This document shows positions 1 to 28,642 of a stretch of 28,642 bases of DNA, piece by piece. A model generated the notes under the pieces. It saw nothing but the letters and a program-made list of their open reading frames with translations. It had not been told where the DNA came from and ran no database searches. The stretch's first letter is position 1; each line of letters opens with the position of its first letter. Both the position numbers and the translations under genes were made by a program. This stretch comes from a virus. The stretch lies in IMG/VR virus record IMGVR_UViG_3300033146_007484, positions 1 to 28,642 of that record; one strand, written 5' to 3'.

Positions 1-411
1 CCTAAATAGCCACTCGGATACTTTTTCCTCTCCTCTAGTTATAGATAGATATCCTGCCATAGAGATAGGTGTATCGACTGCTTTATACTTCCTGAACTCT
101 GCACTCTTGAAAGTCCACAGCATAGACCCATCCTGACCTTTAGAGAGATCTATACTCTCATCCTGCACCCTTATAGCTAACTGCTTCCATCTTGTAGCCC
201 CAAAAGGGCTATTTGGGTACAGATCTACATTTTCAGTCTCTCCACTTATGGAGATAGATAGAGTCTCTTCAGGTGGGTATGCTAGATTAAATTGAACTAT
301 CGCATTACCCAAGCCAAAGGCTATAGTATTATCTCTCTTTTTTCTTTTTGGTTTTATGGTTAGAGTATTACCCACCCATTTAGGGGTCACTTCATATAGT
401 TTGCTACCCAT
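1..411 (-). CDS. Hypothetical late-operon protein, C-terminus cut by window edge
   Basis: An open frame runs from ATG (411-409) to the window edge, 137 codons with no stop, so the C-terminus is missing. The start overlaps the stop of the upstream 894-codon gene by 8 bases, a translational-coupling arrangement seen throughout this operon. The product begins MGSKLYEVTPKWVGNTL, has a basic KPKRKKR stretch near residue 25, and then looks beta-rich with no membrane segment. I do not recognise the family. Its place downstream of capsid and appendage genes suggests a tail or appendage component, which is inference from position only. Confidence 0.75.
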   Translation of the reverse strand, partial: MGSKLYEVTPKWVGNTLTIKPKRKKRDNTIAFGLGNAIVQFNLAYPPEETLSISISGETENVDLYPNSPFGATRWKQLAIRVQDESIDLSKGQDGSMLWTFKSAEFRKYKAVDTPISMAGYLSITRGEEKVSEWLFR

Positions 412-3085
412 TGTTCCCTCCATCTATATCTTTGTGTATAAACTTGTCAAACAGACTAACTGTTGCAAAGTCATCTGTTATATCATTCCCATCTGCATCA
501 TATGCATTGTATGTAATGGTAACTGACTCATCAGGATTGGTGACAAACGAATATGTTACATGGGGTTCGCCAAAATCTTGTGACTCAATAGTACCTATAC
601 CCTCACTCACATTTATACAACCATCAGTAGGACACCTCGTGCTAGTAGCATACCAACCTGCTTTTATAGTAGACAGAGAGTCAATTGTATACTCTAAGTT
701 AGCTATATCTATCCTTGCTATCTTGTATAGTACATTGGTAGGTAGTGGGTCTACACAAGCATCAAACAGACTCTTATCGTCAAGGGATATACTTATATCG
801 TTCAAACTAAAGTTGACATTCTGATCATTGTGAGTGTCATCATCTACTGTATGCTCTGGTGTAGCTACCACCTCACCACTTATCTTAGCATTTATATAGT
901 ATATACCATCATCCAAAGGTATAGCATTATCAAGAAAATATCTAAAGTAACTACTGTAGCCACTTGTAATATTATCTCTTATATACTCAAGATATTCTAT
1001 ATATCTTGTACCTATAACATATGGTGGTGTACCTATCCTATATACTGCATCTGTAGGTGTCTTTACTATATTATTACCTATCACACCAAATCTATAGTAT
1101 ACACTAGGATCTTTAGACATTGACCCACTCAATACATCTGCTATCTCTCCATCAACACAAACTATGGTAAAGTTTAGTCCATAGAGCAACTTAAGTATCT
1201 CTAGCCACTCTGATTGAGTTTGTGCTACTGTTACTCTATATGTAGCTGTTGAACCTAAAAACTTCATCAGGACTATAGCATCATTTGCAGACAACAATCT
1301 CAAATCTATTATAGTGATATCCCTAACTGCTACTATATTCTCTATAGCCTCCATGTGTGTAATTCTCTTAATCATAAGAACACCATCTATTAGAGAGGTA
1401 TCAGCGTTGTCATGTGTGTCAAATATAGTCATATCATCCACCAGATATCCGCTAGATGTAGATATATTATCGGCTGTAACAGTTGCTATCGCATTGGTTT
1501 CTCTCATTATATACTGCACCACACTTGCACCTTCTGATATAAAGTGCATAACTGTTTGCATATCTGCATAATAGTTAGTGCCTCTATCAAAGAGTCTTAT
1601 CTCTATACCATCTATAGGTATATTACCTAACTCTACTCTGCTCTTTAGAGGTGCTATGATTACACTAGGTGTCAATCTGTATCTATCACTATCTAACTCT
1701 ATCATGTATTTAGCGTTTGCTATCTTACTTATACCATCTAGTGCGATATAGTCTTTTTGTGTGACAGTTCCATCAGGGTTGTCCCAAATCACGGTAGCCT
1801 CTCTGCCACCACTCACAAAATTGTAAAATGCCTCTCTTGGTGATCTTTTTATCCAGCCTCCACTACCACTATCTATACTATAGATACTCCACATCTCTAG
1901 GGTATCATCTGATATCTCTATACCCTCTCCAAAGAAATTGAGATCTACAACTCTCATGTGGTTAGGATTGAACATAGTCTTGACAGTTGACATCACATCA
2001 TGCGATATGACATCTAATATATCAGTACCAACCCACACCATACTATAGGTAAGTTGTGATACTACTGCTACTATTGCCGCTTCATATTCAGGTCTATATG
2101 TACCCTCTAGTGCTACAGTTTGCCCTAAACTATTGTCATAATAATGGAATGTTCTGAAGAACTCCCAATAACTGTTCTTAAACTTTCCATAAGGTGTTAT
2201 CAAAGTAGTATGATGATCTGCAATAAAGCCACACTCTCTTAAGCTTATAAGGGCTTTGAGTGTATTTCTAGGAGGCTCTACATCTCCTATAACTGCTTCA
2301 TTAAATTGCTGTGGTGCGTGATAGTCGTGTAGATTAATGATAGTATCTACAGTGATATTTGCATTGCGTATAGCATCTGTTATCTTCTTGACATATAGAC
2401 AGATATCAGTAGCTGCATCACCTTTAAAATTATATGGATACAAATGTAGATATGCTACATTATCTAATATATAAAATATTGGTGTACGGCTAGAGGTCTC
2501 TAAGTTAGGTATTATAGTTCTGTTTTTAATACCTAACTCAAAAATAATATTAAGGTATGCTGTTAGCGTATCTGTATCTATACTGCTACTATCTTCTAGG
2601 TTGATATTCAGCTCTTCCAATACAGGTAAAGAGCTACCATCTATAGCATTTCTGATCTGACTGATATACTCTGTTGATAGTGGAGAATTGACAACTCTTA
2701 TATCTTCGTTTGTAGTTGCTACTACTTCGCTGAGTGTTGGATAGTCATCATCCAATATAGCCTCTTCATCTACCACCCTAGCTATGATTGTACCATCTGC
2801 ATATATCCAACTTGTGATCTGATCTATCTCGCAAGGAGTAGGATATATAGCACCATCTATATTGGCATCTAGTACCATCTGTCTATCACCATCACCACCG
2901 TCCGATAATGAGTTGTAAAAGTTGTTCAAAACAAAATGATTATTTTGGTCTGTACTAACTGAAAAGTTAGGGAACATAGCAGAAAATTCTGCCGTTGTTA
3001 TCCCTAGCACCTCATAGCTTCCATCTTTGTTTATTTTAAGTGTAAAAGATCCACACTCTGATTGACACTTCATATCAACATCCAT
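404..3085 (-). CDS. Large virion-associated protein of unknown family (about 893 aa)
   Basis: This is the largest gene in the window. The frame extends upstream to 3166, but that extension lies over the 3' end of the preceding gene, so I chose the ATG at 3085-3083 (MDVDMKCQSEC). An ATG at 3073 (MKCQSEC) is an alternative and sits next to the upstream TGA at 3077-3075. The protein is acidic and rich in Asp, Ile, Thr and Tyr, with alternating strand-like segments. There is no signal peptide and no clear membrane span. No enzymatic motif stands out. Size, composition and position after the capsid and fibre-like genes suggest a tail spike, fibre or other appendage protein. That role is inferred, not shown. 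Confidence 0.8.
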   Translation of the reverse strand: MDVDMKCQSECGSFTLKINKDGSYEVLGITTAEFSAMFPNFSVSTDQNNHFVLNNFYNSLSDGGDGDRQMVLDANIDGAIYPTPCEIDQITSWIYADGTIIARVVDEEAILDDDYPTLSEVVATTNEDIRVVNSPLSTEYISQIRNAIDGSSLPVLEELNINLEDSSSIDTDTLTAYLNIIFELGIKNRTIIPNLETSSRTPIFYILDNVAYLHLYPYNFKGDAATDICLYVKKITDAIRNANITVDTIINLHDYHAPQQFNEAVIGDVEPPRNTLKALISLRECGFIADHHTTLITPYGKFKNSYWEFFRTFHYYDNSLGQTVALEGTYRPEYEAAIVAVVSQLTYSMVWVGTDILDVISHDVMSTVKTMFNPNHMRVVDLNFFGEGIEISDDTLEMWSIYSIDSGSGGWIKRSPREAFYNFVSGGREATVIWDNPDGTVTQKDYIALDGISKIANAKYMIELDSDRYRLTPSVIIAPLKSRVELGNIPIDGIEIRLFDRGTNYYADMQTVMHFISEGASVVQYIMRETNAIATVTADNISTSSGYLVDDMTIFDTHDNADTSLIDGVLMIKRITHMEAIENIVAVRDITIIDLRLLSANDAIVLMKFLGSTATYRVTVAQTQSEWLEILKLLYGLNFTIVCVDGEIADVLSGSMSKDPSVYYRFGVIGNNIVKTPTDAVYRIGTPPYVIGTRYIEYLEYIRDNITSGYSSYFRYFLDNAIPLDDGIYYINAKISGEVVATPEHTVDDDTHNDQNVNFSLNDISISLDDKSLFDACVDPLPTNVLYKIARIDIANLEYTIDSLSTIKAGWYATSTRCPTDGCINVSEGIGTIESQDFGEPHVTYSFVTNPDESVTITYNAYDADGNDITDDFATVSLFDKFIHKDIDGGNNG

Positions 3086-3485
3086 CACATGTTGATATAT
3101 CAATAGATACACTATATTCAGTATCTGACATAGATGCTGGTATAGTATAGGTAAAGGTAGTACCATCTCTCACTACATCAGGTGTAGCTATAACTGTACC
3201 ATCGGGTGCTTTCATCTGTACTATCATATCACCCACACCACCAAGGAATGTTGCGATACTGTTTTGACTAACCAATAGTATCTTGCCCGTGATTGGCATA
3301 TATAGCAATCCTACCTCATTAGTAGTAATGCTATCTCTGATACCAGATATAACATCCTCTTCAGATACTGCACCAGTTGAGATGAAGTGCTTAAGGCTTA
3401 TCGCTCCACTACCTATGTCAAAGGTGACAGTATCACCCTCTACATAACCGCTATTCACATAGCCACTCTCTACATATGTACTCAT
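3075..3485 (-). CDS. Small structural protein with N-terminal SGYV repeat
   Basis: A 136-aa product starting MSTYVESGYVNSGYVEGD, where a short SGYV-type unit repeats at the very N-terminus. The rest is beta-rich and ends in a cysteine-containing tail (STCDGC). It lies 10 bases after the 242-aa gene and overlaps the start of the 894-codon gene, so the three are probably co-translated. The short repeated tyrosine-rich head and beta-rich body would suit a virion decoration or fibre-attachment piece. No family is recognised. Confidence 0.7.
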   Translation of the reverse strand: MSTYVESGYVNSGYVEGDTVTFDIGSGAISLKHFISTGAVSEEDVISGIRDSITTNEVGLLYMPITGKILLVSQNSIATFLGGVGDMIVQMKAPDGTVIATPDVVRDGTTFTYTIPASMSDTEYSVSIDISTCDGC

Positions 3486-3495
3486 ACCAAAACCT

Positions 3496-4224
3496 TTATA
3501 CTAGCTTGATATCTGCTACAATACCTACTGCATCAAGATCTATCAATGGGATAAGCATAATATCTAAATCATAGACGCTTAAGCCACTATCTACATCAAA
3601 CAAACCAGCCGAATATGCCAAAAGTGACGGATCTGAAGTGTACTGAGTCAATCCATCAAAAATATCACCTTGTGATTGGAATGAATAACCGTCATGATAT
3701 ATAGCTACTGTGCCAGATACTTGGCTTAAACCACTATCTATTAAACCATTATTTACTGGGTTAACCAATATAGCATTATCTTCATTTGTAGGCAGCTGCT
3801 CTATTGTACCATTTACTCTTAGTATAGCTATAGGTTGAGTGATATCCACTCCTATCGGAGCTTCATTTGTCATTTTCAATATAGTAAATATGCGTTTTGC
3901 TGTCATCTCTACTATATTAATCTTATTAACTCCATCTATCTTGCCCTTTAATTCATTGAAGTTAGCATCTAGTTCATCATGCGTTAGCTCGCTTCCTTTG
4001 TCTCCTCTTAGAATTAATGAAGTAGGGGCTATTACTGCATCACCCATATTTACTGTTGATACTACTGGAGTCATTAACTCTAAGTGTTCGTTACCATCTG
4101 AGTCAATAATTACTTCACCCTCATAGATTTCCGATCCAATGGAGATATCGCGGAGATTACCATTTCCATCCATCGCCAAATAATCACTTTCGTTACTGTT
4201 AAAATATCCTATAATTTTACTCAT
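3496..4224 (-). CDS. Phage tail/appendage protein with LTHDELDANFNEL motif
   Basis: A 242-aa product. Residues near 80-95 read LTHDELDANFNELKG, a signature seen in many phage tail-fibre and baseplate proteins, where it forms a short helix that often begins the fibre trimer. The N-terminal part (MSKIIGYFNSNESDYLAMDGNG) resembles a virion-attachment beta domain, and the C-terminal part is beta-rich. An AAAGGA ribosome site lies just before the ATG at 4224. It is 9 bases downstream of the 124-aa gene. I take it to be a tail fibre or fibre-associated protein. The motif is seen, the assembly role is inferred. Confidence 0.7.
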   Translation of the reverse strand: MSKIIGYFNSNESDYLAMDGNGNLRDISIGSEIYEGEVIIDSDGNEHLELMTPVVSTVNMGDAVIAPTSLILRGDKGSELTHDELDANFNELKGKIDGVNKINIVEMTAKRIFTILKMTNEAPIGVDITQPIAILRVNGTIEQLPTNEDNAILVNPVNNGLIDSGLSQVSGTVAIYHDGYSFQSQGDIFDGLTQYTSDPSLLAYSAGLFDVDSGLSVYDLDIMLIPLIDLDAVGIVADIKLV

Positions 4225-4233
4225 AATTTTCCT

Positions 4234-4608
4234 TTATATTACTACGGCATCTATGCCATCATCTGCATTTTCTAAGATAGTTATCCTATCTATATTGCTA
4301 TCTATTGTCTCTACTGCACTATCTAGTGATACCTTTGTTGCATATGTCATAGGGTCTAAGATATCCATCTTTTGTTCTAGTCCCAACATAGTTTTAGCTA
4401 AGTCGCTAAAAATCATATACTTTTTGCCGCCTCGATTGAAATCTGTGACATCTGTATAGTATGCTTCTATTGGATCACCATTTGCATCCTCATTTGATGG
4501 ACTAGCTGTCCTATCGTTGACCCAATTTAAACCAAAATCATAAACTTCTTGTTCTGTTGCTGTTGAAGTTGGTTTGACAAATAGGTCTAATCTTTTAGTT
4601 GTTGCCAT
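4234..4608 (-). CDS. Hypothetical structural-operon protein (124 aa)
   Basis: Starts MATTKRLDLFVKPTSTATEQ and has an AAAGG ribosome site 7 bases before the ATG. The C-terminal third (about residues 75-118) contains helical, coiled-coil-like segments (LAKTMLGLEQKMDI, SLDSAVETIDSNIDRI), as expected for a small oligomerising virion protein. It lies between two appendage-like genes. The family is not recognised. Confidence 0.7.
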   Translation of the reverse strand: MATTKRLDLFVKPTSTATEQEVYDFGLNWVNDRTASPSNEDANGDPIEAYYTDVTDFNRGGKKYMIFSDLAKTMLGLEQKMDILDPMTYATKVSLDSAVETIDSNIDRITILENADDGIDAVVI

Positions 4609-4626
4609 TGTTTGCCTTTTGTATTA

Positions 4627-4646
4627 AAGTAGCCGAGAGGCTACTT
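4627..4646 (-). terminator. Hairpin between two structural genes (attenuator or processing site)
   Basis: A perfect 8-bp inverted repeat, AAGTAGCC and GGCTACTT, closed by a 4-base loop, starts four bases past the stop of the 305-aa gene. On the minus-strand transcript it is followed by TAATAC, not a U-run, so it is a weak terminator at best. It may set gene dosage within the late operon by attenuation or by protecting the 3' end of the upstream message. Confidence 0.4.
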
Positions 4647-4650
4647 ATTG

Positions 4651-5568
4651 TTAGATGCTACCTGCATCTCCATCACCACCACCATCACCTGTGTTACCAC
4701 TAGCTGTACCATCAGTAAGATAAGAGATACGCACTGTCTTAGTCTCAAAGATAGTCACATCATCTGCTATGATAGTAGCACTCTTCCCATCTGCTGCCAT
4801 TGTGACAAATACTGGTATGATACCCTCGTCTACTACGACTAGAGCCATACCATTGGTTGCTTCACCTTTGGCTATTTTTGTGAGTTCTATGACACCACCT
4901 GTGAGCACTGTAGTATCATCTACTGCCATCACCAAAGAGCCTACACCACCATTGATTAGATCTATTAGTTCTCTACCTTGATTTGCAGATAGAGGCTTGG
5001 TAGTCTCTATACTATCAAGACTATCTACTACATCATCATATCTCACATATGGGGTTACATCCACTTGTCTATACTGTAGAGTACGAATGAGTAGCCAAAC
5101 AGAGCTGTTGTAGATATAGTGAGCTCCAAATGCTGTACCATCTGTATCTGTACCTACATCAGGGTCTGCACTTGCATCAGCTACAAATACTCTCACCCCT
5201 TGTCTCTTAGGTACTACGATACCTACTGCATCATCATCTCTCTCATCAAGAGTTGCAGCAAAGTATGTGTCGTCCTCTTGTGCTATGTATGTTTTGATCT
5301 GATCTACTGACCAAGTTTTACTATCACCTGTTGTAGCTCCATCATCTATGATAGCTTCGATCTTCTGTGTGTTTAGATTTGTCTTATCATCAAGAGATTT
5401 GACTGCCTGTGCAGAGGCTGGATTACCTGCTGTGTTATCTGCGATTACATCATCTAGTGTTCCCACTATCTGAGCTTTGTCAACTTTTGCCAATAGAGCT
5501 GGGTTGAGGTTTTTAATGGTGCTTATACCTTGTTTGAATTGGTTGCCTGTTGCATCAAGAAATGCCAT
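4651..5568 (-). CDS. Tail-fibre-like structural protein with Gly-rich C-terminus
   Basis: A 305-aa product. Around residues 185-205 it reads SIETTKPLSANQGRELIDLI, a segment type (PLSANQG...L) common in phage tail fibre and receptor-binding proteins. The N-terminus (MAFLDATGNQFKQGIST) resembles short attachment peptides. The C-terminus ends in a Gly/Asp-rich stretch after a beta-rich domain. AAAGGA lies before the ATG at 5568. Neighbours are the head-completion candidate upstream and other appendage genes downstream, so it probably opens the fibre/appendage part of the operon. Confidence 0.7.
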   Translation of the reverse strand: MAFLDATGNQFKQGISTIKNLNPALLAKVDKAQIVGTLDDVIADNTAGNPASAQAVKSLDDKTNLNTQKIEAIIDDGATTGDSKTWSVDQIKTYIAQEDDTYFAATLDERDDDAVGIVVPKRQGVRVFVADASADPDVGTDTDGTAFGAHYIYNSSVWLLIRTLQYRQVDVTPYVRYDDVVDSLDSIETTKPLSANQGRELIDLINGGVGSLVMAVDDTTVLTGGVIELTKIAKGEATNGMALVVVDEGIIPVFVTMAADGKSATIIADDVTIFETKTVRISYLTDGTASGNTGDGGGDGDAGSI

Positions 5569-5633
5569 GTTAATCCTTTGAAGTTAAAATATAAGAGTCA
5601 TAGACTCACCCATATACTCTTAGAGTAGTAGGG

Positions 5634-6023
5634 TCAATCTAAATCAATTTGATTTGACACATAGATATCTATAATCTTTTGAGCCTTAGACTCAAAACGC
5701 TCTTTGCCTGTTTGTTTTTTGGAGAAATATGAAGCTACAAAATAGACAACTGCCAGAGATAAAGCTTCATCTATATGTATAGTCTCATTATCTGTGATTG
5801 GGTTGGGGATTGTTGGTAGTTGTATGTATGAAGAGGTATCAGAGTGTATCCTACGATACATATCTGATACACTATCATCATATAGGGCGGTAAGGGCTGT
5901 AGGTTCGCACCTACTAGCTATCTCCAATAGAGCCATCTTAAAGTGAATAGATGTAGGTTGTGCCTCACTATTATCACCTAGTAGATGAAGAGCTATGAAT
6001 TCTTTAGCCTCACCATAGGTCAT
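5634..6023 (-). CDS. Head-completion or head-tail adaptor candidate (129 aa)
   Basis: Begins MTYGEAKEFIALHLLGD and is mostly helical. The C-terminal half reads ALSLAVVYFVASYFSKKQ, the type of helix with an alternating YF/SYF pattern found in small head-completion proteins. The gene overlaps the end of the major capsid gene by one base. In many tailed phages the gene just after the capsid gene encodes an adaptor that seals the connector. Size, fold impression and position agree, but no specific family match can be claimed. Confidence 0.6.
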   Translation of the reverse strand: MTYGEAKEFIALHLLGDNSEAQPTSIHFKMALLEIASRCEPTALTALYDDSVSDMYRRIHSDTSSYIQLPTIPNPITDNETIHIDEALSLAVVYFVASYFSKKQTGKERFESKAQKIIDIYVSNQIDLD

Positions 6024-6958
6024 TATTTCAACCCACTACCACAAGCAAAGTAGTCATCACTTTTCATCTCAACAGTGCAAGATGTATAGTATCTACCAAA
6101 TCTAGCTGTCTTAGATGTAGGTGGTTCACTAAATTTTGTAGCTATCTTATTCATAAGTCTAATTTCGTTTAGCTTTCCTGCAAAGACTTTATCATTTAGT
6201 TTAGTGTGTGCAAAGAGTCTATGAAGCTTTACTTTTACACTACCAAAATCTGTCTCTAGCTCATAGAGTGTTGGGTCAAACTTGTGTTCATCTTTTACCT
6301 TACGAAAGAACTGATCTCCTGCAAATGTATTGATAGATTTTTTGATGACTGGTCCCACAACAAGAGTAAACGACTCGTCATCTAAACCGCCACGCTCCCA
6401 TATGGGCTGTAGTATTTCACTCAACATATCATATGTAAATGATGTTGGAGTGCCGCTCCCATCTCCATTGCTATCAAAATATTGTTTATGCTCTGTAGGT
6501 ACATAGTTGAAGATACCTGCCATCTTTGCCTCTTGTGATGGTGTACCGACTGTGTAAGTATCAAATACACTAGCATTATGAAGCCCTAGCATAGCAAACT
6601 CTATATCTTTGGTATGCTCTTTACCTTTTTTAGCTGTACGATATGCCCACTCTTTTTGACCATACTTAGAGTTGTGTATCTCTTCATCAGATATACCATA
6701 GTCTGTTTTGAGTATCTGCACTACATTATCTTTCATGTATTTAGTATCTTGTGTGTTCTCTTCGATATCTGTCACCTCTAAGTTTGCATTCTCTTCAGGG
6801 TCATCATATCTATCGAGTATCCAAGAGTGCTTTGGTGCCGCTATGCTACCTCTATTAGCCCACTCCAAAAAAGGGGTCTTGTGAACACCTTGCAATATAA
6901 TGGTATCTAGTATTGAGGGTTTTTGATTTGTTTGATTGCCGTATGATAAAAGTGGCAT
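6023..6958 (-). CDS. Major capsid protein, SU10/DUF5309 type
   Basis: A 311-aa product with the layout of the SU10 major head protein family (DUF5309). The N-terminus (TIILQGVHKTPFLEWANRG) is followed by a domain with KDIEFAMLGLHNAS, the segment typical of this family before the GxxxGI/Y loop (EAKMAGIFNYV). The C-terminal half holds the axial-domain strands (LVVGPVIKKSINTF) and ends in VEMKSDDYFACGSGLK. A strong AAGGAGG site sits 5 bases before the ATG. The scaffold-like gene is just upstream, as usual. It should self-assemble into the icosahedral shell. Confidence 0.82.
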   Translation of the reverse strand: MPLLSYGNQTNQKPSILDTIILQGVHKTPFLEWANRGSIAAPKHSWILDRYDDPEENANLEVTDIEENTQDTKYMKDNVVQILKTDYGISDEEIHNSKYGQKEWAYRTAKKGKEHTKDIEFAMLGLHNASVFDTYTVGTPSQEAKMAGIFNYVPTEHKQYFDSNGDGSGTPTSFTYDMLSEILQPIWERGGLDDESFTLVVGPVIKKSINTFAGDQFFRKVKDEHKFDPTLYELETDFGSVKVKLHRLFAHTKLNDKVFAGKLNEIRLMNKIATKFSEPPTSKTARFGRYYTSCTVEMKSDDYFACGSGLK

Positions 6959-6967
6959 TCGTGCCTC

Positions 6968-7001
6968 CTTGTTAGATTTTTATAATGAATTATCCAACAA
7001 G
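6968..7001 (-). promoter_or_regulatory. Hairpin abutting the capsid ribosome-binding site
   Basis: On the minus-strand message, 10-nt arms (7001-6992 and 6977-6968) pair with one G-U wobble around a 14-nt A/U-rich loop. The 3' arm ends in AACAAG and runs directly into the capsid AAGGAGG site, sharing its AAG. This geometry could tune or trigger translation of the major capsid gene, or mark an RNA processing site between scaffold and capsid. Only the pairing is seen. Confidence 0.4.
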
Positions 7002-7025
7002 AAGAGTTTAAAAATCTATATAGTT

Positions 7026-7526
7026 TTATTGCCCTAGTATAAAGCTACCTAATTGGAAGTCATCAGCCTTGCCACCTTTGACCGCCTCTTCTAGTGTCTC
7101 CATAGTTTCGCCACTACCCTCACCATCGGTAAGATTGTCAGGCTTCTCCTTGGGTGTAATCTCTGCCATAACTGCCTTATATGCCATCTCTCTACCCTCT
7201 GGAGTACTTCTCATAGCCTCTGCAAACTGTGGATTGACCTCCTCTAATTTGGCTATCTCCTTTTCTACCAAATCAGTAGGGATATCAGGATACTTCTTTG
7301 TTAGTTCATCTGTGACCTCTTTTTGTTGCATTTGGGCTAATTGACTCTTTAGTCCATTGATGGTCTCTCCTTGTGTAGCTATAGCCTCTTGTTGTTGGTT
7401 GATCCCCAACATATCTTTGGCTGTCTCTACTTCATCAGGTGCTGGAGCTTGTGGCTCTTGTGCTGGTTGCTCTTGTTGCATCATAGCGATCTGCTCTGGT
7501 GTCATCTGTGGTGCTTCATTTTCCAT
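7026..7526 (-). CDS. Scaffold-like capsid assembly protein
   Basis: A 166-aa, acidic, Gln/Glu/Pro-rich and mostly helical protein (MENEAPQMTPEQIAMMQQEQ). It has a central coiled-coil-like region (about residues 45-70) and a helical C-terminal part. It sits directly upstream of the major capsid gene and downstream of the portal, the standard place for a scaffolding protein. Low-complexity N-terminus, coiled coil and position together support the call; sequence in this class is poorly conserved, so this rests on composition and context. Confidence 0.7.
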   Translation of the reverse strand: MENEAPQMTPEQIAMMQQEQPAQEPQAPAPDEVETAKDMLGINQQQEAIATQGETINGLKSQLAQMQQKEVTDELTKKYPDIPTDLVEKEIAKLEEVNPQFAEAMRSTPEGREMAYKAVMAEITPKEKPDNLTDGEGSGETMETLEEAVKGGKADDFQLGSFILGQ

Positions 7527-7536
7527 TAGTTATCTC

Positions 7537-7719
7537 CTAAATAATTTTTGCTATAGAGCCACATGTACTCCATAGTTGATTTTTAGCATTATTGAATGCA
7601 ACTCTATTTCCGATCTCTTCGTTATCTGCATTTTCTGCTAGATTGTCTATAAAATCAGGTGATATCTTCCCATTATTCGCTTCAAGATTTAGCTTGATTG
7701 TAGCTGCTAAAATTTTCAT
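7537..7719 (-). CDS. Small hypothetical protein (60 aa)
   Basis: Starts MKILAATIKLNLEANNGKIS and is predicted to be helical, with one cysteine near the end. The start overlaps the stop of the Tad2-like gene by 4 bases (ATGA), and the scaffold gene follows 10 bases after its stop, so it is embedded in the late operon. No family is recognised. The tight packing argues that it is real. Confidence 0.6.
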   Translation of the reverse strand: MKILAATIKLNLEANNGKISPDFIDNLAENADNEEIGNRVAFNNAKNQLWSTCGSIAKII

Positions 7720-8012
7720 ACCTGCACCTCATACCAATCTGCTCTCATCACATCTTCTATAGATGGTTGATAAGCTATGGAGTGTCTACCTGTCATCAAG
7801 ATAGGTAGTGTCTCACCTCTGTTTATAGATACATAGGTATTCTCTAAGTTCTTACCCCACGCTCTACGCTTAAATCTCTTTAGAGTTTTTGCCTCTTGTA
7901 GCATCTCTACTATATTAAGGTCTTTTGCCTCATCTGCTAATCTCTCTTTGGCTTCCTGCTCTTCTTTGGCTTTTGCCTCATCTGCTAATTTTTTCTCTTC
8001 CGCTTTGGTCAT
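7716..8012 (-). CDS. DUF2829/Tad2-like domain protein with N-terminal coiled coil
   Basis: The frame extends to a GTG at 8072, but the ATG at 8012 has a good AAGGA site 6 bases upstream and starts a sensible protein, MTKAEEKKLADEAKAKEE. Residues 1-30 are a charged helix or coiled coil. Residues 33-98 look like DUF2829: a helix (IVEMLQEAKTLKRFKRRAWG) with the conserved basic-x-x-W-G turn, a short strand, then PSIEDVMRADWYEV, matching the family's P-S-x-x-D-x-x-A-x-D-W ending. DUF2829 includes Tad2, an anti-Thoeris protein that sequesters cyclic ADP-ribose signals. A structural-module location is unusual for that role, so function is uncertain. Confidence 0.5.
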   Translation of the reverse strand: MTKAEEKKLADEAKAKEEQEAKERLADEAKDLNIVEMLQEAKTLKRFKRRAWGKNLENTYVSINRGETLPILMTGRHSIAYQPSIEDVMRADWYEVQV

Positions 8013-8071
8013 GGTAAATCCTTGTATATTATATTTTTGATTAACTCTATTATCAAAAGAGCATAGAGGCA

Positions 8072-8329
8072 CTACTCTATATCCTCTTGCTCTTTGATAT
8101 CCTCTTCTAGTGTCTGTATCAATCCATCTAGTAGATTTCTACTTAAGACAAAGCCTCTCATTTGCTCTAGCTTATGCACTCTCTTTGTGTCGTCTAGTTC
8201 AAAATCATTAGCCTCATTCCATAAGCTGTTGTATAGGTTGTTCGCCTCCTGCTGTAGGTATTGGTAACCCTTGCTCTGTTGGAAGTCCTTGAGGTTCTGT
8301 AGGTACTCCGCTTGGTTCGTTTGGCTCAT
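8072..8329 (-). CDS. Small podovirus-type head protein overlapping the portal gene
   Basis: An 85-aa helical protein (MSQTNQAEYLQNLKDFQQSK). The pattern of an N-terminal x-F-x-x-S-K-G-Y/W helix, a middle helix, and ending with LSRNLLDGLIQTLEED resembles the small gene that follows the portal in many podoviruses. Only one plausible ATG exists (8329), preceded by AGAGG at short spacing. That start puts the first 116 bases inside the portal gene in another frame. Conservation of the N-terminal helix pattern in the overlapping part argues that the overlap is real. Confidence 0.6.
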   Translation of the reverse strand: MSQTNQAEYLQNLKDFQQSKGYQYLQQEANNLYNSLWNEANDFELDDTKRVHKLEQMRGFVLSRNLLDGLIQTLEEDIKEQEDIE

Positions 8330-9848
8330 CTGCCTCTAATCCTTTCATGATTGATGTGATAGTTTTCAATCTCAACACTTTGAGCTTTTCTTTGAATAAC
8401 TCATCTAGTGTTTTGAGATACTTTTTTGCTAGTTCAGGGTCTTGTGACTCCATAGCTATCTTAAACATTTGGATAGCACTACCCTCAGCGGTTTGGATAT
8501 TGTTTAATTGTATTTCACTATTGATAGCCCCTACACCTGTATTGATAGATACTGCAAAGAGTAGTTTTCTAGTTCTATCTACTTCATAGAGTAGTACATT
8601 GGTATCATACTTGTAGATCAGTCTCACTATCCTAGTTATCATTGGCTCAAAGAAACTCTCATTTAACGCTCTGATAATATCTTCTATTACTGCATTACCC
8701 TCCTGTGTTAAGATTGATACACCAGTAGCTGTTTGATTGAGATTTGCTTTGTCGTTGATACCTTGATTGTATTTGGTGATACCGCTCACCTCTTGCATCT
8801 CACTATCTAATCTATCAACACCATAGATAGATTGATTGATATTTGGTATCGGTAGTTCTCTAACCTCTTTTAGGCTAGATACTGCTATCTTTTTTCGGTT
8901 TGAGTTGATATCCTCTTCTTTGAGTCCAGAGGTTTTGGTAGCCAAAAAACTATGGCTAAAGAGCTTATCCAAAGAGTCTATTTGTTGATTTCTAGTGATA
9001 GTGTACTCTTCCTGTAGAGGTATCATAGCCTCTATAAAGCTACCTCCATAGGCCTCTACTGAATTACCCTCACTGATACTTACAAATTGTGGTTCAATAT
9101 TACCTATGATAAAGGGTAAACCATCCTTTAACTTCTTATCTACAGTTATGAATGTATCATCAGGTAATACAGTAGATACTAGCCACTTACCATCTTGCAG
9201 CCTATAAACATCACGCACCTCTACCCTAGAGGCATCACCCAAATCTATACTAGATATCTTAGATACATCACTATAGTCACCTATATAGTTTTTCCATTTA
9301 AACTTTTTGCCATATTGACCTTTTAGTTTACCTATAGTTGTCACTACCTTGTGTACACAATATTGGATATCAAAGTGATTTGTAGCATTAGGGTCTAGCC
9401 AAATATCTTTGATCTTAATCCTATTTAGCCTAAGCCCCTCTCCATCTTTCCAGTAGATTTTGACTATAGGAGTACCATAGACTAAGCCATCTATAACCGA
9501 GGGTTTTATCCTTGTATATAGATTTATCTTTTTGGTAGTCCATTCGTCTAATAGAGCTTGTATCTTGCTATAAAGCTCTATATCATCAGTATTAGCAGGT
9601 AGTATCTTTGCAAATTCGTCCGTCTCAAAGTAAGTTTTCATGATAGAAATGGCTACTTTACGCACCTTGGCTTTTATAATCTTAGGGGCTATATGGCTTT
9701 TCCTACGCCTCTTAAGGCTCTCTAATAGATTGAGGTCTATGATGTTGTTATATCCTGCTTCTAGTTGCTCAAATTGGGCTTTGTATAGATCATACCCTCT
9801 TTGTGCCTCATCAATCATATCCAATATTAGTCTCTCATTTTTATTCAT
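8214..9848 (-). CDS. Portal protein, podovirus type
   Basis: A 544-aa product with the typical portal order. An N-terminal helical region (KRRRKSHIAPKIIKAKVRK) is followed by a central wing (GTPIVKIYW, IKIKDIWLDPNA, VEVRDVYRL). The helical stem and crown-side region then contains EVSGITKYNQGIN and NQTATGVSILTQEG, a widespread portal signature, followed by FFEPMITRIVRLIYKYD. The C-terminal 40 residues are Pro/Gln/Glu-rich low complexity (GVPTEPQGLPTEQG). Start overlaps the preceding stop as ATGA and has AAGGAG 6 bases upstream. The dodecameric portal would form the DNA entry vertex and dock the terminase. Confidence 0.85.
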   Translation of the reverse strand: MNKNERLILDMIDEAQRGYDLYKAQFEQLEAGYNNIIDLNLLESLKRRRKSHIAPKIIKAKVRKVAISIMKTYFETDEFAKILPANTDDIELYSKIQALLDEWTTKKINLYTRIKPSVIDGLVYGTPIVKIYWKDGEGLRLNRIKIKDIWLDPNATNHFDIQYCVHKVVTTIGKLKGQYGKKFKWKNYIGDYSDVSKISSIDLGDASRVEVRDVYRLQDGKWLVSTVLPDDTFITVDKKLKDGLPFIIGNIEPQFVSISEGNSVEAYGGSFIEAMIPLQEEYTITRNQQIDSLDKLFSHSFLATKTSGLKEEDINSNRKKIAVSSLKEVRELPIPNINQSIYGVDRLDSEMQEVSGITKYNQGINDKANLNQTATGVSILTQEGNAVIEDIIRALNESFFEPMITRIVRLIYKYDTNVLLYEVDRTRKLLFAVSINTGVGAINSEIQLNNIQTAEGSAIQMFKIAMESQDPELAKKYLKTLDELFKEKLKVLRLKTITSIMKGLEADEPNEPSGVPTEPQGLPTEQGLPIPTAGGEQPIQQLME

Positions 9849-10300
9849 GTTAACTCCTTATATTTTCTCTTTATTTTTCCATGGTCAAACCCTGTAGCAA
9901 AGGCTATCTGTTTTATGGTGAAACCTGCTAGTGTCAGGTCCTCTATAATCAATCTCTCTACTATTGCTTTAGATATAGGTATCGGTATAGCTGTATAGTC
10001 ATCTGCTTTCTCTTCTATCTTTTTTATATCATTTAGTGCATAGACTGCATTGATAAAGCTTGATGAAAATTTGTGATTAGTATTTTTGGACGAGTAGAAA
10101 CTAGCATCTATAGCAGCTCTTATCTGTTTGGGTGTAAAGTTTGCTTTTTGTAGTATCAAAATTTTTAGCTTTTTAACTTGCTTCTTAGATACAGTTAATT
10201 TCGTATTACCATATCTAACTACAAACCTATAAGCTTTTAGTAGATCATTGTCAAAGAGTTCTCTTAAGGCTTCTCTATTTACCTCTAGCATAGTCACCAT
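9845..10300 (-). CDS. Hypothetical protein with C-terminal HTH-like helix pair
   Basis: A 151-aa, lysine-rich helical protein between the large terminase and the portal. The C-terminal 35 residues (LTLAGFTIKQIAFATGFDHG) have the spacing of a helix-turn-helix and could bind DNA. The start (ATG at 10300, or ATG three codons on at 10291) overlaps the terminase stop, with GGAGG close upstream. A role in packaging or in late-gene control is possible; the family is not recognised. Confidence 0.65.
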   Translation of the reverse strand: MVTMLEVNREALRELFDNDLLKAYRFVVRYGNTKLTVSKKQVKKLKILILQKANFTPKQIRAAIDASFYSSKNTNHKFSSSFINAVYALNDIKKIEEKADDYTAIPIPISKAIVERLIIEDLTLAGFTIKQIAFATGFDHGKIKRKYKELT

Positions 10301-11636
10301 GCACCTCCTACACTACTGCAAGGTAGAGTATCACCTATAGACTCAACTTCATCACTATCATAAGCCTCATCATCATAAATCATAGCGTTCATAGAGATAG
10401 CAAAGGCATCAGCATTGTCAGGAGAACGACCCAACTCTTTTTTGATATCCTTTTTGCTTATTAGTTGTTCTTTACCCCTATTTGAGATAAAGTATTTTTG
10501 AGCCATTAGTTCACCCACCAACTCATCATCATCAGGGATCTTCCCATCCTTTAGAGCCTCTTTAAGTAAAAAATACCATTCAGCTCTTTTGTTGAAGAAC
10601 CTCTATCCATACAAATAGATGGCAAACCACTACCAATACCAATGGCATCTACAAATATAACAAATGGTTTTCTAGTAGCTTTTTTATACTCATTAATCAG
10701 CCATCCACCAAGAGCTGTTAAATCTAGGTTGGATTTTTGTTTAAGTTGATAGAAGTGTTTACCCTTTCGTTTAACTAAAACATTCTTATCATCTCCAAAG
10801 TCAGCAACATCTAAAGCCCACACCTCAGCACCACTATCATCAAATACCTCTCTAGTGGTAGCCTCTTCTACCTCTTGTAGGGTAAATACTGCATCAGAGG
10901 ATTGTCTAGGGAACTCACCTTGCACTCTTACGCGGTAAACATCACTATCGAGTCCATATTGTCGTTTCTTTTCAGCTATCCACTTAGGAGATACATTCTC
11001 AGACTCTTCGGCATTGAATTGATAAACACTCCATTGCCAGCGGTTCTTATGATGTGAGTCATAAAAGTAACCATCCACACGAGTAGGGTTAGCAGTCATT
11101 ATGACTAAAGTATCTTCGCCTGTCATAGCACCCTCAGCCACTTCAAAAATGATTTGAGGAATACCACTAGCCTCATCAATCACAAAGCCAAGAGATGTTG
11201 CGTGAAATCCTTGCAGTGCTTCTGGTTGGTCAGCTCTAGCCGTTCTAGCTACTGCAAAGTTAGCATTTGTAAAGTTCACTCTCTTTGTTAAGACCTCTAC
11301 TTCATTTTTTAGTTGGAGTGGCAGGGCTTCTCTCCATTTTTTAATCTCAGGTATCAAGAGGTCATGCAGTTGTGGAGCAGTTGGAGCGGTCATAGGTATC
11401 TTAGCATCATCTTTGAACAAGCCCCACCAAAGGACTATCCAAGCTAGTAGAGTAGTTTTACCTGTACCGTGACCACTTCTTATAGATATCTTGCGTACAC
11501 CCTTATCAATGTCATCTACAACAACTTGCTGTTGTCTTGATGGTATAGCCTTTAACATTTGTCGTATAAAGAAGTCCAAAGAGTGTGCAGCGGCTTTGAG
11601 CAATAAGATATCTGTATTGTCTAGTTTAGCCATCAT
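10294..11636 (-). pseudogene. terL: Large terminase subunit, broken by a frameshift with a probable internal deletion
   Basis: The 5' part (11636 to the TAA at 10553-10551) encodes the ATPase: Walker A SGHGTGKT near residue 54, Walker B LGFVIDEASG near 150, the coupling segment MTANPTRVDGYFYDSH, and the start of the nuclease (WALDVADFGDDKN, then VIFVDAIGIGSGL). After GSGL the frame becomes nonsense and stops. In the -1 frame from about 10598 the typical C-terminus resumes (RFFNKRAEWYFLLKEALKDG, then DELVGELMA and SPDNADAFAISM) and runs to 10294. About 15-20 residues normally lying between GSGL and RFFNKRA also appear to be missing, so this looks like a deletion of some tens of bases out of frame. 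Packaging by this copy would fail unless the shift is an assembly error. Family identity is certain. Confidence 0.85.
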
Positions 11637-12228
11637 TAACCTCTATAGCATCTACTGTTATCATCTTCTCAGGCTCTTCACGGATACTTTTAAAATCTTC
11701 TAGCAGTTTAGCAACATCATCATTGCTTACTATATCGCTCTTGATCTGATCTCTTACCGACACGGTTACATTTAAATCAACAGTCTCTTTGAACATATTA
11801 ATAGACTTACCCAACAACTCTAAGACACGAGTACGATCATTTAGGGATATTTGGACTGTAGTGTCTGTACCAAACTCCGTATCTCTCTTAGAGACCTTGA
11901 TAGACTTGACCATAAGAGCCGTGTAGTTGTCTATATTGTTTCTAATTTCTCCAGTCTCTTCATCTAAAATGTCAAATACAGATGTAGAACTCATCGCGTG
12001 TAATTTTGCTATGACATCAGCACTAGAGACCTGCACCACTTTTCTAGCTGTATCTCTTAGCTTCTTTAGCCTATTGGATATCAAAGGGTCATCAAGTAAT
12101 CTTATAGCCTTATGAGGAGAATTTTCCTCAAAGGCTTCTCTATATGCAAGAGATAAGTTACTGGTATTAAAATATACCTCTATAAACTTCTCTTCTCTCT
12201 TTGATAGAGTTCTTCTAATTCGAGACAT
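11626..12228 (-). CDS. terS: Small terminase subunit
   Basis: A 200-aa protein. The N-terminal 50 residues (LSKREEKFIEVYFNTSNLSL, then AYREAF and the helix ending ISNRLKKLRDTARK) match the terminase small subunit HTH pattern, with K-x-x-x-F-I-E-x-Y followed by a second helix and a LL-DDP-LIS segment. The central part has FDILDEETGEI, also common in this family. The C-terminus overlaps the terL start by 11 bases. It should bind the pac or cos DNA and hand it to the large subunit. Confidence 0.8.
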   Translation of the reverse strand: MSRIRRTLSKREEKFIEVYFNTSNLSLAYREAFEENSPHKAIRLLDDPLISNRLKKLRDTARKVVQVSSADVIAKLHAMSSTSVFDILDEETGEIRNNIDNYTALMVKSIKVSKRDTEFGTDTTVQISLNDRTRVLELLGKSINMFKETVDLNVTVSVRDQIKSDIVSNDDVAKLLEDFKSIREEPEKMITVDAIEVNDG

Positions 12229-12484
12229 TATCTCTTATCACTTTATCTATATTTGTGGCATCTATAGAGTGGTTTTCTTTTAAGTACCCTCTTATCCCTC
12301 TTAATACACCTATTGATATCTGCTTAGCATACATCGCTATCTCTTCATCACTAAACTTACTACCTATAATTTCAGCTATAAAGATATCTTCTATACCAAT
12401 AGTTATACTCTCTAGTGATTGCTCAACCATTTCTATAGGTAATATAAACTCTAAAATATTTTTAGACTCATCTAATCTCTGCAT
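12215..12484 (-). CDS. Hypothetical protein at the head of the late operon (89 aa)
   Basis: The first gene of the structural operon, with AGGAG 6 bases before the ATG at 12484. The protein is acidic and helical (MQRLDESKNILEFILPIEMV, then FSDEEIAMYAKQISIGVLRG). Its end overlaps the small terminase start by 14 bases, implying coupled translation. No family is recognised. Position suggests a packaging accessory or regulator. Confidence 0.65.
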   Translation of the reverse strand: MQRLDESKNILEFILPIEMVEQSLESITIGIEDIFIAEIIGSKFSDEEIAMYAKQISIGVLRGIRGYLKENHSIDATNIDKVIRDNVSN

Positions 12485-12503
12485 TTTAAACTCCTAAAGT
12501 AAA

Positions 12504-12533
12504 ACTCAAAAATTAATTTGAGTGATTTTTTTT
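12504..12533 (+). terminator. Rho-independent-like terminator, plus direction
   Basis: ACTCAAA and TTTGAGT form a 7-bp stem around AATTAA, followed by GATTTTTTTT. It reads as a terminator only in the plus direction, although all genes to its left are on the minus strand. A second, weaker hairpin (CTCTC/GAGAG, 12569-12585) followed by a T-run lies 35 bases further on in the same orientation. Confidence 0.55.
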
Positions 12534-12534
12534 G

Positions 12535-12568
12535 TTAAGATAAATAATCCAATAATTACTTATCTTAA
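12535..12568. promoter_or_regulatory. 9-bp dyad upstream of the late operon
   Basis: TTAAGATAA and TTATCTTAA are perfect inverted arms separated by 16 A/T-rich bases. It lies 50-85 bases upstream of the first late gene, where a late activator or repressor could act. The partial sequence AAGATAAATAA recurs at 12720-12730. Confidence 0.35.
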
Positions 12569-12632
12569 CTCTCTAGCCGTGAGAGCTAATTTTTTTAATG
12601 TAAAAATACTGTGCTAAGTATGCTTACCTAAT

Positions 12633-12791
12633 CTAGCCATAGTCAATATGTTTAAGTAATCTTCTCCTAAACATAAAGCTTTCTTCAATTATTATTTTTC
12701 TATTGTGGTATCTATAGTCAAGATAAATAAACATAGGAACAATAAAACATCTCATTAATGCGTTAAAAACATTTCTTCCACATTCAAACAA
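12633..12791 (-). CDS. Possible small ORF or gene remnant (52 aa from TTG)
   Basis: A minus-strand frame stays open from 12860 to the TAG at 12635-12633, 72 codons in A/T-rich DNA. A TTG at 12791 has AAAGG at good spacing, and the first ATG is at 12755 (MRCFIVPMFIYLDYRYHNRK). The translation has protein-like composition with a hydrophobic stretch and a basic C-terminus. It could be a small gene or the tail of a decayed one. No family is recognised. Confidence 0.3.
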   Translation of the reverse strand: MFECGRNVFNALMRCFIVPMFIYLDYRYHNRKIIIEESFMFRRRLLKHIDYG

Positions 12792-12836
12792 TTTATAACC
12801 TTTTAAAACTTGATTTTTTGGGTTGGGTTGGTGTGG

Positions 12837-12842
12837 TATAAT
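12837..12842 (+). promoter_or_regulatory. Candidate -10 box (TATAAT) before the nested inverted repeat
   Basis: A perfect TATAAT preceded by a TG-rich spacer lies 27 bases before the nested inverted repeat at 12869. The -35 region is a T-run without a clear TTGACA, as is common in Campylobacterota promoters. Confidence 0.35.
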
Positions 12843-12868
12843 ATATATAATTGCGAAAAAATATCAGG

Positions 12869-12955
12869 GGGTAGGGGTGCTTAATCCCAACCTCTCACTT
12901 ATCACACACACCTACTAAGTGGTATGATAAGTGGTACTACTAAGCATACCTACCC
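12869..12955. ncRNA. Nested inverted-repeat structure, possible structured RNA or origin element
   Basis: The outer arms are 12869-12883 and 12941-12955: 13 of 15 positions pair (GGGTAGG..TGCTTA with TAAGCA..CCTACCC). Inside is a perfect 9-bp stem, CACTTATCA (12896-12904) with TGATAAGTG (12925-12933). The two stems nest without conflict, so an RNA or extruded DNA arm of about 87 nt could form. It sits just after a TATAAT box. No known RNA family is recognised. Confidence 0.45.
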
Positions 12956-13166
12956 ACACACCCCACGCTATATAGGGGCTTGTGGCTATGGTGTGAGTCC
13001 TTAGATAGCACCAGTATCTACATAACGCTACACCTAAGCTATAATCTAAGTGATTAAGCGTGGCAATCCACACAAACTAAAACTGCATAAGCTTCTTGAA
13101 GCTCTCAAAGATACAAATCAAACAAGACTCTAAAGCATCAAACAAAGAGAGTTAAGAGCTAAAACT

Positions 13167-13296
13167 ATTTTAAACAGAGTGTTAAAGCTTCTAAATCATT
13201 TTTAAACAGAAGCCTAAATACTTAAAAATTAAACTAACTCAACTTAAATTTAAAGCTAAAACTTTTAAATACTAAAGCTTATTTTAAATAGAAGCC
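13167..13296. repeat. Three A/T-rich direct repeats (ATTTTAAA-C/T-AGA-AG)
   Basis: Copies begin at 13167, 13198 and 13281 (for example ATTTTAAATAGAAGCC at 13281-13296). The second has one extra T and the first ends in GAG instead of GAAG. AAAGCTT-like words recur between them. Iteron-like repeats in A/T-rich DNA can serve as protein-loading sites, but regular spacing is absent. Confidence 0.35.
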
Positions 13297-13472
13297 CTTT
13301 ATATACTTTATATATATGATATATCTCTACTCTCTGCTATTCTCTCACTTACGCTTATGTTTTAAAGAACTCTAGCACGGAAACGAATAGAGAGAAAGGG
13401 CAGAAAGGGGAACGAACATCTAACGGTCTAACTCTCGACCCCCAACCCCCTACTCTCTTATGTTGTAATTAT

Positions 13473-13559
13473 ATGATGTTTGGTGAGCTAAAATGTTGGT
13501 GGTTAAAAGTGCCTATTCTTGTATTGCTTATGTTTGTGAGTGGCTTGTGGTTTGCTTAG
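13473..13559 (+). CDS. Possible 28-aa single-pass membrane peptide
   Basis: An ORF starting with two ATGs encodes a short N-terminus (MMFGELKCWWLK) and one hydrophobic helix (VPILVLLMFVSGLWFA). It has no clear ribosome site, and a G/T-rich repeat overlaps its end. The composition resembles small phage membrane peptides, but chance cannot be excluded. Confidence 0.2.
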   Translation: MMFGELKCWWLKVPILVLLMFVSGLWFA

Positions 13560-13578
13560 TTTGTGGGTGGCTTGTGGT
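13533..13578. repeat. Two G/T-rich direct repeats, 27-bp period
   Basis: A 19-base unit (TTTGTGAGTGGCTTGTGGT) occurs at 13533-13551 and 13560-13578 with one mismatch (A/G). It stands out from the A/T-rich surroundings. Confidence 0.5.
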
Positions 13579-13600
13579 GACATTATTTTAAGGAGTTTAA

Positions 13601-13632
13601 GGGCTTAACCTTAAATGGGGCAGATTAAGCCC
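13601..13632 (-). terminator. Hairpin after the ArdC operon, possible terminator
   Basis: GGGCTTAA (13601-13608) and TTAAGCCC (13625-13632) form a perfect 8-bp inverted repeat 8 bases beyond the stop of the 67-aa minus-strand gene. An alternative GGGGC/GCCCC stem overlaps it. No strong U-run follows, so termination strength is uncertain. Confidence 0.4.
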
Positions 13633-13639
13633 CTAAATA

Positions 13640-13843
13640 TTAAGCTATATATTGATCTATTGCTTTAGTTCGTGCATCTGCATAACTTGAAGCCTTAACA
13701 CTATTAAATATCATATGATTAAACTCTTTGCTATCACTTAATAAACACAACTCTACTTCATATATCCCGCTTATCTCTACTTGCATGATATGCACTGTTT
13801 TAATCTTATACCCCTGTAGTGTTCTTTCTTCCAGTTGTTCCAT
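13640..13843 (-). CDS. Small hypothetical protein (67 aa)
   Basis: Begins MEQLEERTLQGYKIKTVHIM and has alternating strand and helix segments ending in SYADARTKAIDQYIA. It has a weak ribosome site (AAGGATAATATT region) before the ATG at 13843. It lies 66 bases downstream of the ArdC-like gene on the same strand and is probably co-transcribed. The ending with a helix containing A-x-x-x-A-I-D-x-Y is like small phage proteins of unknown role. Confidence 0.55.
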   Translation of the reverse strand: MEQLEERTLQGYKIKTVHIMQVEISGIYEVELCLLSDSKEFNHMIFNSVKASSYADARTKAIDQYIA

Positions 13844-13909
13844 AATATTATCCTTATTTAGTTATAATTTTGTGTTAGTTTGGAGAGGTTGCACTCTCTC
13901 CAAAACGGC

Positions 13910-14779
13910 TTAGGCTACTAACAACTCTTTAGCTGTTGCAATGTCATCTAAATATTTGAACGCTTTAGTGGCTTGTGCGGCTGCTCTCCATAAGTAAGTT
14001 TTATCATCTTTGAAGCTCTTTAACCAATCCTTGAGATACGCAGCGCTATTATTTTGCGTCGGTTCTGTATCTATGCCTAGTCTAGCCATTAGTAGAACAC
14101 TACCTATCTCAGCTACTAGCTCCTCAAATGCGTATGATTTGCTACTCTTACCACCGCTCATATCTCTATCTAATCTATCTTTGTGACCTGTAGAGTGTAT
14201 ATACTCGTGGCCAAGTGTACTATAATACTCTTCTGCACTCATGAAGCTATTTATAGTGGGTATGCCAATATAATCATCTGCATAGTATGCTACTGGTGCA
14301 GTCTTGACCTCTAAATGATCTAGCTTACTATAATATAGTTCTGCTTCTGCTATTGGGTCTATAACTGCCTCGGCTTGTGTTTCTGTTGCTTCTAGCGTGG
14401 TTTGTGCTACATTGAAAACAAGATATTTTTTAAGCATTGGGATAATTTTATATCCGCTCTCTTCATCTTCATCTTTTATTCTAAGTGGCTTGAAAAAAAA
14501 CACTGGTGAACTCTTCTCCCCTTTTTTGACTACACCACCTAAATCTTTACACTGTTTGAAAGTTAGCCACTCATTACTGTTATAACCCTCGTCCATTGCA
14601 ATCATCCATAAGTTGAACACATTCATACCGTTATACTCAGTATGTGTACTTATATTGTGTGGTATACCGTTAGCTATCGAAGTTTTAAACGGTTTAATCC
14701 AGCTCCCAGCTTCCTCTACCTTTTTAACTATATTATCTATTGTGTTGTTTAGTGCTTCTCTCATTTTTTCGTTTGCCAT
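13910..14779 (-). CDS. ardC: ArdC-like antirestriction protein with zincin domain
   Basis: A 289-aa protein. Residues 1-125 match the ArdC N-terminal ssDNA-binding domain (SWIKPF, then YNGMNVFNLWM, EWLTFKQCKDLGGVVKKGEK, and LVFNVAQT). The C-terminal part is the metallopeptidase-like MPTase domain with HEYIH at 191-195, the classic HExxH zinc motif, followed by GHKDRLDR and the third ligand region YAFEELVAEIGS (E219/E220). ArdC of plasmids binds ssDNA and blocks type I restriction. Here it would protect incoming phage DNA. It is transcribed away from the operator-leader region at 14843-15089. Family identity is strong; whether the peptidase is active is unknown. Confidence 0.85.
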   Translation of the reverse strand: MANEKMREALNNTIDNIVKKVEEAGSWIKPFKTSIANGIPHNISTHTEYNGMNVFNLWMIAMDEGYNSNEWLTFKQCKDLGGVVKKGEKSSPVFFFKPLRIKDEDEESGYKIIPMLKKYLVFNVAQTTLEATETQAEAVIDPIAEAELYYSKLDHLEVKTAPVAYYADDYIGIPTINSFMSAEEYYSTLGHEYIHSTGHKDRLDRDMSGGKSSKSYAFEELVAEIGSVLLMARLGIDTEPTQNNSAAYLKDWLKSFKDDKTYLWRAAAQATKAFKYLDDIATAKELLVA

Positions 14780-14842
14780 CTCTAAATCCTTATGTTTTGA
14801 TAATCGTATTATGGCATACTCTAACTTAAAATAATATTAAAG

Positions 14843-14908
14843 TATCCCTATTTTAAGGATATTCTTTAAATTTAGCTATTTTTTGCATATTTCCCTAAAA
14901 TGAGGATA
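14843..14908. promoter_or_regulatory. Twin 19-bp operator-like dyads
   Basis: TATCCCTATTTTAAGGATA (14843-14861) and TTTCCCTAAAATGAGGATA (14890-14908) share the dyad form TATCCCTA-3 bp-TAAGGATA. They lie between the divergent ardC-like gene and the plus operon beginning at 15106, 47 bp apart centre to centre. Two such sites in one intergenic region suggest cooperative binding by a dimeric regulator, perhaps the HTH protein at 15695 or another phage regulator. Confidence 0.5.
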
Positions 14909-14937
14909 AATTAATAAAACTTTAAGCTTACTCATGC

Positions 14938-14943
14938 CATAAT
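14938..14943 (+). promoter_or_regulatory. Candidate -10 box for the plus-strand leader operon
   Basis: CATAAT matches a -10 box at five of six positions. It is placed so that transcription would start near 14950, immediately before the first leader hairpin and just downstream of the twin operators. No clear -35 box is seen. Confidence 0.35.
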
Positions 14944-14953
14944 GCTCTCAACA

Positions 14954-15089
14954 GAAAGTTTACGAGCTTTCATCCCTCCGAGTGAGAGGGAGCCTCCAAG
15001 GGTAGCCAATCCGCTTTGACCCTTGGAGGAGCCAATCAGGATCAGAATAAGTTTAGTTAAGCACTCTTTGAGTGTTTATAAAATTTATT
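14954..15089 (+). ncRNA. Structured leader: chain of four hairpins, copy 1 of a repeated element
   Basis: In order: GAAAG/CTTTC (14954-14971), TCCCTC/GAGGGA (14973-14991), an 11-bp perfect stem CCTCCAAGGGT/ACCCTTGGAGG (14993-15003 with 15019-15029), and AAGCACTC-TTT-GAGTGTTT (15059-15077, 8 bp with a G-U pair). The last is preceded by TAAGTTTAGTTAAGC and followed by ATAAAATTTATT, both repeated exactly in copy 2. The ribosome site (AAAGGG) and ATG follow. No known riboswitch was recognised. Confidence 0.6.
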
Positions 15090-15105
15090 ATTTAAAGGGT
15101 TTGAG

Positions 15106-15360
15106 ATGACACAAAATGAAATGATGATAGATACAAAAAGAGTTTTCGATATAGACTTTAGGAGCGATGTGTTTTTAAATCACTCTCCAAGTATGAATTA
15201 TGACAGGGTCAAGGATATAGTAATTTATGCAAATGAGCTACTAGTTGAAGAGCGTGGAGAAGTTAGGGAGTGGAATTTAGAAATGGATATAGAGAGTATT
15301 AGAACAACTACTCTTAAAATTTATCTATTAACCCTATTTTCTACAGAATTACATTACTAG
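15106..15360 (+). CDS. Hypothetical small protein behind a structured leader (84 aa)
   Basis: Starts MTQNEMMIDTKRVFDIDFRS and is acidic with helical segments. AAAGGG lies about 6 bases before the ATG, straight after leader copy 1. The end reads TTLKIYLLTLFSTELHY, a hydrophobic patch too short for a clear membrane span. It is the first gene of a short plus-strand operon with its own operators and promoter. Family is not recognised. Confidence 0.6.
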   Translation: MTQNEMMIDTKRVFDIDFRSDVFLNHSPSMNYDRVKDIVIYANELLVEERGEVREWNLEMDIESIRTTTLKIYLLTLFSTELHY

Positions 15361-15367
15361 AAAAATT

Positions 15368-15428
15368 AGAGCCTCCACGGCTCTTGTAAGTTTAGTTAAG
15401 CCCACAAGGTGGGTTTATAAAATTTATT
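15368..15428 (+). ncRNA. Leader element, copy 2, with covarying hairpin
   Basis: AGAGCC/GGCTCT (15368-15384, with a TCCAC loop) precedes the conserved block TAAGTTTAGTTAAGC (15387-15401). The second stem is AAGCCCAC-AAG-GTGGGTTT (15398-15416), then ATAAAATTTATT. Stem length (8 bp), loop length (3 nt) and flanks equal those of copy 1. Two base pairs in the stem differ between copies, and both differ by compensatory changes (A-T to C-G, T-A to A-T). Confidence 0.6.
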
Positions 15429-15441
15429 AAAAGGATATGAC

Positions 15442-15665
15442 ATGAAAACAGTTATATACACAAATAGAGGGACATCATTTCTTGAAAAAGATACAAAAAA
15501 ATAAAGTCTATAGATGTGACACTAGGTAGCTTTAGTCATTTTGGGAAAAAATACAATAAAATGATTAAAATTGAACATACTTATAAGATCAATGGATTAT
15601 GTCACGCTCATAATTATGGAGTTACGAGTGTTAGTGAGGGGATAAAAATTGTAGTTGATTATTAA
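15442..15665 (+). CDS. Small gene requiring a -1 frameshift at an A7 run (74 aa if shifted)
   Basis: From ATG 15442 (AAAAGGA upstream) translation gives MKTVIYTNRGTSFLEKDTKK and then TAA. The stop follows the heptamer A-AAA-AAA in the correct phase for a -1 slip (ACA AAA AAA TAA). Slipping back one base continues IKSIDVTLGSFSHFGKKYNK and runs to TAA at 15663-15665. The downstream frame has no start of its own near the junction. It may be a programmed frameshift gene, a decayed gene, or a sequencing error in the A-run. It follows leader copy 2. No family is recognised. Confidence 0.5.
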
Positions 15666-15694
15666 CTACAACACAAACTAAATAAAGGAACAAT

Positions 15695-15886
15695 ATGAGA
15701 AAAGCAACACACAAGGAGGGGGCGGATTATCTAGGTCTAGCTCCTAAGACAATCGCAAACTGGCGAGATGCAAAAAAGCGGAGAGCCTTCTTAATAGGAG
15801 TAGCCGCTATCATAGACGATGAAAAAGCCAAAAGAGAGGCATATGAGGAGAGAAGAGCCAAAGAGGAAGCTACCAGTCAGGGATGA
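15695..15886 (+). CDS. Small HTH DNA-binding protein (63 aa)
   Basis: Starts MRKATHKEGADYLGLAPKTI, where residues 8-26 form a helix-turn-helix of the kind found in excisionase, CII-like and KilA-like small regulators (ADYLG-LAPKTIANWRDAKKR). The C-terminal half is a charged helix (KAKREAYEERRAKEE), suited for oligomerisation. A ribosome site (AAAGGAAC) precedes the ATG. As the last gene of the leader operon it could regulate its own operators at 14843-14908. Its end overlaps the convergent exported protein by 17 bases. Confidence 0.65.
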   Translation: MRKATHKEGADYLGLAPKTIANWRDAKKRRAFLIGVAAIIDDEKAKREAYEERRAKEEATSQG

Positions 15887-16379
15887 TCCTAAAATTATAT
15901 GTACACTCTCCGATCACTCTATTATTCTCTAATGGGATATACTTCTTATATTCTACTTTGAGATTAGTTACTCTATTTTTACACTCTTTGGGTACATCCG
16001 CACCACCGATAATAAAGTTAAAATGTCCACCCTTACCTATCTGTACACGCCACCCATTAGCTCTTGTTTTTAGAAATAATATAGAGCCATACTTTGGTAT
16101 ACACCCTGTATCTGATGTAATACGCCATGCAACGGTTGCAATCTTTTTACTCTGTTTGCAATCTCCTCCAAACTTTACTGTACGCTTACCTAACTTGATA
16201 TCTTTATAGTATTCTACCAGCTTACCATCTTTTATTAAAAACTTTATTTTATCTTTGTCATAATCCCATACTTTTTTAGTATGTATATACATCTTACGAC
16301 CGCCAATATTTAAGACGCTTGCATTTAATCCAACAGTAACCAACCCACCAACCAACACTAACTTAATTAAACTTCTCAT
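15870..16379 (-). CDS. Exported protein with four cysteines, function unknown
   Basis: The N-terminus is a clean Sec signal: MRSLIKLVLVGGLVTVGLNA, with likely cleavage after GLNA or NAS. The mature part (about 150 aa) is basic and beta-rich with four cysteines (contexts GDCKQ, TGCIP, KECKN, GECTY), which could form two disulfides in the periplasm. It is the last gene of the minus-strand early module, 22 bases after the RusA-like gene. A periplasmic moron-type function, such as lysogenic conversion, is plausible but unproven. Confidence 0.65.
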   Translation of the reverse strand: MRSLIKLVLVGGLVTVGLNASVLNIGGRKMYIHTKKVWDYDKDKIKFLIKDGKLVEYYKDIKLGKRTVKFGGDCKQSKKIATVAWRITSDTGCIPKYGSILFLKTRANGWRVQIGKGGHFNFIIGGADVPKECKNRVTNLKVEYKKYIPLENNRVIGECTYNFRIIPDW

Positions 16380-16401
16380 AATTATCCTTTTAATTTATCT
16401 A

Positions 16402-16791
16402 TCACAATTCTACCAAGTATATCTTAGTGCAAGGCTCATCAATCGCATATAGCTTGTGTGTTATAGTTATGACTACTTGGCTATCATCTACATAGGCTAT
16501 CCCATTGAGTGCATCTTTGATAGTTTTCAAGAGGTTATCACTATCGGGTTTTTTGATATGATACTCTCCAACTGCTGCTAACCTCTTCTTCTTGCTCCAG
16601 CTCTTTGGTATTGGCATATAGAAGATACAAAGTAGCTTGGTGGGCTTCTCTGTTGGCGTGAATACACTGCTAGCAAGGAGTGCTATAGCCCTTTTGTGGT
16701 CTGTGTACTTCTTTGGGTTATATGTGCCAAACTTGCTAAAGCGTGGGCGTGGTGCAGGCATTGGTACCAGGGGGATAATTAGAGACTGCAT
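16402..16791 (-). CDS. rusA: RusA-like Holliday junction resolvase
   Basis: A 129-aa protein with the RusA signature: VPMPAPRPRFSKFG at the N-terminus, then KKPDSDNLLKTIKDALNGI and AYVDDSQVV. These conserved aspartates (D in KPDSDN and the DD of VDDSQ) bind the metal ions that cleave four-way DNA junctions. Length is typical for the family. It overlaps the methyltransferase gene by 13 bases in the same operon. The enzyme would resolve recombination intermediates made by the RecE/RecT-like pair before packaging. Confidence 0.85.
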   Translation of the reverse strand: MQSLIIPLVPMPAPRPRFSKFGTYNPKKYTDHKRAIALLASSVFTPTEKPTKLLCIFYMPIPKSWSKKKRLAAVGEYHIKKPDSDNLLKTIKDALNGIAYVDDSQVVITITHKLYAIDEPCTKIYLVEL

Positions 16792-17465
16792 ACCGCTTCA
16801 TCTTCCGTAAAATCAAAGAGTGTAGGCACATAATGAGCAGGCTTAAAACTGCTATCCAAAGCCATTTTTGCACACTCAAGAATATACAATCCTACTTGTG
16901 GATTTACTAAATTTCTTAGTATCATCCGCTTATCTCCTATATCCTTATAGCTCTTTAGATTAAAATTATAGACCGTGGAGCTACCGAGTATATCACCATG
17001 CACCCTACTATCCTCAAATTCTGCCTTGGGGATATCAAAATTTGACCAATAATAATGCCTACCAATATTTATTGATGGGACAATAAGAGGGGTATAAAAA
17101 GGTATCACATTCTCTACTAAAAACAGCCCTTTGTAATAGTGTTGCAGTAGCAAAATAACTTGATAGAGTGCCATATCAGGATATACAGCACCATAGCTTT
17201 TGCCGTTTGAGTATTCTACTCCAACGCGTGGGAATCTAGCTCTTGAGTGAGTAGGACACGGTGGAGAAGCCCAAATAAAATCAAACTCCATGTAGTGCTT
17301 GAGTAGATACGCTTGGGCATCGCCAACGATAACCGTGTCATTCGGATATAGATCACTATAAACTTTTGCAATGTTTGGGGCAAGCTCAACCGCTGTCACT
17401 TCGATATCATCACCCCAGAGCTTACGATTACCGCCTATGCCTGCGTATAGATTTAATACTCTCAT
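16779..17465 (-). CDS. Short C5-cytosine DNA methyltransferase
   Basis: The N-terminus reads MRVLNLYAGIGGNRKLWGDD, the AdoMet-binding motif I. Residues 67-72 (SPPCPT) hold the catalytic cysteine (C70) of motif IV, and LVENV at 116-120 is motif VI with the conserved ENV. At 228 aa it is shorter than typical bacterial enzymes, and a clear motif VIII (QxRxR) and large target-recognition domain are not evident. Phages often carry such short orphan methylases. It overlaps the zinc-ribbon gene upstream (4 bases). It probably shields phage DNA from restriction. Confidence 0.8.
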   Translation of the reverse strand: MRVLNLYAGIGGNRKLWGDDIEVTAVELAPNIAKVYSDLYPNDTVIVGDAQAYLLKHYMEFDFIWASPPCPTHSRARFPRVGVEYSNGKSYGAVYPDMALYQVILLLQHYYKGLFLVENVIPFYTPLIVPSINIGRHYYWSNFDIPKAEFEDSRVHGDILGSSTVYNFNLKSYKDIGDKRMILRNLVNPQVGLYILECAKMALDSSFKPAHYVPTLFDFTEDEAVCSL

Positions 17466-17671
17466 CTCACCCTCTTATAACTCGTAAATGTAGGCTGATC
17501 TTTGCTAATAGAGCAGTTCCAAGTTATAGACTTTCCGCATATACAATGATGACCTGCAGTAGCTCTGTCTTTTGCCGTGTAGCCTCTACCGCATCCAACA
17601 GCAGTACAATTAGCCCAATATGGGCGTTTTGGGATTAGAGAGTCGTTTGGTTGTTGTTTTTGCTTTGCCAT
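17462..17671 (-). CDS. Zinc-ribbon-like small protein (69 aa)
   Basis: Contains cysteines and histidines in paired form: NCTAVGCGRGY, then HHCICGKSITWNC. This could bind a zinc ion. It is embedded between the PAPS-reductase-like gene (one-base overlap) and the methyltransferase gene (ATGA overlap), so it is translated with them. It may be an accessory DNA- or protein-binding factor. No family is assigned. Confidence 0.6.
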   Translation of the reverse strand: MAKQKQQPNDSLIPKRPYWANCTAVGCGRGYTAKDRATAGHHCICGKSITWNCSISKDQPTFTSYKRVR

Positions 17672-18411
17672 TATTCACATATCCCATATTGGTTCACACA
17701 ATGATCATCTTCAAACTCTAGGTCTAAAGTCTGCCTTAGGTGCTTATCTTTATCTTTGTTAAAAAATTTTGCATTTTTTCTATCAAATCCATTTTTAGAA
17801 ACAATATTTCCTATATTGTCTTCAAGATCCCTTAGTCTCTGTTTATATTTATCTTCCATCATCATTAATTCGTGTTTTTTAGCATATATGCACGGATAAC
17901 ATCCAACCCTCATAAAACCCTTTTTATAGAGCGGATTAACCTCAATTTTGTTTTCTTTGTGATAATCAAAAATCCTTTGAGTATCCCAATATGCCACAGG
18001 GTATAAAGTTTTTATACCATCAACAAGGGCAAAACTTTCAGTATCCGCCCTTGCATTACTCTTTTCTCTTCTGATCCCAACAATATTAATAAAATCAATT
18101 CCATTATCTTGAAAAGTTTTATAAAATTTTTTGGCAGGTATAATCTTTAAATTCTCAGTACAAAATCTCATCACACAATTAGGCATCATCTTTTTGCGAA
18201 TACTAAGTGTTTTCATTCCCTCACTCTCAATAAACTTGATTTTTATATCAAGTTTATTTTCTAAATAGTCTAAATACTCATAGACTGCATCGTGTTCCCA
18301 CTTTGTATCGATATAATATGGGATAATATCTTTTCTTGGTAATGTCTCTAAAGCCCACAACAAACACGCGGTCGAGTCTTTGCCACCGCTTAGACTAACT
18401 AAATATTTCAT
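17671..18411 (-). CDS. PAPS reductase/DndC-like PP-loop protein
   Basis: A 246-aa protein. The N-terminus has the PP-loop YLVSLSGGKDSTACLLWAL. The middle has GIRREKSNARAD, equivalent to the GxRxxES/N-R-R region of adenylylating members. Four cysteines (C79, C84, C171, C174, in PNCVMRFCTENLK and RVGCYPC) could hold an Fe-S cluster as in DndC and related phage proteins. Phage members of this family are widespread, but their substrate is usually unknown. Neighbours, a cytosine methyltransferase and a zinc-ribbon protein, hint at nucleic acid modification; sulfur metabolism is the alternative. Confidence 0.75.
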   Translation of the reverse strand: MKYLVSLSGGKDSTACLLWALETLPRKDIIPYYIDTKWEHDAVYEYLDYLENKLDIKIKFIESEGMKTLSIRKKMMPNCVMRFCTENLKIIPAKKFYKTFQDNGIDFINIVGIRREKSNARADTESFALVDGIKTLYPVAYWDTQRIFDYHKENKIEVNPLYKKGFMRVGCYPCIYAKKHELMMMEDKYKQRLRDLEDNIGNIVSKNGFDRKNAKFFNKDKDKHLRQTLDLEFEDDHCVNQYGICE

Positions 18412-18854
18412 TACGAAGCCTCTCTCATACCAAACAACCCATCATCTTCATAAAGCACCTCTTTGACCTCATAGCTACTCTCTTTTTTGTCTTTAAAAAC
18501 TATCAACCCATTGGCTACATAGTCCCTAAAGTCCACTCTACCAGTAGCCAATAATTTTTCACAAAAGCCCTCAAATCGCTTTGGGTACTCCATCGGTGAA
18601 AAGTACTTCCAAATGTCCTTAGTGCCAATCTTTGCTATGATCTTCATAGTCTCTTTTGGTATATCCACTATCTCACCGCTCCTCTTCTCTTGTATCCTCA
18701 GCTCCCAATCTGAATGCAAGATGATATCTTGGTTCCAGCTAGCTTGGCACACACCAGCGAACCGACTTATGAAGTCATATATCGCTTTGAATGCCTCTAC
18801 CTGCATATCATTTAGCCTTAGATTGTCTCTAGCTTTAATCATTGTCGCGTCCAT
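18411..18854 (-). CDS. Hypothetical early protein (147 aa)
   Basis: The chosen start is the ATG at 18854 (MDATMIKARDNLRLNDMQVE), overlapping the upstream TGA as TGATG and with AAGGAG 5 bases before. A TTG one codon upstream is less likely. The protein is mixed helix and strand, with no signal or membrane segment. It lies between the replication protein gene and the PAPS-reductase-like gene in a closely packed operon. No family is recognised. Confidence 0.65.
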   Translation of the reverse strand: MDATMIKARDNLRLNDMQVEAFKAIYDFISRFAGVCQASWNQDIILHSDWELRIQEKRSGEIVDIPKETMKIIAKIGTKDIWKYFSPMEYPKRFEGFCEKLLATGRVDFRDYVANGLIVFKDKKESSYEVKEVLYEDDGLFGMREAS

Positions 18855-19744
18855 CAAAACTCCTTAGTTGTATTTTTTAGTTTATCCATCACATTGCGAT
18901 TTGTCGGTGTAGTCGGTGGTGGCTGTGTTGGGTATTGAGGCTCTAATACTACTAACTTGCCTCTCTTGACCTCTAGTGTTTTGGTGTTGATAGCCATCAA
19001 ATAACCTTTAGCTTTCACCTTCACCCAATCCTTCCCTAGCCGTGGCTCTGGTGTAGGTTTGAAGTCCTTATAAGCTCTCTCTTTATCCCACGACTGATAA
19101 GCCTTGGCAAAGTTTTTGTATTGATATCCCTTTGCTTCTAGTGCATCTACAAACTCTTCATATCGGTCTATGTTGCCATCTAGCAATAAGCATTTAGCAG
19201 CTAGTTTCTTTTTGTACTCATCACTCAAATTGTCATATGATTGTTTTTTTGAGAGAGTGAAAGAAAATTCTTTTTTTATTACTTTTTTATTCTCTGTAGT
19301 AGTCTCTGTGGTAGTCTCTGTACTATTTATACATCGGTTCACATTGACCTCATCCATAGGGTCAATTTGACCTGATGGATCGGTGCATTCTGACCTGATG
19401 CATTGGGTCACACTATTTGGATTTGAAATTTCCTCTATTTTGATATAATTTATAGTGTAAAAGTTAGTCTTATTTCGCTTATCTTTTGATAGCTTTTCTA
19501 TCTCTAAAAAGCCCTTACTCTTAAGGCTTCTTATTATTCTTTTGATGGTAGAGTCTGACCAAAATTTAAACTGTTTTTTCCACTCTTCTATAGAGTTATA
19601 CACCCAAAATCTACCCTCATTCTCAAAACTACTTTTTTGTATCCAGTAGTGTAGTTGTTGCAAAAATATAGACTCATTTAGACCTATAATTTCTGCCAAC
19701 TCTATATTGACTACTAGAGGGTTTTGATTAAAAAATATACTCAT
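18854..19744 (-). CDS. Replication initiator-like protein with N-terminal winged helix
   Basis: A 296-aa protein. Residues 1-110 look like a phage replication-protein winged helix (LNESIFLQQLHYWIQKS, then GRFWVYNSIEEWKKQFKFWS and IIRSLKSKGFLEIEKL). This pattern is typical of phage and plasmid replication proteins that load a helicase. A Thr/Glu repeat (STETTTETTTENKK) links it to a lysine-rich C-terminal region. The DNA coding the repeat carries 12-bp tandem copies next to a T-rich tract and may hold the origin, as in lambda O. Start overlaps the upstream gene as ATGA. A helicase-loader partner gene is not obvious here. Confidence 0.65.
   Translation of the reverse strand: MSIFFNQNPLVVNIELAEIIGLNESIFLQQLHYWIQKSSFENEGRFWVYNSIEEWKKQFKFWSDSTIKRIIRSLKSKGFLEIEKLSKDKRNKTNFYTINYIKIEEISNPNSVTQCIRSECTDPSGQIDPMDEVNVNRCINSTETTTETTTENKKVIKKEFSFTLSKKQSYDNLSDEYKKKLAAKCLLLDGNIDRYEEFVDALEAKGYQYKNFAKAYQSWDKERAYKDFKPTPEPRLGKDWVKVKAKGYLMAINTKTLEVKRGKLVVLEPQYPTQPPPTTPTNRNVMDKLKNTTKEF
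19268..19320. repeat. 12-bp tandem repeats beside an A/T tract inside the initiator gene
   Basis: TAGTAGTCTCTG (19297-19308) is followed by TGGTAGTCTCTG (19309-19320) with one mismatch, and a partial copy (ATTCTCTG) precedes. A T-rich tract (19268-19292) adjoins them. Iterons next to an easily melted tract inside an initiator gene is the layout of lambdoid origins. Only the repeat is seen; origin function is inferred. Confidence 0.35.
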
Positions 19745-19947
19745 ACCCCAATCCTCCTATATACTTTTACTAAATACTTCTCTTGTAGCTCTACAGATGT
19801 GAAGATCTTGACGGGCAATCCTGTAGCCCTCTCCACCTCTTCAGCTTTACTTAGCTTTATCTCTATATCTCCTCGCAAATACTTAGAGAGTGTAGACTTG
19901 TCTATCAGCGTCATATCAGAGATATCAGTTAGACTAAGCTTTGTCAT
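19741..19947 (-). CDS. Small HTH regulator, XRE-like (68 aa)
   Basis: Residues 4-31 (LSLTDISDMTLIDKSTLSKY, then LRGDIEIKLSKAEEVERATG) match a Cro/CI-type helix-turn-helix with the S-T-L-S-K-Y-L-R-G recognition turn. It lies at the promoter end of the minus early operon, between the 24-aa gene and the replication gene, with 4-base overlaps on both sides. It is probably a Cro-like or operon-specific regulator. Confidence 0.7.
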   Translation of the reverse strand: MTKLSLTDISDMTLIDKSTLSKYLRGDIEIKLSKAEEVERATGLPVKIFTSVELQEKYLVKVYRRIGV

Positions 19948-20018
19948 ATAGATACTTTCTTACATTCGGCTACCGTACCTTTAAATACACATTTAGCCAT
20001 CTTTGCTAAGTCACTCAT
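19944..20018 (-). CDS. Micro-ORF of 24 aa with strong ribosome site
   Basis: MSDLAKMAKCVFKGTVAECK is followed by KVSI and a stop overlapping the next gene start (ATGA). GGAGG lies 8 bases before the ATG at 20018, and the start overlaps the end of the 67-aa gene. Two cysteines 9 residues apart are present. Strong Shine-Dalgarno and overlapping junctions on both sides support translation, either as a product or as a coupling device. Confidence 0.5.
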   Translation of the reverse strand: MSDLAKMAKCVFKGTVAECKKVSI

Positions 20019-20214
20019 CTTTATCACCTCCTAATTTTTCTAAGAGCTTCTGCATAATCTTCATCAGCTCACCTTTCTTTTCAAAATGAAATAGCATATC
20101 AATCCCTAGTCTTGCTATCTCACTATCATTCATCCCATACTTATCGCCCATCTCCTCAACCCTCGCTATATGTTCCAAAGATAGTTTGATTGTCTTGCTG
20201 TTGTCGTACTTCAT
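20011..20214 (-). CDS. Small ribbon-helix-helix-like protein (67 aa)
   Basis: Starts MKYDNSKTIKLSLEHIARVE. A short N-terminal strand with alternating residues (KTIKLSL) is followed by two helices (HIARVEEMGDKYG, NDSEIARLGIDMLF), the arrangement of ribbon-helix-helix DNA-binding proteins. The start overlaps the stop of the preceding gene (TAATG). It could repress the early operon as a dimer. Assignment rests on pattern only. Confidence 0.55.
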   Translation of the reverse strand: MKYDNSKTIKLSLEHIARVEEMGDKYGMNDSEIARLGIDMLFHFEKKGELMKIMQKLLEKLGGDKDE

Positions 20215-20435
20215 TACTGCTCCTGTAGTGTTGTGGTGGTCTCTTTATCTTTGGTAGGATTGGGCTGTAGATAAGATTTGATATCTTTCCAAGCGTCAAA
20301 TGGCACTTGATGAGTTTTATTCATGTAGAGGATATTTTCATAGCTAGGCTTTCTAGTGCCTCTCAAAATATGATTTATCGTAGTGGTTGATTTGTATACT
20401 TCTAAGAGTATTTCTTTTAGTTTTTTTCTTGTCAT
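20214..20435 (-). CDS. Cro-like HTH protein, first gene of the leftward early operon
   Basis: The chosen start is ATG at 20435 (MTRKKLKEILLEVYKSTTTI), since the longer frame begins at a TTG inside operator A. The HTH (YKSTTTINHILRGTRKPSYE) is Cro/CI-type, and the C-terminal tail is Pro/Thr/Lys-rich. There is no Shine-Dalgarno before the ATG and a TATTAT box lies only a few bases upstream, so the message could be leaderless. It is divergent from the repressor and flanked by the shared operators, as expected of Cro. Confidence 0.65.
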   Translation of the reverse strand: MTRKKLKEILLEVYKSTTTINHILRGTRKPSYENILYMNKTHQVPFDAWKDIKSYLQPNPTKDKETTTTLQEQ

Positions 20436-20445
20436 GCTAAAATAA

Positions 20446-20517
20446 TACAATAAGCACTATTAGAGAAATGTTAATTTAGTGCATATTGTATTATTTATAT
20501 TGATACAATATGCATTA
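20446..20517. promoter_or_regulatory. Immunity operators: three copies of TACAATAWGCAYTA
   Basis: Site A TACAATAAGCACTA (20446-20459), site B as its reverse complement TAGTGCATATTGTA (20477-20490), and site C TACAATATGCATTA (20504-20517). They fill the region between the divergent Cro-like gene and the repressor, overlapping likely -10 boxes of both. Identical sites recur at 22602-22647. The repressor encoded at 20535 is the probable ligand. Confidence 0.7.
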
Positions 20518-20534
20518 GTTACGAAAGGTTAGTT

Positions 20535-21119
20535 ATGAGTTTTTCAGATAATTTCACAGCGGTTAGAAAAATAAAAGGGTTTACCAACGAAGCAATAGCT
20601 AGAAGAATGGAAGTCGGTATAGCTACTGTAGCTCATTGGTCGAATGGTAGAAGAACGCCATCGCCAGAGCAGATAGAGGAAATTGCATCTATCTTGCAAT
20701 GTTCTGTGGCTGAACTCTTTGGAGAGGACAAAGTACTACCCTCTACAATTCCTTTAATTGGCATAGCAAGTTGTGGAGTTCCTAGTATCTCTTATGATGA
20801 TTATATAGAACAAATACCAGTAAGCGAAGATATCGCTAGAGATGGAGTCTATGCACTCACGGCTGACGGTGACTCTATGCTACCACGCATCAAGCACGGT
20901 GATATAGTGATATGTGATCGAGAGATGGAGTGCGTGAATGGTAATATAGTCCATTACACCACCTCAGACGGAGAGAGCGGTATCAAGCTCTATCAGTGCG
21001 ACCCAACCACAGAGACAGTCACGCTCTACCCACTCAATACCGATGGTCACTATCCAATAACAGTACATAGAGATAGCTTGAAGTGTGCTAGAGCTTTTAA
21101 AATACAATCGGATTTATAA
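20535..21119 (+). CDS. CI/LexA-like prophage repressor (HTH plus S24 peptidase domain)
   Basis: A 194-aa protein. Residues 7-62 form an XRE HTH (FTNEAIARRMEVGIATVAHW, then SNGRRTPSPEQIEEI). The C-terminal S24 domain has ALTADGDSMLPRIKHGDIVI with catalytic Ser114, and GESGIKLYQ with Lys151. The expected autocleavage segment is GIASCGVP, with Cys-Gly at 80-81 where many have Ala-Gly. RecA-stimulated self-cleavage would induce the prophage. It is divergent from the Cro-like gene. The last 11 codons are duplicated 757 bp downstream, beyond the toxin-antitoxin cassette. Confidence 0.88.
   Translation: MSFSDNFTAVRKIKGFTNEAIARRMEVGIATVAHWSNGRRTPSPEQIEEIASILQCSVAELFGEDKVLPSTIPLIGIASCGVPSISYDDYIEQIPVSEDIARDGVYALTADGDSMLPRIKHGDIVICDREMECVNGNIVHYTTSDGESGIKLYQCDPTTETVTLYPLNTDGHYPITVHRDSLKCARAFKIQSDL
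21087..21119 (+). repeat. 33-bp direct repeat, copy 1 (repressor 3' end)
   Basis: Encodes the repressor C-terminus ARAFKIQSDL and stop. It matches copy 2 at 21844-21876 at 28 of 33 positions, beginning with GCTAGAGC and ending with TTATAA in both. Confidence 0.75.
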
Positions 21120-21163
21120 ACATGAGCAAATTATCTTTAGAAGAGCATTAAATTGAAATATGC

Positions 21164-21169
21164 TATAAT
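21164..21169 (+). promoter_or_regulatory. -10 box for the toxin-antitoxin cassette
   Basis: TATAAT followed by AAAGGAG (21175-21181) and ATG at 21187. The cassette thus carries its own promoter and ribosome site and does not depend on the repressor transcript. Confidence 0.5.
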
Positions 21170-21186
21170 CCCACAAAGGAGTCACT

Positions 21187-21570
21187 ATGATAGCCATACC
21201 ACAAAACCAATTTAGTATAGACCTAGACCTCGGTAGCTCTACACTAGAGTACACCAAGAGCTACATAGCACTACTACACAAGCTCTACACCCTACGCAAG
21301 ATACTCAAAAGCAACCTAGACAACCTAGATACATACCTCACCATCAACCAGCTCTACCATGTAGAGAAGTTAGATGAGATACTCATAGGACTAGAAGAGC
21401 TATCAGACTTCACCCAAGAGATACTAAACACCCACAAGCTCAAACACTGGACAAACTACCCCATATACTATATGATAGACAAGCTAGAAGATGCCAACAT
21501 ATCACTACAAGGGCTACTACTCTCTACACAGTCTCACCTCACCCAAGATGAGAACTTCAGATGGTCATAA
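21187..21570 (+). CDS. Antitoxin-like protein of a RelE/ParE-type module
   Basis: A 127-aa helical protein (MIAIPQNQFSIDLDLGSSTL) with leucine-rich amphipathic helices (YIALLHKLYTLRKILKSNLD). It overlaps the toxin gene by 10 bases, in the usual antitoxin-first order. It is longer than typical RelB/DinJ antitoxins and no ribbon-helix-helix is obvious, so the antitoxin family may be unusual. Base use is odd: the coding strand is rich in A and C and poor in G and T, unlike neighbours, which supports recent acquisition. Confidence 0.6.
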   Translation: MIAIPQNQFSIDLDLGSSTLEYTKSYIALLHKLYTLRKILKSNLDNLDTYLTINQLYHVEKLDEILIGLEELSDFTQEILNTHKLKHWTNYPIYYMIDKLEDANISLQGLLLSTQSHLTQDENFRWS

Positions 21571-21848
21571 CCAAAAGCTCCAGATATACCAGAGATGTCA
21601 AGAAACTCACCAAAACCCACAAACTCACCACCCAACAGATAGCAGACACAGAACTACTATACACAACAGACCCCAACCACAAGACACTAAGACTACACAA
21701 GATAGTATGCAAAAGAGACAAAGACAGATACTCCATCACCATACCAAACACCCAATATCGCATACTCATCACCAAACTACAAGAGACCACATATCTCAAC
21801 ACCCTACTAGACCACAAAGCATACGATAGGATCAACAAAGACTGCTAG
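21561..21848 (+). CDS. RelE/ParE-family toxin
   Basis: A 95-aa basic protein with the RelE/YafQ layout: SSRYTRDVKKLTKTHKLTTQ, then the dP..L.LHK segment (TDPNHKTLRLHKIV), a beta-sheet region with KDRYSITIPNTQYRILITKL, and the C-terminal LLDHKAYDRIN. In this family such proteins are mRNA interferases or gyrase poisons. The LxxHKxxxx-R-YSI-RI pattern favours the YafQ/RelE side. It is co-transcribed with the overlapping antitoxin gene. The module may stabilise the prophage or act in phage defence. Confidence 0.75.
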   Translation: MVITKSSRYTRDVKKLTKTHKLTTQQIADTELLYTTDPNHKTLRLHKIVCKRDKDRYSITIPNTQYRILITKLQETTYLNTLLDHKAYDRINKDC

Positions 21849-21876
21849 AGCATTTAATATACAATCAAACTTATAA
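21844..21876 (+). repeat. 33-bp direct repeat, copy 2 (displaced repressor tail)
   Basis: Translates, in the repressor frame, to ARAFNIQSNL and a stop, but is detached from any repressor gene. It is followed at once by AAGGAG and the 34-aa gene, suggesting that this was the original junction after the repressor. Confidence 0.75.
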
Positions 21877-21882
21877 GGAGTG

Positions 21883-21987
21883 ATGATGGAAAATGAACTA
21901 AGACAAAGAGCTACTAAATGTATGATATGTAAACATTGCTGTTGTATTGTAAACGATTTTGTAGAGTGCAGGGGTTATAGTTACTAG
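21883..21987 (+). CDS. Cysteine-rich micro-protein (34 aa)
   Basis: MMENELRQRATKCMICKHCC is followed by a further cysteine, IVNDFVEC and RGYSY. Six cysteines and one histidine in 34 residues suggest metal binding. AAGGAG lies 5 bases before the first ATG. The end overlaps the convergent 190-aa gene by 4 bases. It was probably the gene following the repressor before the cassette insertion. Confidence 0.5.
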   Translation: MMENELRQRATKCMICKHCCCIVNDFVECRGYSY

Positions 21988-22556
21988 CCGACCTTGTCGC
22001 TAGAACAACACATACTAGGCATATGAACATAGCCACTCTCCCACTCGCTAAGAGCATCTTTTAGTCTATTGGGACACTTTATATCTATTGATGTTCTATC
22101 ACTCCTATAGGCTACCATACTATCACTTTCTATCATTAGAGGTCTCAAAGAGTCTATCTCACTATCAACTATATCTTTATCTATAAGCCTCCAAAATCCC
22201 TCTTTACTATATATTAAATGATTTCTATTTTCAACCTTGTCATAGTAAACAAAAAGCTTATCACTAGCTCTATCTTCCGACATAAAGAAGACTGTGGCTA
22301 CTATATTGTCATATACTGTTACCCATCTTGCTCTGATAGACCTTATCATCATATCAGCAAGATAATACTCTTTTTGTATATTGTCATACCATACGGCTTT
22401 TGGCATTTTTATATTATAGTATGATGCCCTCTCATTTCTCAATGCACTTAGCATCACATAGAGGTCTTTTGTCTTCTCGACTTTCATCTCCTCATCTGTG
22501 ATCCCCTCATAGAGAGACTTTACACACTGTTGTATCACTTTCAACTCTTTACTCAT
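21984..22556 (-). CDS. Unknown protein under repressor-type operators (190 aa)
   Basis: Begins MSKELKVIQQCVKSLYEGIT, with a helical N-terminal third and a beta-rich middle (WVTVYDNIVATVFFMSEDRA, LFVYYDKVENRNHLIY). It contains no signal peptide or membrane segment. Its promoter region (22602-22647) carries two perfect matches to immunity operators, so it is probably silent in the lysogen and expressed on induction. No family is recognised. An induction-phase or antirepressor-like role would suit the regulation. Confidence 0.65.
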   Translation of the reverse strand: MSKELKVIQQCVKSLYEGITDEEMKVEKTKDLYVMLSALRNERASYYNIKMPKAVWYDNIQKEYYLADMMIRSIRARWVTVYDNIVATVFFMSEDRASDKLFVYYDKVENRNHLIYSKEGFWRLIDKDIVDSEIDSLRPLMIESDSMVAYRSDRTSIDIKCPNRLKDALSEWESGYVHMPSMCCSSDKVG

Positions 22557-22601
22557 AATAACCCCTTTTATATTTTAGATTACACATTTTAACATAAATA
22601 A

Positions 22602-22647
22602 TACAATATGCACTAAATTTAATAATATTTTAATAGTGCTTATTGTA
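22602..22647. promoter_or_regulatory. Remote pair of immunity-type operators
   Basis: TACAATATGCACTA (22602-22615) and, reversed, TAGTGCTTATTGTA (22634-22647). They are identical in sequence to sites B and A of the immunity region, and the facing arrangement (46 bp end to end against 45 bp) is the same. They lie between the divergent 190-aa and 57-aa genes. Confidence 0.7.
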
Positions 22648-22702
22648 TCATTCTATCAGAAGCCCAAAAAACTTCTAGGTTATTTAACATCAAAGGATAT
22701 TT

Positions 22703-22876
22703 ATGAGTCTTATCAAAGATTTAGACAAACTAGCAAGAAAACACAATCTAATTGTGTTTTCCTATAGTCAAGACGGAAGCAACCTAGTAAATGGTTCACC
22801 CACCGTCTCAGTTACATTAGTTTCACCAAGTAAAAGTGAGTATGAGAAGCGTGAAGCAGTTAGAAAAGCTAAGTAA
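22703..22876 (+). CDS. Small protein in the repressor regulon (57 aa)
   Basis: Encodes MSLIKDLDKLARKHNLIVFS and onward to EKREAVRKAK. AAAGGA lies upstream of the ATG. It is too short to be picked by length cut-offs, but it has protein-like composition and is divergent from the 190-aa gene across shared operators. Its end overlaps the convergent 61-aa gene by 8 bases. Family unknown. Confidence 0.55.
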   Translation: MSLIKDLDKLARKHNLIVFSYSQDGSNLVNGSPTVSVTLVSPSKSEYEKREAVRKAK

Positions 22877-23054
22877 CTATCTCAGCTTCAACTCTCTCTT
22901 CATCAGGTGCGTTAGGGTCGATTAAAGCCTCCCTAAGTTCGCTTACCCTCTCCTGGAAAGAGGTGTAAGCCTCAGAGGTTTTCCCCTCAGCTAAGAGGTC
23001 TCTAGCCTCATCAAATGGCTCAATAGCCATAACAAATAGTTCAAAAGTATCCAT
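22869..23054 (-). CDS. Small acidic protein (61 aa)
   Basis: Begins MDTFELFVMAIEPFDEARDL and is acidic and helical (TSFQERVSELREALI). A good AAGGA site lies 6 bases before the ATG at 23054, and a TATAAT box lies upstream on the minus strand. Acidic small phage proteins sometimes mimic DNA or inhibit host enzymes, but nothing here proves it. Confidence 0.55.
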   Translation of the reverse strand: MDTFELFVMAIEPFDEARDLLAEGKTSEAYTSFQERVSELREALIDPNAPDEERVEAEIVT

Positions 23055-23061
23055 AGTGGAG

Positions 23062-23109
23062 TCCTTGTATATTGGTTTTGTGCGTTCAACACACCATATT
23101 ATACAAGGA
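23062..23109. promoter_or_regulatory. 10-bp dyad around the promoter of the 61-aa gene
   Basis: TCCTTGTATA (23062-23071) and TATACAAGGA (23100-23109) are perfect inverted arms 28 bp apart. The left arm includes the gene's ribosome site and the right arm touches the minus-strand TATAAT box. It could be a repressor binding pair or an RNA stem hiding the ribosome site. Confidence 0.4.
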
Positions 23110-23258
23110 TTTCATTTTGAATATATGGTTATTTAACATTCCAAATATAAGAGTTGGCAGTATGGGGTAGAGGTGCGAGTATGTTTTGGTAGCGCCAATT
23201 CCTGAAAAACACTTCTAAGATTGCAATCACCTGCATGCTGCCTACTGTTATATTTATA

Positions 23259-23413
23259 AAACACTCACTCAACTCATCGGCTATAGACCGCTGTGTGTTG
23301 GCACGATTAGGTCATATATTATTCATCCTCCTTTCTTGAATAAATTTTTTTGACAAACGATAAGATAAAAATCCTCCTATATGAGAGGTACAAGATGGGT
23401 TGAGTGAGTGTTT
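23259..23413. ncRNA. Long-range 20-bp inverted repeat, possible structured RNA
   Basis: The arm at 23259-23278 (AAACACTCACTCAACTCATC) pairs with 23394-23413 at all 20 positions, one being a G-U pair in RNA. About 115 bases lie between, including two CCTCCT-type blocks (GGAGGAT on the minus strand). Transcription direction is unknown. Confidence 0.4.
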
Positions 23414-23563
23414 AGTCGGTGGTAGTTTGAGCCTCTTGAGTATGAAAGTGTGATTATGTGTACACTAAAGCATCAGTAAAAAAGAGAGGCAAGAGTTAGA
23501 CGGTAGGAACTACAGATGTGGAAAAGGGTGTGCAAATCTTGCAAGTTTACGGTAGGTCATTAT

Positions 23564-23615
23564 AGATAACATAACTAAAATATGGAACGCCTCCTATACT
23601 TTAGTTATGTTATCT
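23564..23615. promoter_or_regulatory. Perfect 16-bp inverted repeat before the recombination operon
   Basis: AGATAACATAACTAAA (23564-23579) and its exact reverse complement (23600-23615) flank 20 bases which themselves pair partly (TATGGA with TCC-TATA). No U-run follows, so it is not a standard terminator. It ends 28 bases before the first ATG of the operon. Confidence 0.55.
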
Positions 23616-23643
23616 GGATATAAAAAACATTAGGAGACAAACT

Positions 23644-23778
23644 ATGACAACTAAAACACTAAAAAAAGCCCTTACAAAAGGCATTAAGACCATAGGTGAG
23701 CTTGGTAGAGCTTCAAAAAAATATAGTGATACTGTGATTGAGTATCGTTACGGTAGGTGGATGGAGGTAGAGAAGTGA
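23644..23778 (+). CDS. Small basic protein, first gene of recombination operon (44 aa)
   Basis: Encodes MTTKTLKKALTKGIKTIGEL and ends RYGRWMEVEK. AGGAG lies 7 bases upstream of the ATG. It is lysine-rich with one amphipathic helix. The stop overlaps the GTG start of the next small gene, marking an operon. Function unknown. Confidence 0.55.
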   Translation: MTTKTLKKALTKGIKTIGELGRASKKYSDTVIEYRYGRWMEVEK

Positions 23779-23903
23779 TAAAAGCCGTAATGATAGGACT
23801 ACACAAATATAAAGTCAGTGGTATGGTCATAGAAGCCACTACACCCAATGAAGCAAAAGAGAGATATAGAGTACTCAAATCAAATAGGAGAGTAAAGAGA
23901 TGA
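23775..23903 (+). CDS. Small basic protein with GTG start (42 aa)
   Basis: Starts at GTG 23775 (MIKAVMIGLHKYKVSGMVIE) within a GTGA overlap of the preceding stop and ends with ATGA at the recE-like start. The C-terminus is basic (KERYRVLKSNRRVKR). Overlap on both sides argues for translation. No family is recognised. Confidence 0.5.
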   Translation: MIKAVMIGLHKYKVSGMVIEATTPNEAKERYRVLKSNRRVKR

Positions 23904-24868
23904 CAAATCAAGATTACCACAATGCAGAGGGCATATCATCAAGTGATTTTAGACTACTTGATGAGAGTCCCCTACACTTGGCAAATAAGAAACTCTTCAA
24001 GCTGGAGGGGTCACAATTTATATTAGGCTCTTTAGTGCATAAGATGGTGTTAGAGCCTGATGATATTGGTGATGAGTTCATCAAAGGTGACTTCGAGGGT
24101 GCAGATATTAATAAAGACTCTATAGCTTATAGAGAAGCCGAACCACTCATTGAAGCACTACACCTTAAATCTGATATAAAAAAGATGTTTATTGAGGAGT
24201 CTTTCAATCACGATGATTTAAATAAGAATACAAAATTATACAAAGAGTCTAAAAAAGAGTTTGTAGATTATGCAAAGTCTGAAAACTTAACTGTTGTTTC
24301 AAAAGATGTTTGGAAAATAGCATTTGATGCTTATAATGCTCATATCCTAGTGGGCGATAGAACCATTATAACTGTAGCCATGTGGGATCAAGCAGAAAGA
24401 ATGGCAAACAATATCACAGCCATTGCTGGTGGGCTATTCCAAAATGGCAAAACTGAAGAGTCTTTTTTTGTGGATGATCCTATCTATAAAGTCAAGCGAA
24501 AATGTAGACCAGACTACTATAGAGAAGATTTGAAGCTCTGTATAGATGTCAAGACTACACAAGATGGTCAAGACTATGGATTTAGCAAGAGTGTAAATGA
24601 GTACAAATACCACCGTCAAGCAGCATGGTATCTTGATACTTTACAGATGGCAGGTAAAGTTGTAGATAGATTTATCTTTGTCACTGTGGAGAGCAGGCCC
24701 CCACATATGGTAAGAGTAAATGAACTAGACTTAGAGAGTATAAACATAGGTCGTGAAAACTATGAGCTAAAGCTATCTGAAAACCTAAGATACCTAGAGA
24801 GTGGTCAAGCAGATATAGTTAAGACTATCAGCCTGCCTGAGTGGGCTAAAAACAGAGAGGAATATTGA
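23900..24868 (+). CDS. recE: RecE/Exo VIII-like exonuclease, PD-(D/E)XK family
   Basis: A 322-aa protein matching the RecE C-terminal nuclease class. The N-terminal YHNAEGISSSDFRLLDESP is characteristic, and SLVHKMVLEP holds the conserved His47. The catalytic core is KCRPDYYREDLKLCIDVKTT, with Asp205, Asp216 and Lys218, followed by the helix YHRQAAWYLD with the conserved Q/Y. The enzyme would chew 5' ends at breaks to expose ssDNA for the adjacent RecT-like protein. It starts by ATGA overlap with the preceding small gene. Confidence 0.85.
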   Translation: MTNQDYHNAEGISSSDFRLLDESPLHLANKKLFKLEGSQFILGSLVHKMVLEPDDIGDEFIKGDFEGADINKDSIAYREAEPLIEALHLKSDIKKMFIEESFNHDDLNKNTKLYKESKKEFVDYAKSENLTVVSKDVWKIAFDAYNAHILVGDRTIITVAMWDQAERMANNITAIAGGLFQNGKTEESFFVDDPIYKVKRKCRPDYYREDLKLCIDVKTTQDGQDYGFSKSVNEYKYHRQAAWYLDTLQMAGKVVDRFIFVTVESRPPHMVRVNELDLESINIGRENYELKLSENLRYLESGQADIVKTISLPEWAKNREEY

Positions 24869-24869
24869 G

Positions 24870-26243
24870 ATGAATAACAATAATTTAGCAGTTATAGAAG
24901 TACAAGAGAGAAGCCTAGCTTTAGAAACTAGCAGATTTGAGCTAGAGCAGAGAAGAGCCAAGGCTTTGGCTATGAGTAGATTCTTCCCAGCTGATATGAA
25001 AAATGACATAGGTAGTGCTATCATCATCTATGATCTAGCTAGACGGATGAACATATCAGAGATGGAAGTATCGCAAAATATATATATTATATATGGTAGA
25101 CCAAGCTTTTCAACTATATTTATAACTGCGAGACTCAACCAAAGTGGACTTATTAAAGGGCCATTAAAAACTATAGTATCTAGCGACAAGCAATCTGCAT
25201 ACTGTACTGCTATAGATGTAGCAACTGGTGAAGAGTTAGCAGGTATGACTATCACTATGGCAATAGCTAAAGCTGAGGGGTGGCTATCTAAAAAGGGTAG
25301 CAAGTGGGTTACCATGCCAGAACTTATGCTTAGAAAACGAGCTCAATCATTCTTCATCAAAGAGTTCTATCCTCAAGTGATGTTTGGACTCTCCACCGAC
25401 GATGAGATCAGAGATATAGTAGAGACAGAAGTAGCACAACCTACCACAGACATCAATCAAGCCATTATGCAACAGTCAACACCGCAAGAGCCACAGACTT
25501 TTGATGCAGAGATAGAAGAAGTAGCGGAGCAAGTCCACGGAGAAGCGGATGAGATGCAACCGCAAAAGAGAAGTAGACGCACCAAGGCAGAGATAGAGGC
25601 TATACTAGCAGAGGCCAACAGATATAGACCTGATGGAATAGCAGAATATACCAAGCTGAGAGATGTACCAAAACAAGAAGAGCGAGAGGCTATAGCTAGA
25701 CTAGAAGCACCACAAGCAGAAAGCACACCGAGCTATGGAGAAGTAGATACTACACCTATAGAGCCACTCAATGTAAATAGTGCTTTGGCACAAGGCTCAA
25801 CCCCTACACGACAGCATAATAAGTTACCTTATTATATAACTAATAATTGGAATAAGGTAGAGAAAGTAGGGTTGAGCGTACAAGAGTTCCAAGGTTTTAT
25901 AGAATACCATATCCCAAATTGGGAAACTATTCCACACTCTGAGCTGAGAGGCAGAGCAGGGGAGATATTTGGTGCAGACTCTGCACAGTTGAGAGCTATG
26001 GTCGTAGAATTTTATCAAAGAGCAGGTATGCAAGTGCCACCTATGCCAACTGAAGCAAATCCATTAGACGATATGCCTAAAGCTATTGCAGATAAGTTAC
26101 AATTTTTTATAAACAATGGACTAAATGCAGATGATTATCCAGGGTTTATCAAATTTTCAAATCTCAATGAAGATACTATCAGATTTGTTGAGGAAGATGT
26201 AGCATGGACACTGTCTCTCATAGAGGAGTGGAACGCACAATGA
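24870..26243 (+). CDS. recT: RecT-like ssDNA annealing protein with long C-terminal extension
   Basis: A 457-aa protein. Residues 25-185 form the RecT-like core: ALAMSRFFPADMKNDIGSAI, then MEVSQNIYIIYGRPSFSTIF, a middle with ATGEELAGMTITMAIAKAEG, and WVTMPELMLRKRAQSFFIKE followed by the acidic GLSTDDEI. About 270 further residues follow, well beyond the usual 270-300 total. They include a basic KRSRRTKAEIEAILAEANR segment, a Pro-rich linker, and two similar helical segments (about 330-390 and 410-455), possibly an SSB- or partner-binding module. It follows recE directly and should pair homologous strands during recombination. Confidence 0.75.
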   Translation: MNNNNLAVIEVQERSLALETSRFELEQRRAKALAMSRFFPADMKNDIGSAIIIYDLARRMNISEMEVSQNIYIIYGRPSFSTIFITARLNQSGLIKGPLKTIVSSDKQSAYCTAIDVATGEELAGMTITMAIAKAEGWLSKKGSKWVTMPELMLRKRAQSFFIKEFYPQVMFGLSTDDEIRDIVETEVAQPTTDINQAIMQQSTPQEPQTFDAEIEEVAEQVHGEADEMQPQKRSRRTKAEIEAILAEANRYRPDGIAEYTKLRDVPKQEEREAIARLEAPQAESTPSYGEVDTTPIEPLNVNSALAQGSTPTRQHNKLPYYITNNWNKVEKVGLSVQEFQGFIEYHIPNWETIPHSELRGRAGEIFGADSAQLRAMVVEFYQRAGMQVPPMPTEANPLDDMPKAIADKLQFFINNGLNADDYPGFIKFSNLNEDTIRFVEEDVAWTLSLIEEWNAQ

Positions 26244-26521
26244 AAAGCAGTTTCATAATAACCGCTGTCTTACTATTAGTAGGGTGTGGAGACACAAAAA
26301 ATACATATACAGCTGAGCCACTAGAAGAGCCTTTGGAGCCTCAAAAAAATACAGAGATCAAGGGTGATGCTATCATTATAAATAGTGGTAGTGATACATC
26401 TCTAAGCACGGTTACGGTCACAGAGAATGGTGTCTATGTAGACTGCGGTAGTGCAGGGTGTGGAGATGTTTCTATCGGAGTCAAGCAAGATGACAATGAG
26501 ACACAGAGGGTTAATAAATAG
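26240..26521 (+). CDS. Phage-encoded lipoprotein (93 aa)
   Basis: The start is ATG 26240, overlapping the recT-like stop (ATGA). The N-terminus MKSSFIITAVLLLVGCGDTK has a short signal and a perfect lipobox (LVGC), so Cys16 should be lipidated. The mature part is acidic, with a Pro/Glu linker (AEPLEEPLEPQKN) and a small beta-rich domain with two more cysteines (DCGSAGCGD). Membrane lipoproteins of prophages often block receptors or DNA entry of other phages. That role is inferred. Confidence 0.75.
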   Translation: MKSSFIITAVLLLVGCGDTKNTYTAEPLEEPLEPQKNTEIKGDAIIINSGSDTSLSTVTVTENGVYVDCGSAGCGDVSIGVKQDDNETQRVNK

Positions 26522-26572
26522 TAGATTTTTAACCTCATCTATCCATATTATTAGACAAAAAGGGATTATAAG

Positions 26573-27037
26573 ATGCTGATTAATATGGATGGTATAGAAG
26601 AGCCTATCTATTGGGCTGGTGCAGGTGAGTATACTTGGAAGATTATAACTGTAGAAGATAGGATATCTAAGCAAGGTGATCCATATATCCATATGCTACT
26701 AAAGAACTCTCACAACGAACATTATTCAGAGAGCTTCTATCCAGACCAACACATGAAGCGTATATATCAGATAGCCCTAGCTTTAGGTATCAAGCCTGAC
26801 GAAGGCAATGATATAGATACACAAGACTTCATAGGTGGCTTCATAAAAGCTAGAGTAGACTACATCATCTACAATAGTGGAATAAAGAGAGGTATGAAGA
26901 GTGAGAGGTTATATTTACAAAATATCAGACCAAGCAATAGACGAAAAGACACTACAGGCTCTAGTGACTTTAGTCGAGTCAAGAAACCAAAATACGGCAT
27001 AGGAGTAAAAGGCAATGGCAATAATAAAACAGAATAA
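26573..27037 (+). CDS. DUF669-like phage protein (probable ssDNA-binding/replication accessory)
   Basis: A 154-aa protein. It has the DUF669-type order: a strand pair with GEYTWKIITVEDRISKQGDP, then HMLLKN, a helical part (HMKRIYQIALALGIKP), the D-F-I-G-G-F-I-K-A segment (DFIGGFIKARVDY) and a Ser/Asn/Lys-rich tail (RPSNRRKDTTGSSDF). Members commonly lie beside recombination genes in phages and are thought to aid DNA metabolism or act as SSB-like factors. AAGGGAT precedes the ATG. Call rests on pattern and context. Confidence 0.55.
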   Translation: MLINMDGIEEPIYWAGAGEYTWKIITVEDRISKQGDPYIHMLLKNSHNEHYSESFYPDQHMKRIYQIALALGIKPDEGNDIDTQDFIGGFIKARVDYIIYNSGIKRGMKSERLYLQNIRPSNRRKDTTGSSDFSRVKKPKYGIGVKGNGNNKTE

Positions 27038-27171
27038 AGATGGGGAGATAATTATACTCATAATAATAGATTTGGGGGCGGATGGAAGTATGTGTTAGGG
27101 TTTCAAGCTTCTGGCAATACTATTATATTCATCTTGTTATATGGTTCAATACGAATTGAGAGGGTAAGAAG

Positions 27172-27351
27172 ATGACCAAAATGATAAACAAAAGAGAGGT
27201 ACTTAGTATATTAGGTATAGCACCAACAAGTCCCAAGAGGCTAAAGGTGTTTAAGGACTTACCAAAATATAACAATCCATACTCTAAGACTAGAGTATTT
27301 AAGGATAGTGATGTTTATGCGTTGGTTGATGGATTTAAGGAGGTAATATGA
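27172..27351 (+). CDS. AlpA/excisionase-like winged-HTH protein (59 aa)
   Basis: Encodes MTKMINKREVLSILGIAPTS and then KRLKVFKDLP, SKTRVFKDSDVYALVDGF. This is the MerR/AlpA-type fold: helix, turn with a Pro-Ser-Thr cap, and the wing F/P-x-x-x-x-GS/SKTR-x-F-x-x-x-D-V. The RBS is weak (GGTAAGAAG region). Its place next to the integrase suggests an excisionase or an integrase-promoter activator. The stop overlaps the yopX remnant start. Confidence 0.7.
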   Translation: MTKMINKREVLSILGIAPTSPKRLKVFKDLPKYNNPYSKTRVFKDSDVYALVDGFKEVI

Positions 27352-27517
27352 GAGAGATTAAGTTTAGAGCGTGGGATACCTTTAACGCAGTATACTACTA
27401 TTAAGCATGGTTGCTCATGAGAGTGAAGTCATCGGAAATATTCATAAAAATAAAAACCTTCTTGATGAGAGCCTAGCCCCTCATTTCATCAACCCTATCA
27501 CTCCACCACTCCATTAG
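27348..27517 (+). pseudogene. yopX-family remnant with internal deletion
   Basis: The ATG at 27348 (strong AGGAGG upstream) gives MREIKFRAWDTFNAVYYY and a stop. The first ten residues are the hallmark N-terminus of YopX-family phage proteins. In another frame from 27407, HESEVIGNIHKNKNLLDE matches the usual YopX C-terminus (D-x-x-x-x-G-N-I-Y/H-x-N-x-x-L-L). About 80-100 internal residues are missing, and the two parts are out of frame. The tail runs into the convergent integrase 3' end. Confidence 0.7.
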
Positions 27518-28642
27518 CTTCACCCTCTCTTTGATGTAAAGGGCTTTATTATACACCCCTCTCACACTACCATCTATATGAGCCATTTGTACCTCTATCA
27601 CATCACTATTCACACCATGTATATGACTAGCTTCATGTAACATTGTACTAGCAGAGTGCCTAAATCCGTGCGAGGTCATCACTCCTGCATATCCTAGTCT
27701 CTTCAATGCTACATTTAGAGTATTTTCACTCAGAGGTTTAGACATATTCCAAGCCGATGGGAAGAGATACTTAGATCCATTATCCTTATTTAGGTTGATG
27801 ATACTTATCATCTTATCTGTGAGTGGCACTATGTGATCTCTATCCATCTTCATCTTAGTAGCTGGTATAGTCCAAGTCTTAGCGTCAAAATCAAACTCAC
27901 ACCACTCAGCCATACGAATATTAGCAGGTCTCACGAACACATAAGGAGCTAACATCAAAGCCACTCTTGTAGAGTTGTCACCGCTATAATCATCAATCGA
28001 TCTTAACAGCTCTCCAAACTCTTTAGGGTCTGTGATATGAGAGAAATTTTTAACTTTGTGAGACTTTAGTAACACATTCATATCTATATCTCTCATAGGA
28101 TTGTATCTCATATACTGCAATGTTACACCATATCTAAATATCCTATCAATCAAGGCACCCCCTTTTCTAGCTAGAACTGTCACACCTCTATCACTCATAC
28201 GCTTTAGGCTTTCTATCAAGTAATGTGACGCTATCTGATCTACTGCTACATCTCCAAAGAGTGGGTAAAAGTTTCTCTCTAGTATAGTCTCTTGTTTTCT
28301 TGCATACACTACACTCAAATCATCTCTATGTTTTAGATACTCATTTGCTAAAGATCTAAATGTCATGACCTCTATTTTCTTCTCAAAAGGATTGACACCA
28401 TTTGCCAAAGATGATTTAACCTCATCTCTTTTGACTCTAACATCTTTCAAACTCATAGCAGGATATGCACCCAGAGATTTAGTAGTTTGTTTACTATCTA
28501 TTAAAACTCTCAATCTCCATAGCTTAGAGCCATTAGGTTTTATATGCAAATACAAGCCATCACCATCAGCTATCTTATACTCTTTGTCTTTAGGTTTAAA
28601 GCCCTTACACTGCGTATCTGTAAGTGGTTTTACTCTAGCCAT
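27473..28642 (-). CDS. int: Tyrosine-type site-specific integrase (P4-like)
   Basis: A 389-aa protein, complete in the window, starting at the very last base. The N-terminal arm-binding domain (DUF4102-like) has KPLTDTQCKG, IADGDGLYLHIKPNGSKLWR and SLGAYPAMSLKDVR. The catalytic domain has YVFVRPANIRMAEW (Arg238 or Arg243), KMKMDRDHIVPL (Lys263/265), SHGFRHSAST (His325, Arg328), QMAHID (His355) and the nucleophile Tyr364 in GVYNKA. It should catalyse integration, commonly into a tRNA gene. The adjacent AlpA-like gene may control it. Confidence 0.9.
   Translation of the reverse strand: MARVKPLTDTQCKGFKPKDKEYKIADGDGLYLHIKPNGSKLWRLRVLIDSKQTTKSLGAYPAMSLKDVRVKRDEVKSSLANGVNPFEKKIEVMTFRSLANEYLKHRDDLSVVYARKQETILERNFYPLFGDVAVDQIASHYLIESLKRMSDRGVTVLARKGGALIDRIFRYGVTLQYMRYNPMRDIDMNVLLKSHKVKNFSHITDPKEFGELLRSIDDYSGDNSTRVALMLAPYVFVRPANIRMAEWCEFDFDAKTWTIPATKMKMDRDHIVPLTDKMISIINLNKDNGSKYLFPSAWNMSKPLSENTLNVALKRLGYAGVMTSHGFRHSASTMLHEASHIHGVNSDVIEVQMAHIDGSVRGVYNKALYIKERVKLMEWWSDRVDEMRG

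Follow-up and report, generated by a model that had tools for sequence, protein, structure and literature searches.

A kinked hairpin repeated before small genes of a Campylobacterota phage and in mobile elements of the phylum: a candidate mRNA processing site

Two adjacent small genes of a phage related to those of the Campylobacterota are each preceded by the same kinked hairpin, and hairpins of the same build lie ahead of start codons in a related phage and in many genomes of that phylum. We read the element as an mRNA hairpin whose stem, of about 18 bp, is interrupted by a defect in its middle, situated in the gap between a stop codon (or in a 5' leader) and the next SD sequence. By analogy with the T7 early operon, we give close to an even chance to its being an intercistronic RNase III-type processing site, and the hairpin is probably an undescribed type of mRNA processing or control site. 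To our knowledge, post-transcriptional control in phages of the Campylobacterota has been little studied.

Results

The window, that is, the whole stretch of DNA analysed here, is the 28.6-kb (28,642 nt) IMG/VR virus record IMGVR_UViG_3300033146_007484. It is a tailed phage or prophage, with genes for a terminase, a portal, a major capsid protein, an S24 repressor and an integrase, and its terminase shares 65-73% identity with terminases of other Campylobacterota phages, some of them from MAGs of that phylum. One 107-kb MAG contig carries two window-related terminase genes (L043 and L044) and perhaps represents two related prophages. A small plus-strand unit at 14.93-15.89 kb lies between minus-strand genes and comprises, in this order, a promoter, a structured leader of 150 nt and three ORFs, the first of 84 aa, the second frame-broken and the third of 63 aa (Table 1); its transcript probably starts near 14950. 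Searches of viral contig and phage sequence sets returned no relatives of the 84-aa protein. Another irregular hairpin, of other sequence, was seen at 13871-13925 (-), between the ArdC-like gene and the next small gene.

Table 1. Features of the small plus-strand unit, with positions in the window
Feature	Position	Strand	Remarks
Probable promoter -10 region ATGCCATAAT of the small-gene unit	14934..14943	+	Motif common to the divergent promoter
Three further 5'-leader stems	14954-14971, 14973-14991, 14993-15029	+	RNA fold, z = -4.6 to -5.4
Copy 1, kinked hairpin	15046..15089	+	Lower stem 9 bp, internal loop AGU/UA, upper stem 9 bp, triloop UUU; model scores 67.4 bits (R1), 57.6 bits (R2)
84-aa ORF behind copy 1	15106..15360	+	No known family
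Short GC-rich hairpin AGAGCC..GGCTCT	15368..15384	+	Between the stop codon of the 84-aa ORF and copy 2
Copy 2, kinked hairpin	15385..15428	+	Lower stem 8 bp, internal loop AGU/UA, upper stem 9 bp, triloop AAG; model scores 67.0 bits (R1), 48.7 bits (R2)
ORF behind copy 2	15442..15665	+	Two frames (15442-15501, 15501-15665), break at a run of seven A
63-aa ORF, last gene of the unit	15695..15886	+	Weak helix-turn-helix match HTH_17, E 0.005, below cut-off

The two copies are 339 nt apart and have identical flanks, TAAGTTTAGTTAAGC on the 5' side and TTTATAAAATTTATTA on the 3' side; a preliminary description of this DNA had correctly reported the identity and had given the 3' flank with other letters. 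The tip geometry that it had described is also present, with a triloop and the same G.U pair kept in both copies and with two compensatory swaps (A-U to C-G and U-A to A-U), and the upper stem folds as 9 bp instead of the 8 bp first counted. That description had missed that the flanks pair with each other (UAAGUUU with AAAUUUA), and by folding each copy is a single hairpin of ~44 nt, in which two helical segments are arranged around an internal loop. The copies differ at seven positions, all in the tip, through two pairs changed on both sides and three changes in the triloop. The three further stems that had been noticed ahead of copy 1 are likewise present by folding, and z is -3.2 and -3.3 for the two leaders and -4.6 for the 150-nt leader. 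The short GC-rich hairpin next to copy 2 has a similar counterpart, GGGCTC..AGAGCC, directly ahead of the kinked hairpin of L055 (L199).

When seven random substitutions were placed in copy 1, all pairs were kept in 0.27% of trials, and all pairs together with at least two double changes in 0.04%. In a shuffle control on the two copies, 125/500 shuffles were as good, and the covariation from two sequences alone is therefore weak, suggestive and not proof. Selection at the RNA level, which had been claimed from the compensatory changes, is supported for a repeated element before small genes, and the covariation within the window does not establish it by itself.

A covariance model built from the two window copies (R1) was run over related phages and detected one more copy, in phage L024, whose terminase is 72% identical to that of the window. 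Behind this hairpin come GGAGG and the ATG of a gene for 65 aa that has no relation to the window genes; the lower stem has a different sequence with its pairing kept, and the base of the upper stem, TAAGC/GTTTA including the G.U pair, is the same as in the window. This copy was found by the model, so the kept bases are partly selected, the paired lower stem and the place before a gene less so. In a general scan covering 412 kb from related phages, the window copies and the L024 hairpin ranked first (15.4-16.7, against 11.2 for the next). Most phages sharing TerL at 65-73% identity had no copy in the DNA examined, and a search with the 65-aa L024 protein returned its own match only. Exact-pattern scans of viral contigs gave only chance matches in coding sequence for the window sequence and only its own record for the L024 tip. 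The degenerate triloop pattern AAGCNCNCTTTGNGNGTTT gave 73 matches, one of which had all features (L075, in the same Mu-like Helicobacter phage as L071), and the tip motif alone is therefore not diagnostic. At 12485-13639 the window has a non-coding stretch of about 1.15 kb in which short AT-rich repeats occur, and a like region occurs at ~660-910 of L024, just upstream of its hairpin; the window region may serve as an origin or in packaging, or may encode a long non-coding RNA.

Over 298 Campylobacterota genomes, R1 gave weak matches, of which L055, L056 and L071 stand directly before an SD and ATG in mobile elements; these are a conjugation gene that we read from its sequence as TrbJ-like (with no Pfam match) and two Mu-like prophages. 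A second model built from six sequences (R2) and run over 397 genomes gave many new matches, the higher-scoring ones being mostly strong hairpins ahead of start codons and most weak ones lying inside ORFs. Matches L207, L209 and L212 (32-35 bits, R2) are chance matches in coding sequence, and among the weak R1/R2 matches, L054, L057, L207, L209, L218-L221, L223 and L226-L228 were dropped as chance, all being inside ORFs. The check proposed in the preliminary description, a search for more copies with kept stems before small ORFs, was thus positive, both in L024 and in the model matches of Campylobacterota genomes.

The genes downstream of these hairpins are those of Mu-like phages, of filamentous phages and of conjugative elements, and those of a DEAD-box helicase operon. 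Small genes follow the hairpin at L202, L203, L214 and L256, in genomes that appear to be of Arcobacter type; putative filamentous-phage coat-like genes, judged by sequence and length and with no Pfam match, follow it at L217 and L234, and a VWA-like candidate, likewise by our reading, at L204. A DEAD-box helicase gene stands behind the hairpin in three species (L230, L274 and L292; Pfam DEAD, E 3.7e-17 for L230), and across them the place of the hairpin is kept and both of its sides have changed. Several elements carry more than one copy (L208a/b, L055/L229, three in G021), which repeats the pattern of the window, and in many loci the preceding stop codon is at, or overlaps, the base of the hairpin. 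The mid-stem defect varies by subgroup, as a 2x2 CA/GA loop, a single bulge, a 1x1 mismatch or a 3x2 loop. Further matches lie at gene ends with no start codon behind them (L211, L213, L281, L283, L231-L233), and in an order-level search with a third model, R3, a start followed 7/21 classified matches; the group therefore also includes gene-end hairpins without a following gene. A BLAST search with an Arcobacter-type copy against phage and plasmid records gave nothing credible.

Three of the gene-end hairpins, at 1673-1722 of L231, 1608-1657 of L232 and 3210-3259 of L233, are near-identical and come from one genome, with no start codon found behind them; each is preceded by a short hairpin, CCCTTCTAGGG, and the hairpin is perhaps a mobile repeat. 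At L229, a sub-threshold match to the Flavo-1 RNA (2652-2749; 38.4 bits, cut-off 42) lies directly 5' of the family hairpin.

We classified 72 R2 matches outside the training set, taking those at -16 kcal/mol or better as well folded (n = 30) and the others as poorly folded (n = 42). Well-folded matches are intergenic in 28/30 cases, and an SD and start codon follow within 50 nt on the same strand in 20/30, two of these being flagged as inside an ORF, and on the other strand in 0/30. The poorly folded matches include 11 intergenic ones, and an SD and start codon were found on the same strand in 3 and on the opposite strand in 2; the background rate for a random position is 7.5%. As a control, other strong intergenic hairpins in the same loci (n = 74) gave 14 sense and 6 antisense cases, at least two of the 14 being further copies of the element. 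Restricted to intergenic positions, the comparison is 18/28 against 14/74 (Fisher p = 2e-5), or 15/25 (p = 2e-4) with three matches removed for near-duplicates, and these p-values are optimistic, as the -16 threshold was set after the matches had been seen and the copies are in part from related species. Among the 30 tails, a single one has five or more T within 8 nt. The SD usually lies outside the hairpin and is mostly unpaired (mean 0.66).

In the alignment A5 (26 sequences), 80% of cells pair against 68.9% in shuffles, a level that 0/500 shuffles reach; there are 77 double-change cells against 33.9 in shuffles, and changes on both sides occur in 15/20 pairs. Slid controls were at most 67% paired. 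In A5, MAFFT places the upper arms of the window and L024 copies one column off, so that the pairing count is lowered and not raised; RNAalifold on its own recovered the upper stem only. Conservation is highest, though partial, in the pairs flanking the defect (AAGC/GUUU, in many cases including a G.U). With models that were enriched stepwise, position, strand and pairing are independent evidence and base conservation is not.

The preliminary description had tied the hairpin to twin operators and a frameshift gene in one riboregulatory system. A repeated RNA element before small genes is indeed present; the tie is not supported, since relatives of the hairpin are found where both features are missing, ahead of numerous unrelated genes and mostly in intercistronic positions. 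The twin motif itself is real and belongs to the divergent promoters at 14808-14830 (-) and 14921-14943 (+), of the ArdC-like gene and the small-gene unit, respectively, which have TTTAAG..ATGCCATAAT in common (TTTAAGNTNANTNATGCCATAAT in the minus-strand copy; ~0.04 matches expected by chance) and possibly share an activator site. Repeated palindromic half-sites, AATACAATATGCACTA, occur at 20451-20534 by the S24 repressor gene and at 22595-22660 before a second divergent gene pair, and are likely repressor operators. We rejected a frameshift mechanism: another Campylobacterota genome carries a homologue of the ORF behind copy 2 whose frame is open (L165 1501-1713; E 2.4e-6, 43% over 68 aa, no stop), and the large terminase subunit gene of the window (TerL, 10294-11636) is also split in frame, near 10600 (two tblastn segments in different frames). 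Because of these two findings, the frame break is more likely damage, that is, an indel, or an assembly error. The L165 homologue heads a small-gene operon with a divergent ORF upstream, and no such hairpin precedes it.

Discussion

The position, strand, structure, covariation and recurrence of the hairpin are consistent with a site at which mRNA would be processed. Host RNase III, a double-strand-specific endonuclease, would cut at the mid-stem defect and so separate the cistrons; the downstream gene would receive a short 5' end carrying its own ribosome-binding site, and a paired end would be left on the upstream message. In the window, three small genes might in this way be expressed separately from one transcript. 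Sites of the T7 R1.1 type have stems of ~18-22 bp with an internal loop or bulge between two helices, a build also found in the window copies, in L024 and in ~25 genome matches, and they lie in intercistronic gaps or leaders of polycistronic mRNA, as do the hairpins described here, with a stop codon at the base and an SD and start codon after it. Folded in the same manner as a control, the T7 gap before gene 1.3 is a kinked hairpin, followed by an SD and then by an ATG. We put RNase III processing first because of this likeness in gap anatomy and because RNase III of C. jejuni cleaves the T7 R1.1 substrate (PMC3839596). Points against it are that copy 1 and the L024 hairpin each belong to a long 5' leader instead of separating two genes, and that some model matches follow a gene end with no start behind, as listed above. 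RNase III sites have no defining sequence, and the conservation of AAGC/GUUU beside the defect could mean recognition by another factor.

That conservation also bears on translation control, in which the intact hairpin would be bound by a protein or small RNA, or would act as a barrier uncoupling downstream from upstream translation. A hairpin 5-30 nt ahead of the start codon, repeated before different small genes, would suit such a role, as would its likeness to SAS/ESAS of cluster K mycobacteriophages, which is also tied to gene starts and has inverted repeats, and whose function is unknown (PMC3203893). We nevertheless consider this unlikely, given that the SD is as a rule not part of the hairpin and is mostly unpaired, which rules out a plain ribosome-blocking hairpin, and that no gene or regulator common to the neighbourhoods of the copies was found. 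The resemblance of AAGCCC..GGGTTT to an intrinsic-terminator stem, together with the matches at gene ends, might point to a transcription attenuator or weak terminator between genes. An intrinsic terminator was rejected for the missing U tract, neither window copy received a terminator-like call on the plus strand, and a start codon follows two-thirds of the well-folded matches on the same strand and none on the opposite one, so that attenuation seems improbable. Very improbable, in our view, is a role of the sequence as DNA, as a palindromic repeat for recombination, transposition or cassette exchange. The copies at the two ends of the 84-aa gene and the three-copy gene-end hairpin in one genome (L231-L233) would fit such a repeat, but G.U pairs, which matter in RNA only, recur at the same place, the start codon behind a well-folded match is always on the same strand, and the hairpin of the DEAD-box helicase operon stays put as both of its sides change (L230, L274 and L292).

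A question of descent, compatible with any of these mechanisms, is whether the hairpins form one family at all. Phages may have converged on similar intergenic hairpins, only the window and L024 copies being truly related; the type of mid-stem defect differs between subgroups, and some A5 rows were retrieved with models that had earlier rows as training data, which makes the likeness in sequence partly selected. Against this, the models contain no start codon, yet the association with starts is strong and strand-specific. We regard convergence as doubtful, although it carries appreciable weight. Somewhat short of even, by our estimate, is the prospect of a phylum-wide, undescribed RNA element that would lie between stop codon and SD in phages (tailed, Mu-like and filamentous), in conjugative elements and in one or more host operons, and in which the defect would be recognised by a dedicated factor or by RNase III and would set the expression of the following gene.

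If the hairpin is a processing site, the T7 strategy, in which one transcript is cut at intergenic hairpins, would have spread through unrelated mobile-element classes of one phylum. The covariance model R3 can now find copies, and the hairpin before the host DEAD-box RNA helicase gene would tie the element to the RNA metabolism of the host and opens a simple way of testing it in the laboratory.

No description of such an element was found in Rfam or in the literature searched; the 4227 Rfam covariance models gave no match over the element in the window, L024, L021 or 12 further loci (E up to 0.5). Intrinsic terminators are also stable stem-loops at gene boundaries, of the AAGCCC..GGGTTT type, whereas the present hairpin has no U tract, a same-strand start behind it and a defect in mid-stem. 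SAS/ESAS resembles it as a short repeat placed immediately before the start sites of many small non-structural genes, and ESAS consists of imperfect 17-bp inverted repeats with a 4-13 bp spacer (PMC3203893). SAS, however, is a fixed 13-bp asymmetric start-site sequence, GGGATAGGAGCCC, which was not found in front of the window genes, where the SD motifs are of the ordinary kind, whereas the window element has no fixed start-site sequence and its stems covary. The RNase III sites of T7 (R1.1 and others), cutting at which matures T7 mRNA, share with it a kinked hairpin in a gap or leader, followed by an SD and start codon, and the presence of several differing copies per operon (PMC8708148). In contrast to the T7 sites, the hairpins described here, for which cleavage is a prediction, are AT-rich, have a conserved AAGC/GUUU by the defect and belong to mobile elements of the Campylobacterota.
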